Origin: Acidimicrobiia bacterium
Lineage (GTDB): Bacteria > Acidobacteriota > Terriglobia > Bryobacterales > Bryobacteraceae
Direction of reading: 5' to 3'
NCBI GenBank assembly: GCA_016871315.1
Contig: VFZE01000001.1
Location: forward strand, 186,001 to 250,000
DNA length: 64,000 nucleotides
In this document: positions 1-64,000 of the stretch, piece by piece
Layout: each line of letters opens with the position of its first letter
Numbering within the stretch: position 1 is the first letter of the stretch
Made by a program: the position numbers and the translations under genes
Notes under the pieces: model-generated
The model's input: only the letters and a program-made list of their open reading frames with translations
Told to the model about the DNA's origin: nothing
The model's database searches: none

Positions 1-235
1 CATCCTTTTCTACTCCGACGGCATTCAGGATCAGCACAATCCGCAAGGTCAGGAGTTCGGCCTCCTGCGCCTGGCCCCGTTGTTGCGAAAATTGAGAAAG
101 CTTCCGGCGCGCCAGATCGTCGACGCCATTTTTGAGGACTTCGACAAGTTCCGCGGCGAACATAGAGTTTTCGACGATCAGACGCTGGTCGTCATGAAGG
201 TCACAGGAAAGAGGAATCACGACGTTGCTGGGTGA
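1..235 (+). CDS. SpoIIE/PP2C-type serine phosphatase, C-terminal fragment
   Basis: Only the last 77 codons are in the window (frame starts at base 2, TGA at 233-235). The fragment reads FYSDGIQD near its start and DDQTLVVMKV near its end. These match the 'YTDGVTEA...' and 'DDxTLLVLR' metal-binding motifs that close PP2C/SpoIIE phosphatase domains. Such proteins dephosphorylate anti-sigma-factor antagonists or end GAF/response-regulator sensor proteins; the sensor part lies left of the window. It overlaps the lysA start by 11 bases, so the two are probably co-transcribed by chance of packing rather than by function. The family call rests on two short motifs only. Confidence 0.7.
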   Translation, partial: ILFYSDGIQDQHNPQGQEFGLLRLAPLLRKLRKLPARQIVDAIFEDFDKFRGEHRVFDDQTLVVMKVTGKRNHDVAG

Positions 236-1475
236 AAGCTACATTTACCGGGACAGGACCCTTTATTGTGAATCGGTGGCGCTTGACGACATCGTCTCCC
301 GCCTGGGCACGCCCTGCTATGTTTATTCGGCGGGCAGCATTCTCGGGAGATTCAACGCCTACCATTCGGCCTTCGACGCCACTCCGCACATGATCTGCTA
401 CGCCGTGAAGGCCAACAGCAACCTGGAAATCCTCCGCTTGCTGGCGGAGGCAGGCTCCGGGTTTGACATCGTCTCCGGTGGCGAGCTCTACCGCGTCATG
501 AAAGCCGGCGGAAGCCCTTCGAAGGTGGTTTTCTCCGGCGTCGGCAAGACCGCCGAGGAGATCGCCTACGCCATCGACAACGACATTCACTGCTTCAACT
601 GTGAGTCGGCCTCCGAGCTGGTGCTCATCGATTCCATCGCCGCAAGGCATCGCAACAGAGTCCGCGTCGCCTTCCGCGTCAATCCCGACATTGAAGCCAA
701 GACCCATCCCTATATTTCCACCGGCCTGCGCGAGCACAAGTTCGGCATCGATTTCGAGGAAGCCGAAGCCGTCTACCAGCGCGCCCTGAGTTTCTCCCAC
801 GTCGTGCCCGAGTCGCTCTCCTGCCACATCGGTTCCCAGCTTCTCGACACCGGGCCCATTCTCGAAGCGCTCGATAAAATGCTCGACCTCGTCGACCGCC
901 TGCGTGCCGGCGGCGTCCCCATCAAGACGCTCGACCTCGGCGGCGGCCTCGGCGTCGCCTACCAGGATGGCGACGTCGCGCCCCCGATCCCGGACTTCAT
1001 CCGCGAAATGTGCCGCCGCGCCGCCACGCGCAATCTCGAAGTTCACATCGAGCCCGGCCGCTCCATCGTCGGAGCCTCCGGCGTCCTGCTCACCCGCGTC
1101 CTCTACCGCAAGCGGACCGGCGAAAAGGAGTTCGTCGTCGTCGACGCCGCCATGAACGATCTTCTCCGCCCGGCCCTCTACAAGGCCCACCACTCCATCG
1201 TCCCGCTGCGCGAAGCCCCCGAACGAGGCGCCATCGTCGCCGACGTTGTCGGCCCTGTCTGCGAAACCGGCGATTTCCTCGCCCGCGACCGCTCCATCGC
1301 CAACCTCCTCCCCGGCGATCTGCTCGCCATCTGCACCACCGGCGCCTACGGCTTCGTCCTCGCCTCCAATTACAATTCCCGCCTCCGCCCCCCCGAAGTG
1401 CTCGTCGACGGCGCCGGCTGGCGCATCATCCGCGCCCGGGAAACCTACGGCGATCTCATCCAGGAAGAGATCTAG
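225..1475 (+). CDS. lysA: Diaminopimelate decarboxylase
   Basis: Decarboxylates meso-diaminopimelate to L-lysine, the last step of lysine synthesis, in the cytosol with PLP. The 416 residues are full family length (fold III decarboxylase: TIM barrel, then beta domain). K62 in CYAVKANSN is the PLP Schiff-base lysine, GGGLG (239-243) and EPGRS (276-280) hold the PLP phosphate, and C346 in the CETGD motif is the catalytic cysteine from the partner subunit. The start is TTG at 225, with AGAGGA a suitable distance upstream; no better in-frame ATG precedes the conserved region. It runs convergently into the PL6 lyase with no base between the two stop codons. Confidence 0.95.
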   Translation: MLGESYIYRDRTLYCESVALDDIVSRLGTPCYVYSAGSILGRFNAYHSAFDATPHMICYAVKANSNLEILRLLAEAGSGFDIVSGGELYRVMKAGGSPSKVVFSGVGKTAEEIAYAIDNDIHCFNCESASELVLIDSIAARHRNRVRVAFRVNPDIEAKTHPYISTGLREHKFGIDFEEAEAVYQRALSFSHVVPESLSCHIGSQLLDTGPILEALDKMLDLVDRLRAGGVPIKTLDLGGGLGVAYQDGDVAPPIPDFIREMCRRAATRNLEVHIEPGRSIVGASGVLLTRVLYRKRTGEKEFVVVDAAMNDLLRPALYKAHHSIVPLREAPERGAIVADVVGPVCETGDFLARDRSIANLLPGDLLAICTTGAYGFVLASNYNSRLRPPEVLVDGAGWRIIRARETYGDLIQEEI

Positions 1476-2903
1476 CTACCGCTCCAGCCACTCCGGCCCC
1501 GTATCCCACGCGCTCACCCGCGAACGCTGCGCCGGAGCCCCCCCGAGCTGCATGCACCCGATATCGGCCGGCCGCGGCCGCTCGCGCCCCAACAGATCCA
1601 GCCGCGACTCGGCGAACTCCCGCAGCGCCGCACCTTCCGCCGCGCTGCCTTCTCCGGGCTGCAGGTAGCCGTGCGGACCGCGCTCCAGCGGCAGTTGCAC
1701 CGGCTCCACTCCCGCCAGCCCCACCGGCGCGCCGTGAAACAGATTCGTATCCCACTCGATACGCGACTGCGGATCGATCAACTCCACCAGCACCGGCCGC
1801 GTCCCGCTAAACAGATTGTTCGCGATCAGGCAATTCTCCGGCGCCAGCGGCCGAGTTCCATCGTTCACCCCGATCGCCAGCGGCCGCGCGCAGTGCACCA
1901 CCGTGTTGTGAGCAATCAGCGCGCGCTTCACCTGAAAATAGCCGTTCAGCGGTGAATCCGGAATGCCGCTCAGCATCGCGATCGCCGCCCTGTTTCCCGT
2001 GCCCGCAAGCCCTTCGAAGTAATTGTCCACCACCCGGTGATCTTCCCCGATCACCCGAACCCCTCCCGTTTGCCCGCGCCCCCCGCCAAGAAACGTGTTC
2101 GCGTCCACCAGGCAGCGGTTCCCGTGCCGCAGCGTCAGCGTCCCCTCGCACTCGAAAAACGTATTCGCGCGGTAGATGTTCTCGCAGGACTTGCTCGAGA
2201 TGATCTCGATCTCCCCGTTGCACCGCTCAAAGTAATTGAACTCCACTACCGTCATCGAGGTTTGGAGCGACGTCGCGCTGTCACCCACGCGAATCGTCTC
2301 CGCGCCATTCACCCCCAGCAGCCGCCGCGGCCCAAAGTGGTTGCGCTCGATCCAGTGATAATTCGGTTCCCCGCTGGTCGGAAGCCACACCACCAGCGTC
2401 GTTCCCAGGTTCGTCTTCCCCGCGAAGTAGCAACGGTCCACGCGGTTCCGGAACCCATAGATCGACACCCACTTGCTATCCCGCGTGGCGTCCGGCGGCG
2501 AATAATCGACAATCGCGCAGCGGGTGACGCGCGAGTGGCTCGCCAGCCGCGTCGAGGAAGTCCGGAATGCGATCACGTCCGGCTCCGCCCACCCGTCCCG
2601 GAACAGCAGCCCGTCGGCAACCAGGTGCCGCCCCGCAAGCCGCAGCCGCGACGCTCCCGTCAGCACAACATTCCCCGGCGTCTGTGCCCGCAAACTGATC
2701 GGGCTATCCGCCGCGCCTTCCGCCTCGAACCGTATATCGGCGTTGGCCCACACCCCATCCCCCATCACCACCGTGTCCCCGGGCCGGGCTTCCCGGATTG
2801 CCTGGTGCAGCCGGTCCACGTCGCCCGCGCTGACCGGTTCCTCGCCTTTCAGGCGCATGGCCAGCAGTGGAGCGAGCAGGAAGCGGCGCCGCGGGAGCAT
2901 CAT
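1476..2903 (-). CDS. PL6-family polysaccharide lyase (alginate lyase / chondroitinase B-like)
   Basis: Secreted right-handed beta-helix lyase expected to cleave uronic-acid polysaccharides such as alginate or dermatan sulfate by beta-elimination. After an Arg-rich start and short hydrophobic segment (residues 5-16, a probable Tat/Sec-type signal) the 475 residues carry repeating helix rungs. The catalytic pair is visible: K238 in IISSKSCEN and R259 in LTLRHGN. They are spaced 21 residues apart, exactly as the Lys250/Arg271 pair known from chondroitinase B. NFF/NYFE rung motifs (for example FNYFERCNGEIEI) support the family. The start is the first of two tandem ATGs, with GGAG about 11 bases upstream. 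The exact substrate cannot be told from sequence. Confidence 0.85.
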   Translation of the reverse strand: MMLPRRRFLLAPLLAMRLKGEEPVSAGDVDRLHQAIREARPGDTVVMGDGVWANADIRFEAEGAADSPISLRAQTPGNVVLTGASRLRLAGRHLVADGLLFRDGWAEPDVIAFRTSSTRLASHSRVTRCAIVDYSPPDATRDSKWVSIYGFRNRVDRCYFAGKTNLGTTLVVWLPTSGEPNYHWIERNHFGPRRLLGVNGAETIRVGDSATSLQTSMTVVEFNYFERCNGEIEIISSKSCENIYRANTFFECEGTLTLRHGNRCLVDANTFLGGGRGQTGGVRVIGEDHRVVDNYFEGLAGTGNRAAIAMLSGIPDSPLNGYFQVKRALIAHNTVVHCARPLAIGVNDGTRPLAPENCLIANNLFSGTRPVLVELIDPQSRIEWDTNLFHGAPVGLAGVEPVQLPLERGPHGYLQPGEGSAAEGAALREFAESRLDLLGRERPRPADIGCMQLGGAPAQRSRVSAWDTGPEWLER

Positions 2904-2930
2904 TCTATATTGTCTCCGATTGTTGGCGCG

Positions 2931-2960
2931 TTGACCGCCTGCTCGCCGAGGCTCTACAAT
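2931..2960 (+). promoter_or_regulatory. Sigma70-like promoter of the tRNA-Gly/tRNA-Thr unit
   Basis: TTGACC (2931-2936), an 18-base spacer and TACAAT (2955-2960) form a near-consensus housekeeping promoter. A start at about 2967 would lie 16 bases before the tRNA-Gly 5' end. It also lies just upstream of the divergent lyase gene start. Confidence 0.65.
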
Positions 2961-2982
2961 GGTGTCGAGTTGGCCGGGTGAA

Positions 2983-3057
2983 GCGGGAGTAACTCAATGG
3001 TAGAGTCACAGCCTTCCAAGCTGTTGGTTGCGGGTTCGATTCCCGTCTCCCGCTCCA
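2983..3057 (+). tRNA. tRNA-Gly (anticodon TCC)
   Basis: Perfect cloverleaf: acceptor GCGGGAG pairs with CTCCCGC, anticodon stem ACAGC/GCTGT closes loop CTTCCAA with anticodon TCC at 3015-3017, and the T-loop reads GGTTCGATTCC. Discriminator T is followed by an encoded CCA (3055-3057). It reads GGA and GGG glycine codons and is 28 bases upstream of tRNA-Thr, with which it is probably co-transcribed. In many bacteria this pair precedes tuf; no tuf follows here. Confidence 0.95.
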
Positions 3058-3085
3058 AAAACCCCGCCAAAGCAACTGTTCCAAC

Positions 3086-3161
3086 GCCGGGATAGCTCAG
3101 CTGGTAGAGCGCTAGATTTGTAATCTTGAGGTCAGGGGTTCGATCCCCCTTCCCGGCTCCA
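3086..3161 (+). tRNA. tRNA-Thr (anticodon TGT)
   Basis: Acceptor GCCGGGA pairs with TCCCGGC, the T-arm is GGGGTTCGATCCCCC, and CCA is encoded (3159-3161). The anticodon loop TTTGTAA carries TGT at 3119-3121. The anticodon stem CTAGA/TCTTG has one U-U mismatch at its second pair (positions 28:42), all other stems being complete. Its 3' end is 4 bases from the end of the convergent aspartoacylase-like gene. Confidence 0.95.
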
Positions 3162-3165
3162 CCCC

Positions 3166-4200
3166 TTACTTCCTCGTCGCACCGATAAAAGCGACAGGCT
3201 GCCCCTTGCTGATCGGCGGCGTCGCGACAACATACAGCACCAGCCCATCAAACGGCGCCCGCATTTCCCCGATCTTCTTTCCGAAGAAATCGGTCACGTG
3301 GGCCACCAGCGCCCCCTTCGCCACCTGCTGATCCCGCTCCACGTGCCAGTACAGTATCCCGGTGGCCGGGCTCGCAATCACCTCCGAAGGCTCATAATAG
3401 ACCGGCCTCACCGCCGGCGCCGCCGCCGTCTCCATCATCTTTAAGTGACCCATCGTCCCGCGCACGCCGCGCAGAATCGCCTCAACCGAACCAGCATCCG
3501 ACACCCCTAAGAACCCGCTCTCGATCGTCAGCGCCGGCTTCCCCCGCGTGATCGCCGTCGTCGAGCAGTACAACGACTGCGCCGGATCCTTCGGACGGTT
3601 CCTATCCAGCACAATGTGATCCATCCCGAAGCTAAGCGCAAGCGCCGCGATCCGCTCATCCATCGCCTTGTCGCCCGTCACCGCCTGATACAAATAGGGC
3701 CGCAGCGATTCATTCCCGTCCCCGCAGTGCAGATCCAGAACGTAATCAGCTTTCTCGATCACCTCCGTCGTGATCAGCCAGGCGATACGCTCGCTCTGCG
3801 TCCCGTCGCGCTTGCCCGGATACACCCGGTTCAGATTCTTCCCATCCACCGGGCTGAAGTAGATCGTCCGTCCGAGAAAGGACGGCATGTTCGCCACATG
3901 CACCAGGATCAAGCTTCCCGCCAGTTGCTTCGCATCGATGGCCGTCAGCGCTTTTTGCAGCGCCAGGATCGGCGTGTACTCGTAACCGTGATTCCCCGCG
4001 ATTAAAGCCAGCACCGGCCCCGGCCGCACGCCCCGGATCACGCTGATCGGCACCTCTGCCGTACCATCCCGCCCCGGCGGCGCCGCGACCATCGCCGAAA
4101 CCGTTTGCCCCGGCTGCGGCCGTAACGGCCCGACACTCAACCTGGAATCTTGAGCCGCCACTGGCGCAACCAGCAGGGTCATCACAATCATTGGACGCAT
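3166..4200 (-). CDS. Exported succinylglutamate desuccinylase/aspartoacylase-like zinc hydrolase (AstE/AspA family)
   Basis: Zinc carboxypeptidase-fold (M14-related) hydrolase that would deacylate an N-acyl amino acid or a related small amide. Residues 1-17 form a signal peptide (MRPMIVMTLLVAPVAAQ), so it acts outside the cytoplasm, unlike classical AstE. Zinc ligands are visible as H71/E74 in AGNHGYEYTP and H158 in VLDLHCGD; NLNRVYPG (122-129) gives the substrate-carboxylate Arg. The C-terminal ~90 residues form the beta domain usual in this family. The start is ATG at 4200, preceded by GGGAGG ten bases upstream; longer in-frame starts lack this site. The substrate is unknown. Confidence 0.8.
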   Translation of the reverse strand: MRPMIVMTLLVAPVAAQDSRLSVGPLRPQPGQTVSAMVAAPPGRDGTAEVPISVIRGVRPGPVLALIAGNHGYEYTPILALQKALTAIDAKQLAGSLILVHVANMPSFLGRTIYFSPVDGKNLNRVYPGKRDGTQSERIAWLITTEVIEKADYVLDLHCGDGNESLRPYLYQAVTGDKAMDERIAALALSFGMDHIVLDRNRPKDPAQSLYCSTTAITRGKPALTIESGFLGVSDAGSVEAILRGVRGTMGHLKMMETAAAPAVRPVYYEPSEVIASPATGILYWHVERDQQVAKGALVAHVTDFFGKKIGEMRAPFDGLVLYVVATPPISKGQPVAFIGATRK

Positions 4201-4334
4201 GGCAACCGAACCTCCCATGAGAAATGGTACATAATCCCATTTCCCCCACCGCCTTCGACGCATTCGATACTTTTCGACACAATTTCATCATCCCTGTCGA
4301 ATCCACGGCAAGCCTGCGGAGCGAACTCATCGCC

Positions 4335-4354
4335 CACCTTAAGGAACACCTTAA
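4335..4354 (+). repeat. 8-bp direct repeat upstream of the MerR-family gene
   Basis: CACCTTAA occurs twice, at 4335-4342 and 4347-4354, centre to centre 12 bases apart. The second copy ends 8 bases before the -35 hexamer of the promoter at 4363. The position suits an activator or autoregulator site, but no protein is shown to bind. Confidence 0.4.
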
Positions 4355-4362
4355 AATACGGG

Positions 4363-4391
4363 TTGACGGCGGCTGCCCGATCCCGTACCAT
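4363..4391 (+). promoter_or_regulatory. Sigma70-like promoter of the MerR-family gene
   Basis: TTGACG (4363-4368), a 17-base spacer and TACCAT (4386-4391). The predicted start, about 4398, lies at or just after the TTG start codon and 11 bases before the alternative ATG at 4409. The mRNA would therefore be leaderless or nearly so, which fits the absence of any Shine-Dalgarno sequence. Confidence 0.5.
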
Positions 4392-4396
4392 GTCGA

Positions 4397-4819
4397 TTGA
4401 TCAATCCAATGCAAAGTCCGCGCGAGGCCAGGACAGGAAACCCGGAAATCCCGCACAAGCTGTATTTCCGGATCGGCGAAGTGGCGCAAATCGCCGGCGT
4501 GGAGCCGTACGTGTTGCGGTATTGGGAAAGCGAGTTCCCGCAGCTGGCGCCGAAGAAATCGGGTACCGGACACCGGCTGTTCCGGCGCAAGGAAGTGGAG
4601 CTTGTGCTGGAAGTGAAACGTCTTCTTTATGAGAAGCGGTTCACGATAGAGGGGGCGCGGCTGTTTTTGGAGCAGAACAAGAAAAAGGCGGCTCCGAAGT
4701 CGATCGCCAAGCCGGCTGCCGCACCGCAGTCACAGGGAGGGCTGTTCGGCGGCGTCCCGGCGGCGGCATTGGCCGAGATCCGGCGCGAGCTGGCGGCGAT
4801 CTATAAGCTGCTTGGCTGA
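4397..4819 (+). CDS. MerR-family transcriptional regulator
   Basis: Small DNA-binding regulator of 140 residues. The winged HTH of MerR proteins spans about residues 20-95: FRIGEVAQIAGVEPYVLRYWE is the diagnostic helix-turn-helix, followed by the wing (SGTGHRLFRRKEVE) and the second helix pair. There is no C-terminal effector domain with metal-binding Cys. Instead a short Ala/Lys/Pro linker leads to a terminal helix, so dimerisation and ligand sensing differ from MerR itself. The start may be TTG at 4397 or ATG at 4409; neither has a ribosome site (see the promoter entry). It overlaps the convergent MFS gene by 19 bases. This short form occurs in many acidobacteria and delta-proteobacteria next to housekeeping genes; targets are unknown. 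Confidence 0.85.
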   Translation: MINPMQSPREARTGNPEIPHKLYFRIGEVAQIAGVEPYVLRYWESEFPQLAPKKSGTGHRLFRRKEVELVLEVKRLLYEKRFTIEGARLFLEQNKKKAAPKSIAKPAAAPQSQGGLFGGVPAAALAEIRRELAAIYKLLG

Positions 4820-6066
4820 GGGGCGAGCTTCAGCGGTTTCATATCGCCCATCAGCACGTGGAGAATCACGAGCGCGGTGAGGTGGAAAAAGCCCATGCTG
4901 AGAAAGACCGGCGTGTAGCCGAAGTGCGTGACGACATAGCCGGGAATCACGGCGCTAAAAAGGAACCCGCCGATGCCGCCGAGGCAGCCGCCGATGCCTA
5001 CGACCGAAGCGGTGGCGTTGCGGGGGAAGACGTCGGAACTGGTGGTGAACAGATTGGCGGACCAGCCCTGGTGGGCCGAGGTGGCCAAGCAGACCAGGGC
5101 GATGGCGAGGATCGGATTGCCCGCCAGCACCGCCAGCGCGGCTACGGGCATGCAGGCGGCGCAGATGCCCATCGCCATTTTACGCGCCTTGCCATTGGGC
5201 CAGCCGCGACGGATTAGGAAGCCGGAGATCCAGCCGCCGCCGACGGAGCCGACATCGGCCATCAGGTAGACGACGGGGAGGGCCCAGCCGATTTCCTTCA
5301 GGTCGAACTTGCGGACGTCATAAAGGTACGGCGGGAGCCAATAGAGATAGAACCACCAGACGGGATCGGTGAAGAACTTGGCAAGGGCGAAGCCCCAAGT
5401 CTGTTTGTAGGCGAGCGCCTGGCCCCAGCCGATAGGGGGCTCATCGGAATCGGCGGCAACGTCGGAGTGAATGTACTCGAGCTCGGCATGGCCGACGCCG
5501 GGATGGCCGCCGGGCAAGCGGTAAGAGAGAATCCAGACGATGAGCCACACGAAGCCGAGAGAAGCGGTGATGAGAAAGCAGGCGCGCCAGCCGACGTGCA
5601 TGGCCATCCAGACGAACATGGGCGGGCCGATCATGGAGGCGACGTTGGTGCCGGCGTTGAAGATGCCGGTGGCGAAGGCGCGGTCCTTTTTGGGGAACCA
5701 CTCGGCGACGCTCTTGATGGCGGCCGGGAAGTTACCGGCCTCACCCAGCCCGAGCATACCGCGCCAGAAGGAGAGCGAGAGCACGCCGGTGGCGATGGCG
5801 TGGCACATGGCGGCGATGCTCCACCAGATGATGGAGACGGCGTAGCCGAGCTTGGTTCCGAACCGGTCAATGAACTTACCCATGAGCAAGAAACCGACGG
5901 TGTAGGCGATCTGAAAGGCGCCGTTGATGTAACCGTAGTCCTGATCGGAGATGTGCATGTCACGGCGGATGACGGGGATGAGGACGGAAAAAAGAATGCG
6001 GTCCAGATAGTTGATGGTGGTGGCGAAGAACAGCAGCGCGAGCATGTACCAGCGCACCTTGGTCAT
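4801..6066 (-). CDS. MFS transporter, anion:cation symporter type (hexuronate/galactonate transporter-like)
   Basis: Inner-membrane symporter with 12 predicted helices. The N-terminus RWYMLALLFFATTINYLDR, the helix 2-3 loop GKFIDRFGTKLG and GLGEAGNFPAAIKSVAEWFP are signatures of the ACS family that includes ExuT, GudP and DgoT, so a sugar acid such as hexuronate or galactonate is the likely cargo. The start chosen is ATG at 6066, just before the conserved MTKVRWYM segment. A GTG at 6096 would add ten residues but leave only 12 bases to the divergent nucleotidyltransferase. Either start lacks a clear ribosome site. A lyase for uronic polysaccharides lies 2 kb away, which would suit a uronate scavenging role (inference). 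Confidence 0.85.
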   Translation of the reverse strand: MTKVRWYMLALLFFATTINYLDRILFSVLIPVIRRDMHISDQDYGYINGAFQIAYTVGFLLMGKFIDRFGTKLGYAVSIIWWSIAAMCHAIATGVLSLSFWRGMLGLGEAGNFPAAIKSVAEWFPKKDRAFATGIFNAGTNVASMIGPPMFVWMAMHVGWRACFLITASLGFVWLIVWILSYRLPGGHPGVGHAELEYIHSDVAADSDEPPIGWGQALAYKQTWGFALAKFFTDPVWWFYLYWLPPYLYDVRKFDLKEIGWALPVVYLMADVGSVGGGWISGFLIRRGWPNGKARKMAMGICAACMPVAALAVLAGNPILAIALVCLATSAHQGWSANLFTTSSDVFPRNATASVVGIGGCLGGIGGFLFSAVIPGYVVTHFGYTPVFLSMGFFHLTALVILHVLMGDMKPLKLAPQPSSL

Positions 6067-6108
6067 GCGGCCCGGATAAAATGTGGTCGAGGACACTCAG
6101 GCGATTAT

Positions 6109-6819
6109 ATGCGAAAGGCTGTAATCCTGGCCGCGGGAAAGGGCACGCGCATGCGCGATGCGGCGGGCGATTTGCCGAAGCCGATGATTGCGCTGGCGGG
6201 CAAACCGCTGCTGGAACATATTCTGGACCGCTTGCGTGAGGCGGGTTTCGAGGAGGCGCTGATCGTGACAGGGTACCGGGCGGAAGTGATCGAAGCGCAC
6301 TTGGCGGAGTATCCGATGAGGCTGGTTTTCCGGCGTCAGGAAAAGTTGGATGGCACGGCGCGGGCGGCGGGGCTGGCGGGGGAGTTCGCCGGTGGTGAGG
6401 CTTTTCTGCTGACATTCGGCGACATCATTACGGCGGCGGTGGACTACGCCGCGATGCGGGAAAGGCTGACGGCGGATGCCGCGGCGGTTTTGGCGGTGAA
6501 GCATGTGGAAGATCCGTGGCAGGGAGCGGCGGTGTACGAGGAGGGCGGGGTTGTCACGCGCATCGTGGAGAAGCCGGAGCGGGGGACTTCGAGGACGAAC
6601 TGGAATAGCGCCGGATCTTATGTCTTCCGGGCGGAATTGTTTGATGTGCTGGATCGGGTGGCGGTGTCGCCGCGGGGGGAATACGAGCTCACATCGGCGA
6701 TTGCGTGGATGCTGAGTTCGGGGCGCAGGGTGGTCATTCACGCGTTAGGAGAGGCATGGAGAGATGTGGGACGGCCGGAGGATTTGGCGGCGGCGGAGGC
6801 GATTCTGGAGAGGGACTAG
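6109..6819 (+). CDS. Sugar-phosphate nucleotidyltransferase
   Basis: Activates a sugar-1-phosphate with NTP for cell-surface glycan synthesis. The 236 residues are a single Rossmann-like nucleotidyltransferase domain beginning at AVILAAGKGTRMR (4-16), with LPKP (22-25) for the NTP phosphate and LLTFGD for the catalytic metal Asp. The second Asp and signature Lys follow in VEKPERG. It lacks a left-handed beta-helix, so it resembles the short MobA-like/HddC or glucose-1-P uridylyl/thymidylyl types rather than GlmU. The start is ATG at 6109, immediately before the conserved nucleotide loop; the open frame extends far upstream but only as the shadow of the MFS gene. It ends 4 bases inside the convergent GT2 gene. 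Confidence 0.85.
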   Translation: MRKAVILAAGKGTRMRDAAGDLPKPMIALAGKPLLEHILDRLREAGFEEALIVTGYRAEVIEAHLAEYPMRLVFRRQEKLDGTARAAGLAGEFAGGEAFLLTFGDIITAAVDYAAMRERLTADAAAVLAVKHVEDPWQGAAVYEEGGVVTRIVEKPERGTSRTNWNSAGSYVFRAELFDVLDRVAVSPRGEYELTSAIAWMLSSGRRVVIHALGEAWRDVGRPEDLAAAEAILERD

Positions 6820-7718
6820 GCGCGGGGCTGGCGCCATTTTTTCCAGAGCATCTCCATAGCCATGGGGAGCGATTGGGTGCATTCCCGGAAGAAACGGGGG
6901 AAGCGGAGGGGGTTGTACCAGGCTCCCATTGCCAGCGTGAGGGCGTACTTGATGAGGGAGGGTTGGGAGTGCTCGTAGAAGCCGTCTTTGCGATCGAGGA
7001 TGTGGCCGGCGTAGCCGTATAACCAGTTGAGCGGGACGTAGCCGCGGTGGCGTTTGGTGATTTGGACGACTTCACGGAAGGTCTCGACGCGGCGGCCGAG
7101 GGTTTTGTTGTCGGCATACATGCGGGAGGTTGCCAGGTACTCGTCGATCTTGAGCATGCGGTGGCGCTGCGAGATGCGGAGCCAGAGGTCGTAGTCGAGC
7201 GTGAGATGGAGCTTGGTGTCCATCATGCCGGCTTCCGCGAAAACGGCGGAGCGGATGAAGGAGGCCGGCTGGCAGATGTAGCAGAGGCTGCCGAGCTGGC
7301 CGTAGTCATAGGGGTCGGTGGGGTAGCGGCGGATGATGCTGCCGTCCTCGCGGACATACCAGGCTTCACCGTAAACAACGCCTACGCTTGGTTCGGCTTC
7401 GAGGCGGCTGACGGCGGAGGAGATGGCGCCCGGAAGATAGGTGTCGTCGGCGTTCAGGTAGGCGAAGATCTCTCCGCGCGCCATCCGGAAGCCCTTGTTG
7501 ATGGCATCGGCCTGCCCATCGTCCTTTTCCGAGATCCAGCGCAGCCGGTGTTCGTGGCGGCGCAGCAGATCTTGCGTGCCGTCGGTGGAGCCGCCGTCGA
7601 CGACGATGTAGTCGATGTGAGGATAATCCTGCGACAGGACGCTTTCGATGGTCTCTTCGAGAAATCGCGCCATGTTGAAAGACGGCGTGACAATGGTGAC
7701 AAGGGGAAGCGGGCTCAA
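6816..7718 (-). CDS. GT2-family glycosyltransferase
   Basis: Cytoplasmic-face inverting glycosyltransferase with a GT-A fold. TIVTPSFNMARFLEETIESV (residues 8-27), VDGGSTDGT (40-48) and the nucleotide/metal DXD-like motif YLNADD (87-92) are all present. The C-terminal third holds amphipathic and short hydrophobic segments but no full transmembrane anchor. The start is TTG at 7718, overlapping the stop of the upstream hypothetical gene by four bases (TTGA), which implies translational coupling. It is not near the large polysaccharide locus; acceptor and sugar are unknown. Confidence 0.85.
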   Translation of the reverse strand: MSPLPLVTIVTPSFNMARFLEETIESVLSQDYPHIDYIVVDGGSTDGTQDLLRRHEHRLRWISEKDDGQADAINKGFRMARGEIFAYLNADDTYLPGAISSAVSRLEAEPSVGVVYGEAWYVREDGSIIRRYPTDPYDYGQLGSLCYICQPASFIRSAVFAEAGMMDTKLHLTLDYDLWLRISQRHRMLKIDEYLATSRMYADNKTLGRRVETFREVVQITKRHRGYVPLNWLYGYAGHILDRKDGFYEHSQPSLIKYALTLAMGAWYNPLRFPRFFRECTQSLPMAMEMLWKKWRQPRA

Positions 7719-8494
7719 TTCTTTTTCCCGGGCAGGTAGGAGAAGTCCCAGATTTGCGTGTTGCCCTTGCCTTCGGTGTATTCGATCACGGCGTATTCGC
7801 CGGGCTCGATCGGCTTCTGCGGCCAGATCTTGTACAGACCGTCAGCCACCTGGTGGCGGAAGATCTCCACAGGGGTGTTTTCCTGAAGGAGCTCCTTGGA
7901 TACGGGAATCATGCTCCATTTCTCGACGATACGGGCATCTTTCTCCACCTTGAGCTTGACGATGCCGAAGCGCTCGGGCAGCGCCAGGCGGAAGTAGAAC
8001 TCGGGGCGTTCCTGAGTGACGGTGAGCGGAGCGGTGACGCCGTCGAGTTCAAGTGTGGCTTTGCCGCTGACGATGGGGATGGGCGAGATGGCTTTGAGGA
8101 TGGAGCGTTTCTTGTTGGTGACGACCTTGGATTCGGCCTGCTTGAGCGGGACGAGCTGCTCGCCATTGACCCAGAAGACGCCGATTTCGTAGGGCACGCG
8201 GGAGACTTCATTAGCGGCTTCGCGTTCGGCGCGGTCTTCGGCGGCGAGGGCGGCTTGGTTGGCCTTGCGGTCAGCCTCGACTTCGGCCTGCTCGGCGCGG
8301 GTGCGCTTGAGGTCGATCAAGTCGAGCGGGATGGCCTCCCATTCGCTGCGCTCGACGCTGTAGAATTTGACACGGTCCTCGAGCACTTCGTACTCGCGGA
8401 CCCGCTGATAGGTGCCGTCCTTGAGATAGAGGCGGATCACCGCCCCGGGGAGGAACTGGCACATCAGCATCAGGATGAACAACAACCGGAACAT
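7715..8494 (-). CDS. Exported hypothetical protein
   Basis: The 259-residue protein begins with a hydrophobic signal segment (MFRLLFILMLMCQFLPGAV). A short beta-rich stretch follows (RLYLKDGTYQRVREYEV), then a charged coiled-coil region (about 60-100: RTRAEQAEVEADRKANQAAL), then a beta domain to the end. The region before the coiled coil resembles domains in which a secreted protein describes a path or parameter table, but I do not recognise a named family. The start ATG at 8494 begins the signal peptide; in-frame ATGs further upstream fall next to the group II intron end. It is coupled by a TTGA overlap to the GT2 gene. Confidence 0.65.
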   Translation of the reverse strand: MFRLLFILMLMCQFLPGAVIRLYLKDGTYQRVREYEVLEDRVKFYSVERSEWEAIPLDLIDLKRTRAEQAEVEADRKANQAALAAEDRAEREAANEVSRVPYEIGVFWVNGEQLVPLKQAESKVVTNKKRSILKAISPIPIVSGKATLELDGVTAPLTVTQERPEFYFRLALPERFGIVKLKVEKDARIVEKWSMIPVSKELLQENTPVEIFRHQVADGLYKIWPQKPIEPGEYAVIEYTEGKGNTQIWDFSYLPGKKN

Positions 8495-8529
8495 GGCTAA
8501 CTGTCTTGATTGTACCTTTGGAATAAACA

Positions 8530-8992
8530 TAGGTAGGCGGTCGCCCGCTTTCCCTGTCACACCACCCGGCGTTCGGGTCCGTACCGGGCGGTTCGGCGGG
8601 TTGAGCTATCGGCCGCCAGTCAATCTCGGAATCCCAAGCGAGTCGAAATAGGCATTGGGCAGGGCAATCGCCAGCGCCGGGCTGTTCGCCAGCCTCCACG
8701 GGCCGTGGGCGCTCCCTGCCGTTTGGGCGGCAAGGTCTTTACCCACTCCCCGCTTCCGCAATTCGGCGAATCCCACCGTTCCACGCTTCCACTGCTTCCA
8801 AATCGCAGACCGAAGCCTGCGCCGGAGCCACTGCTCCAAGGCCTCCAACACCGAAGGAGTTTGACACCTTCCGAAATAGCCGGTCCAGCCCCGAAGATAG
8901 CGGGACAGTTCCTTTTACGCCCTCTGCTGACTTCCTCCATCAGGTTGTCAAAGGGACTTTCACCCTCGAACTGTCGAACATGCTCGGCACAC
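8530..8992 (-). mobile_element. Internally deleted group II intron (both RNA ends retained)
   Basis: On the minus strand the element begins GTGTG (8992-8988), the group II 5' consensus, followed by domain I-like sequence containing GGGTGAAAGTCCC. It ends with a domain V hairpin whose arms are 8584-8592 and 8561-8569 (9 pairs, one G-U) and a domain VI hairpin finishing CCTACCTAT at about 8530. Between them only the last ~100 codons of the maturase remain. A full intron would be about 2 kb, so roughly three quarters has been lost from the middle. The 5' end sits three bases after the T-tract of the TonB-receptor terminator. Insertion behind terminator hairpins is known for class C group II introns; I cannot assign the class from this remnant. 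Confidence 0.8.
8606..8914 (-). pseudogene. Group II intron reverse transcriptase/maturase, C-terminal remnant
   Basis: In-frame remnant of the intron-encoded protein. It reads ELSRYLRGWTGYF near its start, then RRRLRSAIWKQWKRG and ELRKRGVGKDLAAQTAGSA, and ends PNAYFDSLGIPRL before a TAG. These are the maturase (domain X) and C-terminal signatures of bacterial LtrA-like proteins. The reverse-transcriptase domain with YADD is absent, and an in-frame TAA lies just upstream at 8915-8917, where the maturase sequence joins intron 5' RNA sequence. It cannot act as a reverse transcriptase. Confidence 0.85.
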
Positions 8993-8995
8993 AGG

Positions 8996-9026
8996 AAAAA
9001 GCCCGCCTGGGGGCGCCAGGCGGGCT
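8996..9026 (-). terminator. Rho-independent terminator of the TonB receptor gene
   Basis: Read on the minus strand, an 11-base-pair perfect stem (9026-9016 with 9010-9000) closes a 5-base loop and is followed by TTTTT (9000-8996). It starts 16 bases after the receptor stop codon. The group II intron is inserted immediately beyond it. Confidence 0.9.
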
Positions 9027-9041
9027 ATGTGAGGCTATGGG

Positions 9042-12000
9042 TTAGAAGCTGTAACGCAGGCTCAGCTGCACGTTGCGCTCACTGCTCTTAGAGGTGACCT
9101 TGCCGAAAGTGGCGCTGCGCGGATTGGTGTCGGCGCCGCCCCAGTTCGGGTGGTTCGGGAGGTTGAAGAACTCGGCGCGGAATTGCAGGGCGTGCGTTTC
9201 CGCGATGGCGAAGTCCTTGAACAAGGCAGCATTCCAGTTTTGGAAGCCAACGTTGTGGAAGGGCAGGCTGTTGCGGTTCTGATTGCCGAAGGTGCCTGCG
9301 GCGGGGATGGTGAAGATATCGGCGCCGCCGGAGGTCTTGGGCTGGAACCAGAAGTTGGAGTCGGTGCGGCCTTCAGAGAAGGCGCGCTGGCCGCGGGAAA
9401 GCGAGGCGTCGCCGTTCACGTTCCAGGGTTTGCCGTCAGAGGAGCCGATGCCGGGGAAGTCATCTCCGGTGCCAATGGTGATGGGGGTGCCAGTCTGGAA
9501 TTGTGCGACACCGGTGATCTGCCAGCCGCCGAGCAGCTTACCGGCAAGCTCGGAGTTGCCACGCAGGAAGGGCAGCTCGTAGATGAAGTTGAGGACCGCG
9601 ACGTGGCGCGTGTCGAAGCCGGACTTGCCCCAGAAATTTGTGGCATCGTAGGCGTCGAACAAGCGGTCACGGCGTCCGCTGGCGTTGTCTTCGCTCTGGG
9701 ACAGAGTGTAAGCGAAGTTGTAGCTGAAGCCGCGCGAGAAGCGGCGGTTCACTTCGATCTGCAGTCCGTTATAGATGCTGCGGGCGGCGTTCTCATTCAT
9801 GGGAATGAAGGCGAAGCCCTTGTATGGCCGCAGTGCGTTGACGTTCACGCCGGGGTTGCGTTGCAGGGTGCCCGTCTGAAGCTGATTCAGTTCGCGCTCG
9901 CGCTCCAGGTAGAGACCGGTCCGGCCGACGTAACCAACCTCGACAGTGGTGTCGAAGCCGATTTCGCGCTGGAAGGTGACGCTCCAGTTATAGGCGGTGG
10001 GGATCTTGAAGACGGGATCCTGCGTCATGAAGAACTGCGGGAAGGCGACACGGGCGCCGCCGCCGGGGTTGTCGGCCTGGCCGTTGGCGATCGACACCAT
10101 CGGCTGGAACGGCGGGTTGCCGCCCAGGAAGATGTTGTCGGAGACGCCGGGCCGGGACATGAAGCGTCCGAAACCGGTGCGGATGACGGACTTGGAGTTG
10201 ATGGAGTAGGCGAGTCCGATGCGAGGCTGGAAGTTCATCTTTTGGGTTTCGCCGTAATAGACGCTGCCGCCATTGAACAGGTTGTTGAACTCGCCGGAGT
10301 CGGCGATGGCGACGCGGCCCTTGGCGGCATCGGGGAAGCCGGTGCCGGGGATGACGACGCCGTTGAAACGATCGCCGCTGAGGATGTTGCCGGTGCGGGG
10401 ATCGAGCACGGCGGCCTTGGAGGGATCGTACTTGCGGGGATCGAAGACGGCGATGTTGCCCCAGAGGCTCTTGTAGTAGGGGTTCATGTAGGTCCAGCGC
10501 AGGCCGAGTTCGACCTTGAGGTTTTGGGTGGCTTTCCAGGAGTCCTGCACGAAGAGCTCAAAGGTGTGGCTGCGGTAGGGCGTGAAGGCGCGCTGACCGA
10601 TTTCGGCATAAGTGTCAAACAGGCCGAGGGCGGCGTTGGCGATGGCCACGCTGGTGGTTTGCGCGCCGGCGCGGACGTCGGAGAAGACGAAGCGGCCGTT
10701 CTGGTTGTTGGTGCCGCCGGGCACGCCGGTGACGTTGATCTGGTCAAAGTCGTTCTGGCCGAGACGCTCGAAAGCGGCGCCGAACTTGACTGTGTGATTG
10801 CCACGGATCATTGTCGTGTTGTTGGCGAAGTTGTAGATGGGGCCGGAGCTGAAGGCCGGGTACGGGCCGCCGTCCATGGTGCCGAAGTTGGCGATCTGGA
10901 TCGTGGGGATCTTGTCGAAGATCTCCTTGCGCTCAGGGAAGATGTAGGGGTAGCTGATCCCGTAGCGGGAACGCTCAAACCGGCCGCCTTCGCGGAAGAT
11001 GCCGATGAAGACGCGGTCGACCGAGGCCGAGCCGGTGAACTCGTTGATGACGGTCGGCGAAATGGTGAAGATGTGGTTGATGGAAGCGGTCTTGTTGGGG
11101 CGCGACCAGTCGGTCACGGCACGGTCAAACCCGCTGCGGAAGGCGTCGACCGAGGTCCAGCCGTACTGCTGGAAGCGCCACCGGAAGGTGTGCTTTTCGG
11201 TGGGCATGAAGTCGAGCGAGATGGTGTCCTTGCGCTGATCTTGCGGGCTGGGGCGGACCTGAAGGAAGTTGTTGGTTCCTTGCAGGAAGCCTGGAGTGGG
11301 CTCGGGATAGGAGCGCAGGAAACCAAGACCATTGGCGCTGACACGGCTGGCGGGGATGATGTTGCCGGCAAACGGCTGACCGTTGGTGGGATCATTCACG
11401 ACGCGGACGCGGCCGAAGAAGGTGTTGCTGGCATTGAGCAGTTCGGAGAAGTTGCCCTGCCGCATGGCCAGCGAGGGAACAGTCTGGATGGAGTTCTGCT
11501 CGCGGCGGAATTTCACCCACTCCTGGCTCCAGAGGAAGAACAGCTTGTTCTTGTCGGTGTTCCACTTTTCCGGAATATACACGGGGCCGGAAATGTTGTA
11601 GCCGAACTGGTTGAACCGGCTGGCCTGACGTGGACTGCCGGCGCGATTCAGAGACCACGTGTTGGCATCCAGCTTGTCGTTGCGGAAATAGTCGTAGAAG
11701 GTGCCGTGGAAATCGCGCGAGCCGCTCTTGGTGACGAAGCGGATCTGACCACCGGCGGAGCGGCCGTATTCGGCGTTGTAGTTGGCGGTGAGGATTTGGA
11801 TTTCCTGGACGGTTTCAAGATCCGCAGTGCCGATGGAGGTGCCGTTGGCGCGTGTGCGGATGCCGACGGCGCCGTCATAGGTGATCAGCAGGTCTTGGGT
11901 GCGGCTGCCGTTGATCGATAAGCCGCCGGAGCTGAGTCCGAAGCTGAAGCCCTGCAGCGAACCGCCGCGGACGCCCGGCTTGAGCAGCGCGAGGAAGAGC

Positions 12001-12458
12001 GGGTTGCGGCCGTTGAGCATCATGTTCTTGATCTGGTCGCCGGTGACGAGTTTGCCGACGGTGGCCGTTTCCGACTGCACGGCGGCGATGGTGGCGGTTA
12101 CCTCAACGGTTTCGGCCACGGCGCCGACTTCGAGACTGGCGTTCAGGGTGGCGGAGATGTTCGGATCGAGCTTGTTGCCAGTGGATACGTAGCGCTTGAA
12201 TCCTGGGGCCTCGACGGTGACGGTGTAGAACCCCGGCGGGAGCGAAGCGGCGACGTAGTAGCCGGCCTCGTTGGAGCTGGTCTTACGCTCCAGGCCAGTG
12301 GCCTGGTTGCGAATGCTCACGTTTGCATTGGTAACGACAGCCCCGGAGGGATCTCTAACGAATCCGGAGATCTGCGCGGTGTCAGATTGCGAGAATGCCG
12401 TTCCGGCGAGCAGAAAGAGCCCGGCCAGCAAGGCGGCGAAAGACAACGTTTTCTTCAT
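9042..12458 (-). CDS. Oar-like TonB-dependent receptor with carboxypeptidase-regulatory N-terminal domain
   Basis: Very large outer-membrane beta-barrel (1138 residues) of the OmpA-related/Oar type that abounds in acidobacteria, thought to take up oligosaccharides or other large nutrients with TonB energy. In order: signal peptide (1-24, ending AGTAFSQ), carboxypeptidase-regulatory/CNA-B-like domain (about 28-110, ISGFVRDPSGAVVTNANVSI), plug domain (about 120-270, with AEYGRSAGGQIRFVTKSG), then the long barrel ending VQLSLRYSF, whose terminal Phe is the barrel-assembly signal. The start is ATG at 12458 with GAGGAG 9 bases upstream; the frame extends 15 codons further but without a site. It is monocistronic, with its own promoter and terminator. 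The cargo is unknown; a second, broken receptor of the same type lies at 56.2 kb. Confidence 0.9.
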   Translation of the reverse strand: MKKTLSFAALLAGLFLLAGTAFSQSDTAQISGFVRDPSGAVVTNANVSIRNQATGLERKTSSNEAGYYVAASLPPGFYTVTVEAPGFKRYVSTGNKLDPNISATLNASLEVGAVAETVEVTATIAAVQSETATVGKLVTGDQIKNMMLNGRNPLFLALLKPGVRGGSLQGFSFGLSSGGLSINGSRTQDLLITYDGAVGIRTRANGTSIGTADLETVQEIQILTANYNAEYGRSAGGQIRFVTKSGSRDFHGTFYDYFRNDKLDANTWSLNRAGSPRQASRFNQFGYNISGPVYIPEKWNTDKNKLFFLWSQEWVKFRREQNSIQTVPSLAMRQGNFSELLNASNTFFGRVRVVNDPTNGQPFAGNIIPASRVSANGLGFLRSYPEPTPGFLQGTNNFLQVRPSPQDQRKDTISLDFMPTEKHTFRWRFQQYGWTSVDAFRSGFDRAVTDWSRPNKTASINHIFTISPTVINEFTGSASVDRVFIGIFREGGRFERSRYGISYPYIFPERKEIFDKIPTIQIANFGTMDGGPYPAFSSGPIYNFANNTTMIRGNHTVKFGAAFERLGQNDFDQINVTGVPGGTNNQNGRFVFSDVRAGAQTTSVAIANAALGLFDTYAEIGQRAFTPYRSHTFELFVQDSWKATQNLKVELGLRWTYMNPYYKSLWGNIAVFDPRKYDPSKAAVLDPRTGNILSGDRFNGVVIPGTGFPDAAKGRVAIADSGEFNNLFNGGSVYYGETQKMNFQPRIGLAYSINSKSVIRTGFGRFMSRPGVSDNIFLGGNPPFQPMVSIANGQADNPGGGARVAFPQFFMTQDPVFKIPTAYNWSVTFQREIGFDTTVEVGYVGRTGLYLERERELNQLQTGTLQRNPGVNVNALRPYKGFAFIPMNENAARSIYNGLQIEVNRRFSRGFSYNFAYTLSQSEDNASGRRDRLFDAYDATNFWGKSGFDTRHVAVLNFIYELPFLRGNSELAGKLLGGWQITGVAQFQTGTPITIGTGDDFPGIGSSDGKPWNVNGDASLSRGQRAFSEGRTDSNFWFQPKTSGGADIFTIPAAGTFGNQNRNSLPFHNVGFQNWNAALFKDFAIAETHALQFRAEFFNLPNHPNWGGADTNPRSATFGKVTSKSSERNVQLSLRYSF

Positions 12459-12509
12459 TTGTGAAATCTCCTCGATGGGGGAAGCTGCTTTTGTAGACCC
12501 CATGGACCC

Positions 12510-12539
12510 ATTCTACGCTTTTCGCATAATGATTGTCAG
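12510..12539 (-). promoter_or_regulatory. Possible sigma70-like promoter of the TonB receptor gene
   Basis: On the minus strand CTGACA (12539-12534), 18 bases, TAGAAT (12515-12510). Transcription would start near 12503 and give a leader of about 45 bases ending in the GAGGAG ribosome site. The divergent thiG starts at 12579. Confidence 0.4.
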
Positions 12540-12578
12540 AGCAAGGGGCACTGACGCGGAACCTTTTACAATGGTGTC

Positions 12579-13358
12579 ATGGAAAGTCAGCCGTTGAGAA
12601 TCGCCGATAAGACGTTCCGGTCCCGCCTGATTGTGGGCACGGGAAAGTATCGCAGCTTCCAGGAAATGAAGCGCTGCCACCAAGCCAGCGGAGCGGAGAT
12701 GGTGACGGTGGCGGTGCGCCGGGTGAACTTGACGGACCGGAGCAAAGAGTCCCTGCTTGACTATATCGACCGCGACCGGTTTTTCATCCTGCCAAACACG
12801 GCGGCCTGCTACACGGCCGAGGAGGCGATCCGCACGGCGCGTCTGGGGCGGGAAGTGGGGCTATCGAATTGGGTGAAGCTGGAGGTGATCGGCGATGAGC
12901 GGACGCTGTTCCCGGACAATGCCGGACTGCTGGAAGCGACGCGCGTGCTTGTGAAGGAAGGCTTCGTGGTGTTGCCTTATACGACCGACGACCTGGTGAA
13001 CGCGCGGCGGCTGATGGATGCGGGGGCGGCCGCGGTGATGCCGCTGGCGGCTCCAATCGGGTCCGGGATGGGGATACAGAATCCGGCGAATTTGCGGATC
13101 CTGCGGGAGATGATCACGGAGGTTCCGCTGATCGTGGATGCCGGTGTGGGGACGGCGTCGGATGCAACGATCGCGATGGAGTTGGGCTACGACGGGATTC
13201 TGATGAACACCGCGATTGCAGCGGCGGAAGATGCGGTGAAGATGGCGGAGGCAATGAAGCTGTCTGTGGAGGCGGGACGGATGGCATACGAAGCGGGGCG
13301 CATGGAGAAGAAGCTTTACGCCTCGGCCAGCTCTCCGATGGCGGGTGTCATCGGGTAG
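12579..13358 (+). CDS. thiG: Thiazole synthase
   Basis: Builds the thiazole phosphate of thiamine from deoxyxylulose 5-phosphate, dehydroglycine/iminoglycine and ThiS thiocarboxylate. The 259 residues are full length for this TIM-barrel enzyme. K100 in [11 protein letters not shown] is the Schiff-base lysine. [49 protein letters not shown] and GILMNTAIA are the family blocks in order. The start ATG at 12579 directly precedes the conserved N-terminus. It stands alone: no thiS, thiH/O, thiE or thiF is within the window and no TPP riboswitch is visible upstream, so regulation is probably not by the usual THI box here. Confidence 0.95.
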
Positions 13359-13629
13359 GCGGACCCAGAGCCAAGAGCCAGGACAGCCAAACTCCTTCGC
13401 TTTCCGACGGACGGACTCTCCAGAAGGCGCCGCCGCTTGTTGTCCGAAACGACGCTTGATAGTCCATTTCACCGGCTCCATTGTTTAGCACCCGCAGACT
13501 CTTTTGCACCCGGTCCTGTCCGATCATAGGACAGAGGTGGACGGGCAGCACCGCCTCCCCCTTGGCGTATCTAGCCGCCTCGGGCAGCTCCCCGATGGCG
13601 AGTGTGATCGGATAGAATCGGTCCTGCAT
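13350..13629 (-). pseudogene. Possible BACON/Ig-like domain fragment (weak)
   Basis: A 93-codon open frame on the minus strand includes VLNNGAGEMDYQASF followed by SGGAFWRVRPSES. The pattern resembles the 'NGG.G.L.W.AS..SGG.WL.V.PSSG' repeat units of large Bryobacterales surface proteins. It lacks a signal peptide or a complete domain, and it is antisense to the thiG 3' repeat copy at 13577-13615, so it is at best a fragment of a lost gene. I give it low weight. Confidence 0.25.
13577..13615 (+). pseudogene. Second copy of the thiG 3' end (remnant)
   Basis: These 39 bases match the last 39 bases of thiG (13320-13358) at 34 positions, including the TAG stop. Three of the five differences are synonymous in the thiG frame, and the peptide reads ASGSSPMASVIG against [12 protein letters not shown]. 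That pattern indicates a diverged coding paralog rather than chance, but nothing longer of thiG is recognisable upstream of it. Confidence 0.55.
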
Positions 13630-16237
13630 GCCGCTGACTCCGGGAACCCGCCTGGGCCCCTATGAGATCACTGCGCCTTTAGGCAAGGGAGGTATGGGTG
13701 AAGTCCATCGCGCCAGGGACACGAGGCTGGACCGGGAAGTGGCGATCAAGGTGCTCCCCGATGTGCTGGCGCGGGATCCGGAACGGCTGGCCCGGTTCGA
13801 GCGGGAGGCCAAGGTGCTGGCCTCACTCAACCACCCCAACATCGCCACCATCTTTGGGCTGGAGGAGTTTCCTGGAGGCAGGGCCATCGCGATGGAACTG
13901 GCCGACGGAGAGACACTCCGTTGTCCGGTCCCCTTGCCGGAGGCGCTGCGGATCGCCGTGCAAATCGCCGAAGCGCTGGAGGCGGCGCATGAGAAGGGGA
14001 TCACGCATCGCGACCTGAAGCCGGCCAACATCATGGTCAGCGCCAGCGGGCAGGTGAAGTTGCTCGATTTCGGATTGGCGGCCGTAGGGCGCGCACCCGC
14101 GGGAACCGGCGAAGAATCCCCGACGCTCACGTTGGCGATGACGGAAGCGGGCGTGATCATGGGCACAGCGGCCTACATGTCGCCGGAACAGGCGGCGGGC
14201 AAGGCGGTGGACAAGCGCGCCGATATCTGGTCCTTCGGTGTCGTTTTGTATGAGATGCTCACCGGCAGGCGGCTGTTTCAAGGCGAGTCGGTTTCGCACA
14301 TCCTGGCGGATGTGCTGCGCGGGCCTATCGATCTGAAAGCCTTGCCCGCAGGGACGCCGGCCGCAGTCGGGCGGCTGCTGGAGCGCTGCCTGGAGCGCGA
14401 TCCGAGGCTGAGACTGCGCGACATTGGCGAAGCGCGCATTGTGCTGGGCAACCCCGAGGCGAACGTGCAGGCTGAGGCGCCGGCGAAATCCAAGCGCGGT
14501 GCGCTGGTGTGGGCAGGCGCGGCGTTCGCGGCGCTGGCGGTTGCCGCGGGAGGCTGGCTGGCCGGACGCCTCGATCAGCCAACGGCTGCCAGGGAGGTGA
14601 CCCGCTTCGCAATCACGCTCCCGCCTAGATCGGTGGTTACGGGCGGGGCGCCGGCCATCACACACGACGGACGATCGATTGCCTATGCGGCAAGGGCGGC
14701 CGATGGAACCACGCGCCTCTACGTGCGCCGGCTCGACCGGCTAGCGTCAACGGAAGTCGCGGGGAGCGATGGCGCACAGCTGCCGTTTTTTTCCCCTGAC
14801 GGCGGCCGCGTCGGCTTCTTCGCCGGAGGCAAGCTCATGATTGCCCCGCTCGAGGGCGGGATCGCCAGCGCAATCGCCAACGTATCCTACCTGCCGCTGG
14901 GGGCAACCTGGGGCGAGGAGGACGAGATCTTCTATGTGCCATCGCTCAACTCAGGGATTCTGCGCATCCCCGCCTCCGGCGGCAAACCAAGGAATCTCAC
15001 CGAGCCGGACGGAGGGGCGAAGGGTTACGCGCATACCTGGCCGCAGTACCTATCTGAAACTCAGTCCCTTCTGTTCACTGTCTGGGGAGGGCGTAGCGGG
15101 AGCGCAGGCGAAAAGGTGTTGCTTTCCATCGGGAACGGTAAGGAGACCCACGTGCCGTCACCGGTTCCTTCCTCGGCACGCTATGCCGCTTCCGGCCATT
15201 TGCTGACCTCCGGTCCCCAGGGCGTAACTGCCGGGCGCTTCGAGCCAAAGACGACGAGGGAGTGGCCCGGCCAAACGTTCGTGCTGGAGGAGGTTTTCCA
15301 TTCGCAGAGTATCAATACCTCCTGGTTTGCGGTCTCCGAGACGGGCACACTCGTCTATGTTCCGGGCAATCCCAGCTTCGGCACGCTGGCCTGGGTGGAT
15401 CGAGGACAGGTGACGCCGATCACGAACAAGCCGCAGGCGGTGGACGATTTCACGCTTTCTCCAGACGGGACGCGGCTGGCCACGATCATCGACCTGAAAT
15501 TCTGGGTGATCGATCTGAAGCGTGGAACCAGGATCCGACTCACCCAACTAGGAGAAGGCAACAGCCTGCGCGCCATATGGAGCCGCGACGGAAGCCAGGT
15601 GATCTTCGCCTCCAACCGGGAAGGCGATTGGGATATCTACACCGCCGCGGCAAACGGTGGCCCCGCCAAGCGTCTGCTGGCCCGCCCCGCGACGCAGTTC
15701 CCGATGTCGGTGGCTCCGGACGGCACGCTGCTATTCAGCGAGCGCGCCAAGGGCAGCGCTTCGGACCTGTGGACGCTGTCGCCGGGCGGGGAGGCCGCGC
15801 CGCTCATTGTCTCCCAGGCTGCCAAGGTGGGCGGCCAGTTTTCTCCGGATGGCCGCATGGTGGCTTACGTCTCCGATGAAACCGGACGCGACGAAGTCTA
15901 CCTCGCTTTGGTCTCCAAGCCCGGCGAGGCGGTGGCCGTTTCCGCCGAGGGCGGAACGGAGGTGATGTGGTCGCCCGGCGGGAAACAGCTCTACTACCGG
16001 CGTGGCGACGCGTTCTATTCGGTCGGGGTGACGCCGGGAACGCTGACGGTCGGGGAGACGGTGAAACTGTTTGAGATCCAAGCCGCCCGCGGCTCCAGCG
16101 GCAACATGGCCGGCTATGCGGTGGCGGCGGATGGGCGATTCTTGATCCGGCAGCCGGATCCGCGCGCGATCCCGACGCAGATCAACGTGGTGCTGAATTG
16201 GTTTGAGGAACTGAGAGCGAAGGTGTCTTCGCGGTAG
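13628..16237 (+). CDS. Membrane Ser/Thr protein kinase with extracytoplasmic PD40 beta-propeller
   Basis: Hanks-type kinase of 869 residues. The kinase domain (12-275) has the P-loop GKGGMGEV (19-26), ATP Lys K41 (VAIKVL), Glu E60, HRDLKPAN (127-134, catalytic D129), DFG (147-149) and SPEQ (185-188), so it should be active. A Lys/Arg-rich stop sequence and one transmembrane helix (about 291-312) follow. The remaining ~550 residues hold TolB-like PD40 repeats (FFSPDGGRVGFF, LSPDGTRLATI, FSPDGRMVAYVSDE), predicted outside the cytoplasm as a sensor. The segment after MELADGETL is shorter than usual in these kinases, trimming the alpha-D region. Acidobacteria carry dozens of this architecture; the signal and targets are unknown. 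It starts at ATG 13628 without a clear ribosome site. Confidence 0.92.
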   Translation: MPLTPGTRLGPYEITAPLGKGGMGEVHRARDTRLDREVAIKVLPDVLARDPERLARFEREAKVLASLNHPNIATIFGLEEFPGGRAIAMELADGETLRCPVPLPEALRIAVQIAEALEAAHEKGITHRDLKPANIMVSASGQVKLLDFGLAAVGRAPAGTGEESPTLTLAMTEAGVIMGTAAYMSPEQAAGKAVDKRADIWSFGVVLYEMLTGRRLFQGESVSHILADVLRGPIDLKALPAGTPAAVGRLLERCLERDPRLRLRDIGEARIVLGNPEANVQAEAPAKSKRGALVWAGAAFAALAVAAGGWLAGRLDQPTAAREVTRFAITLPPRSVVTGGAPAITHDGRSIAYAARAADGTTRLYVRRLDRLASTEVAGSDGAQLPFFSPDGGRVGFFAGGKLMIAPLEGGIASAIANVSYLPLGATWGEEDEIFYVPSLNSGILRIPASGGKPRNLTEPDGGAKGYAHTWPQYLSETQSLLFTVWGGRSGSAGEKVLLSIGNGKETHVPSPVPSSARYAASGHLLTSGPQGVTAGRFEPKTTREWPGQTFVLEEVFHSQSINTSWFAVSETGTLVYVPGNPSFGTLAWVDRGQVTPITNKPQAVDDFTLSPDGTRLATIIDLKFWVIDLKRGTRIRLTQLGEGNSLRAIWSRDGSQVIFASNREGDWDIYTAAANGGPAKRLLARPATQFPMSVAPDGTLLFSERAKGSASDLWTLSPGGEAAPLIVSQAAKVGGQFSPDGRMVAYVSDETGRDEVYLALVSKPGEAVAVSAEGGTEVMWSPGGKQLYYRRGDAFYSVGVTPGTLTVGETVKLFEIQAARGSSGNMAGYAVAADGRFLIRQPDPRAIPTQINVVLNWFEELRAKVSSR

Positions 16238-16753
16238 CGGACGGTCGAGCAACAAGTTCACCGGCGACATGACATGCTGGAGCCATGGGCTCCGACAAGA
16301 TGGCCTTCGTGTGGAATGTCGCCGATCCAGGCAAGGCGGTAACGTTTGCGCTGAGTTACCGGGAGTCGCTTGCCATTGCGACGGAGATGGCTACCTAAAG
16401 ACTGCGGCGTGGGTACAGGGCAGCTACTCGGTCACGCAGCCGCGCGGAAGGCTTTTGAAACGGATGGAGCGGCATAGGATGGATTCCGGCAGATGGCGGC
16501 AACTGATCACTGGTTGAAACATTCCGCTCAAATGACGTTCGTAGAGGCTTATAAGGGTGACCATGAAAGTGGCATTCGGAGGCGTCCTGCTGCTGTTGAG
16601 CCCCGGACAGCGTCATCGGTCGCCCGCGATCGTGTTGTAGGCTCCCTTATGGTAGCTGGTGGTTCATCTGTTCGTGGTGTTTTATAGAGAGCTGGTGTTG
16701 CGGGGGAAGTTTGGAGCGGCCTATGAGGAATCCGTCTGGAGTAGAGCCAAGGC
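16238..16753 (+). other. 516-bp stretch with gene debris only
   Basis: No intact gene. Two short plus-strand frames look like broken starts. One is at 16284 (37 codons, MGSDKMAFVWNVADPG, then TAA). The other is at 16563, with an AAGGGTG site before ATG, a hydrophobic signal-like start MKVAFGGVLLLLSPG, and a stop after 25 codons. The second looks like the severed beginning of an exported protein. Nothing else is recognisable on either strand before the tRNA. Confidence 0.4.
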
Positions 16754-16843
16754 TGGCGGAGAGAGAGGGATTCGAACCCTCGATAGAGTTTCCCCTATAC
16801 ACGCTTTCCAAGCGTGCGCCTTCAACCACTCGGCCATCTCTCC
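16754..16843 (-). tRNA. tRNA-Ser (anticodon GGA)
   Basis: A 90-base tRNA with the long variable arm of serine tRNAs. On the minus strand acceptor GGAGAGA pairs with TCTCTCC, discriminator G is followed by encoded CCA (16756-16754), the D-arm begins TGGCCGAGTGGTTGAAGG, the anticodon loop TTGGAAA carries GGA (16809-16807), and the T-arm is GAGGGTTCGAATCCCTC. It reads UCC and UCU codons. Confidence 0.95.
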
Positions 16844-16857
16844 GGGGAAGGTTGTTC

Positions 16858-16880
16858 GAGCGCGCCGCAGTGGCGCGCTC
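16858..16880. terminator. Strong perfect hairpin, possible terminator
   Basis: GAGCGCGCC (16858-16866), loop GCAGT, GGCGCGCTC (16872-16880): nine G/C-rich pairs without mismatch. It lies after the stop of the minus-strand hypothetical gene ending at 16913 and before tRNA-Ser, where a terminator is expected. On the minus strand there is no T-run; on the plus strand TCGTCATTTT follows, so direction is uncertain. Confidence 0.45.
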
Positions 16881-16912
16881 TCGTCATTTTAGCGCGTTCG
16901 GAGGCGGTTGAT

Positions 16913-17755
16913 CTACTTCACGGCGTTCTTAAAAAGGTAGTCGCGGACCTTGAGATAGGTTTCCGGATCGTACGCGGCGGTGAGGCTGAGGCGTGAAGTG
17001 CACCATTGTTCTGCATCGGGCGCGCCAACCAGGCCGAGGATGGTCTTGCGCAGTTGACTGGAGCCGAGAGCGGGTTCCAGCGATTGAGCGAGAGCCATGT
17101 CCTGCGCGGCGTTACGGCGGATAAGGTGTCGGATGGTGATGCCCGCCGGTATGGGTTGCTTCTGTTGGGTGGGGCACAGGTAAGCCTGCATGGCGCCGAA
17201 GGCCGCCTGCACGGAGCTGGCGCGAGGCTGCGGGAGAGCGACGGCGGGCGGCTCATGAGGAGGGATGGTGGCGGGAAGGACGCGCACTTCCATGGGATAG
17301 ATGACCCACTCGGGACCGACATTCAATTGTGCCTCGACGCGAATGCGGGAAGGAGGCGTTCCGCGGGGCACCCAGACATCGAGCCAATAGCTGACAGCGG
17401 CGCCGGTGCTGATGGTTTCCACCGGGAGTGCGATCTTATCGAGGCGGTCGGGAATCGGGGATCCAGCGCCATCATGTTCCCGGTACAGGGTGTATTGGAA
17501 GGTATCGGCCGGGTTATCGCCAATGTGCAGGGCGTAGGGGCGGCCCGCCGGCGCCGACACCAGCAGCTGGAAGGTGGCGAATGCGTTGCGGGCCACGGCC
17601 GGGGAGATGATCTCGCGCGGCTTGCCTGTGCGGTCCGGTTGGACGATAGCGCCGTTAGGTCCGAGGCGGCGGAACTCGGAATAGACCTCCAGTGTTTGGG
17701 CCGTCACCGCGAGGGCCGCAACCGTTGCCGGAAGGGCCAGCCGAGGGAGGGTCAC
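16913..17755 (-). CDS. Exported hypothetical protein
   Basis: Protein of 280 residues of unknown function. The first ~20 residues (LPRLALPATVAALAVTAQ) form a signal peptide; the rest has no membrane helix. The middle (about 35-165) is beta-rich (FATFQLLVSAPAGRPYALHIGDNPADTF, split over two strands, then YWLDVWVPRGTPPSRIRVEAQL), as in exported Ig-like domains. The C-terminal ~80 residues are helical and end DYLFKNAVK. The start chosen is GTG at 17755: it overlaps the upstream TGA as GTGA and begins the signal peptide exactly, whereas longer in-frame starts would precede it by an improbable Arg/Gly-rich tail. No family recognised. Confidence 0.6.
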   Translation of the reverse strand: MTLPRLALPATVAALAVTAQTLEVYSEFRRLGPNGAIVQPDRTGKPREIISPAVARNAFATFQLLVSAPAGRPYALHIGDNPADTFQYTLYREHDGAGSPIPDRLDKIALPVETISTGAAVSYWLDVWVPRGTPPSRIRVEAQLNVGPEWVIYPMEVRVLPATIPPHEPPAVALPQPRASSVQAAFGAMQAYLCPTQQKQPIPAGITIRHLIRRNAAQDMALAQSLEPALGSSQLRKTILGLVGAPDAEQWCTSRLSLTAAYDPETYLKVRDYLFKNAVK

Positions 17756-17973
17756 ACGGCCTGCCGGCGGGTTTTTCCCAGCATGTGGCGGGCCTTGGAA
17801 AGCGCCTGTTGTTCGGCTTCCTCCCTGGTAGGCGCGGAGGTGCGGGCGAGCCATGCGCCAGGAGAAACGTTATCGGCCTTGCAGTGCCAGGTATCGCCGA
17901 GCCTGTGCGTGGTCAGGCGGACTTGCCAGCCTTCGACATCCACAACGGTTTCCGAATAGTCGGTAGGCTGCAC
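17752..17973 (-). CDS. Small conserved-looking hypothetical protein
   Basis: Cytosolic 73-residue protein. It has an N-terminal beta-hairpin region (VVDVEGWQVRLTTHRLGDTW) and a C-terminal charged helix (TREEAEQQALSKARHMLGK). This resembles the many short beta-beta-alpha proteins of unknown function encoded in acidobacteria. It starts with ATG, sits 6 bases downstream of the rhodanese stop and overlaps the next gene by four bases (GTGA), so the three probably form one transcript. I do not recognise a family. Confidence 0.55.
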   Translation of the reverse strand: MQPTDYSETVVDVEGWQVRLTTHRLGDTWHCKADNVSPGAWLARTSAPTREEAEQQALSKARHMLGKTRRQAV

Positions 17974-17979
17974 GGTGGA

Positions 17980-18636
17980 TCAGCCCTTTCCGGCCGCCTT
18001 AGCCGCTTCGCCGCGCTCGACCGGAGCGCCGACGAGGTTGCCCCACTCGGTCCAGGAGCCGTCGTAATTGGTGACGTTTTTGAGGCCGAGCAGGTATTTC
18101 AGCACGAACCAGGTGTGCGAGCTGCGCTCGCCGATGCGGCAATAGGCGATCACGGGCTTCGAGCCGTCGATCCCCTCGCCGCCGTAGAGGGCCTTGAGCT
18201 CATCGGCCTTCTTGAAGGTGCCGTCGTCGTTGCAGGCCTTGCCCCAGGGAATGCTGCGCGCGCCGGGAATATGGCCTCCGCGCTGGCAAGTTTCGGGCAA
18301 GCCCGGGGGGGCAAGGATTTCACCGCTGAACTCGGCGGGGCTGCGGACGTCAACCAGACCGGATGAGGCGTTGGCCGAGGCCTGCTGGACCTGCGGCAGA
18401 AATGCCCGCAGAGAGAGGTCGGCCTCCTTGGCGGAGTACTTGGATGGCGCAGCGGTAGCGGCCCGCGTATCCAGCGGCAGGCCTTCGAAAAGCCACTTCT
18501 TGCGGCCGCCGTTCATGATGCGGACGTCGCGGTGGCCGTAGATTTTGGCCTGCCAGAAGGCCCAGGCGGCGAACCAATTGTTGTTGTCGCCGTACAGGAC
18601 AAGCGCGGTGTCATTGGAGACGCCGGAGTTTTGCAT
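17980..18636 (-). CDS. Thiosulfate/3-mercaptopyruvate sulfurtransferase (rhodanese), N-terminally short
   Basis: Two-domain rhodanese that moves sulfane sulfur from thiosulfate or mercaptopyruvate to cyanide or thiols. The C-terminal domain is complete (about 85-218) with DVRSPAEF, GGHIPGA and the active loop CRIGER with C166. The N-terminal domain begins only at NDTALVLYGDNNNWFAAWAF. About 60-70 residues that normally precede it (with the first GHIPGA) are missing. The start used is ATG at 18636 (a TTG adjoins it at 18639). Upstream, a strong GAGGAGG site (18680-18674) and ATG at 18668 lie in a different frame and end at a TGA that overlaps the ATG at 18636. The coding frame itself stays open through this stretch (KAQFEKL). 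See findings. Confidence 0.75.
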   Translation of the reverse strand: MQNSGVSNDTALVLYGDNNNWFAAWAFWQAKIYGHRDVRIMNGGRKKWLFEGLPLDTRAATAAPSKYSAKEADLSLRAFLPQVQQASANASSGLVDVRSPAEFSGEILAPPGLPETCQRGGHIPGARSIPWGKACNDDGTFKKADELKALYGGEGIDGSKPVIAYCRIGERSSHTWFVLKYLLGLKNVTNYDGSWTEWGNLVGAPVERGEAAKAAGKG

Positions 18637-18720
18637 CAACTTCTCGAATTGCGCCTTGGATTTGACATCAGAACCTCCTCTTCTCGGTTTCTTAGCTAGT
18701 TGTAGTCTACTGCAAACCGG

Positions 18721-21039
18721 CTAAGCGAGGTCGAACTTCTCCGGATGCAGCTGGGGATCGGATTTCACCAGGCACGGTCTGCCGAGGATCTCCTCAAGCT
18801 CTTCCAGATAGCCGGAATCGTGGGCCTTGAGGACCTTGCCGACCTCCGGATGAACGCGCAGCAGGACATCCTTGCCTTCCAGCGCGGGGGCGATCTTGTG
18901 GGCTTCGGTGAGAATCTCGCCGACAACGGTCTGGGTGCTTTTGACATAGCCGGCGCTTTCGCAGGTGGGGCAAGGCATGCAGAGTGCGCGCTCCAGGCTC
19001 TGCTTGACGCGGCGGCGGGTGATGGCGACGAGACCGAAATCGTTGAACTGGAGGATCTTGTAGGGCGCGCGGTCGGTTTGCATGGCTTCTTCGAGGGCCT
19101 GCATCACCTTGTGGCGGTTCTTGCGCTCCTCCATATCGATGAAGTCGACAACGATGATGCCCCCGAGGTCGCGCAGGCGGACCTGGCGAACGATCTCCTT
19201 GACGGCTTCGATATTGGTCTTGACGATGGTGTCCTCGAGCCGGTTCGACTTGCCGACGTATTTGCCGGTGTTGATGTCGATGGCCACCAGCGCCTCGGTC
19301 TGATTGATGACGATATAGCCGCCGGACTTGAGCCACATCTTCGGGCGCAGAGCTTTCTCGAGCTCGGCGGTGATGTTGAAGGTGTCGAAAATGGGCATCG
19401 GCCGCGTATAGAGCTTGACGCGGTTCACGAGCGAGGGCTGGAAGCGTTCGAGAAACCGGAGAATCGACTCATAGACCTCTTCGTTATCGACCCAGATGGC
19501 CTTGTACTGCTCGTTGACCTGGTCGCGGAGGGTGCGGGTGACCAGTTCCAGATCGCTATGCAGCAGGCACGGGGCGTTGCGCTTTTCCGCTTTCTTACGG
19601 ATGTCGAGCCACTGGTTGTAAAGATAGCTCATGTCGGCGCCGAGGTCGGCCTCCGACTTCCCTTCCCCGGCCGTCCGGACGATGAAGCCGCCCGTCATAC
19701 CGGCGGCCTGGTTTTGGAGAATGCGCTTCAGGCGCTGGCGCTCCTCATCGGAGGGGATCTTGCGGGAGACGCCGAGGTGGTCGAGCGTCGGCATGTAGAC
19801 GACGTAGCGGCCTGGCATGGCGATGTGGGAAGTGATGCGCGCGCCCTTCTGGCCGAGCGGCTCCTTAGCGATCTGGACGATGATCTCCTGGCCTTCCTTG
19901 AGAAGGTCGGCGATGGAGGTTTCCGGCGTGCGCTCCCGTTCCGGACGGGCGACGGTCTGGGAATCGCGGCGTCCACCTTCTGGAGACTCGCCGCGGGATT
20001 CCTGACGCTCACCGCGCTCACCGCGCTCGGCGCGCTCGGGACGGCCACCGCGGCGGCGGAGGCGGCGCGGGCCACGGTTAATGTAGCGGGCGTGTTTTTC
20101 TTCGCGGACTCCGGCTTCGAGCACCGCGGGGGCGGCTTCGTCGCCGTTGGAAGAAGGCTCGGCGGCTGAGGCGGCCTCTTCACGGGGATCCTCGGCCAGA
20201 GCCTCGCTGATCTCTTCGAGAAGTTCGGGCTCGAGCGCGGGCAGCCCTTCGTGGGACGGCATACCTTCCACTTCCGCAACGCGGCTTTCGGGTTCCTCGG
20301 TATCGGCTTCCGGCTCGTCGTCGTCCGGTTCAACCTCGGCTACCTCCGGTTCCCCGGCTGTTTCGGTATCTTCGACCGCGGGGTTTGCGACCAGCGGCTC
20401 CGGCTCCTGCTCAGGATTACCGTTATCGGCCGATACCTCGATGGGCGGCTCACCGCCGGCGTACTTGGCAATCGATTCACCAGGGAGGACGAGGGCCTCG
20501 GCGGCGGAGGCGTCTTCTTCCACGGCAGCCGCGGCGGCAGCAGGAGTCTGCTCGGTCCCGCCGGTGTTCTCCTGCGACGCATATTTGGAATCCGGAAATC
20601 CACGAGTTCCGCGGCGGCGGCGGCGCGACCGGCGGCCGCCCCGGCGATCACGGTCTCCGCCGCGGTCTCCACGGTCACTACCACGCTGGGCGCCTTCGCG
20701 AGGTGCAGCATCGCCCGCCGGCGCGGCTGCCGGAGGAGCTTGCCCTGCGGCGCGGCCTTCCTGCCTGCGGCCACGGTCGCCGGAGCCGACGCGCTCATAG
20801 TCTTCGCCGGTTTCTTCCTGGAAGTCGGAAACGTAAAGGAAAGCATCTCGCTCGAGGCCGAGTTCGACGAAAGCCGACTGCATTCCGGGCAGGACCCGCG
20901 TCACACGGCCCTTATGAATGCTGCCCACCAGGGAGTATTCATTGGCCCGTTGAAAGTAGATTTCTACAAGCTGCTCATCCTCGATAATGGCTACTTTGGT
21001 TTCGTGGCGATTTGCTGAAATCACCAGCTCTTTGGTCAT
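18721..21039 (-). CDS. rng: Ribonuclease E/G family protein with large insert in the S1 domain
   Basis: Endoribonuclease for rRNA and mRNA processing. Of 772 residues, 1-80 begin the S1 RNA-binding domain (GSIHKGRVTRVLPGMQSAFVEL is split over two strands) and 378-430 complete it (LKEGQEIIVQI...KGARITSHI). Between them lie about 295 residues of low complexity: Arg/Gly/Asp repeats, an acidic Glu/Pro stretch and a second Arg-rich block. The catalytic domain follows, with D588 in VAIDINTGK and D632 in VVDFIDM as metal ligands and the Zn-link cysteines in CMPCPTC (687-693). RNase E has its disordered tail at the C-terminus; here it is inserted inside S1. The start is ATG 21039 with GGAGA upstream. 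It follows rodA on the same strand. Confidence 0.9.
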   Translation of the reverse strand: MTKELVISANRHETKVAIIEDEQLVEIYFQRANEYSLVGSIHKGRVTRVLPGMQSAFVELGLERDAFLYVSDFQEETGEDYERVGSGDRGRRQEGRAAGQAPPAAAPAGDAAPREGAQRGSDRGDRGGDRDRRGGRRSRRRRRGTRGFPDSKYASQENTGGTEQTPAAAAAAVEEDASAAEALVLPGESIAKYAGGEPPIEVSADNGNPEQEPEPLVANPAVEDTETAGEPEVAEVEPDDDEPEADTEEPESRVAEVEGMPSHEGLPALEPELLEEISEALAEDPREEAASAAEPSSNGDEAAPAVLEAGVREEKHARYINRGPRRLRRRGGRPERAERGERGERQESRGESPEGGRRDSQTVARPERERTPETSIADLLKEGQEIIVQIAKEPLGQKGARITSHIAMPGRYVVYMPTLDHLGVSRKIPSDEERQRLKRILQNQAAGMTGGFIVRTAGEGKSEADLGADMSYLYNQWLDIRKKAEKRNAPCLLHSDLELVTRTLRDQVNEQYKAIWVDNEEVYESILRFLERFQPSLVNRVKLYTRPMPIFDTFNITAELEKALRPKMWLKSGGYIVINQTEALVAIDINTGKYVGKSNRLEDTIVKTNIEAVKEIVRQVRLRDLGGIIVVDFIDMEERKNRHKVMQALEEAMQTDRAPYKILQFNDFGLVAITRRRVKQSLERALCMPCPTCESAGYVKSTQTVVGEILTEAHKIAPALEGKDVLLRVHPEVGKVLKAHDSGYLEELEEILGRPCLVKSDPQLHPEKFDLA

Positions 21040-21300
21040 GGAATGTCTCCGCTATGGAAGCGGGCAGACAATGATGCAGACGGAGTACACCTGGGTGATC
21101 CAATGCCCTTGCGGGGTAACAATACACCGAGCCCGATTGGCTCAATCCGGCCTCCCAAAATGCAATATCTCCGCCTCGGTAGCGGTCACTACCCGGACCT
21201 ACGCGGGCCCCGGAAGATCACACTCGCCAACGGCGAGCGGCTACTCGCCAACAGGCGCCCAACCAGGGCCACCCGGCGATGCTCATCGACAGCCGCTTCT
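21040..21300. other. Intergenic region between rodA and rng
   Basis: 261 bases with no convincing gene. A plus-strand frame from ATG 21071 reads MMQTEYTWVIQCPCGVTI, which has a CPCG pair but no second Cys pair or ribosome site, so it is not called. No terminator is seen after rodA; rng may be transcribed from a promoter here or by read-through from the mre operon. Confidence 0.4.
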
Positions 21301-22395
21301 TTAATTCACGAAACGCCGGAGCCGGACATTGTTCACCAGCCCCAGCATCAAAAAAACAGACAACGTGCTCGAGCCGCCGGCACTCATCAGCGGCAGTGGG
21401 ATACCGGTCACCGGCATACGGCCGACAACCATGCCCACATTCACCAAAAGGTGAAAGAGCAATAATGCTGCGACGCCCATACAGATATACATCCCGGCCC
21501 GGTCTGGTGCGGCCTGGGCGTTTTGCACGATCTGCATGAGCAGCAAAAAATACAACCCTAATGCGACGACAACACCTACAAACCCGTGTTCCTCGCCATA
21601 GGTGGCGAAGAGAAAATCTGTGTGCGGCACCGGGAGGAACCGCAATTGCGTCTGTGTTCCCCTGGTGACGCCCCAGCCCCACATGCCACCGCTGCCGACG
21701 GCGATCTGAGACTGAATGACCTGATAACCTGAGCCGCGGGGATCGGCTTCCGGACTGAGAAAACTGACCAGACGGGCCTTTTGGTAATCCTGAAGGACGT
21801 AGTTGTAGGCCACGAAGGGTGTCGCGGAAACCAGGACAGCAATCAATACAATCTGCCGCCACTGCAATCCGGCCAGGAAAACTCCAACCGCCACGATGGG
21901 AAGATAGGTCAGAGCCGTACCCAGATCAGGCTGTTTCATGACCAGGAGCATGGGCAAACCGACTAACCCACCTATTTTCAACAGATCCCGGTTTTCCAGG
22001 TGGTCGCTCTTCAACTCTGTCAAATATCTCGCTACCAGCAATATTATCACCAGTTTAACGAATTCAGACACCTGAAAATGAAATCCCGCAAATAAAGGGA
22101 TCCAGCGGCGGGAGCCGAAGACTCTGGTGCCGAACAGTAGGACGACACCGAGCATGACCACGGAACCGACATAAAATAGGGGCACCTGCCCGAGCAGGGT
22201 GTGGTAATCAATGGAGGAAACCAGCCAGAGGGCGAGCAGGCCTACGGAGACGTAGAGAACCTGTTTCCACCAGGCGTCCTTCCAAATGGTGTCGTGAGTG
22301 GCGCTGTAGATTTGCAGGATCCCCAGCCCGCACAAGGACAAAGTGATGAGGAGGAGGGGCCAGTCCAGATCGCGGATGGAGCGGTAATGGGCCAT
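21301..22395 (-). CDS. rodA: Rod-shape SEDS peptidoglycan polymerase
   Basis: SEDS-family glycosyltransferase that polymerises lipid II during cell elongation, working with PBP2 in the inner membrane. The 364 residues contain ten predicted helices. The family blocks are seen: YVSVGLLALWLVSSIDYHTL, GSRRWIPLFAGFHFQVSEFVKL with the conserved Glu, KQPDLGTALTYLPI (the essential Asp of SEDS proteins), GVTRGTQTQLRFLPVPHTDF and GEEHGFVG, and the C-terminal VTGIPLPLMSAGGSS. It starts at ATG 22395, 24 bases after the mrdA stop, as the last mre/mrd operon gene. Confidence 0.93.
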   Translation of the reverse strand: MAHYRSIRDLDWPLLLITLSLCGLGILQIYSATHDTIWKDAWWKQVLYVSVGLLALWLVSSIDYHTLLGQVPLFYVGSVVMLGVVLLFGTRVFGSRRWIPLFAGFHFQVSEFVKLVIILLVARYLTELKSDHLENRDLLKIGGLVGLPMLLVMKQPDLGTALTYLPIVAVGVFLAGLQWRQIVLIAVLVSATPFVAYNYVLQDYQKARLVSFLSPEADPRGSGYQVIQSQIAVGSGGMWGWGVTRGTQTQLRFLPVPHTDFLFATYGEEHGFVGVVVALGLYFLLLMQIVQNAQAAPDRAGMYICMGVAALLLFHLLVNVGMVVGRMPVTGIPLPLMSAGGSSTLSVFLMLGLVNNVRLRRFVN

Positions 22396-22419
22396 CCTGA
22401 AACTCAGCTTAGCACGCGC

Positions 22420-24309
22420 CTATTGCGCGCCCTGAGCCACCTCCTCGCGCATCGGAATCGCCGCCATCACGGGCGGCGGGGCTGTGCGTGCTTTCTTGTC
22501 GAAATAAGCCTTGATGACGTCGCGGACAATCGGCGCGGCTTCGGGGCCATGCTCGCCTGCTTCGTATAAAGCGACGACGACGATTTCCGGGTCCTGCTTG
22601 GGCGCGAATCCAAAAAACCAGGCGTTGTCCTTGGCCTTGTCGCCCAGTTTGCCCGAAAGCTGCAACTCGCGCGAGACCGGCTGCGCGGTGCCCGTCTTGC
22701 CACAGAACTCAATGCCAGGGATGCGGCTTCGCGCGGCGGTACCGCCTTCGTTGACGACGCCGTACAAGCCGTCCAGAACGCGCGCCACGTGTGAGGCGTC
22801 GAGGTCTGAGCGTTTCGGCTCGCCGGCGTGGCTGGGATCGCGCACCAGATGCGGCTTGTGCCAGACTCCACCCATGATGAGCCCACCCACTGCATGAGCC
22901 ATTTGTAATGGGGTCACGGTCAGCGCGCCTTGGCCGATGGCCACCGAAATCGTCTCCCCTGCATACCACTTTTGACGGAAATTGCGGACCTTCCAGCGGG
23001 TGGAAGGGACGATGCCTTCGGCCTCACCGGGCAGGTCGATCCCGGTGCGCTTGCCGAACCCGGCCAACTCGGCCCACTCAGCGATCTTGTCGATAGACAG
23101 CCGATTGCCGAGATTGTAGAAATACACGTCGCAGGAGTGGATCATGCCCTTGTGCAGATCGACGCTGCCGTGGCCCTTGGCGGAATGGCAACGGAAATAG
23201 CGTCCGTAGAATGAGGCGCCGCCGCCGCAGTGGAAGGTGACGGAGGGATCGGCCACGCCTGCCGCCAACGCGGCCATGGCGATGAACGGCTTGAAGGTGG
23301 AGCCGGGAGCAAGCTGGGCCTGGATGGAACGGTTCAGCAGCGGGTTCTCCGGATGGTTGCGAATCTCCATCCAGTCCTTGCTGCGGATGCGGCCGGCGAA
23401 CTTGTTGGGGTCATAGGCCGGACGAGACACCATGGCGAGCACCTCGCCGGTGCGCGGGTCGAAGGCGACGACGGCGCCACGGCGGTTTTCCATCGCCAGC
23501 TCGGCCACGACTTGGAGGTCCAGGTCGATGGTGAGGGTGAGGCTGCGGCCGCTGGATGCCTCCTTTTTATCGATGACCTTGCGCACGCGGCCCACGTTGT
23601 CGACAATGACGCGCCGCTGACCGTCGACGCCCATGAGCGTGTCGTTATGCTGGCGTTCGATTCCCGCCTTTCCGATGACATCGCCCTGGCGGAAGCGCGC
23701 GAACTCGGTGGTATTGAGCTCCTGTTCACTTACCTCGCCTGTGTAGCCGATCACGTGGGCCGCGAGCCCGCCGCGCGGATAGAGCCGCCGCTGGGCGTGG
23801 ATCAACTCCATTTCAGGGAAGGTGTCCTGCCCGCGGTGGGCCTCGACGAACGCGATCTCGCCGGCGGTGAGCTCATCCTTCACGATGATCGATTCGTACC
23901 TGGCGCGGGTGCGATCAAAGCGGCGCAAGCGCTCCACCAGGTCCGGGTAGTCGATGTCCAGGCCTTCACAGATCGATTTCAGGTGTTCGGGTTTCAGGTT
24001 AACGCGGGCGAGGCTCAGGCTGAAGGAGCTGTGGCTGTCGACGATCACGCGTCCATCGCGGTCGAGAATCTTTCCACGGGGGGCCTGAATGGGCTGCGAA
24101 CGGATACGGTTGCGGGCGGCGCGGTCCAGATAATAGTCGGGATTCTGGACCTGCAACTGCCAGAACCCGCTCACCAGGAAAAGAAAGATCGCCACCGTCA
24201 AATACTGAAAAAAGGCGATCTTGGAGGAGGCGAACTTGGTGTCATCGCGGAGGAAGTTCTTTACGGGGGCGTCCTCGCGGTAATCGGTGGGGATCAGCTT
24301 ACTCGGCAT
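22420..24309 (-). CDS. mrdA: Penicillin-binding protein 2 (peptidoglycan transpeptidase)
   Basis: Class B PBP that crosslinks peptidoglycan in the elongasome, in the periplasm, anchored by one N-terminal helix (about 33-52). The non-catalytic pedestal domain (60-240) follows, with the conserved RNRIRSQPIQAPRGKILDR start and VIGYTGEV. The transpeptidase domain (270-605) has the active-site S337/K340 in APGSTFKP, SCD (392-394) and KTGTAQ (538-543). The length, 629 residues, is normal for PBP2. It starts at ATG 24309, 24 bases after mreD, and ends with a short Pro-rich tail. Confidence 0.94.
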   Translation of the reverse strand: MPSKLIPTDYREDAPVKNFLRDDTKFASSKIAFFQYLTVAIFLFLVSGFWQLQVQNPDYYLDRAARNRIRSQPIQAPRGKILDRDGRVIVDSHSSFSLSLARVNLKPEHLKSICEGLDIDYPDLVERLRRFDRTRARYESIIVKDELTAGEIAFVEAHRGQDTFPEMELIHAQRRLYPRGGLAAHVIGYTGEVSEQELNTTEFARFRQGDVIGKAGIERQHNDTLMGVDGQRRVIVDNVGRVRKVIDKKEASSGRSLTLTIDLDLQVVAELAMENRRGAVVAFDPRTGEVLAMVSRPAYDPNKFAGRIRSKDWMEIRNHPENPLLNRSIQAQLAPGSTFKPFIAMAALAAGVADPSVTFHCGGGASFYGRYFRCHSAKGHGSVDLHKGMIHSCDVYFYNLGNRLSIDKIAEWAELAGFGKRTGIDLPGEAEGIVPSTRWKVRNFRQKWYAGETISVAIGQGALTVTPLQMAHAVGGLIMGGVWHKPHLVRDPSHAGEPKRSDLDASHVARVLDGLYGVVNEGGTAARSRIPGIEFCGKTGTAQPVSRELQLSGKLGDKAKDNAWFFGFAPKQDPEIVVVALYEAGEHGPEAAPIVRDVIKAYFDKKARTAPPPVMAAIPMREEVAQGAQ

Positions 24310-24333
24310 GGCCAGACTGCCGTCAACTCCAAT

Positions 24334-24852
24334 CTACAGTCTATCCAACACACGGAATAATGGCACGGCGACGGCCGCGTTGAGCAGGCCGAAAAACAAG
24401 GTCTGCAAGGCGTCAAAGCCCACCTGCTGGCCGAGCAGCGTGCTGGCCAGCACCCAGTAAAAAAACTGGTGGAAGAAAAAGAAAAAAAATCCCAGCAAAA
24501 AGCGGATCGTCATGTTTTCCACGTCAAAGCGCTGGCTTACCGAAGCAGCGAAGTAGCCGACCAGGGTCTTGACGATGCCGAACATCCCCAGCGGATTATG
24601 CGAGAGGGAGTCCTGTACGAGCCCGATCGAGGAACCGATGAGCACGCCGGCCACGGGCTCCCGCCGCATCAAGGAAAAATAGACGGTGACCAGCAGAGGC
24701 AGCTCCAGATAGCTCAACTGCTCGACGAATCGTGGCACGTATACCTGGAACAGGATAGCCGCAAAGGAAACCAGCACGAGCGCCGCGGGCCGGAACCGGT
24801 ACTGCTTGCGCTGCCGCCGCCGCAACAGCAGATCGCCTGACTCGGAGATCAT
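24334..24852 (-). CDS. mreD: Rod shape-determining protein MreD
   Basis: Integral membrane partner of MreC in the elongasome. The 172 residues have five predicted helices (LVLVSFAAILFQVYV, LPLLVTVYFSLM, AGVLIGSSIGLVQDSLSHNPLGM, which is the family core, then TIRFLLGFFFFFFHQFF and LFFGLLNAAVAVPLF). The run of six Phe is unusual but in a helix. An Arg-rich N-terminal tail (LLLRRRQRKQYRFRP) precedes helix 1. It sits between mreC (16-base gap) and mrdA (24-base gap). Confidence 0.9.
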   Translation of the reverse strand: MISESGDLLLRRRQRKQYRFRPAALVLVSFAAILFQVYVPRFVEQLSYLELPLLVTVYFSLMRREPVAGVLIGSSIGLVQDSLSHNPLGMFGIVKTLVGYFAASVSQRFDVENMTIRFLLGFFFFFFHQFFYWVLASTLLGQQVGFDALQTLFFGLLNAAVAVPLFRVLDRL

Positions 24853-24868
24853 TCGGGTATCGTTGCCC

Positions 24869-25942
24869 TCATGGCTTGGCCGGCTCGGCGCGCGGCGGCT
24901 TGGGCGGCTCCGGCGTCACGTTGAAATTCGGCGGCTTGGGGCCCGCCACTCCGTAAGTGTGGCCCTGCGTTTCCCCGATCCTCTTATAGCGGTCCAGCAT
25001 CTGATCGGCGTCGGTGCTGAGGTTCCCACTGAGCACACCGTGCGCCTCGCCCGAGGCCGGATCACGCGGCGGCGCCGGGAGCAGGTGCAGCGGCTGCTGG
25101 GTTTGCGGCACCTCGGGGATGTCCTGATGCACACCTTCGAGCACAATCAGGACTTCTTCCAGGCCCTGCTGCAATCCGCTCGGCACCAGGAGCACTTCCT
25201 TGAAAAACATTTTGCCCTGGCGTGAAATCTTGACCTGGCCAACGGGGAGTCCCTTAGGAAAGACGCGGTCGTCTCCCGATGTGTAGAACCACTCGCTCAC
25301 CGCAACGTTCTCTTCGTTCTGGATGTAATCGATCATGCAGATGCTGTGACCCTGCCCCTTGAGGGTTCCGTGGATGCGGTTTTTCTGAGAAATCACGCCG
25401 GCAGCGAAGCTGGGATCGGTGATGAGGATCACCTGCGAGGCAGTGGGATAGGAGGCGATGACTTTTCCCACGATGCCGTCCGGCGTCACCACGGCCATCC
25501 CTTTCCCGACGCCGAAGTTGGAGCCGCGGTCAAGAAAGACTACTTTCGAATTAGCGCCGGTACCTGTGCCGATGATGCGCGCGGCGAGGGTACGCGACGG
25601 CGACCGCGACTGGAAGGCCGCGAGCGCCTGGGCGCGGTCGGCGGTGGCCAGTTCCGTTTTCAGGAACTGATTCTCCATTTTCAGGGTACCCAGTTCCTTC
25701 TTGAGCCTCTCGTTTTCCGTGCGCACGTCGAGCAGAACAAAGTATTCGCGGAAAAACCCGAAGGTGTTGCTGCGGACGCCCTCCAGCACGCGGGCCAGGG
25801 GCATGACGCCGGTGACCGCCCAAACACGGATCAAGCGCACATCGCCGTGACTGCGAACCTGATAGGCCAGCAGCACAAGCTGCGCCAGCAGCGCCACCAG
25901 CAGCACCGTCAAGTTCCGGTACCGGTTGAGGAAAGTCTCCAT
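24869..25942 (-). CDS. mreC: Rod shape-determining protein MreC
   Basis: Periplasmic scaffold that links MreB/MreD to the peptidoglycan synthases. An N-terminal membrane helix (about 10-30) is followed by a coiled coil (about 72-105, TENERLKKELGTLKMENQFL) and the two beta-barrel lobes (115-275) with VVFLDRGSNFGVGKGMAVV and GDDRVFPKGLPVGQV as hallmarks. The 357 residues exceed the usual ~280 because of a Pro-rich C-terminal tail (from about 280 to the end, PAPPRDPASG... PKPPNFNVTPEPPKPPRAEP in two parts) of unknown role. It starts at ATG 25942, 33 bases after mreB. Confidence 0.92.
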   Translation of the reverse strand: METFLNRYRNLTVLLVALLAQLVLLAYQVRSHGDVRLIRVWAVTGVMPLARVLEGVRSNTFGFFREYFVLLDVRTENERLKKELGTLKMENQFLKTELATADRAQALAAFQSRSPSRTLAARIIGTGTGANSKVVFLDRGSNFGVGKGMAVVTPDGIVGKVIASYPTASQVILITDPSFAAGVISQKNRIHGTLKGQGHSICMIDYIQNEENVAVSEWFYTSGDDRVFPKGLPVGQVKISRQGKMFFKEVLLVPSGLQQGLEEVLIVLEGVHQDIPEVPQTQQPLHLLPAPPRDPASGEAHGVLSGNLSTDADQMLDRYKRIGETQGHTYGVAGPKPPNFNVTPEPPKPPRAEPAKP

Positions 25943-25975
25943 CAGCTTCTATTCCCGCTGCCGCGGAGCCTGTCT

Positions 25976-27001
25976 CTATTCAATCGCGATGCGGCGCAGC
26001 AGCTTGAAATCGGTCAGCATCTTGCCGGTTCCCAACACCACGCTGGCCAGCGGATCCTCGGCAATGGAAACCGGCAGTCCCGTTTCCTCGCGAATCCTCT
26101 TGTCCAGATTCTTGAGCATTCCGCCACCTCCCGTCAAGACGATGCCGCGGTCGCTGATGTCGGCGCTGAGCTCGGGCGGCGTTCTTTCCAGCGCGACGCG
26201 GATCGCGTTGAGGATGGTGGCCACGCATTCCGAGATCGCTTCGCGGATCTCGGAGTCATCCACGGTGATGGTTTTCGGCACGCCCTCAATCAGGTTGCGG
26301 CCCTTGATCTCCATGGTCAGCGGGCGGTCCAGCGGAAAGGCCGAGCCGACCTGCATCTTGATCTGCTCGGCGGTGCGTTCACCGACCAGCAAGTTGTATT
26401 TGCGCTTGAGGTATTGAATGATCGCTTCATCAATCTCGTTGCCGGCCACGCGCACTGAGCGCGAATAGACGATGCCGGAGAGAGAGATGACCGCAACGTC
26501 GGTGGTGCCGCCGCCGATGTCGACCACCATGTTGCCGCTGGGCTCGGTGATGGGCAGACCGGCGCCGATGGCGGCGACCATCGCCTGCTCCACCAAATGC
26601 ACTTCGCTGGCTTTGGCGCGATAAGCGGAATCGATCACAGCGCGTTTTTCCACCTGCGTGATCTCGCTGGGCACACCGATGACGATTCGGGGATGGACCA
26701 GCATCTTGCGGCCGTGCGCCTTCTGGATGAAGTAGTTGAGCATCCGCTCGGTCACCTTGAAGTCGGCGATGACGCCGTCCTTCATGGGACGGATGGCGAC
26801 AATGTTGCCCGGCGTGCGGCCGAGCATTTCCTTGGCTTCGCGGCCAACCGCTTCGACTTCACCAGTTGTCTTGTTGATGGCGACGATGGAGGGCTCATTG
26901 ACGACAATGCCGCGGCCCTTGGCATAGACGAGAGTGTTTGCGGTGCCGAGGTCGATGGCGAGGTCGGAGGAAAACAGGCTAAACAGAGAGCGCAGGTTCA
27001 T
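25976..27001 (-). CDS. mreB: Actin-like rod shape-determining protein MreB
   Basis: Cytoplasmic actin homologue that forms membrane-bound filaments guiding elongation. At 341 residues it is full length. Phosphate-1 loop DLAIDLGTANTLVY (13-26), MLNYFIQKAHGRKM, the phosphate-2 loop VVDIGGGTTDVAVISL, the adenosine loop ILTGGGGMLKNLDKRI and EDPLASVVLGTG are all present, so the ATPase site is intact. It starts at ATG 27001, the first gene of mreB-mreC-mreD-mrdA-rodA. No strong ribosome site is visible immediately upstream. The 186-base upstream gap must hold the operon promoter, but I cannot point to one with confidence. Confidence 0.96.
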   Translation of the reverse strand: MNLRSLFSLFSSDLAIDLGTANTLVYAKGRGIVVNEPSIVAINKTTGEVEAVGREAKEMLGRTPGNIVAIRPMKDGVIADFKVTERMLNYFIQKAHGRKMLVHPRIVIGVPSEITQVEKRAVIDSAYRAKASEVHLVEQAMVAAIGAGLPITEPSGNMVVDIGGGTTDVAVISLSGIVYSRSVRVAGNEIDEAIIQYLKRKYNLLVGERTAEQIKMQVGSAFPLDRPLTMEIKGRNLIEGVPKTITVDDSEIREAISECVATILNAIRVALERTPPELSADISDRGIVLTGGGGMLKNLDKRIREETGLPVSIAEDPLASVVLGTGKMLTDFKLLRRIAIE

Positions 27002-27187
27002 GCGAGCGTTTTAGTACCGATCATTTAGAAATAAGAAGAGGCCTGAGCGACTCCTGTTGGCCAACTTCCGATCGGCCGGGGCGCAGGCTAACGGGAAAGT
27101 CAATCGTCCTAAGTCGTTGATAGGCCAGTCGATTCCATCACAGCGTAGCATGAGGGGCGGCCCCGATTCAACTAGTTGTGGTGGTTC

Positions 27188-27511
27188 TCAGCCAACCATG
27201 ATGCCGCCGCGCGCCGCACCCGCGATCAGCGCGACAAGGTTCCACGCCACGACGACCGCGAACATGACGTTGATGCGGCTCAGCAGCTTTGCTTTCCCCA
27301 TTCTCATGCAGGCGAGCCCAAGCCCAAGCGCTGCCACTTTCACCAGCACGAGGCCGGCTACCGGCGATGGCGCCAGTTCCAGCGCCAGCCGTACCAACGG
27401 GTTGCCCTCCTGAACACCGATGATCAGGAAAGCCATTGTGGTGAGGAAATCCAGCACCTGAAGATAAGAGAATTGCCAGAGCAGTGTGGTCACCGGGATG
27501 ATGGTCTCCAA
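27188..27511 (-). CDS. DUF5658-like small membrane protein
   Basis: Predicted integral membrane protein of about 107 residues with three helices: WQFSYLQVLDFLTTMAFLIIG, then the conserved GVQEGNPLVR turn, VAGLVLVKVAALGLGLACM and INVMFAVVVAWNLVALIAGA. 'LQVLDFLTT...E.NPLV' is the DUF5658 pattern; the function is unknown. The start is not settled: TTG at 27511 is used, GTG at 27493 has GGAG 11 bases upstream and is as likely. The frame stays open much further but would then overlap the divergent CsgG-family gene. The dyad at 27576-27597 lies in its leader. Confidence 0.6.
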   Translation of the reverse strand: METIIPVTTLLWQFSYLQVLDFLTTMAFLIIGVQEGNPLVRLALELAPSPVAGLVLVKVAALGLGLACMRMGKAKLLSRINVMFAVVVAWNLVALIAGAARGGIMVG

Positions 27512-27575
27512 AACAAATGTAGCGCTTCCGGCCTGATAGGTAAATAGCCTTAGAATCCCGGAGCGAACATCTTTA

Positions 27576-27597
27576 GTACTAGAGCAAGCCCTAGTAC
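27576..27597. promoter_or_regulatory. Perfect inverted repeat between divergent genes
   Basis: GTACTAG (27576-27582), 8-base spacer, CTAGTAC (27591-27597). The left arm overlaps a second palindrome TAGTACTAG (27574-27582). It sits between the minus-strand DUF5658-like gene and the plus-strand CsgG-family gene, 65 bases before the latter's ATG, so it is placed to be an operator for one or both. Confidence 0.5.
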
Positions 27598-27662
27598 CCT
27601 CCGGGAAGATCCATGGCGCGAGCCGCATCCGTATGATATAGAGGAGTATGCGGAGGTTCTTC

Positions 27663-28634
27663 ATGAAGCGATTTCTGGCGGCTTTCGCCCTGATGGCGGG
27701 GTTGCTTCCGACGGTGGCGGCCCAAGACAAGAAGCGTGTGGCTATTCTCGACTTCGACTACGGGACAGTGCGCACCGCTTCGGCGGCGATCTTTGGTACG
27801 GACCGCGATATCGGCAAGGGAATCGCCGATATTCTGATTGAGAAGATGGTGAGCGGCGGCGCCTATTCCGTGATCGAGCGCAGCGCGCTGGACAAGATTC
27901 TCGCCGAGCAGAACTTCGCCAACAGCGACCGCGCCGACGCCTCGACGGCGGCGAGAATCGGGCGGGTGCTGGGGGTGGATGCGATCATCATCGGCAGCAT
28001 CACGCAGTTCGGCCAGGACGATAAGTCGACCAATGTGGGAGGTGGCGCGCTGGGAGGCCTCGGCGGGCGGTTCGGCGTGGGAGGCGTGGGCAGGCGGGAA
28101 GCCAAGGCGGTGGTGACGCTGTCGGCGAGGATGGTGAATACAGAGACGGGCGAAGTGTTGACGGTGGCCAATGGGCGGGGGGAATCGAAACGCTCCGGCA
28201 CGTCGCTGCTGGGGGCGGGCGGTTCCGGCTCCGGAGTGGGGCTTGGAGGCGTGGACATGGGGAGCCAGAATTTCCGGCAGACGCTGATCGGCGAGGCGGC
28301 GCATGAGGCTTGCCAGGCGGTGGGCCAACAGATGCAGGCCAAGGCGGCCTCCATTCCCGGGCGCAAGATAGAAATAGAAGGCTTGGTGGCCGATGTTGCC
28401 GGCGACGTGCTGATACTCAACGTCGGAACAAAGACGGGCGTGCGCACTGGACTGACGCTGGAGATCAACCGCAAGGTGCGGGAAGTGCGCGATCCGGCGA
28501 GCGGCAAGGTCCTGCGCTCGATCGTCGACAAGGTGGGTCAGGTGGTGATCACCGAAGCCGATGACACCTCCTCGGTAGGCAAGTTTAGCGGCGCGGCCAC
28601 GCCGAAGGTCGGCGATCAGGTGAAGGCTCCGTAG
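27663..28634 (+). CDS. CsgG/HfaB-family periplasmic protein
   Basis: Belongs to the CsgG family, whose best-known member forms the curli secretion pore. The 323 residues start with a signal peptide (MKRFLAAFALMAGLLPTVAAQ) lacking a lipobox Cys, so unlike CsgG it is not a lipoprotein and probably not the same pore. The conserved core (25-205) has VAILDFDYGTVRTASAA, IGKGIADILIEKMVSGGAYSVIER, LGVDAIIIGSITQFG and VTLSARMVNTETGEVLTVANG. A glycine-rich loop (about 125-145 and 185-200) is inserted. The C-terminus (235-323) is a second small beta domain. The start is ATG 27663 with GGAGG seven bases upstream. It is 17 bases before the caspase-like gene, hence co-transcribed. Confidence 0.82.
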   Translation: MKRFLAAFALMAGLLPTVAAQDKKRVAILDFDYGTVRTASAAIFGTDRDIGKGIADILIEKMVSGGAYSVIERSALDKILAEQNFANSDRADASTAARIGRVLGVDAIIIGSITQFGQDDKSTNVGGGALGGLGGRFGVGGVGRREAKAVVTLSARMVNTETGEVLTVANGRGESKRSGTSLLGAGGSGSGVGLGGVDMGSQNFRQTLIGEAAHEACQAVGQQMQAKAASIPGRKIEIEGLVADVAGDVLILNVGTKTGVRTGLTLEINRKVREVRDPASGKVLRSIVDKVGQVVITEADDTSSVGKFSGAATPKVGDQVKAP

Positions 28635-28651
28635 GGCAGAAAGGCCATCCC

Positions 28652-29791
28652 ATGCGAAGAGTGAACTGGCTCGCTCTGGTTGGCACGGCCGCCGCGCTGG
28701 TGCTGCCGTGCCCCGGCCAGCAAGGTCAACGCCTGCTGGAATTGCGCGGCAAGAACGTGGCGCTGCTGATCGGCAACGACGCGTATCCGAATGCGCCGCT
28801 GCGCAATGCGGTCAACGACGCCAAGACGATGGCGGCGGCGCTGAAATCACTCGACTATGCCGTCGATACGGCGCTCAACACCGACCTTCGGACGATGCGG
28901 GAAGCGGTGGACCGGTTTATCGGGAAGCTGGCCGCCGGTGACGTCGCGCTGTTCTTCTACGCCGGCCACGGAATTCAGGTGGATGGGGATAACTATCTGG
29001 TGCCGGTGAGCTTTAACGCGAAAGACGAAGCCGACGCCAAGTACGAAGCCTACGCCGCCTCGCGCGTGCAGGAGCGGATGGAGGGCTCCGGAGCGCGGGT
29101 GAATATTCTGATTCTGGACGCGTGCCGCAACAATCCGTTCCGCAGCTCGCGCTCCGGCGCCGGCGGCCTGGCAGCGATGAACACGGGTCGCGGGACGTTT
29201 ATCGCGTTCGCGACCGCCCCGGGCTCCACGGCCAGCGACAACCCCAAGTCAGCCAACGGGCTGTTTACGGGGCACCTTGCTCAGGCGCTGAGCGAGCCGG
29301 GACTGACCTTGGACCAATTATTCAACCGGGTGCGGCAGCGTGTCTACTCCGAATCGGGCAACAAGCAGCTACCTTGGAGCGGATCATCGGTAATCGGAGA
29401 TTTCTATTTGCGGCTTCCCACGGGCGATGCCGCCGCGGTGCAAGCTCCTGTCCGTCTGCAGGAGCCCGTGCAGACGGCGCCGGCGCAAACGGTGGAACGC
29501 CAGTCCACTCCGCTGGCGGCCGCGCCCGCGATGGAGGATCTGGAAGACCGCCTCGGCAAGCTGGCGGCGCGCGCGGTTGCGGTGCGAAACAGCTTGAAGT
29601 CGCTCGAGGAAAGCCAGCGCCGCTCCGGCCTCAACCTGCGCGCGGATATGGCGGCCGCGCGGACCAGGATGGAACAGCAGATGGATCGCGCGGAGTCAAT
29701 GCTGAAGCAGCGCGACTCAGCCGGGGCTGTCCGTGCAATGGATGCCGCCGAGCGCGAGGCGGAAAAGCTGGAAAAATTCCTCGGGATCTAA
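28652..29791 (+). CDS. Exported caspase-like (C14) cysteine peptidase
   Basis: Metacaspase/paracaspase-type protease of 379 residues. Signal peptide 1-22 ([17 protein letters not shown]), then the caspase p20 fold (32-250): [23 protein letters not shown] at its start (in two pieces), the catalytic H106 in FFYAGHGIQ and C158 in [11 protein letters not shown]. The p10 part contains [15 protein letters not shown] and [15 protein letters not shown] linker rich in Pro/Gln and a C-terminal helical coiled coil (305-375, [20 protein letters not shown] and on) follow. Such proteins usually cut after Arg or Lys. Position right behind the CsgG-family gene suggests a joint envelope function. It overlaps the convergent M28 stop by 3 bases. 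Confidence 0.85.
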
Positions 29792-31422
29792 TCCTTCACC
29801 ATCTTGTCGCGAGTGGCCTTGAATTCCGATCCCGGTTTCCACTGCGGGAAACGCTCGGCTTGCGAGACGCGGTAGCCGACCTCGAACAATAGCTTCAGAT
29901 CCTCGATGGCGCCGGAGAGGTCCCAATCCGGCTTCACTTCGTCGGATACCTTGTGATAGTCGTTGGCCGTGTATTCGTCGCGCTTTTTCTTTCCGTAGCC
30001 GGCAGGCTTGTCTAGATACTCATCGCCGGAATCGGTATAGAGCGCGGGCACCCCGACTTTGGCGAACTCGAAATGATCGGAGCGGTAGTAGTAGCCTTTC
30101 TCCGGCTCGGGATCGGCGGCGAGGGTGCGGCCATGGTCCTTGGCGGCCTCGGCCAGCACATCCTCCAGGGTTGACTGGCCCATACCGACGACGACGATGT
30201 CCTTCGTTTTGCCCCATGGATTGACGCCATCCATGTTGATGTTGGCGAGGGTCGTCTTGAGGGGATAGATGGGATTCTCGGCGTAGTGTTTCGCGCCGAG
30301 CAAGCCCTTCTCCTCGGCGGTCACGGCCAGGAAGACGATGGAGCGCTTCGGCCGCGGTTCGAGTTTGGAGAAGGCCTTGGCGAGTTCCAGAAGCGCGGCG
30401 GTGCCGGAGGCGTTATCGAGGGCGCCGTTGAAAATCTGATCGCCTTCGCGGTTGGCATCCTTGCCGAGGTGGTCCCAATGGGCCGTGTAGACGATGGTCT
30501 CATCGATCATGTCGGTGGAAGCCGCGCGCAGCCGCGCCACCACATTGCGCGATTCCACCTTGCGAATGGCATTGCTGACCTCAAAGTTGGCCCGCGCAGT
30601 CAGCGGAACAGGGCGGAATTCGGCTGTGGCGGCCTGTTGCTTCAGTGCGTTGAAATCTCTCCCGGCAGCCTTCAGCAGCTCCTTCGCCTTGTCGAGACTG
30701 ATCCAGCCTTCGACGGGGACGCGGTTCTTGTTTCCGTCCGGGCGCTGGAGATCGAAGTTCTCTCTTCCCCAACTCCCGGTCACTACTTCAAAGGGATAGC
30801 CGGCTGGACCGGTCTCGTGGATGATGATCGCCGCAGCGGCGCCCTTTTGCGAAGCGATCTCATATTTATAGGTCCACCGGCCGTAGTAGGTCATGGCCTT
30901 GCCCTTGAACATTCTTTCGTCCGCGAGCGGCGGATCGTTGATGAGAAACAGCAGCGTCTTGCCCTTGACGTCCACATCCTTGAAATCGTCCCAGCTGTAT
31001 TCGGGCGCTTGGACACCATAGCCGACGAAGATGACATCGGAGTCTTTCACCTGCGTGGTCTCCACCTGCGGGCGGGAAACGCCGATGAAGTCTTTCCCGG
31101 GCGTCAGCGGCAGAGGCCGCCCGCCGGCGGTGAGGGCGGGCGTGACGCGGGAGGTGATACCCATCAGCGGGACGGTTTGATAATAGGTTCCGTCAGGAGC
31201 GCCGGGTTCCAGGCCGAGCTTGCGGAATTCCTCGGCCAGGTATTTCACGGTCAGTTCCTCGCCGCTGGTGCCCGGCGCGCGCCCCTCGAGTTCATCGCGG
31301 GAGAGTTTTCTTGTATGCGCGAGCAGGCTTTCGGCGGTCATGGCTTCCATGGCGGCTTTCGGGTCAGGCCCGGAACCGCAGGAGGCAAGCAGAAGGGTGA
31401 GAGCAAGAATGGCGAATCGCAT
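29788..31422 (-). CDS. M28-family zinc peptidase, lipoprotein
   Basis: Zinc amino-/carboxypeptidase anchored by lipid. The signal ends LLLASCGSG, a lipobox with Cys at residue 15, so the enzyme is probably tethered to the outer face of the envelope. A PA-like inserted domain (about 130-240, [32 protein letters not shown]) precedes the M28 domain. Metal-binding signatures are H and D in [19 protein letters not shown], the catalytic Glu pair in [11 protein letters not shown], and [16 protein letters not shown]. It starts at ATG 31422, since the signal peptide begins there; 40 further in-frame codons upstream make no sense as a protein start. Divergent from the MFS gene. Confidence 0.9.
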
Positions 31423-31489
31423 TAGTAGAGAGTATCGCAGAGTGTGCGTGGATGAGGTTTCGGGAGAACGCTGTGCCATAATTGCGGGA

Positions 31490-32761
31490 ATGAAGTATCG
31501 CAATCGGGTTCTCGGCCTGCTGTTCCTACTGTCGATCATCACCTACATTGATCGCGTATGCATTTCCGTGGCGGGCCCGAGAATGCAGGCCGATTTGGGG
31601 ATGAGCCCGGAGCAGTGGGGCTGGGTGGTGGGGGCTTTCGCCATCGCCTATGCCGCTTTTGAAATTCCGAGCGGTGCGATGGGGGACCGGATTGGACCGC
31701 GGAAGGTGTTGACACGAATCGTGGTGTGGTGGTCGGCCTTCACTTCACTCACCGGGTACGTTTCGAACTTTCATGCGCTGCTGGTGACGCGGTTCCTGTT
31801 CGGCGCGGGGGAGGCGGGGGCCTATCCGAACAGTTCCTCGAGCATCTCGCGATGGTTCCCGGCCACCGAGCGAGGACGCGCGCACGGGCTGGTGTGGATG
31901 GCCAGCCGCATCGGCGGGGCGCTGTCACCGATTCTGGTCGTGCCGATTCAGTTGCGTTACGGCTGGCGGATGTCTTTCTACGTTTTCGGGGTGATGGGGA
32001 TCGTGTGGGCGGCCGTCTGGTTCTACTGGTTCCGCGATCATCCGTCGCTGAAAGCGGGGGTAACGGCCGAGGAGATCGAGGAGATCGGCACGGGCAAGGC
32101 GCCGGAAGCGCATCACGGGCTGCCGTGGGGCCAAGTGTTGAAAAACGCCAATCTGTGGTGGATCATGCTGATGTACCACACCTACTGCTGGGGTTCGTTT
32201 TTTTATCTTTCCTGGCTCCACACGTTTCTGGCTAGGGGGCGCGGGTTCGACGATCAGGATTTGCTGAAATATAGCTGGCTGCCTTTCGTGTTCGGGGGCA
32301 CGGCGAACCTGCTTGGCGGTTTTGTCAGCGATCATCTATCGCGGAAGTTCGGATTGAAGTGGGGCCGGCGGGCGGTGGGCTTATCCGGGTTGAGCTTCTC
32401 GGCGGTGTTCCTGTTTGCCACAACGCTGACGCAGAACAAGATCCTTTCCGTACTTTTCCTAGCGCTCGGCTATGCCGGCTCGGACTTCATGCTGCCGGTG
32501 GCGTGGGCGGTTTGCCTGGATGTGGGACGCCGCTATGCGGGCGCAGTGACGGGCGCGATGAATACCGCCGGGCAGATAGGCAGCTTCCTGACGTCGATCG
32601 CCTTCGGTTGGCTCGTGACAAGATTCGGGAGCTACGACGCTCCGCTGCTGCCGATGGCGGCGCTGACGGCGATCAGCGCGCTGCTGTGGCTGAAGATCGA
32701 TCCGACGGTGCAGCTTGTGCCGGAAACGGCCGCGGTGAAGCCTGAGCAGAAGGCAGCCTGA
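31490..32761 (+). CDS. MFS transporter, anion:cation symporter-like
   Basis: Inner-membrane transporter with 12 predicted helices and 423 residues. [33 protein letters not shown] and [20 protein letters not shown] are ACS-family (sugar-acid/phosphate ester transporter) signatures like the paralog at 4.8-6.1 kb, though the two share little beyond those blocks. The start is ATG 31490; a CATAAT hexamer (31476-31481) just upstream could be a -10 element. It lies 16 bases before ugd, so the two may share a transcript, and a uronate-type cargo would be consistent (inference). Confidence 0.85.
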
Positions 32762-32777
32762 GGACCACTAACTCATC

Positions 32778-34151
32778 ATGAAGGTTGCGATTATCGGAAC
32801 CGGTTATGTGGGCCTGACTACGGGGGTGTGCCTGTCCTGGCTCGGGCACGAGGTGACTTGTCTTGACACCGATAGCCGGAAGATCGCGACGCTGAAAGAG
32901 GGAATTTGCCCGATCTACGAGCCGCACCTGGACAAGCTGATGGCGCAGGCGCGGGCCCGGCTGCAGTTCAGCACCGAGCCGGCTTTGCCGATCGCCGGCG
33001 CGGACGTGGTTTTTATCGCCGTGGGTACGCCTGCCAGCAAGGACGGCTCGCCGGATTTGCAGTATCTTCGTTCGGCGGCGGAGACGGTGGGCCGGCACTT
33101 GGATGGGAACTTTACAGTGGTAGTCAACAAGTCGACCGTGCCGATCGGCAGCGGAAATTGGGTGGAGGCGCTGATTCTTGAGTCGTATCAGGCACACCAT
33201 GGGAGCCGGCCCGAAGGCCGCTTTGCGGTGGCCTCCAACCCCGAGTTCCTGCGCGAAGGCGCGGCGCTGCATGACAGCCTCTACCCGGACCGCATCGTGG
33301 TGGGCGCAGACAGCACGCGCGCGCTGGAGGTGCTCTATACTTTGTACCGCCCGCTGCTGGAGCAGAGCTTCCAGGCTCCGCCGTTCCTGCCGCGGCCTGA
33401 CGGGTTAGGTGCGGCGCCGTTGGTAGCGACGGATCTTGCCTCGGCCGAGCTCATCAAGTATGCCGCCAATGCTTTCCTGGCTTTGAAAATCAGCTTCATT
33501 AACGAGATTGCGGTGGTGGCAGAGTGCGTTGGGGCGGATGTACAGATGGTGGCAAAGGGGATCGGGCTGGATTCGCGGATAGGAACCCGGTTTCTTCAGG
33601 CAGGCATTGGCTGGGGCGGGTCCTGCTTTGCCAAGGACACGTCGGCGCTAGTCACCACGGCGGCCGAGTATGGGATTACGATGCCCATTGTCGAAGCGGC
33701 GCGGGAGATCAACCGGCGACAGCGCGAGCGCGTAGTGGAAAAACTGCTGGGTGAGTTGAAGATCATTAAAGGGAGAACGATCGGCCTGCTGGGGCTGGCC
33801 TTCAAGCCCCACACAGATGATCTGCGCGATGCGCCGGCGCTAGACATCGCCGAGGCGTTGATCAGCCGGGGCTCGCGCGTGCGCGTGCACGACCCGGTGG
33901 CGATGGAGCGGGCTCGGCAGGAGCGCGCGGATCTGGATCTGGTCTATTGCGAGCAGCCCGAGCGGGTAGCCGAACATGCCGACGCCATTGTGCTTGTAAC
34001 CGACTGGCCGCAGTATCTGTCCCTGGATTGGCGGGCGATGGCCGGTGGCATGCGCGTGGCGCGAGAGCCGTTACTGGTGGACGGCCGCAACTTTCTGGAT
34101 GCCACGGCGATGGCCGAGGCCGGGTTCCGCCTGGTCCGCGTTGCCGGCTGA
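32778..34151 (+). CDS. ugd: UDP-glucose 6-dehydrogenase
   Basis: Oxidises UDP-glucose to UDP-glucuronate with two NAD+, supplying the acidic sugar for surface polysaccharide. The NAD-binding Rossmann motif is GTGYVG (7-12), the catalytic Cys C283 is in GGSCFAKD, and K237 and the NAF motif (231-233) belong to the active site; TPASKDGSPDL binds the second domain. The 457 residues are normal. It starts at ATG 32778 just before the Rossmann strand. It adjoins the large polysaccharide operon but on the opposite strand, and its last 81 bases overlap the 3' end of the O-antigen-ligase-like gene. Confidence 0.95.
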   Translation: MKVAIIGTGYVGLTTGVCLSWLGHEVTCLDTDSRKIATLKEGICPIYEPHLDKLMAQARARLQFSTEPALPIAGADVVFIAVGTPASKDGSPDLQYLRSAAETVGRHLDGNFTVVVNKSTVPIGSGNWVEALILESYQAHHGSRPEGRFAVASNPEFLREGAALHDSLYPDRIVVGADSTRALEVLYTLYRPLLEQSFQAPPFLPRPDGLGAAPLVATDLASAELIKYAANAFLALKISFINEIAVVAECVGADVQMVAKGIGLDSRIGTRFLQAGIGWGGSCFAKDTSALVTTAAEYGITMPIVEAAREINRRQRERVVEKLLGELKIIKGRTIGLLGLAFKPHTDDLRDAPALDIAEALISRGSRVRVHDPVAMERARQERADLDLVYCEQPERVAEHADAIVLVTDWPQYLSLDWRAMAGGMRVAREPLLVDGRNFLDATAMAEAGFRLVRVAG

Positions 34152-35336
34152 GCGGCAGCGTTCCTGCCTCGCCATTGCTTCGAAGGCTTCCAGGGCGGCG
34201 ATCATCGCGATTACCCAGCAGGCCATTCCCGTCCTCTGCATCGGATAATCGAGCAGCGAGTGGAGCAGAACGAACAGCACGCCGATTCCCCAAACACTGC
34301 GCAGAGCCGGGCGGATCAGCCAAAGGGCCATGACGGCGAGAGCGGCGGCCATGGGGACGCCGCCTTCCATCGCCCATTGCAGCCAGTCATTGTGGGCGAA
34401 GTTAACGGTCTTGCCGACATCGAAGCGGGCGAAGGCCGGATAGACAAGCTCGAAGCTCCCCATGCCATACCCGGCCCAGGGCCGCTGAGCAATCATGTCG
34501 ATGGTGGAGAGGTAGATCTCCCGGCGGAAGCCGATGGGGTCATCAAACTGTAGCCGGTGCCACAGATGCTGCCATCCAGCCAGCGATGCCCAGATCGCCG
34601 CGCCGGCGGCCAACTGCGCACCGCCCCAAATCAGCTTAAGTGGGGAAATCATGCCGCGCCTGCTTGCCACCGTAAGCACCATGACGACCTCCATTGTCAC
34701 TAGCGCGGCGCCGGCGCGTGAAGCCGTGGCGATGACGCTGGCCACCATCAACGCCGCCGCCGACCAGAAGAGCCATCCGTTGCGGCGGCTTGCCAGAGCG
34801 TACCAAAGGGTGACAGGCAAGGCCAGCTCAATGAAACTGGCATAGGTGTTGCGATTTTGGAATGGCCCGGCGGTGTCTTCGGTGAGCGCGGATATCAGGC
34901 CCAAAAGATGGTAACCGCCCATGTAAGGCTGAAGTAGAACGTAGACGGAGGACAGAGCCGCGCTGGCGGAAAGGAGGCCAAGCAGTATCTGGCAATGGCG
35001 GGAACTAGTCAGCCATTGCCGGAGCAGGAAGGCGAGCGCGAGCATGCTCAGCCAGAAGATGACGGATACGAGGGTTTCGTAACGAGAGGCGGTGTAGCCG
35101 GCCGCGAGCTGCTGGATGCCTGCCAGCACGGGTGCGGATAGCAGGGCAACCGCGGGGCCGGCATGCAGCCTGCGGCCGGTGACCGCCGCGAAGCTCATCC
35201 AGGCAATCGCGGCGAAGAAGATTCCGGCATGAAAAAGCCCCGCCGGCCACTGCCCACGCACGGCAATGGTGAGAGTGGAGAAAAGCACCAGGAGCAGCAG
35301 CAGCCAGGTCCAAAGAGGGGATGCCGTATCTCTCAT
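34071..35336 (-). CDS. O-antigen ligase/polymerase-like membrane protein (PF04932 type)
   Basis: Polytopic protein of 421 residues with about 11 helices, of the Wzy/WaaL class that joins or polymerises undecaprenyl-linked glycans on the periplasmic face. A large periplasmic loop follows about residue 230 with the family-like segment DMIAQRPWAGYGMGSFELVYP and the conserved His in NFAHNDWLQWAMEGG. It is the second such protein in the locus (see 37991), so one may polymerise and the other transfer the chain to another acceptor. The C-terminal ~25 residues after EAMARQERC lie antisense to ugd. It is the last gene of the minus-strand run; 7 bases separate it from the WecA-like gene. Confidence 0.82.
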   Translation of the reverse strand: MRDTASPLWTWLLLLLVLFSTLTIAVRGQWPAGLFHAGIFFAAIAWMSFAAVTGRRLHAGPAVALLSAPVLAGIQQLAAGYTASRYETLVSVIFWLSMLALAFLLRQWLTSSRHCQILLGLLSASAALSSVYVLLQPYMGGYHLLGLISALTEDTAGPFQNRNTYASFIELALPVTLWYALASRRNGWLFWSAAALMVASVIATASRAGAALVTMEVVMVLTVASRRGMISPLKLIWGGAQLAAGAAIWASLAGWQHLWHRLQFDDPIGFRREIYLSTIDMIAQRPWAGYGMGSFELVYPAFARFDVGKTVNFAHNDWLQWAMEGGVPMAAALAVMALWLIRPALRSVWGIGVLFVLLHSLLDYPMQRTGMACWVIAMIAALEAFEAMARQERCRSAGNADQAEPGLGHRRGIQKVAAVHQ

Positions 35337-35343
35337 GAGAGAA

Positions 35344-36888
35344 TCAATCCCGGCTGAGGGTGCCCAGTTCCTGCTCGCGGGACGCGGGCTGGAAGGCCTC
35401 GATGCCTTTCATCAGTCCGAGAAGGGAGGCGAGATCGGTCTGCCTGGAGTCGACCGCCGGCTCCGTTTCCGGCCGCCATTGGTCAAGCCGGGCGGCGAGA
35501 TTCTCTCTCAGCAGGCCCACAAGCGGCATGAGCACTCCCGGCTGGACGGGTGAGTCAAACCTGCGGAACAGGTGGACATAGTCGCCGCGCGGCAGGGGAA
35601 CGTGGATCTGCCAGCAATCCTCGGCCGTGAGGCGGCCGCTGAAGCGGGAGTAATCGCCGCCGTTCAATCGGGCGCGGGTTCCGGAGAAGCCGAAGTCCGC
35701 CGACAGCGCCAACAGGATTCTCCAGCACTCATCATTGCTTCTGCATTGGCTCAGCTCGCGCTCACGGGTGAGCAGGGCGATCTGGCCATGGATGATGCGG
35801 CGCAGCGCGCCGCCAAAGACGGCGCGCCCCGCCACCCCGAATTCGATATAGCCGAGGTGCTGGAGACCGAGCCAGGTCACCACGCAGAACAGGACAACAA
35901 TGGCGCCGCCGAAGTTGTGTTCCGTCATCGACTGCAGCAGGCTCAGCGCGGCATACACCCCGCATGCCAGATAGAGCAGCAGCACGACGCGGCGTTGCGT
36001 GAGCCCCTTATCGAGGAGCTTGTGGTGGATATGAGAGCGGTCTGCTCCGAAGATGGGAGCGCCGCGCAACCAACGGCGAATGATCGCCAGTCCCGTGTCG
36101 AGCAGCGGGATCGCCATCGCCATCAGCGGCGCGGTCATGCCGAGCAGGGTTGCCGACTTCTGGCTCCAGATGACGCCGTAGCAGCCAAGCAGGAATCCGA
36201 TCGGCAGGCTGCCGGAATCTCCCAGGAAGACGGAGGCAGGGTTGAAGTTGTACCGCAGAAAGCCCAGCAGGCATCCGGCCAGAGGCAATGTGGCGAGGGC
36301 CAGCGTATCGTTGCCATGCAATATCGCCGCCACAAACGTGGTCAGAGTGGCAAATAGCCCCATCCCGGAAGCCAGACCGTCGAGACCGTCGATCAAGTTG
36401 AAAGCGTTGGTGCAGCCTACCAACCAGGCGATCGTGAGCAGAGTAGACCAGCCAGCAGGAACGGTGTGTCCGGCCAGTGTCCCGATTTCCACGCCAGCCC
36501 AGATCGCCACCGAGGCTCCGGCAATCTGACCGGCCAGCTTTTGCCAGGGCCTCAGCCCGAATATGTCATCCAAGAGTCCGGTAGCAAAGATGAGCGCCGC
36601 CGCCGGGAGCAGCTTTCCGATGAAAGGCAGCTCCTGAGCAACGGTCGAGTCGGCGCGCCAGGGCAACAGCAACAGGACTCCATAGGCGGCCACATAGGAG
36701 AAGGTGATCGAAATCCCGCCCACACGCGGAACCGCGTGCGTGTGGATCTTGCGTTCTCCGTCGGGACGATCGATTATTCCCATGCGAAGGAATAGATCCC
36801 TGATAAGTGGTGTAAGGAGGTAAGAAAGCAGAAAGCTGATGGCTGTGATCGCCATCAAGGAATGATTGCGGATCATATCGACACCCAT
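35344..36888 (-). CDS. WecA/MraY-family polyprenyl-phosphate sugar-1-phosphate transferase with C-terminal extension
   Basis: Starts the lipid-linked repeat by moving HexNAc-1-P (or a similar sugar) from UDP to undecaprenyl phosphate in the inner membrane. Helices span 1-345 with cytoplasmic catalytic motifs: ERKIHTHAVPRVGGIS (45-60), LLDDIFGLRPWQK (105-117, the metal DD), NAFNLIDGLDGLA (161-173), FLGDSGS (221-227) and the HIHHKLL loop (287-293). A soluble cytoplasmic tail of about 165 residues (350-514) is extra to WecA; it has beta/alpha character and no motif I recognise. The start ATG at 36888 overlaps the GT4 gene by 16 bases. Confidence 0.87.
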   Translation of the reverse strand: MGVDMIRNHSLMAITAISFLLSYLLTPLIRDLFLRMGIIDRPDGERKIHTHAVPRVGGISITFSYVAAYGVLLLLPWRADSTVAQELPFIGKLLPAAALIFATGLLDDIFGLRPWQKLAGQIAGASVAIWAGVEIGTLAGHTVPAGWSTLLTIAWLVGCTNAFNLIDGLDGLASGMGLFATLTTFVAAILHGNDTLALATLPLAGCLLGFLRYNFNPASVFLGDSGSLPIGFLLGCYGVIWSQKSATLLGMTAPLMAMAIPLLDTGLAIIRRWLRGAPIFGADRSHIHHKLLDKGLTQRRVVLLLYLACGVYAALSLLQSMTEHNFGGAIVVLFCVVTWLGLQHLGYIEFGVAGRAVFGGALRRIIHGQIALLTRERELSQCRSNDECWRILLALSADFGFSGTRARLNGGDYSRFSGRLTAEDCWQIHVPLPRGDYVHLFRRFDSPVQPGVLMPLVGLLRENLAARLDQWRPETEPAVDSRQTDLASLLGLMKGIEAFQPASREQELGTLSRD

Positions 36889-37994
36889 TGTTGGTTGGGC
36901 TTGCTCAGTGTACTGTCGCGGGTAACGGCTTCGTAGAGATTGAGAATCTGGCGCCCCATTTTTTCGCGGTCAAAGATTTGCGCGGCGCGGCGGCGGCCGT
37001 TTTCCCCGAATTGGCGGCACGTCGTCCGGTCATTGACCAGCATCGAGAGCGCTTCCCGCATCGCGGCCGGCTCCGCCGGAGGCACAACCAACCCGGTTTC
37101 CCCATGCACGTTCACCGACCTCATACCGGTCGGCAGGTCCGTGCTTACCACTGCCAGCCCGGCGGCCATTGCCTCCACCATCACCAGGCCGAAAGCCTCG
37201 CTGGTAGCGCAGGAGGGAAGGCAGAAGAGGTCGGCCTGGGCATACCAGTCGAGCAACTGCGCAAAGCTGGCGCGGCCGGCCAGCCTCACCTGGCGGGACA
37301 GGCCGAAGTGGAGAATTTGTTGTTCCATGGCTTCCCGCAGGTCTCCGTCTCCCACAATTACCAATCGTGCCGGAACGCCCTGCATGGCTTCGATCAGGTG
37401 ATGGAACCCTTTGTAATAGCTGAGCCGGCCTACTGCCAGAATGAGCGGCTCGGGCTGCGGCCGGCGCTCCATGGCGAGAAATGGTTTAAGGTCGATGCCG
37501 AATGGGATGACGACGCATTTGGAACGGAAGGGCGCAAGCACCGTGGAGTGATCGAGTAATTCACGGCTGCCCACGACGATGGCTTCGGCCTTCCGTAAAG
37601 CGGCGTCGAGCAGCGGGCGGTAAAGTCTGCGCAGCCTCTTTTGGCGGACGATGTCGCTGTGGTAGTGGAGGATCAGCCGCCCACGGAAGCCCGAGGCAAG
37701 GTAGGCCGTTGTTGCCAACGGATTGGGTTCATGGAGGTGCACGAGGTCAGCATCCGAGCGCCGAAGGGCGGACATGATGCCGGGCGTAATGGGCTGCGAG
37801 AACCAAGTGCCCCAGCTTGCCAGCCGGGTTACCGGAACACCATCCCTGGTTTCGTTCACGGTGGTATTGGCTTCATTGGCTACTACCACCTGTAAGTCAA
37901 TCGAGTCCTGCGTGGTTTCGCAGATGTCCTTAAGAACGGTTTCCATTCCTCCCCAGCGGGGTGGATAAAACTTCCCTATTTGCAGTACTTTCAT
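36873..37994 (-). CDS. GT4-family glycosyltransferase
   Basis: Retaining GT-B glycosyltransferase of 373 residues, cytosolic face. N-terminal acceptor domain starts KVLQIGKFYPPRWGGMETVL with the glycine loop. The C-terminal nucleotide-sugar domain has LILAVGRLSYYKGFHHLIEA and the EX7E motif in EAFGLVMVEAMAAG. The start is ATG 37994: it begins the Rossmann strand directly, and its ATGA overlaps the stop of the Wzy-like gene. It presumably adds one sugar of the repeat unit. Confidence 0.9.
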   Translation of the reverse strand: MKVLQIGKFYPPRWGGMETVLKDICETTQDSIDLQVVVANEANTTVNETRDGVPVTRLASWGTWFSQPITPGIMSALRRSDADLVHLHEPNPLATTAYLASGFRGRLILHYHSDIVRQKRLRRLYRPLLDAALRKAEAIVVGSRELLDHSTVLAPFRSKCVVIPFGIDLKPFLAMERRPQPEPLILAVGRLSYYKGFHHLIEAMQGVPARLVIVGDGDLREAMEQQILHFGLSRQVRLAGRASFAQLLDWYAQADLFCLPSCATSEAFGLVMVEAMAAGLAVVSTDLPTGMRSVNVHGETGLVVPPAEPAAMREALSMLVNDRTTCRQFGENGRRRAAQIFDREKMGRQILNLYEAVTRDSTLSKPNQQWVSI

Positions 37995-39532
37995 CCCCGT
38001 TGCTGCTTCCAGAAGGTGCGGCGCCAGGCAAGTTCCCCGGCAAAACAGATACCGCAGCAGGTGTAAAAGAAACCCATCACTCTCCATCCATAAGGAATCT
38101 CGCTGAACATGGAGGCGGCCGCCAAACCCCACAGGGCGCCTCGCAACCCCCATGCCAGCGCCCGCAACTCGGCCCATGCCGGTGAGGAGGCGATCAGGAG
38201 GAAACGTTTGTTCAACTGGAGGAAAAGAACAATCCACAGAGTCAGGCCGACAGGGCCGGCGTCATACCAGACCGTCATGGGGAAGTTGTAGAGGCTATGC
38301 GTTATGCCTCCGGTAATCCTGGATAGATGTTCTTCTGCGACGAAACGGTAACTGAAAAAGCCGTGACCGGTCAGCCAGTATTGGTCCATGTCGAAAACCG
38401 GAGAATGGAGCACAACGGTAAGGCGAGTCATGGCGGAGTGTTCCAGATTCGCCTGCCAGTCCGTCATGGCATCGAAGCGCTGCGCCACGGTCGACCAGAC
38501 CTGAGGGGCGACGAACATGATAATGATGCCGGTGACGAGTGCGGCGACGATGAGCACCAGGATGTGCGAAACCCGGAAACGCTGAATCCTCGCCGTGGAT
38601 ACGGCGCCGGCGATCAAGGGGGCACGCGAGGCGCTCAGCAGCATGCAGAGGAAGGAAGAGAGCAGGCTGATCAGGCAAAACGTCCTTCCCTTTTGCCGGC
38701 TGTTTGACCACAGACTTAGCGCGATCCCGCTGGCGACCATGGCAAATACCCCGAAATTGACCGGGTCCTCCGACGCCCCGAATTTTGCCGGGTTGAGGGT
38801 GCCGAAAAACGCCGAAGCGCGCGGGAACCTCGCCGTGCCGGTGAAGCTGCTGGTGCGGATGGACTCGATCGTTTCATAGGTGGCAAAGACGGCCGAGGCG
38901 CCAATGGCAATGAGCAACAGCTTTCTGAGGCTGGATAGCAATGGAGGCACCTGGGCGGCAGGCACGATTCGCGGGATGATCAGGATCAGCGCGGCGTATT
39001 GAGCCCATTTCAGGTAGTACAGAAGACTCACCATGGTCTGATTGGGAGCCAGGCGGAAGACGTTGGCCAGTATGGCGAGAGGATAAACCAGACCCAACCA
39101 AACCAATGCCGAAGGGAACATCTCCGCCCGCGGCTGTCTTCTTCTGAGCCAGGCAACCCCCCACGCCAGCACAAGAGCCACGATCAGAGGGTCATCGACG
39201 GAAAGAAACAGGCCCTTGGTGGAGAATTGCCTGGCATCCACCATGTCCTGCTGCAGCCGGATTACGGGAAACACGGGCGCGGTAATCACCAGCAACTGAA
39301 CGAGACGAACCGGACTGGCCAGTCCCGCCGCCAACGCTGGAACCAGAGCCGTCCACAGCAGGAGTGGAGAGGAGAACCAGTAGGCGCTCCAGCCAATCAC
39401 ACACACCAAAACAGCGGGCAAGACCGAGAGCGGATTGATCCGCTTGGACCGCCTGATAGCAAGCGAGTGGCTGCCCAGCCAGCCGGAATTCTCGTTCACA
39501 GTAGAAGGCCACGGATGGATCGTAGTGGACAT
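37991..39532 (-). CDS. Wzy-like polysaccharide polymerase (O-antigen ligase superfamily)
   Basis: Polytopic membrane protein of 513 residues, 10-12 helices, with an N-terminal soluble tail of about 30 residues (Pro/Ser-rich, then Arg/Lys). Its long periplasmic loop contains RFDAMTDWQANLEHSAM, then MTRLTVVLHSPVFDMDQYW, followed by the ligase-typical TGHGFFSYRFVAEEH and GGITHSLYNFPMTVWYDAG. It should polymerise the flipped repeat. The start is ATG 39532, four bases after the Wzx stop; a TTG/ATG further upstream would overlap Wzx by 60 bases. Confidence 0.83.
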   Translation of the reverse strand: MSTTIHPWPSTVNENSGWLGSHSLAIRRSKRINPLSVLPAVLVCVIGWSAYWFSSPLLLWTALVPALAAGLASPVRLVQLLVITAPVFPVIRLQQDMVDARQFSTKGLFLSVDDPLIVALVLAWGVAWLRRRQPRAEMFPSALVWLGLVYPLAILANVFRLAPNQTMVSLLYYLKWAQYAALILIIPRIVPAAQVPPLLSSLRKLLLIAIGASAVFATYETIESIRTSSFTGTARFPRASAFFGTLNPAKFGASEDPVNFGVFAMVASGIALSLWSNSRQKGRTFCLISLLSSFLCMLLSASRAPLIAGAVSTARIQRFRVSHILVLIVAALVTGIIIMFVAPQVWSTVAQRFDAMTDWQANLEHSAMTRLTVVLHSPVFDMDQYWLTGHGFFSYRFVAEEHLSRITGGITHSLYNFPMTVWYDAGPVGLTLWIVLFLQLNKRFLLIASSPAWAELRALAWGLRGALWGLAAASMFSEIPYGWRVMGFFYTCCGICFAGELAWRRTFWKQQRG

Positions 39533-39536
39533 AGCG

Positions 39537-40979
39537 TTACTCGGTAGGCTCCGGCTTGGTTTGACTGGGCCAATAACGGGAGCGAAGCCCGTAGGCAAGA
39601 ATCAGCAGCGCCGCGGCGAGCATCGCATTCACCAGCCCGGTCCTCAGCAGCGTCCCTTCTATCAGCGACGACACCCAAGACAATGCCCCCGCCATAGCGA
39701 TGGCGATGGATCCCGCTGCTGTCGTCAGCGGACTCCACGCGGCAACATGACCGCCGCGGCGGAACAGTTCGAGAGAAACCAGGTAGCTGGAGGCCATCGC
39801 CAGCGGCAATCCCTTTACACCCCACGCGGCCGCTAGCAGCGGGGACAGGAGCGAGTTCAGCCCTGCGGCGACAACAGCCATCCGCAAACACAGGCTCGGC
39901 TCGCGGAACAGCAACAAATCGACTTGGCCGAAGCTGAAAAGCAAGAACCCGAACGCCGCCAGACAGAACAACGTGGCCAGCCAAGGGTCCTCCGCGTATC
40001 CGGGGCCCAGAAGCAGGCCGACCAGCCACTCGCCGTTGCCGGCCAGGAATGCCGCCACTCCGATTCCTGCCAGGAAGGCAACTTTCATCCAACGCGTCAG
40101 TCTACGGCGCGCGGATTGTTCGCTTTGTCCCGCCTCGCGGCTCAGGTCAGGGGTCAGAATGTCGATCAAGGCGGACACCAGCAGGACCGCCATCGAATAC
40201 AGCCGCCGAATCATGTAGTAGACAGCAAGGACGGCTGGACTGAACAGACCGGCCACGATCACCTGGTCCAATTGCGTGGCCGCATGCCGGATCAGTCCGG
40301 CGAAATAGAAATTCCGGGACTGCCACCAAAAGGCGGAAGGGTTGAGCAAGGCCGCTCCGGGAGTAAGGCTCACCCGGAGCAGAGGTGCGAAACTGATCAC
40401 CAGGGCCAAGGCGGCCAGAATCGCCGAGCAGGCAAGAAACTTTTCCAGATTCCAGCCAAGCGAGAATGCAGCAAGCGCCGGGATCAGCTTCTGCAACAGG
40501 CTTGTCTGTATCGTCTGCAGGGCCAGTTGGCCGAATTGCTGGCGCGCCTGCACCACCAGCATGGTGGAGTTTGTGAGTACTTGAAACAGCGCCCAGCAGA
40601 TGCCAAGCCGGAGTGAGGTGGCGTAAACGGGGTTATCCAGAACATGTGACGCCAGCACCGGAACGGCAGCAATCGCCGCCACCGTGAACACCAGTCCCGA
40701 CAAGAGCGAGTAGGCAAGAAAACTGAGGACAAGAGAAGCGGCGTGTGCATCCCCTTGGGCAGGCAGCTTCGGAAGATCCTTAATCAGGATCGTGCCGAGA
40801 CCTAAACCCTTCAACGCGTCCATCAGAACGAGTAGAATGCCGGAAAGCGCAAGGACCGCCACTTCCTGTTTGGTGAAATGCCTGGCGGTGATTACCAGAT
40901 ATCCAAGATTGGCGCCCAGCGAGATCCCCCGCCCACCGAGCGTAAGGCCAAGGTTCCTGAGAAAGGGATGTGTGATCAA
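39537..40979 (-). CDS. Wzx-like polysaccharide flippase (MOP superfamily)
   Basis: Flips undecaprenyl-PP-linked repeat units across the inner membrane. 480 residues with about 13-14 predicted helices and the N-terminal NLGLTLGGRGISLGANLGYL typical of the Wzx/PST group, plus SRNFYFAGLIRHAATQLDQVIVAG in two blocks (the D/Q pair in the middle helix is conserved). The start is TTG at 40979, overlapping the GT4 stop as TTGA. No ATG lies before the first helix. Confidence 0.85.
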   Translation of the reverse strand: MITHPFLRNLGLTLGGRGISLGANLGYLVITARHFTKQEVAVLALSGILLVLMDALKGLGLGTILIKDLPKLPAQGDAHAASLVLSFLAYSLLSGLVFTVAAIAAVPVLASHVLDNPVYATSLRLGICWALFQVLTNSTMLVVQARQQFGQLALQTIQTSLLQKLIPALAAFSLGWNLEKFLACSAILAALALVISFAPLLRVSLTPGAALLNPSAFWWQSRNFYFAGLIRHAATQLDQVIVAGLFSPAVLAVYYMIRRLYSMAVLLVSALIDILTPDLSREAGQSEQSARRRLTRWMKVAFLAGIGVAAFLAGNGEWLVGLLLGPGYAEDPWLATLFCLAAFGFLLFSFGQVDLLLFREPSLCLRMAVVAAGLNSLLSPLLAAAWGVKGLPLAMASSYLVSLELFRRGGHVAAWSPLTTAAGSIAIAMAGALSWVSSLIEGTLLRTGLVNAMLAAALLILAYGLRSRYWPSQTKPEPTE

Positions 40980-42160
40980 GCGAATCGCCTTTGCGGTCCT
41001 CCCTGAGCCAGTAGGCGCTCGTAGATAGATATGGCGCGCTCGGCGCTGGCGCGCCAGGAAAATCTTCCGGCAAACCGCCGCGCTCCCTGCGACAGGTGAT
41101 GGCGCAGATCGCGATCGTTCAGCAAGCGGAGCGCCAGGGTTCGGAATTCCTGCTTGTCTCCGTAGTCCACCAGGAATCCGTTCTCACCGTTTTGGACCTG
41201 CAGGGGAAACCCGCCAACACGGCTGGCCATCACCGGCAGTCCGCTCGACATCGCCTCCAGTACGGCATTGGAATAGTTTTCGTAGCCGGAGAAAAGACAA
41301 AACAGATCGGAAATCCCGAGCGACGCGGCCACCTGATCGCGCTTCTGCTGTCCGACAAAAATGACTTGATCCCTTATCCCCATATGTCCAGCCGTCTGCT
41401 CCAGACGTTTGCGATGGGCCCCATCGCCGACAATGAGCACACGGAGGCGGCTGTCTTCCCGCGCCAACGGTTGGATGGCTTCCAAAAGAAACCGGTGCCC
41501 TTTGCCTTCAATCAGGCGGCCTACGGTGCTGATCAGAAAATCTTCATCGCGAATTCCCAGATCGGCCCTGCGGCGGCGCCGCAAGGCGGGATCCATGGGT
41601 TGAAAGAGCCGGTCGTGAACCCCAGGCGGAACCTCCTCAATCGGGAATCCGAAACGGTCTTCGAAGATCCGCACCGTGTCCCCATGGGAGAACATAGCCG
41701 TTCGGCTCAGCCGATGGAACATGTGCAGCCTTTGGGAATGAAACCAGGCGGGCGGACCAGGAAACCGCATGGTGACGGGGACTCCGTGACGGGCAATCTG
41801 CAACGCCAGGCCGGGGATCGAGAGCGTCTGCACGAGGTCAATAGACCGCTTTTCCATGGTGGAGCGGATCATCTGGCGAACACGCCAGGCGAAGAGGCGC
41901 AGGTCGGTCTCGGCGAACAGACCGGGGATGAGTTTGATCTTTCCGGCCAGCTGATACATGTAGCGGCGCAAGTAGGGGGTTTGGAAGCAAACAACTTCGA
42001 CGTCATTGGGAAGCGAAGGAGGCGGGGCGCCGAGAGGCCTAGCCGTGAGAAACGTCACCCGGTGCCCCATCTGCTGGAGCTCGCGGGCCAGATTATAGTC
42101 GTAATTTTCGCCTCCGCCCCAGGCGGTGCCCATCATGCGGTTCACGAAAAGAAGGTTCAT
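40976..42160 (-). CDS. GT4-family glycosyltransferase
   Basis: GT-B glycosyltransferase of 394 residues. The N-terminal half starts MNLLFVNRMMGTAWGGGENY with the glycine loop. A Pro/Arg-rich region (MRFPGPPAWFHSQRL) sits between the domains. The C-terminal donor domain has ISTVGRLIEGKGHRFLLEA, RVLIVGDGAHRKRLE and the catalytic E-x7-E in GYENYSNAVLEAMSSG. It is translationally coupled both ways: ATGA with DUF362 upstream and TTGA with Wzx downstream. Confidence 0.9.
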   Translation of the reverse strand: MNLLFVNRMMGTAWGGGENYDYNLARELQQMGHRVTFLTARPLGAPPPSLPNDVEVVCFQTPYLRRYMYQLAGKIKLIPGLFAETDLRLFAWRVRQMIRSTMEKRSIDLVQTLSIPGLALQIARHGVPVTMRFPGPPAWFHSQRLHMFHRLSRTAMFSHGDTVRIFEDRFGFPIEEVPPGVHDRLFQPMDPALRRRRRADLGIRDEDFLISTVGRLIEGKGHRFLLEAIQPLAREDSRLRVLIVGDGAHRKRLEQTAGHMGIRDQVIFVGQQKRDQVAASLGISDLFCLFSGYENYSNAVLEAMSSGLPVMASRVGGFPLQVQNGENGFLVDYGDKQEFRTLALRLLNDRDLRHHLSQGARRFAGRFSWRASAERAISIYERLLAQGGPQRRFA

Positions 42161-43626
42161 AACTCGATCCGGCCCCTCCATCCTTTGTGAGCTTGGAATC
42201 CGGCATTCACGCCATTTTCGTTGACGCGCAATCCAGTCCATTGTTTGAGATTGGAAATCGTCTGCAACATGTCGGCCCAGAAGCCGCAGATGGGATAGGC
42301 GTGCGCGGCATCCAGGGCATGGCGCAGCGTGGGGATTGCCTCGGCGCGGAAGCCCATGATCCTTGCCATTGCTAGGTCAACGGCGACGGGATTGGCGCCA
42401 GCCAGCAAGAGTCCGGCTGGCCTAGGCGTAGGCGCCAAAGGGCCATCGCGATCACCGGCGATCACGCCGTCGATAATCGAGAACACCGTCCGCTGCGGGC
42501 TCGCCAGAAGAACTCCCTGCCGGTCTGCATAGCGGACGATCCGGTTCAGATCCACCGTTGTCCGGCTGATGGTGTCGTTGCCCCACCAGCTGCCTTCCCA
42601 CTGGGAGTTGCCGGGTTCCCGCATGTGGACTGCATGCAGGACACGATGGGCCAGGGCAAGGCCCTTCTTCACCAGGACACCGCCCTCGGATTCCTTCCGG
42701 TCCAGGAGGCGCGAGTCGAATCGCTTCACCCGGCTGGCCAGCATGTATTCATCGCCGCCTTCCTGCAGCGAACCCTGCAGGTGATGCGGCAGGCAATCCT
42801 TGTGACCGTTGATGCCGATGAAGTTTTTCAGCGCGCCCGTGATGCCCGCCTTATGATGTGTTTTCATCTTCGGCAGATTTAACACGACGTCGGCCGACAG
42901 CAGCGTGTTGGCAATCACGTACTCATGCCTGCCGCCGCCGTGATGACGCTGCATCCTGGCAGGGTCGTAACAGGTGACGCGGTATCGGTCCGGCTCGGTA
43001 TACCTGCCTGCATGCAGGCTGACCTCGCCAAGATCGACTGTCGTGTAGCCGAGTGGATCGCCCGGGTTTTGCTCCTGCAGAAGTACGTTTCCGTAAATGG
43101 AACTCCGGTCCACGACCGTTCTCACCAGCCGAAGGTCCCTCACCTGAACCCGCTGGCCGACGCTGGCGTAGTAGTCCAGCATCTTGTCCAAGCCCGACAG
43201 TTTCAGGACCTCGGAAAAATCGCAGCTTTGCAGGGGGGCGTCGGCGATCACCACCTCGCCGCCGGGCCCGGCCGCCAGCAGCGCGTAATCGCACACCGCC
43301 CGGATCAGAGAACCATTGGTTACCAACGACAGCGGATCGAAACCGTAAGGATGGTAATGACGAACCAGATTGGGTTTGATCAGAACGCGCGCGCCCGGCT
43401 GGATGATGGCGCCGAGCGGATTCCAGACCGGCTGCCCAAAGTGCTCCGCATCCATACCAAGCATCCGGAACAGCTCACGGACAGCCTCATAGACAGGATT
43501 GCAGTCGCCCGCGATGCCTGCCTGGCGATACTCCGGGTAGCAGGATCCCGGATGAAACGGAGCATCAGGGTAAATGGCGTGCCCCAGATCGTACACGCCC
43601 ACCCGTTGCGGCATAAGGTGGCTCAT
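42157..43626 (-). CDS. DUF362-domain protein in the polysaccharide operon
   Basis: Cytosolic 489-residue protein. The DUF362 core (about 60-430) has VLIKPNLVRHYHPYGFDP near the start, EVVIADAPLQSCDFSEVLKL, DVVLNLPKMKTHHKAGITGALKN in two blocks (lysine-rich substrate loop of the family) and GLLLAGANPVAVDLAMARIMG. There is no 4Fe-4S Cys cluster at the C-terminus, so it is the non-ferredoxin type. DUF362 enzymes are uncharacterised. Placement between a GT4 and the CapK-like gene, with ATGA overlaps on both sides, ties it to polysaccharide modification. Its chemistry cannot be inferred. Confidence 0.85.
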   Translation of the reverse strand: MSHLMPQRVGVYDLGHAIYPDAPFHPGSCYPEYRQAGIAGDCNPVYEAVRELFRMLGMDAEHFGQPVWNPLGAIIQPGARVLIKPNLVRHYHPYGFDPLSLVTNGSLIRAVCDYALLAAGPGGEVVIADAPLQSCDFSEVLKLSGLDKMLDYYASVGQRVQVRDLRLVRTVVDRSSIYGNVLLQEQNPGDPLGYTTVDLGEVSLHAGRYTEPDRYRVTCYDPARMQRHHGGGRHEYVIANTLLSADVVLNLPKMKTHHKAGITGALKNFIGINGHKDCLPHHLQGSLQEGGDEYMLASRVKRFDSRLLDRKESEGGVLVKKGLALAHRVLHAVHMREPGNSQWEGSWWGNDTISRTTVDLNRIVRYADRQGVLLASPQRTVFSIIDGVIAGDRDGPLAPTPRPAGLLLAGANPVAVDLAMARIMGFRAEAIPTLRHALDAAHAYPICGFWADMLQTISNLKQWTGLRVNENGVNAGFQAHKGWRGRIEL

Positions 43627-45011
43627 CGCGTGCTCCGGACGCCGATAAGCTCCTCCGGTCCAAGCCTGGAAAGAGTGAACCGGTATTTACCCGAGGCGGT
43701 CTTCGGGATTTGCTGGTGAATTTCGATCGCCAGGCGGGGGGAGTCTCCGATCATTTTGCGAATCTCCTGGCTGAGGCGCTCCCCCAGCTCAGCCGAATAG
43801 CCCACCGAGGGAACGATGCGGAGGGTGAAGGACTCGCGCGAGGTCTGTTCAAACTGAAACTGCTCAATGCCGTCACGGCCGTAAAAAAGGTGGGTGAAGT
43901 ATTCGCCATGGACGACGCGCCCGTCAGGCATCAGGAAGTTGTCCGACATGCGACCGACGATCTCGCGGAGCCGCCAGAAAACGCGGCCGCAGGCGCATTT
44001 CTTGCGGGTGAGGATGCCCAAGTCTCCGATGCGGTATCGCAGGAAAGGCATGGCTTGATTGGCCAGCGCGGTCACGGCGATCTCCCCCGGCTCCCCTTCG
44101 ACCGTGCGTCCGGTGACCGCATTGATGGTCTCGACGATATAGCCGGGCATCTGAATGTGCATGCCGTCGTGCTGTTTGCATTCAGAGGCCATTGCCGACA
44201 CCTCGCGGCTTCCGTAGCGATCGAAGACAGCAGAGGGGAATACGTGACTGATCTCATCGCGCATGCGCGGGAACAGCTTCTCGGCAGAGGTGATGATGGA
44301 GACGCGAGGGTAGGAGGGCTCGATGCCGCGGCTGCGTAGAAACTTGGCGAGAAGGTAGATGGAACCGGCGTAGGCCTGGATCAGATCCGGCTGGAAGGCC
44401 TCCATCTGGCGATGGTAGTAGTCCATGCGCTCCGGCCCCATATCGAAGGTGTCGTAGTAACGCTGGTTGAGCAGCCATAGCTTCGTTTTCCCCTTCCAGC
44501 CTTCGATTTGCCTCTTATCCTGCGGAGCGCCCCAAAGCTTGGCAACGCGCGCCCCGGTAAACAGGCCGGCAAGCTCATTGCACATGCGCGTGGAAACGCT
44601 CATTTGTACCTTGTAGGAGTAATCCTGATAGAAGCGGACCGGGACCCCCGTGGAGCCTCCGCTGTAGTTCTCATAGACGTGCCTTGCGTCCGGAACGAGC
44701 AGCTCAAACTCCCGTTCGCGGAGGGTGGTCTTTGTGAGAAAAGGAAACTGGCGCAGATCATCGAAAGTGAACGATTCCGGCAATTTGGCGAAGCCGTCAA
44801 TCAGACGGCGGTAGTAGGAGCTGCCTCGCGCCACCGACAAAAGCCGGCGCAGACGGGCAAGCTGGTAAGCCTGGACCTCGTCCTCGGAGGCCTGCTCCAG
44901 CCGCTTCTGCTCGGCGTAGGTTCTGGCAATGTCACGCCGGTAGGTATTCAAATGATTCACGACGAACCGTTTGACCGGGTTCCGAGTAAGGAAATCCGCG
45001 AATCTGCTCAT
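43623..45011 (-). CDS. CapK/PaaK-like adenylate-forming ligase
   Basis: Member of the phenylacetate-CoA ligase/coenzyme F390 synthetase group (462 residues). It activates a carboxylate with ATP and passes it to CoA or another acceptor. ENYSGGSTGVPVRFYQD matches the P-loop, YGSREVSAMASECKQHD the hinge region, and RYRIGDLGILTRKKCACGR the C-terminal Asp motif with a CxCG knuckle. An N-terminal ~70 residues of helix precede the domain. In capsule loci (CapK) such enzymes are thought to prepare acyl groups for sugar modification. The start is ATG 45011, with ATGA overlap to the deacetylase; the longer frame has a Ser/Gly-rich tail. Confidence 0.85.
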   Translation of the reverse strand: MSRFADFLTRNPVKRFVVNHLNTYRRDIARTYAEQKRLEQASEDEVQAYQLARLRRLLSVARGSSYYRRLIDGFAKLPESFTFDDLRQFPFLTKTTLREREFELLVPDARHVYENYSGGSTGVPVRFYQDYSYKVQMSVSTRMCNELAGLFTGARVAKLWGAPQDKRQIEGWKGKTKLWLLNQRYYDTFDMGPERMDYYHRQMEAFQPDLIQAYAGSIYLLAKFLRSRGIEPSYPRVSIITSAEKLFPRMRDEISHVFPSAVFDRYGSREVSAMASECKQHDGMHIQMPGYIVETINAVTGRTVEGEPGEIAVTALANQAMPFLRYRIGDLGILTRKKCACGRVFWRLREIVGRMSDNFLMPDGRVVHGEYFTHLFYGRDGIEQFQFEQTSRESFTLRIVPSVGYSAELGERLSQEIRKMIGDSPRLAIEIHQQIPKTASGKYRFTLSRLGPEELIGVRSTR

Positions 45012-45862
45012 ACAGCCTGAGGATGAAGGGCCATCCCCGCCTCCTGACGATGAAGGAAAAGGTCCTGGCAATGTGTGAAAGTGCAGCCGGCCGCGGAGGC
45101 CGTTTCCAGCAACCGGTCCAGAATGGATCTCACCCCCGCGTTGATCTCCCAGTAGTGAACGGCGACAACAAAGTCGGTTTCCAGCTTCCGGCAGAGCTGG
45201 AACCGCTTCTCGGCCATCTCCCAGCTCGTGGCGCGGGTCAACGAGAAGGAGGGCAAGAGCTTCACTCCGCCCAATTGCTCGACTCCGGGCGATGGCGCGC
45301 CGTAGCGAAGCTGATGGTAAAGACGGCGAAGAAAAGCTTCCAGACTCCCCCGGTCAAGGCGAAGCCCGTGCCAGCGGCGCAGGGACAACGTGGTCAGCAC
45401 ATGGGGGAAGCTGGGCTGAATCGCCTCCAGTCCTGCGCGGGAGATGGCGTTGCCCGGAGGGACGAAGGTGTTGACGCGGGTTTGCAGCACCTGCTGCAGG
45501 TGGTCTTTTGCTTGCTGTGTCTCCAACGCCAGCCGTTCCCGGGACTTCCATACGTATTCCTGAATGAGCCGCCGTTTCGAGACCCGCTTATACTCGTGTG
45601 TGGAGCCGTGGCACATCACCGAGATAGAGCCGGTTTCGAGATGTTCGCGAAGCCACTGGACAAGCCCGGTGTTATTGGCAAGCGGCTCGGGCGTGCTGCC
45701 CTGGTAAAAGCGCTCTAGATTTCCGAGGTGAAAGGCCTGGAGCGCGAAGGGCGTGATCGCCAACGACACCGGCGCATAGGGCAGGACGCGACCCCATACA
45801 CGCTCCAGTTCCTCGGGCTTGGTGAAATAGCAGGTGTCGTCGTCACGAATTGCGAACCGCAT
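45008..45862 (-). CDS. NodB-like polysaccharide deacetylase
   Basis: Predicted carbohydrate N- or O-deacetylase of 284 residues with a NodB-type barrel. Metal and catalytic motifs RDDDTCYF (6-13) and CHGSTHEY (84-91, the HxxxH metal pair) are clear; a His/Trp block HYWEIN near residue 235 gives the motif-4 region. No signal peptide, so it probably works on the lipid-linked or nucleotide-bound sugar inside the cell. It is coupled to the CapK-like gene by ATGA overlap and is 10 bases after the GT4 gene. Confidence 0.82.
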   Translation of the reverse strand: MRFAIRDDDTCYFTKPEELERVWGRVLPYAPVSLAITPFALQAFHLGNLERFYQGSTPEPLANNTGLVQWLREHLETGSISVMCHGSTHEYKRVSKRRLIQEYVWKSRERLALETQQAKDHLQQVLQTRVNTFVPPGNAISRAGLEAIQPSFPHVLTTLSLRRWHGLRLDRGSLEAFLRRLYHQLRYGAPSPGVEQLGGVKLLPSFSLTRATSWEMAEKRFQLCRKLETDFVVAVHYWEINAGVRSILDRLLETASAAGCTFTHCQDLFLHRQEAGMALHPQAV

Positions 45863-45872
45863 GGTGTTTTCC

Positions 45873-47078
45873 TCATGCCGCCTTTGCGCGCGGGGTAGTG
45901 TTTCTGAACTCCTCGTAAATGTCCTTTAACAAGCCGGCCTGCCGGCGGGCCGAAAAGAGCGCCTCGCAGCGTGCACGCCCTCTGTCGCCCATGCTCAACC
46001 TTGTTTCCTTGTTTCGTGCAAGGGCGGCTAGAAGGCCAGCGAGGGAGTTAACACCGCCGGGCGCGAAACAATGCCCGGTGACACCTACCTCGATCGCTTC
46101 CCGGATTCCTCCCACCGTGCTGCCCAGCACGGGCTTTCCGTACGACATCGCCTCGATGACCGATCTCGGGAAAGCATCAGGCCCTGAGGATGGTTGCACG
46201 CAAAGGTCCATTGCGCTCCAGACAGGCGCCATGTCCGCCTGATGAGGAATCAGATGCACAGCTTGATCCAGCCATGCGCCGGTAATGATCCCTTTCAGCC
46301 GTTCCCGATCAGGACCGTCCCCTGCAATCAACAGTTGCACGCCCTCCCGGGCCAGCGCCGCTTGCTGGAAGGCAGCCAGGAGGGAATCGAGACCCTTGTC
46401 CCGGTCTAGCCGGCCGGCGTAGCCAATGACCGTGGCCTCAGCCGGGATACCATGTTGGATTCGAAATTGGTTTCCAAGCTGGAGGCTGTGTTCCAAATCG
46501 GGCAATTCGACGGCGTTATACAAAACGATTACATTTGAGCGCCCGGGAAACTGATCTGCAACCGCCTGTGAAACGGCAATGACGCGGGAGGCGCCATAAG
46601 AGGCCAGCCGGTACAACACGTTGTGCAAGATGGTGGCAGGATGGATCTCGCGTACGTGCCAGAGGACAGGGATTCCGCGTCTGTGCCCGGCTTTCAGAGC
46701 AAGCCAAAGCATTTTGAGGTTGTTCGCATGGATGATATCCACCGGGTAACGGTCAAGGAGTCTGGAAAGGCGTTCGGCGGCCTCCCAGGAATCGGCCACT
46801 GCCGAAGACAAGCTCCACAAACCCGCCTCATGGCGGCTTAATGATCGAAACTTTTCACCCAAATCCAGGCTCAGGATCGGGATGGTCGGATCGGTAATGA
46901 TTTGGCGGAGACGTTCCTCGCGCGGGCATGCGACCAGCGGGTCAAACCGAGAGCGGTCGAGGTTGCGGAGCAACAGAGCGAGGCTCTGCTGGCCGCCACC
47001 GAGGCCGATGTTGTTGGTGTAGTCGAGGTAGAGGATACGGAGCCGCGCATCGGATCGATTTGCCTCAGGCGTTCTCAT
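45873..47078 (-). CDS. GT4-family glycosyltransferase
   Basis: GT-B glycosyltransferase of 401 residues. N-terminal domain begins RLRILYLDYTNNIGLGGGQQ (glycine loop), and IIHANNLKMLWLAL follows. Donor domain: ATVIGYAGRLDRDKGLDSLL, LLIAGDGPDRERLK and the E-x7-E motif in DAFPRSVIEAMSYGKPVLGS (the first Glu is replaced by Asp/Ala context, DAFPRSVIE). The start is ATG 47078, which overlaps the previous GT4 gene by 14 bases; an extended frame upstream is an Arg/Cys-rich shadow. Confidence 0.88.
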   Translation of the reverse strand: MRTPEANRSDARLRILYLDYTNNIGLGGGQQSLALLLRNLDRSRFDPLVACPREERLRQIITDPTIPILSLDLGEKFRSLSRHEAGLWSLSSAVADSWEAAERLSRLLDRYPVDIIHANNLKMLWLALKAGHRRGIPVLWHVREIHPATILHNVLYRLASYGASRVIAVSQAVADQFPGRSNVIVLYNAVELPDLEHSLQLGNQFRIQHGIPAEATVIGYAGRLDRDKGLDSLLAAFQQAALAREGVQLLIAGDGPDRERLKGIITGAWLDQAVHLIPHQADMAPVWSAMDLCVQPSSGPDAFPRSVIEAMSYGKPVLGSTVGGIREAIEVGVTGHCFAPGGVNSLAGLLAALARNKETRLSMGDRGRARCEALFSARRQAGLLKDIYEEFRNTTPRAKAA

Positions 47079-48186
47079 ATACCGGCTCCATTCCCTTTTC
47101 CGACAGAAGCTGTCCGTAGACTTCCAGCGTCTGGGCGGCCATTGCCTGAACTGTGTAGTGGGAAGCCCCTTCCCGGGCTCTCCGGCGCATCGTTTGAAAC
47201 AGCAGCGGGTAACGGCTCCAGTGGAGCAAGGCTGCCGGCATTTGTTCCGGGGGCGCCACAAGGCCGGTTGGAACCTTGCTGAGAATTACGCGGTTGTCGC
47301 CAGCATCGGTGACCAGCGGGACGCAGCCGGCCTGCATCGCCTCCAGAAGCGAGTTCGACATACCTTCCCTCTCCGAGCACAGAAGGAATACATCCGAGGC
47401 AGCCAGCAGAGGACCTACATCGGCCAGTTCACCGAGAAAACGGACGCGTTCCCCCAGGTTCCGTTCGGCGGCTAGTGCTTCGAGGGCCGGACGTTGCGCT
47501 CCATCGCCTGCGATCAAGAAAACGGCCTGCGGGACTATGGGGGCGACAGCAGAGGCGATCCGCAGTATCCGGTCCACCCGCTTTTGAGCCACCAGGCGGC
47601 TCGCCGTGGAGATAAGGAAGGCGTCCTCGGCGATGTTCAATTCCCTTCGAGTGCGGCTGATTTCCGCGGGGGTGGCGATGGGGCGGAAGGGAATGCCATT
47701 TGGCACGACGTGGACCTTGTGGCCTTCAACACCGGAGGCCTTGGTGTTGGCCGCGCCGGCATGGGAGTTGGCGATCACGGCGTCCCAAAGGGGCGCAACC
47801 AGTCTTTCCAGGAATCTGTAGTGGGCCGGTTTCCAGCTATCGACATTGCGAACGGAGGCGATCACGGCACCATTCCATCCAGGAACCAGGTGCGCGGCCA
47901 ACGCACCGGCAATGTTCACCGACGGCAACCAGCACTGCACGATATCCGGCATGGCCTGCTTGATTGCATTCCGAATGCCGCCGATCACGCGCCGGTTCCC
48001 GACGCGGCCATGCCCGGCTACGACCACCTCGGCGCCCGCCTTACGCAAGGGCTCTTCCCAGCAGCCCCCGGAAGCCAGAGCCAACACGTGATGGCTGACG
48101 CGGCCCTGCGTTTCACGGCAAAGCAGCCAAAGCTGCTTTTCCGCACCACCGGATCCCAAGCTTGCCACAAGGTGGAGGATTTTCAT
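47065..48186 (-). CDS. GT4-family glycosyltransferase
   Basis: GT-B glycosyltransferase of 373 residues. It starts KILHLVASLGSGGAEKQLWL (glycine loop of GT4) and includes DIVQCWLPSVNIAGALAA and VIANSHAGAANTKASG. The donor domain has LISTASRLVAQKRVDRIL, FLIAGDGAQRPALEAL and E-x7-E as EREGMSNSLLEAMQAG. It starts at ATG 48186, 12 bases after the Wzc gene, and is probably the first sugar-adding step after the initiating transferase, though order cannot be told from position. Confidence 0.9.
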   Translation of the reverse strand: MKILHLVASLGSGGAEKQLWLLCRETQGRVSHHVLALASGGCWEEPLRKAGAEVVVAGHGRVGNRRVIGGIRNAIKQAMPDIVQCWLPSVNIAGALAAHLVPGWNGAVIASVRNVDSWKPAHYRFLERLVAPLWDAVIANSHAGAANTKASGVEGHKVHVVPNGIPFRPIATPAEISRTRRELNIAEDAFLISTASRLVAQKRVDRILRIASAVAPIVPQAVFLIAGDGAQRPALEALAAERNLGERVRFLGELADVGPLLAASDVFLLCSEREGMSNSLLEAMQAGCVPLVTDAGDNRVILSKVPTGLVAPPEQMPAALLHWSRYPLLFQTMRRRAREGASHYTVQAMAAQTLEVYGQLLSEKGMEPVYENA

Positions 48187-48198
48187 CGCCGGAGGCGC

Positions 48199-50421
48199 CT
48201 ACCCTTTTCCGTTCGCGGCGTAGTACTTGCTGTAGTGACCGTAGTAGTAGTAGCTGTCGCTCATCTCCTTGTGCACTTCGTTGAGAACGACGCCGAGCAC
48301 GTTGGCGCGGAGACGCCGCAGTGTCGTCAACACGCTGCCGACAGCTTTACGGCTGGTTTGCCCAGCGCGGGTAACCACAACGACGCCATCCACGATGGTT
48401 GCCATTTGGAGGGGTTCAGCGAAGCCAAGCAGAGGCGGAGCGTCCAGAACGACCAAGTCGTACTCCTGCGTTGCCTCCGTGAGGACCTCTTCCAGACCGC
48501 GCCCAATCAAGTCCGAAGCCCGCCTGGAGGGCGGCCCGGCAGGAAGGATGTGGAGATCCGGAACCAATTCCGGGGAAACCAGCAATTCGCGCCAGGCACA
48601 TTCGGCGGTGAGGACATTGGACAAACCGCGGTTGGCCGGAATGTTGAAGCGGCGGTGGACGCTCGGCCGGCGCAGGTCACCGTCGATCAACAGAGTGCGG
48701 CGCCCCTGTTCGGCATGGGTCAGCGCCAGGTGTGCGGCAGTCGTGGACTTGCCTTCGCTGGGAGAGGCGCTGGTCACCAAAAGCGACCGCATGCGGCGAT
48801 CGACATCGGAGAGAAGGATGGAGTTGCGCAGAGTCCGTACGGCCTCCTCGAAGCCGGAGACGGCCTGCTCTCCCGAGCCGCCGGCACGCACAAGCGCTTT
48901 TCCGCTGGCACTGTTAATCGCGGGCCCTAGCTTACCGCGCCAGGACTTCACCGAGGGGAGGCTGCCAATCACCTCCGTGTTCAAAGAGCGAGCCACTTGT
49001 TCGGGGTCGCGGACGGTGGTGTCCAGAACATCGCCGACGAGGGCTGCGCCGAATGCCACCAGAGTGGCGATCACCAGCGCAAGCAGCACGTTGAGCTTAA
49101 TGTTCGGCAGCACGGGAAGAATCGCCGGCCGGGCCTGATCGGCAAGCCGGATGGAGCTATTCTGGAAGCCGGCGTTGATGCCCGCTTCCTTAATCTTGCG
49201 GACCAGTTCCTCGTATAGTTTCTTGTCTGCTTCGGCCTCCCGCTTCAGAGCCTGGTATTCGTAAGAGCGCGAGTTCAGACGGTCAAACTCGCTTTTGGTC
49301 TCCGCAAGGGTCTTCTGCAGCATCGCCTCACGGCTGACGGCCTGCTGATGCTCGATCTCGACGCGGCCCATGATGTTCCGCCGCGTGCTATCGAGCGAAC
49401 TCTGAAGAGCGGCCACTTGCGCCGCAGCCTTGCGATATTCCGGGTGATTGGCGCCGAAATGGGCCTTCACCTGGGCGAAGTTCTCGGTGGCTTCGTTCAA
49501 CCGTTCGCTGAGCTTGCGCAAATCCTCACCTTGCTGGGAGGCCTGCGCCGCCTCTAGTGTTCCCGACTGCACGGAGTTGCGAACCGACTCCCGCCGAACC
49601 CGCTCTGCCTGCGCGTTGGTATATTCGGTGTTCAGCTGCAAAAGGCGTGCTGAAAGAATGTTGGTCTTTTCTTCAGGATTGATCACGTTCAATTCGCGCT
49701 CAAACTGCGTCAGAGCCATCGAGGAACGCTCCATCTTGGCGCGCAGTTCCTCCAGCTGTTTCTCCATGAAATTGGAAAGACTGGTGGAGGATCGGATGCG
49801 GATGTTGTAGGTATGTTCCAGATAGGAATTGGCAATGGCATTGGCCGCATCGGCGGCAAGCTGCGGGTCGGTGGAGCGATAGTTGATCATCAGCAAATAG
49901 GTGTTCGGTGGCCTGGCAACCTTGAGGTTCTTCAGGAGCACGGGAGCGTCTTCAGGCCGGGTGCCGGATTTCTGCTCGCGCCACGCTTTCAGATTCTCCT
50001 CGTTCTGGCCTTCCCGCTCCAGAAGTTTGTACTTTTCTGCCACCGGACGCAGGACCGAATCGGACTGAATCAAGCGTATCTGCGTGGCGAGAAACTGGTC
50101 GGAATCGTTCACCGAACTGCGAACGGCTTCCTGGCCGATCACCCCCTGCGGCGTCTGGCGGTCGACGTCCACCGTCGCGGTTGACTCGAACACGGGAGTG
50201 ATTCGCGAACTGACAAAGTAAGTGGCGGCCGCACAGGCCACCACAAAAGCCAGCATTTTCCAGCGGTGCCGCTTGAACACCCACACATAGTGAGACAGCG
50301 GCATCGATGGCGCTTCCGGCTCTATCTCAGCAAAGGGAAATGGGCCAAGGCCCTGTTGAGCCGGCATGCGCGCCGGTTCCGGTATGATGGCTAAGCTTCG
50401 TTCTTGAGGATCTTGTTGCAT
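48199..50421 (-). CDS. Wzc-like polysaccharide co-polymerase and BY-kinase
   Basis: Controls chain length and export in a Wzy-dependent pathway. 740 residues: an N-terminal cytosolic stretch, helix 1 (about 54-72), a periplasmic domain with long coiled coils (200-415, KQLEELRAKMERSSMALTQF and others), helix 2 (443-463), then the bacterial tyrosine kinase. Walker A is SASPSEGKSTT (551-561), Walker A' LLIDGDLRRPS (577-587) and Walker B LVVLDAPPLLG (656-666). A tail with six Tyr in SDSYYYYGHYSKYY (721-734) is the autophosphorylation cluster. Kinase and Wzz are in one chain as in Proteobacteria. It starts at ATG 50421, 15 bases after the Wza-like gene. Confidence 0.94.
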   Translation of the reverse strand: MQQDPQERSLAIIPEPARMPAQQGLGPFPFAEIEPEAPSMPLSHYVWVFKRHRWKMLAFVVACAAATYFVSSRITPVFESTATVDVDRQTPQGVIGQEAVRSSVNDSDQFLATQIRLIQSDSVLRPVAEKYKLLEREGQNEENLKAWREQKSGTRPEDAPVLLKNLKVARPPNTYLLMINYRSTDPQLAADAANAIANSYLEHTYNIRIRSSTSLSNFMEKQLEELRAKMERSSMALTQFERELNVINPEEKTNILSARLLQLNTEYTNAQAERVRRESVRNSVQSGTLEAAQASQQGEDLRKLSERLNEATENFAQVKAHFGANHPEYRKAAAQVAALQSSLDSTRRNIMGRVEIEHQQAVSREAMLQKTLAETKSEFDRLNSRSYEYQALKREAEADKKLYEELVRKIKEAGINAGFQNSSIRLADQARPAILPVLPNIKLNVLLALVIATLVAFGAALVGDVLDTTVRDPEQVARSLNTEVIGSLPSVKSWRGKLGPAINSASGKALVRAGGSGEQAVSGFEEAVRTLRNSILLSDVDRRMRSLLVTSASPSEGKSTTAAHLALTHAEQGRRTLLIDGDLRRPSVHRRFNIPANRGLSNVLTAECAWRELLVSPELVPDLHILPAGPPSRRASDLIGRGLEEVLTEATQEYDLVVLDAPPLLGFAEPLQMATIVDGVVVVTRAGQTSRKAVGSVLTTLRRLRANVLGVVLNEVHKEMSDSYYYYGHYSKYYAANGKG

Positions 50422-50436
50422 GGGCCCTGAAGTCTC

Positions 50437-51402
50437 CTACCGGCTGGCTCCCCAGATCAGCACACCGCTGGCTGTCGCACTTCCAAAAGTGATGATCTTT
50501 TCCAGCGCCGTCAGGCCAGCTCTGCGGCCGCGGTTGTCGGGGATATAAAGGATGTCGTTGGCAAGTAGAGGTATGTCTGGCGATTTTCGGTCCATGATTT
50601 TCCTGAGTTCTATAGGAATTTCGTTCTTTGTTCCGGTACCGTCCTCGCGGCGATAAATGTAGGCCATCTTGTTGGCGAAGGGCGCCAGGCCCTCGGCCAG
50701 GGCGAGCATTTTCAGCACAGTGGTGTCGGAGGCATCGTGCACGGGGTAAGAACCAGGCTTTTTCACGTTACCGACAACGAAGACTTTGCCGGCCTCTGGA
50801 ATCCTGATCTCTTCGCCCCCGTACAGCCGCAGATTCAGCTCCGGATCTGCGGCGTCGATGAGGCCGCGCACAGGAATCCGTTGCACCAAGGAAACCGGCG
50901 AGCCGTCCGGTCCGGGCTGACGCCGAGTAACCAGGATTTCCGGACCTGCATCCTGATGGAGTCCCTCGGCCCTGGTGATTGCGTCGAGCAACGTCATCGG
51001 CCCAACCGCCTGGAAAGTAGTCGGCCTGCGCACTGCTCCGGCAACGCTGATGGGCCGGCTGTGGTACTCAACAATGTTCACCGTGACCACCGGATCCACT
51101 AGAATCTGTTCACTGCGCAGCGCCTCGGTAACCTCTCTTTCCAGTTCCGACGGCAGCAATCCTTCGGCCCGGAGAGTCTGCTTCACCATCGGCAGCCGAA
51201 TCCTTCCTTCCGAGCTCACGCGCACGGTGCGGGTCAATTCCGGCGCCTGATAAACGCTCAGGGAGATCAGATCATTGGGTCCAATCTTCTGGAGCGGCAG
51301 ATTCCCACCCGGCGTCAGTTCCGAGCCTGGCTGAGCCGCCAACATGCCGCAAATCAATTGCAAAACAGCACATCTCAACACTTCCTGCTCCATCCTCCTC
51401 AT
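50437..51402 (-). CDS. Wza-like outer-membrane polysaccharide export protein (SLBB domains)
   Basis: Builds the periplasm-to-surface export channel. 321 residues: a signal segment (about 8-24, LRCAVLQLICGMLAAQPG), the PES/poly-export domain (40-115, LQKIGPNDLISLSVYQAPEL), then two SLBB folds (117-205 with PISVAGAVRRPTTFQ, and 212-275 with KVFVVGNVKKPGSYPVHDAS), and a final hydrophobic helix (about 300-316, KIITFGSATASGVLIWG). No typical lipobox is visible, which differs from Wza. ATG at 51402 or the second ATG three codons later. It is 105 bases downstream of the RHH gene. Confidence 0.88.
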   Translation of the reverse strand: MRRMEQEVLRCAVLQLICGMLAAQPGSELTPGGNLPLQKIGPNDLISLSVYQAPELTRTVRVSSEGRIRLPMVKQTLRAEGLLPSELEREVTEALRSEQILVDPVVTVNIVEYHSRPISVAGAVRRPTTFQAVGPMTLLDAITRAEGLHQDAGPEILVTRRQPGPDGSPVSLVQRIPVRGLIDAADPELNLRLYGGEEIRIPEAGKVFVVGNVKKPGSYPVHDASDTTVLKMLALAEGLAPFANKMAYIYRREDGTGTKNEIPIELRKIMDRKSPDIPLLANDILYIPDNRGRRAGLTALEKIITFGSATASGVLIWGASR

Positions 51403-51507
51403 CCTTTGAACGCACCCCGGACGTGGCGCTGCCTGGCAGCGCCGTGAATATCTGTGAAACTGTCTGGTTTGCGGAGGCGTATCCGGTTGCCTGCCTCCGC
51501 CTCTGAA

Positions 51508-51837
51508 CTACAGCGTAGTGGCCGATTGGCTCAGTTCGCGGGTCACGAAATCTACCGATTCCGGCGTGGCGCCGGTTTCCATGGTTGCTCCCAGTAGCCG
51601 GATCAGCTGATCCACGCGCGTTTCCAGGTTGCTCACCTTCTGATCCAGGCCAGTCAGACGCAGATTGCTGCCGTTTTGCCTGGCATCTCCTGCTTCAATA
51701 CGGTTGAGCACAGAGCTCCGCGCGAAATCGGATACGCTGCGCGCTCCGAACTGCTCGCAAGATGACTTCAACTTTTCGAACTCATCCTCGCTCAGCCGGA
51801 AATTGACAAGTCGGTTTCTGGGTCGTAGAACGCTCAT
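51508..51837 (-). CDS. Ribbon-helix-helix-like DNA-binding protein at the head of the polysaccharide locus
   Basis: 109-residue protein. The first 50 residues (NRLVNFRLSEDEFEKLKSSC then GARSVSDFARSSVLNRIEAG) look like the beta strand-helix-helix of plasmid MobC/CopG-type RHH proteins. A helix with heptad spacing follows (LDQKVSNLETRVDQLIRLLG), a likely tetramerisation coil. It begins at ATG 51837 with GAGGG 7 bases upstream; the longer frame to 51891 has no site. First in the minus-strand polysaccharide run, so it is a candidate regulator. A dyad at 51899-51923 lies 60 bases upstream. Confidence 0.7.
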   Translation of the reverse strand: MSVLRPRNRLVNFRLSEDEFEKLKSSCEQFGARSVSDFARSSVLNRIEAGDARQNGSNLRLTGLDQKVSNLETRVDQLIRLLGATMETGATPESVDFVTRELSQSATTL

Positions 51838-51898
51838 ATTGTGCCCTCGTATTTTTACCGCAGACTGGCGAATGACTCTGACGGATAACAACGGGTGT

Positions 51899-51923
51899 CT
51901 CGCGGCTTCTCGCGCCCCGCGAG
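51899..51923. promoter_or_regulatory. Inverted repeat upstream of the RHH gene
   Basis: CTCGCGG (51899-51905), 11-base spacer, CCGCGAG (51917-51923). It is 62 bases upstream of the RHH start codon on the transcribed side of its promoter region, so it may be the regulator's own operator or a leader hairpin. The 239-base gap (51838-52076) shows no other gene. Confidence 0.4.
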
Positions 51924-52076
51924 TCCCAACTGCTTCCTCTCACCTAACACACCATCGGCGGGTTTTACGCTTCAAAACAGGAAAACAGAAGTTTTCTTTT
52001 CAAAGCTGCTTTCAGGTAGTGTACGGCTTCAACTCTTCTTCTCTACCCAGCCGTTCCATCCGCTCCATGAGCATAC

Positions 52077-53639
52077 CTATTCCTGCACAGTGGGGTAGGC
52101 TACTCCCAACTGCTCGAGGTAGCTCTTGTATCTGGATGGGTCGTAGCGCAACTTCTTCAGCTCCGGCGCGAAGCGCTCCATCTTATCCTTATTTAGATAC
52201 ACCGGCGGCTCGGTCCCCGGGGGAATCAGCGACTGCCATTTGGTTTCCTTCGTCTGGTCGGCGAAATACTGCTTGGCCTGTTGCAATATTTCCGGTGTGA
52301 GCAAAAGGTCCAATATCGTCACTGCATAGGCCTTTGCGCCGACAGTCGCCCCTTTGTGCGCGATGGGTGTCGCCATGGCGATCCCGCTCGACCAGTGATG
52401 CCCGACCATCCCGGGAATATTCCCTGGATAGCGAAGTACAACGGTCGGCAGATTCCAGCTCACTTCCGAGATATCGTCGGAGCCGGCGCCGCCGGTGCGC
52501 CCTTTGGGATCGGCCAGTTCGCCCACTTTCGATTTCAACCCCTCCACTTTCGAGTCCATCATTTTTTGTGCCGCCCGCGCCAGCTTCTCATCCTCGGCCG
52601 ACCACTGGGGCATACCCACCTTCTGGATATTGGCGTAGAGCGTTTCGGCTACCGGCTTGTTGAAATGGCCCGGCCAGGTGGCGCCGAGCACGCGCTCCGT
52701 CACGGTGGTATCGGTCATCTCGGCGGCTGCCTTGGCGATCTTTGTACCCAATGCGTGCAAGTCACGAATGCGTGCGTAATCCCATTCGCGGAAGTAGTAC
52801 CAAACGGTCGCTTCCGGCGGCACGACGTTCGGCTGATCGCCGCCATGCACGATGACGTAGTGGGAGCGGTGCTCGGGCCGGAGATGCTCACGCCGGAAGT
52901 TCCAGCCGGTGTTCATGAGCTCCACGGCGTCCAGCGCGCTGCGGCCCATCCATGGCGACCCTGCGCCGTGCGCGCTGCGCCCATGGAAACTGTACTGCGT
53001 GGAGACCAATCCTGAGCCGCTGGGAAATCCGTGCCCCGTGGTGAAATCGGAGCTGATGTGGCTGCTCAGCATGACGTCGACATCCTGGAACAGCCCGGCG
53101 TTCACCATATAGGTTCGGCTGCCGAGCAGCTCTTCTGCCACACCGGGGTAAACACGAATCGTTCCCGCGATCTTGTACTTTTCCATCAGGTTCTTCACGA
53201 CGATGGCAGCGGTCACGTTGACGGCTTGGCCAGCGTTGTGGCCTTCGCCATGGCCCGGTCCGTTCTTGATCAGCGGCGCGTGGTAGGCGACACCTGGCTT
53301 CTGCGAGGTCTCCGGCAGCCCGTCGATATCGGCCATTAGACCGATCACCGGCTTGCCCGAACCCCAACTCGCGACAAAGGCCGTCGGCATGCCGGCCACA
53401 CCGCGGGTAATCTTGAAGCCTTCCTTCTCAAGCAGCCCCGTCACATAGGCCGCGGTCTCGGTCTCCTGGTAGCCGAGCTCGGCGAAGCTGAAGATGGAGT
53501 CGACCATCTGCTGAGTCAGCGCGCGGCGGCCTTCGGCCATTTCCATCGCGGCCTGTTTGAGGACGTCAAGTGGCGGTGTTTGGGCCCAGCCCAAGCAAGC
53601 CGCTGTAAAGAGAATCGCCACAGTCCGAGTTGTCAGCAT
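52077..53639 (-). CDS. Exported M20-family amidohydrolase (AbgB-like)
   Basis: Zinc hydrolase of the aminobenzoyl-glutamate utilisation/carboxypeptidase Ss1 type, 520 residues. A signal peptide (1-19, ending CLGWAQ) sends it out of the cytoplasm. The M20 catalytic domain has GLMADIDGLPETSQKPG (metal Asp), GPGHGEGHNAGQAV (His/His ligands) and GVAEELLGSRTYMV (catalytic Glu pair EE), plus the lid domain (about 215-330) with GRSAHGAGSPWMGRSALDAV. YPGNIPGMVGHHWSSGIAMATPIAHKG (in two parts) completes the C-terminal metal site. Family members remove small acyl or amide groups; the substrate is unknown. Start ATG 53639; divergent from the macA-like remnant by 66 bases. Confidence 0.85.
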   Translation of the reverse strand: MLTTRTVAILFTAACLGWAQTPPLDVLKQAAMEMAEGRRALTQQMVDSIFSFAELGYQETETAAYVTGLLEKEGFKITRGVAGMPTAFVASWGSGKPVIGLMADIDGLPETSQKPGVAYHAPLIKNGPGHGEGHNAGQAVNVTAAIVVKNLMEKYKIAGTIRVYPGVAEELLGSRTYMVNAGLFQDVDVMLSSHISSDFTTGHGFPSGSGLVSTQYSFHGRSAHGAGSPWMGRSALDAVELMNTGWNFRREHLRPEHRSHYVIVHGGDQPNVVPPEATVWYYFREWDYARIRDLHALGTKIAKAAAEMTDTTVTERVLGATWPGHFNKPVAETLYANIQKVGMPQWSAEDEKLARAAQKMMDSKVEGLKSKVGELADPKGRTGGAGSDDISEVSWNLPTVVLRYPGNIPGMVGHHWSSGIAMATPIAHKGATVGAKAYAVTILDLLLTPEILQQAKQYFADQTKETKWQSLIPPGTEPPVYLNKDKMERFAPELKKLRYDPSRYKSYLEQLGVAYPTVQE

Positions 53640-53705
53640 CGCGGCAATTCTATCAAAGATGGAACAACCTCCATGCCGTGTCCGTACTTACTCGATGAAG
53701 GGAAC

Positions 53706-54298
53706 ATGAGCCAGAGAAACCGCCGCGGCCGAGGCCGCTGGATCTTCGCCTTTATCCTGATCGGCGTGCTGATCGGCGCCGGATTCGTCATCCGCGCCAA
53801 GCTTCGCCCGGACACGTCCATTGACCCGTCGCGTCTGGCAACGGTTGAACTCGGAGACATCGCACGAAGCGTAGTCGCTACGGGAAAGATCGAGCCGCGC
53901 TCCAAAGTGGAAGTGAAATCCAAGGCCAGCGGCATCGTCAAGAAGATCCTGGTTGACTATGGCGACCACGTGCGGCAGGGCCAGGTGCTGGTGGAACTGG
54001 ACAAGGAAGAGCTGGAAGCCCGCGTGCGGGAAGCCGGGGCGACGCTGCAAGCCGCTCAAGCCGCCGAGCAGTCGGCGATGGCCGCCTATGAGCGGAATAA
54101 AGTGGAAGCCGAGGGGCCCGACCTGCCTTTCCTGAAATCGGCTGTCGACCGCTCCCGGGAACTGTTCAAGCAAGGACTCATCGCCAGCGCGCTGCGCGAA
54201 GAGGCGGAGCGCACCTACGAAATCGCGCTCAACCGGCAGATGGTTGCGTTGCGCAGCGTGGCGGTCACGAAGGCGGAGATCGGCCGCGCCAAGGCCCA
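53706..54298 (+). pseudogene. macA-like membrane fusion protein, C-terminally deleted
   Basis: N-terminal half of a periplasmic adaptor of a MacAB-type efflux pump. It has a membrane helix (about 12-29, WIFAFILIGVLIGAGFVI), the lipoyl half-motif (45-100, VVATGKIEPRSKVEVKSKAS) and a coiled-coil hairpin (101-190, ARVREAGATLQAAQAAEQSA). It reads well to GRAKAH (about residue 197). The beta-barrel and second lipoyl half are missing, and the DNA passes, out of frame, into the middle of an ABC permease. In frame it would end at 54437 with 45 foreign residues. ATG 53706 has AAGGGAAC upstream. Cannot form a working adaptor. Confidence 0.8.
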
Positions 54299-55290
54299 TC
54301 GAGGCCGAAGCCACCGCCTGCGCGGAGATCCTGCCGGAATACGCCCGCGGGGGACTTCCGATACGCAGCGCCTACAACTCCGCTTCGCTCATGGTCACAG
54401 GTTCACTGCCCCCATTCCGGCATTACCGCACGCTTGAGATTGCCAGCGGACGCTTCTACAGCTGGGCGGAAGCGGATGAGTCGCGCCGCGTCGCGTTCCT
54501 CGGCGCCGATGCCGCCAATCAGCTGTTCGCCTCCAACAACCCGGTCGGGGAAACGATCCACATCGCCGGCTTTCCGTATCTCGTGATCGGCGTGATGGAG
54601 TTGAAGGAGCAGAATTCGGACTACAACGGCCGCGACGTCAACAAAATCTTCGCCCCGCTCGGCGCCGTCGTCCGCGACTTCCCGGGCGCTCCTCCTTCGG
54701 CTCCGCCGCACTCCATCGACCAGATTCTGGTGATTCCGAAATCGGTGGAGCAGCATTTTGAGTGCAAGGGCCAGGCGCAGCGTGCGCTCGCGCGCATGCA
54801 CAACTTCGATCCTACGGACAAGGAGGCGATCCCGATCTGGGACACCCTTCTGGAAGCGGCCGCCTTTCACCAGATGACCGATGGGATGAAGTACTTCCTC
54901 GGCGGTGTCGGCGTGATCACGCTGTTCCTGGGCGGCTTGGGCGTGATGAACGTCATGATGGTGGCCGTTCGGGAGCGGACTCGGGAAATCGGCGTCCGCA
55001 AGGCCGTTGGCGCAACGTCCGGCTCCATCCTCAGCCAATTCTTCATCGAGACACTGATCGTCGTATTCGTCAGCGGCGGAATCGGCATGGGCCTCGCCTA
55101 CGGCCTTTGCGCGCTCGTGAACCTTCTGCCGATGCCAGCCTATTTCGACGGGCTGAAGCCGACCCTCGAAACCGGCCTCATGAGTTTCGCTTTGCTGGGT
55201 GTCATTGCGATGCTCTCGGCGATGTATCCGGCCAGCCGCGCGGCCGCGATAGACCCGATAGAAGCGCTTCGCTACGAGGCGGGAGGATGA
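54299..55290 (+). pseudogene. MacB/FtsX-type ABC permease, N-terminally deleted
   Basis: Periplasmic domain and last three helices of an ABC permease of the MacB-FtsX type. From about 54299 the frame reads IEAEATACAEILPEYARGG, then SGRFYSWAEADESRRVAFLG, GETIHIAGFPYLVIGVMELKE, and the C-terminal GVGVITLFLGGLGVMNVMMV, RERTREIGVRKAVGATSGSI and ASRAAAIDPIEALRYE, all typical. The first transmembrane helix, start codon and the ATPase domain/gene that should precede it are absent. The join to the macA remnant is a deletion junction. Followed 3 bases later by the second permease. Confidence 0.8.
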
Positions 55291-55293
55291 GCG

Positions 55294-56188
55294 ATGTTGG
55301 GTGAAGCAGTCATCCAGGCGTGGGAATCGGTCCGGCGCAATCCGCTACGCAGCATTCTCACCATGCTCGGCATCGTTTGGGGCATTGCCTCGGTCACGCT
55401 GCTGGTTGCCTATGGCGCCGGCTTCCGCTCGATCCTTGTCACTGGCTTTGATGCGTTCGGCAAGTCGGCCATCATTGCGCGCCCGGGACAAACCAGCCAG
55501 CAGGCCGGAGGGGAACGCGCCGGGCGCCGCATTCGTTTTGAATCGGCGGATCTGGAAGCGGCGCTCGCCGAGGGCAACCTCATTAAGATGGGAAGTGTAG
55601 AAGCCCTGGCGCGCCTGCCGGTTTCCTACCGCGACCTGATCGCCAACATGGCCATCCGCGGCGTCTATCCCGAGTATGGGGAAATCCGCAACGAAGTCCC
55701 CAGCCAGGGCCGCTGGCTCACCCATGACGAAGTTCCGTCCCATCGTCGACGGCATCACGATCGGCCTGCAAGTGTTGCTGCTGTTCATCGGCGCACTCAC
55801 GTTGGGTATAGGCGGAGTAGGGTTGATGAACATTCTGTTGGTTTCCGTGGATGAACGCGTTCGCGAGGTCGGGCTGCGGATGGCGCTGGGCGCGCGGCGG
55901 CGTCACATCCTATGGCAGTTTCTTGCCGAAGCGCTGGTCGTTACGTTCTGCGGCGGAGTGTTCGGTGTCTTGCTGAGTTACCTGGTTGTTTTTCTGGTCG
56001 GCCCGATCCCGATGCTCGGCCCGCTGTTTGAGGACACATCCGGCAAAGGCGATCTGCGGATGCAGATCGACGCGGTAACAATCGCCGTTAGCTGGGTGGC
56101 GCTGACCACTGTCGGGCTGCTGGCCGGCGTGGTGCCGGCGTTGCGCGCTTCGCGCCTGGATCCGACGCAGGCGCTGCGCTACGAGTAA
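55294..56188 (+). pseudogene. Second FtsX-type ABC permease, internally deleted and frameshifted
   Basis: Starts normally with ATG 55294 behind GGGAGG and reads IQAWESVRRNPLRSILTMLG and LVTGFDAFGKSAIIARPGQT. It continues to GQSQ-like PSQGRWLTHDE at about 55730. There the frame shifts: from about 55730 the C-terminal permease domain (VDGITIGLQVLLLFIGALTL, then IGGVGLMNILLVSVDER, REVGLRMALGARRRHILWQF, ASRLDPTQALRYE) is read in another frame. About 150-200 residues of the periplasmic domain, which normally lie between, are missing. In the first frame translation runs on to 55854. Broken by one out-of-frame deletion. Confidence 0.8.
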
Positions 56189-56706
56189 TCAGAACTTGTA
56201 GTAAAGCCCAAACTGCACTACGCGCGGCGCCGCGGATTTCAATCGGGCGAACGCGCTGTTTGCGACGCTTGCCGGCTTCGTCGGCGGCTACGGGCAGACT
56301 GATCCGTTCCGGGCCCGGAATCTGATCGATCCATCGCTGGATCGCGGGATCAATATTCACGCGCCCCGCAGTGAGGATGTTCAGACGGCGTCACAAAGGT
56401 CAGTTGGCGGGAGCCTCCGCCGTAGGCAGCCGAAGCATTCGAGGTGATGATGGTCATCTCCTGCACCTGGTCCATCAGCAATAGGTTCGGCTGGAAGTTG
56501 AGCGCGTTGCTGCGCACGGCGTTGTCCTGGATGTTGATTCCATCGAGCGTCGCGTTGACATAGGAGGTTCGCTGACCGTTGATCACGGTCGGGCCGCGGC
56601 CCGTCGTCACGCCGGCTTGGGTGTGGATGAGCGCCAGGGGGCTGCGGTCAAACAGCGGCAGCCAGCGAATCTGGTCATTGGTCACCGTGGTGGAGATCGG
56701 AGGCAC
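56189..56706 (-). pseudogene. Shredded Oar-like TonB-dependent receptor
   Basis: Three pieces of one receptor in order on the minus strand. 56706-56360: plug domain (TVTNDQIRWLPLFDRSPLAL, TYVNATLDGINIQDNAVRSN, MTIITSNASAAYGGGSRQLT). About 56360-56260: a barrel piece (FDPAIQRW-like NIDPAIQRWIDQIPGPE). The last 60 bases: the C-terminus, RVVQFGLYYKF then TGA at 56191-56189. Frames differ between pieces, so at least two deletions have removed nearly all of the ~900-residue barrel. The N-terminal signal and regulatory domain are also missing. It lies 1 base from the stop of the broken permease. Confidence 0.78.
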
Positions 56707-56748
56707 AAGCCTCCCGCTTTCCCCAACTAGTCCGGATCATAGCTTGAA

Positions 56749-59286
56749 TCAACGGCCGGCTTCGGAGGCGAGCGATTGATAAAGCTTGATCGCTTCGGCG
56801 AATTGGGCAAACACGTGCTGCTTTTCTTTTTCCGAGCGCCACCAGGGCCACTTCTCCGCCATGCCTTGGAGCTTTGTGATCCAGCGGGTGAAGTATTCGG
56901 CGGAGGCGCGGCTGCGGACCTTTTGATCGCCTACGTAGACGCGAATCGCGTTGGTGAGCGCCTGGGGATACTCGGCGTCGAGCCACGTGTAGGGCTTGCC
57001 TTCGGCGTAGAGCGCATACCAGCCGGACTCGTCCACCTGCACGCGCTCCTCGAGGCTGCCGCTGGTGACCTCTTTCCACGCGACGCCGTTGCGGTAAATG
57101 ACCACTTTGGTGAGCGGGGCAATGGAGGTAGCGCGCGCCTTGAACTGAAGCGTGCGCGGCTGGGACAGCTTCAACTCGCCGCCGGGCATCTGATCCTCAA
57201 TCCAGAACTCGAGCAGCGGTCCGGTGCTCATGTAGGTCCGGCCGCGGCGCAATGCCTCCAGCCACGCGGGAATCGAACGTTCGGCGCCGGTCTGCGCATA
57301 GGTTCTGACGCTGCCGACGAGCTTTGTCCAATGGAGGTTGGAAATGGAGTCCTCACCGCCGACGGGCGCAATGCGCAAATCGTTGTTCCAGGCATGGAAC
57401 AGCGGGATCATCGAGGCGCGGCTGGAGCCGGACCACTCGAGCGCGTCAATGGTGCCAAGCGCCGCGTCGACAGGAAATCCCTTGCCGCCGCCGAGGTCGC
57501 CTTCCACGGGGTCCTTCTCTCCGTAGAAAGCATGCACGTATCCGGTAACGGCTCCCTGTTGCCGCGCCTTGCGGAAGATGTCGGTGTTGGAAGGATACAG
57601 GCTTTCGATACCGGTGTTTTCATAGCCGGTGGTGAACGGGGAGATCAGGTGGTCGCGGAGGCCGAGCAGTAGCGTGTGGCCGTAGAAGGGAGGCCGGTAC
57701 TCTTCGCCCATGTGGAGCTTCACGCTCGGGTGCCCATGGGAGGCGGGATGCTCGCCGGCGCCGGCGAAGTACTGGTGATCGAGAATGCGGTTGTCCTTGT
57801 TGGCGACAAGGTTCATGACCATGTCGAGGTTCTCGGCGGCAGCCATCTTCAGCAGGTTGGCGGGGGTATTGCGCAGGTTGCCGCCATAGTTCATGTGGAC
57901 GTGGGTGGATCCGCTCCACCATCCGCCCTTTTTGTATCCGGCCACGTGGGCGAGCCACAGCGTCAGCGTAGCCGTTGAGCCAGCCTTCAACTCGACTTCG
58001 CCTTGCGCCGGCACGTACTCGAAGCCTTTCACGGCGGTGGCGCGCAGAAGACCCGGCGGCACATCATAGATCTCTTCCCCTTCGGTGTGATAGGCGTGCA
58101 TGCCGGAACGGCCGCGCCGTGAATAGGCGGTGGGCGATGGGTAGAACTTGCCTTCGGCGGCGAACAGGTGGAGGCGGGCCGGCGTCGCGACGCCTTTCTC
58201 ATCGACGACGCGGAGGTGGAGCTTTGCCATGGGCCGCGCCCAGCGCAGCCCGGTGAACTCGACTGGCCTGCGTGCGCCGCCGTAGGTTTCCAGCAACCAC
58301 AAACGCGGCAGTCCGCCTTCATTGGAGATGTAGGCGATCCACTCGCCATGCGGGGAGAAGCGCGGGTGGAACAGATCATAGTCGCCGAAGGTCATTTTGT
58401 AAGGGTGTCCTCCGGCGACGGGCAGCACATAGAGATGGTTGAACTGATCGGCGGCGCCGGAGGTGGAGGAGTAGATGAAGCGTTTGCCGTCGGGGGAGAC
58501 ATGGGGGCGTGTGCGGTACAGCGACTGCTCGGCATGAATCTTGACCGCCTCACTTGCGCCGTCGCGGCGCGCGGGCATGCGCCAGATGTCGCCGGAGCCG
58601 AGCGCGACGCCACGATTGGAGACGAAGAGCAGTTCCTTGCCGTCGGGGGTCCAGGCGGGTTGTGTGTGAAAATCCCACGGGCTGAAGTAGAGGCGCTCTC
58701 GCGTGTAGCGGTTGTCGCGGGTGAGCGCGACTTCCTCGCCAGCCCACTGGCCCTTGGCGACGGGTCTTATATAGATGTTGAAGTAGCCTTTCGGCTTGGT
58801 GGAGGTGTAGGCGATGGATTTTCCGTCGGGTGAGAAGACCGGATCGAGATAAAGTTGCTCATCGCTGGTGAGCGGATGCGTGCGGCCGGTGGGTACGTGC
58901 AGCATCTCGAGCTGGATGCTGCGGCCATCGTTGTCGGCGGTGTAGACGAGCCACGCGCCGTCGGGGGACCAGTCCGGTGAAGAGAGGTATTTCGGACTTT
59001 GTGCGATTTCCGTGGCGACGCCGCTTGAAAGCTCAACCTTCCACAGCGAGCCGTGCATGGCGAAGGCGAGGAACTTACCGTCGGGGGACCATGCGGGAGC
59101 CCACGGCGTGGAGGAGGGCGCCGGAGGAATGTAGTAGTTGTGCATGTACTGGCCGCCTTGCGGGGCGGCCGGGTACACCACCGGATAACCGAATTGCTGC
59201 GCGCTCAGAGGCAGCGCGGCGAGAGCGAGAATCAGTCCGCGCGATAGACGGGACCGCTGGGATCGTCCTCCCGGCCAAGTTTCCAT
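56749..59286 (-). CDS. PD40 beta-propeller/CehA-McbA-type metallohydrolase fusion
   Basis: Exported enzyme of 845 residues. Signal peptide (about 16-29, GLILALAALPLSAQQ), then six or so PD40/TolB propeller blades (60-330: APAWSPDGKFLAFAMHG, PVFSPDGKSIAYTSTKPKG, HVSPDGKRFIYSS, RFSPHGEWIAYISNEGG). A PHP-like CehA/McbA hydrolase domain follows (about 460-760), with the metal pair STHVHMNYGG and ENLDMVMNLVANKDNRI, and GYVHAFYGEKDPVEG further on. The C-terminal 80 residues are a beta-sandwich plus helix. Start ATG 59286 has TGGAG upstream but lies inside the last 55 bases of the aldo/keto reductase gene on the same strand. Confidence 0.85.
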   Translation of the reverse strand: METWPGGRSQRSRLSRGLILALAALPLSAQQFGYPVVYPAAPQGGQYMHNYYIPPAPSSTPWAPAWSPDGKFLAFAMHGSLWKVELSSGVATEIAQSPKYLSSPDWSPDGAWLVYTADNDGRSIQLEMLHVPTGRTHPLTSDEQLYLDPVFSPDGKSIAYTSTKPKGYFNIYIRPVAKGQWAGEEVALTRDNRYTRERLYFSPWDFHTQPAWTPDGKELLFVSNRGVALGSGDIWRMPARRDGASEAVKIHAEQSLYRTRPHVSPDGKRFIYSSTSGAADQFNHLYVLPVAGGHPYKMTFGDYDLFHPRFSPHGEWIAYISNEGGLPRLWLLETYGGARRPVEFTGLRWARPMAKLHLRVVDEKGVATPARLHLFAAEGKFYPSPTAYSRRGRSGMHAYHTEGEEIYDVPPGLLRATAVKGFEYVPAQGEVELKAGSTATLTLWLAHVAGYKKGGWWSGSTHVHMNYGGNLRNTPANLLKMAAAENLDMVMNLVANKDNRILDHQYFAGAGEHPASHGHPSVKLHMGEEYRPPFYGHTLLLGLRDHLISPFTTGYENTGIESLYPSNTDIFRKARQQGAVTGYVHAFYGEKDPVEGDLGGGKGFPVDAALGTIDALEWSGSSRASMIPLFHAWNNDLRIAPVGGEDSISNLHWTKLVGSVRTYAQTGAERSIPAWLEALRRGRTYMSTGPLLEFWIEDQMPGGELKLSQPRTLQFKARATSIAPLTKVVIYRNGVAWKEVTSGSLEERVQVDESGWYALYAEGKPYTWLDAEYPQALTNAIRVYVGDQKVRSRASAEYFTRWITKLQGMAEKWPWWRSEKEKQHVFAQFAEAIKLYQSLASEAGR

Positions 59287-60191
59287 GGCTCCAATTGTGC
59301 CACGGTGTACCGGCTCATGCGGTCGCGCAATCCTTGCATTTCCGCAGCGGTCATCGGCTTGGCGGTCTTGGCCAGCGCCAGGTTTCCTTCGACGTGTGCG
59401 ATCTGGTCGCAGCCGAGAATGGCAGTGGAGACAGGCAGGCTCCAGACATAGCGCAGGCTTTCTTCGACGGTGGTGGCTTTCGCCTTGAGCATGACTCCGG
59501 CGCCGAGCGTCTTCATGGCGATGATGCCGAGGTTTTTTTGTTTGGCGATGGGGAGCGTTTCCTTCTCGAAGCTCTTCTGCTTGTTGGCGCCGTCGACGAC
59601 GCTAAGCGGCAGCAGGATGGTGGAGAAGTCGTACAGCGACATCATCTTGTTGAGGATGGCGGGCTCGGTGTGGCCGGTGAAGCCGACGAAGCGGATCTTG
59701 CCCTGCTTGCGGGCCTTCTCGATCATCTCGATGACACCGCCCTTGGCGAAGATGAAGTCGATGTCCTCCTGGTTGATGACGTTGTGAACCTGGTAGAGGT
59801 CGATGTAGTCGGTGCCCAAGTTGCTGAGGCTTTGGTCGAGGTCCAGCTGAGCCTGCGTGTTGGTGCGGTGGCGGGTCTTGGTGGCGAAGATGACCTTGTC
59901 GCGGAGGCCCTTGAGTACGTCGCCGTAGCGGGATTGGCTGAGGCCGTAGGCGCCGGCGGCGGCTGTGTCAAAGTAATTGACGCCGAGGTCGAAGCAACGG
60001 CGGATGATGGCTTCCGCGGCCTTGGCGTCTTCCATGTTGCCGGTGCGGGCGCCGCCGAGGCCCATGAGGGAGACCTGGAGGCCGGTCTTGCCGAGCCTGC
60101 GCCGGGGGACGGCGGTATCGGCAGAAGCGGCGGGAGCGGCCAGGGAGGCAGCCGTGGCTGCTTTCATGAACTGGCGTCTGGAGTCCTTCAT
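59232..60191 (-). CDS. Aldo/keto reductase with Tat-type signal
   Basis: NADPH-dependent TIM-barrel reductase of 319 residues. The N-terminus SRRQFMKAATAASLAAPAAS is a twin-arginine signal with the RRxFMK motif, suggesting export in folded form with cofactor. The catalytic tetrad is seen as D75 (NYFDTA), Y82 (AYG), K105 (FATKT) and H136 (YQVHN). LYQVHNVINQEDIDF and AIMLKTLG-like IIAMKTLGAG also fit the family. The start is ATG 60191 with AGGA nine bases upstream; an ATG at 60200 would add three residues. It overlaps the CehA-type gene downstream by 55 bases, so the two are in one transcript. Confidence 0.85.
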   Translation of the reverse strand: MKDSRRQFMKAATAASLAAPAASADTAVPRRRLGKTGLQVSLMGLGGARTGNMEDAKAAEAIIRRCFDLGVNYFDTAAAGAYGLSQSRYGDVLKGLRDKVIFATKTRHRTNTQAQLDLDQSLSNLGTDYIDLYQVHNVINQEDIDFIFAKGGVIEMIEKARKQGKIRFVGFTGHTEPAILNKMMSLYDFSTILLPLSVVDGANKQKSFEKETLPIAKQKNLGIIAMKTLGAGVMLKAKATTVEESLRYVWSLPVSTAILGCDQIAHVEGNLALAKTAKPMTAAEMQGLRDRMSRYTVAQLEPWKLGREDDPSGPVYRAD

Positions 60192-60234
60192 GCCCGTCAT
60201 CCTAGCATGAGCATGTCTGCTAACATTGCCGTTT

Positions 60235-62232
60235 ATGTCGAAAGCCCCGGCCGAGATGACGTTTAAGGCAATCCTGCTCGGCGTCTTCCTGGCGCTGGTA
60301 TTCGGCTCGGCCAACGCCTATCTGGGAATGAGAGCCGGGCAGACGGTGGCGGCCACGATTCCGGCGGCGGTGATCGCGATGGCCTTGTTCCGCACGCAGC
60401 GGTTGAGGGGGACGATCCAGGAACAGAACATCGCGCGGACTTCGGCGAGCGTCGGGGAGGCGCTGGTGGCGGGAGCTATCTTCACGATCCCGGCATTCAT
60501 GCTGATCGATGTCGACGGAGCGAGGCTGTGGCCGAATCTTCGCGACTATTATTGGGAGGCGGCGCTGATCCTTTTGACGGGCGGGCTGATCGGTGTGTTC
60601 TTCATCATCGTGCTGCGGCGGCCGCTTTGCGTGGACGCCGGGCTTCCGTGGCCGGAGTCAGTGGCGAGCGTGGAGATCGTGAAGGCGGGCGAGGAGAAGG
60701 GCGACGCGCCTCGCTACATCTTTGGGGCGATGGGGTTCGGGGCGCTGATTCAGATTCTGAAGGACGGGCGCGGGTTGCGGATCTTCAAGGAATACTCGGA
60801 AGGGTTTCTGCGATTCCCGTCGTCGGTGATCCAGCACTTCAATTTCGAGAAGAAGCCGATCGGGGATGTGGCGCACGCGGGCGGAGTGGCGTGGGCGACG
60901 CCGGCACTTTCGCCTGCGCTGATCGGCATCGGCTACATCATCGGCCCGCGGCTGGCTTCGATCAACGTGGCGGGCGGGGTGCTTGCCTGGTGGGTTCTGA
61001 TCCCGCTGCTGTTGTTCTTTGATCCGGATCTTGGGCGGCGGCTTGGCGGCGGCGAGAATGCCGAACCGGATCTGCTGGCCTACACGCTTTGGTACAACGT
61101 GGTGCGGCCGATGGCGGTGGGAGCGATGCTGGTTGCGGCTTGCCACACGCTGCTCGGCATGCGCAGTTCGATTGCCAAGTCCTTGAAAGGAGCATTCGCG
61201 GCGACAGGCGCGGCAGCTGGTTCCGGCGGACCGGTGGCCAGAACGGAGCAGGACATCCCGGCGAAGTGGGTGCTGGCAGGGTCGGTGGCGCTGCTGGTTC
61301 CGATCACGGCGATCTACTACTACTTCACGGGCGGCTGGATGGCGGCGGGCGTGGCGGCGGTGGTGATGACGCTGACGGGGTTTCTGCTGTCGGCGGTGGG
61401 CGGGTATCTGGTGGGGCTTGTGGGAAGCTCGAACCAGCCGGTGTCGGGACTGACACTGGCGGCGCTGGTTGTGGCGGCGCTGCTGATGATCGCGATCGGC
61501 GCGACGGGGAAAGCTGGGATGCTGGCGGTGCTGGGAGTTGCGGCGGTGGTCTGTTGCGCCTGTTGCGTTTCCGGCTCTTTGATTCAGGATCTGAAGGCCG
61601 GACATCTGCTGGACGGCACACCATGGAAGATGCAAGTGGTGGAGATTGTCACGGTGATCCTGATGGCGTTCTTCTTGATGGCGCCGATCATCGCGCTGCA
61701 CGAAGCGAACCTGGATACGGGGGGCATCGGTGGACGGGCGCTGCCGGCCCCGCAAGCCGGGCTGATGGCGCAGCTGACCAAAGGGATCGTGGGAGGGCAG
61801 ATGGCGTGGGGGCTGCTGGTGATGGGCGCCGCGTTTGCGCTGGCGTTGATCCTTTGTGGCGCACGCGCGCCGATGCTGATCGCCGTGGGCATGTATCTGC
61901 CGTTCGACACGACGTCGGCGATTTTCCTGGGCGGAGTGATCAAGTGGCTGGCCGACCGGATGATGGCTAGGCGTTCCGAGGCCGACAAAGCGACCGCCGA
62001 GGAGCGCGGCACGCTGGTGGCGAGCGGGTTGATCGCGGGGGAGGCAACGCTGGGCATTTTGCTGGCGGTGGCGTTTGTGGGGGGGATTCCGTCGCTGACG
62101 CAGGCGCTGACTGGGGCGGCGGAGCTTCCGTTTTATGAACAGTGGGGCGGGTGGTTGTCGGTGGCTGGGTTCGTGAGCATCGGGTGGGTGCTGACGCGAC
62201 TGGTGGCGCCGAAGAACACAACTCTCCCGTAG
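60235..62232 (+). CDS. OPT-family oligopeptide/metal-chelate transporter
   Basis: Inner-membrane transporter of 665 residues with about 15 predicted helices. The OPT core starts KAILLGVFLALVFGSANAYL (11-30) and AGQTVAATIPAAVIAMALF; the family Pro/Glu-rich loop GLPWPESVASVEIVKAGEE is clear (with conserved E for coupling). GVAWATPALSPALIGIGYIIG and LGGVIKWLADRMM mark later helices. Bacterial OPT proteins carry peptides or siderophore-like chelates with protons. The start is ATG 60235, right before the conserved region; the TTG at 60226 is not needed. Divergent from the aldo/keto reductase by 43 bases. Confidence 0.88.
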   Translation: MSKAPAEMTFKAILLGVFLALVFGSANAYLGMRAGQTVAATIPAAVIAMALFRTQRLRGTIQEQNIARTSASVGEALVAGAIFTIPAFMLIDVDGARLWPNLRDYYWEAALILLTGGLIGVFFIIVLRRPLCVDAGLPWPESVASVEIVKAGEEKGDAPRYIFGAMGFGALIQILKDGRGLRIFKEYSEGFLRFPSSVIQHFNFEKKPIGDVAHAGGVAWATPALSPALIGIGYIIGPRLASINVAGGVLAWWVLIPLLLFFDPDLGRRLGGGENAEPDLLAYTLWYNVVRPMAVGAMLVAACHTLLGMRSSIAKSLKGAFAATGAAAGSGGPVARTEQDIPAKWVLAGSVALLVPITAIYYYFTGGWMAAGVAAVVMTLTGFLLSAVGGYLVGLVGSSNQPVSGLTLAALVVAALLMIAIGATGKAGMLAVLGVAAVVCCACCVSGSLIQDLKAGHLLDGTPWKMQVVEIVTVILMAFFLMAPIIALHEANLDTGGIGGRALPAPQAGLMAQLTKGIVGGQMAWGLLVMGAAFALALILCGARAPMLIAVGMYLPFDTTSAIFLGGVIKWLADRMMARRSEADKATAEERGTLVASGLIAGEATLGILLAVAFVGGIPSLTQALTGAAELPFYEQWGGWLSVAGFVSIGWVLTRLVAPKNTTLP

Positions 62233-62283
62233 TGGCTGGCGCTGATTTAGGTTTTGTGGATGGTTTGTCGTGTTCCGCCTCCC

Positions 62284-62907
62284 TTACGGCCGCGGTTCTG
62301 TGTGTGGAGCAGGGGTGTTGGGGGGAAAAGTGAGGTCAGGGAGGGGGATTTCAGCGTCGAATTGGGGCGGAATTGGGTTTGTTTTGTAATTCCGCGTATC
62401 CGGTTGAGGAGCGGGCGTTTGGGCGAGCTTGCGGCGCAGGGCCTGGAGCTGCAAGAGCTGTTTCAGGGACTGGTTGTAGGCGCGGCGGGCGGCCGATTCG
62501 TAACGGGAGAGTTTGAGGATGGACTGTGCGGCGTCGGCGTCCTGATAGAAGATGTGGGCAGAGATGTTGATGGGATCGGTGCCGGGCGGGAGGAGGGCGA
62601 CCAGGTCTTTGCTGGGCAGGAAGAGGCGCGTTTCCATTTTTGCGATGCGCATGAGTTTCCACTGGGACTGGGCGATTTGATCGACGAGGAAGCGTTCGGT
62701 TTCGCCAGTTGGCGAGAGGTCGGAGCGGAGGGAGGCGCGCAGGGCGTCATATTCGGCGGGATCTTCGCCGGGAATGATGACGTGGGCGCCGGATAGACCA
62801 TGACGGGTCGCATTGGCAGCGACGGTTTGCTTGCCTTCCAGCGTCCGTGGACCGGTGGAATGCTGCGCGTTTTTCTTGTTGGCAATCTTCTGAGCTTTGG
62901 AAGCCAT
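62284..62907 (-). CDS. Acidobacterial hypothetical protein (NKKNAQHSTGPRT type)
   Basis: 207-residue protein. The N-terminus KIANKKNAQHSTGPRTLEGK followed by ATRHGLSGAHVIIPGED is a hallmark shared by many uncharacterised proteins of Acidobacteria and related phyla. The middle (60-150) is a helical bundle (LVDQIAQSQWKLMRIAKMET). The end is Pro-rich and disordered (TNPIPPQFDAEIPLPDL). The start is ATG 62907. No enzymatic motif, signal or membrane helix is seen. Function unknown; it adjoins htrA on the same strand. Confidence 0.65.
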   Translation of the reverse strand: MASKAQKIANKKNAQHSTGPRTLEGKQTVAANATRHGLSGAHVIIPGEDPAEYDALRASLRSDLSPTGETERFLVDQIAQSQWKLMRIAKMETRLFLPSKDLVALLPPGTDPINISAHIFYQDADAAQSILKLSRYESAARRAYNQSLKQLLQLQALRRKLAQTPAPQPDTRNYKTNPIPPQFDAEIPLPDLTFPPNTPAPHTEPRP

Positions 62908-63030
62908 AAATAGAATCCTTTCGGTCCGATTGTGACGGGCGTGGTGAAAGGGATGACGGCTTCGAATGGGGAAGTGATTGAGAAACAGGGCGGAAATAAT
63001 TTTCCGGCTTCGGTGATCGAGCGTGCGAGG

Positions 63031-64000
63031 TTAGAGAGTCTGTTCGCGTGCGGCGCCGAGGGTGACAGTGACCTTCGTGGTTTGGCCGCCGCGGAAGATG
63101 GTGAGTTCGACGCGGTCGCCGGGGCGCTTGCGCATGACGACGCCGCGGATGGTGTTGGGGCCTTGGACGGCTTCGCCATCGATGGCCATGATGAGGTCGC
63201 CGCCGATGCCGATTTCGGTGTTGCCAATGTAGCCCCAGCGGCGGGCGCCGCGGAGGCCGGCGGATTCGGCGGGGGAGTTGGGAGTGATTTCGTAGATGAG
63301 CATGCCGCCCTTGGCGGGAAGGTCGATGGCCTGTGCGAGGTCGCCGGCGACGTAGACGCCGCTGACGCCGAGGGTGGGACGGCCGTACTTGCGGGAGGAC
63401 TGGAAGGCCTCCATCATGACCTTGGCGCGATTGACGGGCATGGCGAAGCCGATGCCGATGTTGCCGCCGGGGCCGTAGATGGCGGTGTTGACGCCGATGA
63501 CGTTGCCTTGCGAGTCGAGCAGGGCTCCGCCGGAGTTGCCTGGGTTGATGGCAGCGTCGGTCTGGAGCATGCCTTCCATGACGCGGCCGCTGTCGTCGCG
63601 GATGTCGCGGCCGAGGGAGCTGATGACGCCCGTGGTGAGAGTGCCGGCGAGGCCGAAGGGATTGCCGATGGCGAGGACTTTCTGGCCGACTTGAACTTTG
63701 TCGGAGTCGCCGAGGCGGAGGGGGACGACTTTCTTGCGGGGAGTGACTTTGATGAGGGCGAGATCGTTGGCGGGGTCGCGGTCAACGATTTCGGCCTCGT
63801 AGCGGGACTGGTCGCCGAGAGTGACCTGGAGTTTGGCGGAACCGGAAACGACGTGGTTGTTGGTGATGATGAGCCCCTCTTCATTGACGAAGAAGCCGCT
63901 GCCGGAGCCCTGGACGGGATAGATGTTGAAGAAGAAGTCGCGCTTGTAGACGGTGGAGGTGATGTTGACGGTGGATTCGTGTGCGCGCTTATAGATGTCG
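63031..64000 (-). CDS. HtrA/DegP-type serine protease, N-terminus beyond the window
   Basis: Trypsin-fold periplasmic protease/chaperone. 323 codons are in the window. The catalytic triad is present: H49 in IITNNHVVSG, D79 in RDPANDLALIKV and S156 in NPGNSGGAL (residues counted from the first codon here). A PDZ domain follows (about 205-315: GMLIYEITPNSPAESAGLRG, GDLIMAIDGEAVQGPNTIRG), ending in VTVTLGAAREQTL. Single PDZ in the part seen, unlike DegP with two. The first codons (DIYKRAHESTVNI) are still N-terminal to the protease core, so only a signal or anchor and linker are missing. Confidence 0.92.
   Translation of the reverse strand, partial: DIYKRAHESTVNITSTVYKRDFFFNIYPVQGSGSGFFVNEEGLIITNNHVVSGSAKLQVTLGDQSRYEAEIVDRDPANDLALIKVTPRKKVVPLRLGDSDKVQVGQKVLAIGNPFGLAGTLTTGVISSLGRDIRDDSGRVMEGMLQTDAAINPGNSGGALLDSQGNVIGVNTAIYGPGGNIGIGFAMPVNRAKVMMEAFQSSRKYGRPTLGVSGVYVAGDLAQAIDLPAKGGMLIYEITPNSPAESAGLRGARRWGYIGNTEIGIGGDLIMAIDGEAVQGPNTIRGVVMRKRPGDRVELTIFRGGQTTKVTVTLGAAREQTL

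Follow-up and report, generated by a model that had tools for sequence, protein, structure and literature searches.

According to the available text of PMC4424553, class C (IIC) group II introns insert at transcriptional terminators, and both this text and the accessible part of PMC4028801 describe the majority of group II intron copies in bacteria as truncated or inactivated. Thermosynechococcus elongatus harbors 17 mobile introns without an open reading frame (ORF) that have one breakpoint in common and have kept their ribozyme; in the text available for this system, the mobilization of ORF-less introns by the proteins of other introns is treated as a known phenomenon (PMC2882425).

The window analyzed here, by which we mean the whole stretch of 64,000 nucleotides, carries at positions 8523-8992 of its minus strand an internally deleted class C group II intron of 470 nt. 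Its assignment and boundaries follow from alignments to full introns of related genomes (L114 and L017), from a covariance model that places the 3' end, and from the aligned boundaries of relatives. We found no report of this element in the literature on reduced or ORF-less group II introns or on those of acidobacteria. On present evidence, it adds another dead copy to an intron type that is already known. With a probability of about 0.88, it is the dead fragment of a full class C intron that retrotransposed behind a terminator and then lost its middle in two deletions.

All features described in the following lie on the minus strand, and the names of the domains, as well as those features of class C introns for which no source is given, are general knowledge in the field. 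The full form of the intron in related genomes, represented by L114, is 1,888 nt long, slightly under the ~2 kb that a previous reading of the DNA letters (the sequence-only reading) had assumed for full-length relatives. Its protein, encoded by a maturase frame of 447 codons in L114, has the GsI-IIC reverse transcriptase (6ar1; E 1.1e-147) as its best solved relative. The pieces of the element are collinear with the full intron and 92-100% identical to it. Nucleotides 1-59 of the intron, the start of domain I, are present at 8934-8992 with 92-93% identity to full introns, and GTGTGCCGAGCATGT at 8992 fits the published class C 5' consensus GUNYGCCNRGCAUGG at 14 of 15 positions (available text of PMC4028801), which bears out the GTGTG 5' end that had been proposed. 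Adjoining it, and sharing one base with it (8934), is a 19-nt piece (8916-8934) that corresponds to nt 329-347 of the full intron; it is 100% identical to L017, agrees with L114 at 18 of 19 positions, and falls within the match of Rfam family RF01998 (D1-D4 region), which spans nt 295-371 of L114. At the second deletion junction, bases 8914-8915, visible as a gap between the pieces in the comparison with L017, align to neither side. The retained 3' part then runs from nt 1532 of L017 (about nt 1498 of L114) to the 3' end, and it comprises the last 101 codons and the stop codon of the maturase (8606-8911), domain V (8560-8594), and the domain VI hairpin (8531-8555).

What has been deleted, in the numbering of L017, are nt about 60-328 and nt 348 to about 1530. 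The first deletion (about 270 nt) removed most of domains I-III and, with them, the entire match to RF02001, which in L114 covers nt 85-255 with 130.4 bits; the loss of this region leaves the ribozyme core incomplete. The second deletion (about 1.15-1.2 kb) took the remainder of domain IV along with the initial ~346 codons of the 447 in the maturase frame of L114. Alignment and Rfam searches hence portray the element as homologous to the full intron and devoid of essential parts, which makes it a truncated copy by definition: neither the complete domains I-IV of a working class C intron nor the intact ribozyme of a non-autonomous mobile intron is left in it. The sequence-only reading had rightly placed the element on the minus strand, had seen that both RNA ends are kept while the middle is lost, and had not mistaken for a separate element a piece of an intron that continues elsewhere. 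Its length of 463 bp and its 3' end at 8530 need to be revised, as the end of the element lies 7 nt further on, at 8523, according to both the model and the alignment of relatives. It had also described the maturase remnant as fused to the 5' RNA part; both parts exist, but the 19-nt piece lies between them, and two deletions separate them.

For domains V and VI we used our own covariance model, built from 63 relatives with the element left out (99.1% of cells paired; covariation score 0.365 vs. 0.107 in shuffles). This model matches 8594-8523 with 79.1 bits (E 2.2e-20), and the next match in the window reaches 10.6 bits (E 0.43). The match and the pair counts in the 63 relatives delimit the two hairpins, whose existence had been suggested with the proviso that a covariance model should recognize them. 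Rfam reported no group II family over the window at its gathering score and, with loose limits, RF01998 only (15.3 bits, E 3.8). We set Rfam aside as a test for domains V and VI because it is too insensitive here: its domain V/VI family RF00029 does not list the full-length intron L114 at E values up to 5, with L109 and L119 scoring 46.8 and 40.5 bits, respectively. Rfam can consequently miss such intron remnants, and a lineage-specific model finds them.

Judged by the model and the aligned relatives, the 3' end of the element at 8523 reads CTACCTATGTTTAT, and a T follows outside. The element terminates in CCTATGTTTAT, as does L004; this agrees with its lineage, whose aligned members end in CCTATGTCGAT or variants, and not letter by letter with the 3' consensus CCUACYCGAU printed in the available text of PMC4028801. 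In the sub-lineage to which L114, L010, L011, L013, and others belong, CCTATGTCGAT or variants stand in place of the usual CCTATCCCGAT, and domain VI is shorter. The upper helix of domain V in the element contains an A·A mismatch (base 8573) in place of the A-U or G-C pair formed in all 63 relatives. We considered this mismatch as a proof of death and gave it less weight, since up to 6 of the 63 relatives break some other pair of the same helix; on its own, the A·A is weak evidence.

The gene upstream of the element (9042-12503) encodes a beta-barrel protein of the outer membrane, in which Pfam recognizes CarboxypepD_reg and Plug domains (PF25183 and PF13620). Its intrinsic terminator (9000-9026), a target of the type used by class C introns, consists of an 11-pair stem (9026-9000) followed by TTTTTCCT, after which the intron opens with GTGTG; it begins 3 nt past the T-tract. 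The terminator scan alone is weak evidence, with one terminator found vs. 0.8 expected in shuffles. The introns of relatives are likewise situated behind hairpins in most of the flanks compared (L073 and L074 are without an evident T-tract), and the position three bases past a terminator T-tract noted in the sequence-only reading is supported by the stem together with this repeated placement. Downstream of the element follows an ORF (7715-8494) whose protein has no Pfam match; its likely start codon, the ATG at 8494, is outside the element. No intron piece was detected near the orthologues of this gene in 19 of 19 relatives with loci (blastn, E 0.01; up to ~1.5 kb on each side), and the best score of model R1 in the same 19 loci was 11.5 bits (E 0.28). 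A sister genome carries the downstream gene (its protein is 67% identical) after a beta-barrel gene and a hairpin, with the intron absent. We refrain from presenting this locus as a proven empty site, as its barrel protein is only 28% identical and the identity of the exact site is not proven.

These data lend themselves to a simple scenario. A full-length class C intron would have retrotransposed just behind the terminator of the outer-membrane-protein gene, and the middle of the inserted intron would later have been lost by two deletions, with both ends surviving by chance. Descent from the 1,888-nt class C intron, the occurrence of two deletions, the site of insertion, and the lone presence in the assembly are shown by the data. 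That the insertion preceded the deletions is something we infer, since no genome with a full intron at exactly the site of the element was seen. Both losses were presumably ordinary DNA deletions, and the remaining RNA should be able neither to splice nor to move.

The assembly from which the window is taken (6.25 Mb, 166 contigs, 98% complete) contains, besides the element, one ~209-nt 5' stub and one 22-nt match, and nothing more of the intron. The stub (L002 1515-1723; G000:C30:57953-58161) belongs to the same intron family and stands behind another terminator. There is one D5/D6 in all among the best 150 of 4,834 candidates in this assembly. A search for RVT_1 at E 0.001, which was positive in 3 of 14 control genomes, gave no match; with just the last 101 of 447 codons in the element, the reverse transcriptase/maturase that a functional intron needs is consequently missing.

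Places spanning the first deletion junction were sought in three overlapping sets of genomes, where any genuine second copy would have come out at the top of the ranking. There were none in 151 relatives (matches in 46, on one side only; best 4 candidates per genome), none in 257 genomes of the order (76 match on one side only; best 3 candidates per genome), and none in 399 genomes drawn from the class (23 match on one side; best 2 candidates per genome). Viral contigs do not contain the 26-nt junction sequence in exact form, and among 288 loci it occurs in only nine records, all of the element's own genome. Matches were obtained to 89 of 72,556 plasmid records, none of which covers 80% or more of the element. 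Several copies with common breakpoints, the mark of a non-autonomous mobile intron, were thus encountered neither in the genomes nor in the viral contigs or loci, and the proposed inspection of the own genome for further copies of the same deletion form returned none.

Relatives provided 79 distinct intron 5' ends, a non-random collection seeded with the matches of the 151- and 257-genome searches (best 4 and best 3 candidates per genome, respectively) and with hand-picked stretches, from which 5' matches starting after nt 8 and stretches identical over the first 400 nt were dropped. Twelve of these introns are full-length, five are ORF-less, ten are both-ended deletions, and 52 are without a found 3' end, with 30 of the 79 having less than 2,100 nt of downstream sequence. 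Among the 49 with at least that much, the corresponding numbers are 12, 4, 5, and 28. Two of the ten both-ended deletions (L219 and L229) resemble ORF-less forms or derivatives of them. A both-ended copy even shorter than the element (L216; G029:C33:139430-139575, minus strand) measures ~146 nt and consists of nt 1-75, half of domain V, and domain VI. The 16 junctions present in 14 deleted copies are all at differing intron positions and none coincide, which is the pattern expected of decaying single copies. At the junctions of the element, one base is ambiguous at the first, and the best split of the second has three mismatches; in L114, the 7-base sequence GAAGTCA occurs close to either end of the first deletion, with an offset of two bases. 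Microhomology was dropped as a clue to the deletion mechanism, because the 0 to 11 equivalent breakpoints at the 16 junctions and the mean of 0.74 matching bases at random L114 breakpoints are not like-for-like measures, and several junctions align poorly.

Seven related genomes (L109, L105, L106, L121, L188, L274, and L275) possess an ORF-less class C intron, which is 620-624 nt long in L109, L275, and L121, and 740 nt in L188. Its nt 1-379 are as in the autonomous intron; then come a short common domain IV, still similar to the start of the autonomous ORF region, and D5/D6. The seven aligned copies share this architecture (82-92% identity among four), their flanks differ, and they lie behind hairpins. 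A 245-nt D4-D6 query of the ORF-less form was spanned at 10 places in 8 of 257 genomes; two of these eight (G053 and G292) are without a related maturase at E 1e-10, and the others have distant or broken ones only. With one common ORF deletion in at least seven genomes, this ~620-nt intron is likely a form mobilized in trans, and it is a better candidate for this lifestyle than the element. Immediately after the 3' end of one intron, another intron 5' end begins in L121 (at 1040) and in L060 (near 1715; on the contig that L112 also comes from), which looks as though the D6 hairpin of the preceding intron had stood in for a terminator as the target. Collectively, and more usefully than the single fragment, the relatives hold autonomous 1.9-kb introns, both-ended copies with differing deletions, and an ORF-less lineage with one common deletion, and the sharing of breakpoints can separate dead copies from those spreading in trans.

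Might the element itself be a non-autonomous intron, spliced and moved in a MITE-like manner by the maturase of another intron, as the sequence-only reading had envisaged? It keeps both ends, D5, and D6, trans-mobilized ORF-less introns are known (at least from the available text of PMC2882425), and related genomes do have an ORF-less lineage. We regard this idea as highly improbable, given that the domain I body and domains II-III are gone, that the ORF-less introns of this very family retain nt 1-379, unlike the element, and that the junction is unique, with neither a second copy nor an RVT_1 match in the assembly. The origin put forward for the element, an internally deleted class C intron with both ends behind a terminator, therefore stands, whereas the mobility attributed to it is unsupported. 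The deletions could also have arisen during retrotransposition, either because the intron RNA was itself deleted or because the reverse transcriptase jumped while copying it; in either case, the element would have been short from the moment it inserted. A trans-acting maturase would then have placed it once at the terminator site, and the both-ended deletions of the family would be by-products of retrotransposition, not of decay. The many such copies in relatives, and the lack of any known full intron at this position, are what this proposal has in its favor; we consider it unlikely all the same, as a lone copy requires no event of this kind and the junctions of the element bear no clear signature of one.

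The maturase remnant calls for a separate consideration, as its frame, 101 codons plus stop in the translation of 8606-8911 and thus in line with the ~100 codons first estimated, is open without inner stops. Its score against Pfam GIIM is 20.5 bits (cut-off 23), over profile positions 48-78 of 80 only. The median dN/dS of the remnant against 14 relatives is 0.11, and 0.13 among those relatives; five stop-bearing sequences and L239, the element's own second record, were left out of this set, which includes two deleted copies themselves (L181 and L117). With dS values of 0.58-1.05, these comparisons cover mostly the time before the deletion: as the nearest relatives are already at 0.58 or more, pairwise dN/dS is blind to what came after it. 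The frame being still open, the deletion is probably recent; an undecayed remnant fits a recent deletion, and it equally fits a retained function. Retention for use, either as a short maturase-like protein or as an RNA element ahead of the downstream gene, nevertheless strikes us as a very remote prospect. The low dN/dS that would speak for it is dominated by pre-deletion time, an in-frame ATG is absent and an in-frame TAA lies just upstream, no promoter-like match occurs in 8350-9150, and the folding of the whole element is ordinary (z -1.18; equaled or surpassed by 11 of 100 shuffles). There is similarly little reason to suspect that the element is a chimera of different introns created during assembly. 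With its 166 contigs, the assembly is indeed a draft, and the introns of relatives are often found at contig ends; this element, however, resides deep within a contig of 329,268 bases, and the only other intron piece in the assembly that could have been joined is the 5' stub. Decay of an inserted full-length intron into a dead fragment remains our preferred reading.

As a single fragment, the element is of minor importance, and it clearly illustrates the decay that class C introns undergo behind terminators. It is like the class C introns found behind terminators in the sequence of its 5' end and of D5/D6, in its maturase, and in its insertion at a terminator, and it differs from them in being 470 instead of 1,888 nt long, having lost the greater part of domains I-IV and of the protein. 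With the truncated and fragmentary bacterial copies, as portrayed in the available portions of PMC4424553, PMC4028801, and PMC3522654, it has in common that it is inactive, single, and without a full relative in the assembly; in contrast to these, it keeps both ends and has two internal deletions rather than the loss of one end. Like the ORF-less introns of T. elongatus, as far as the available text of PMC2882425 describes them, it has lost most of the protein gene and kept both ends, but unlike them, it is without the domain I body, and its junction is unique.
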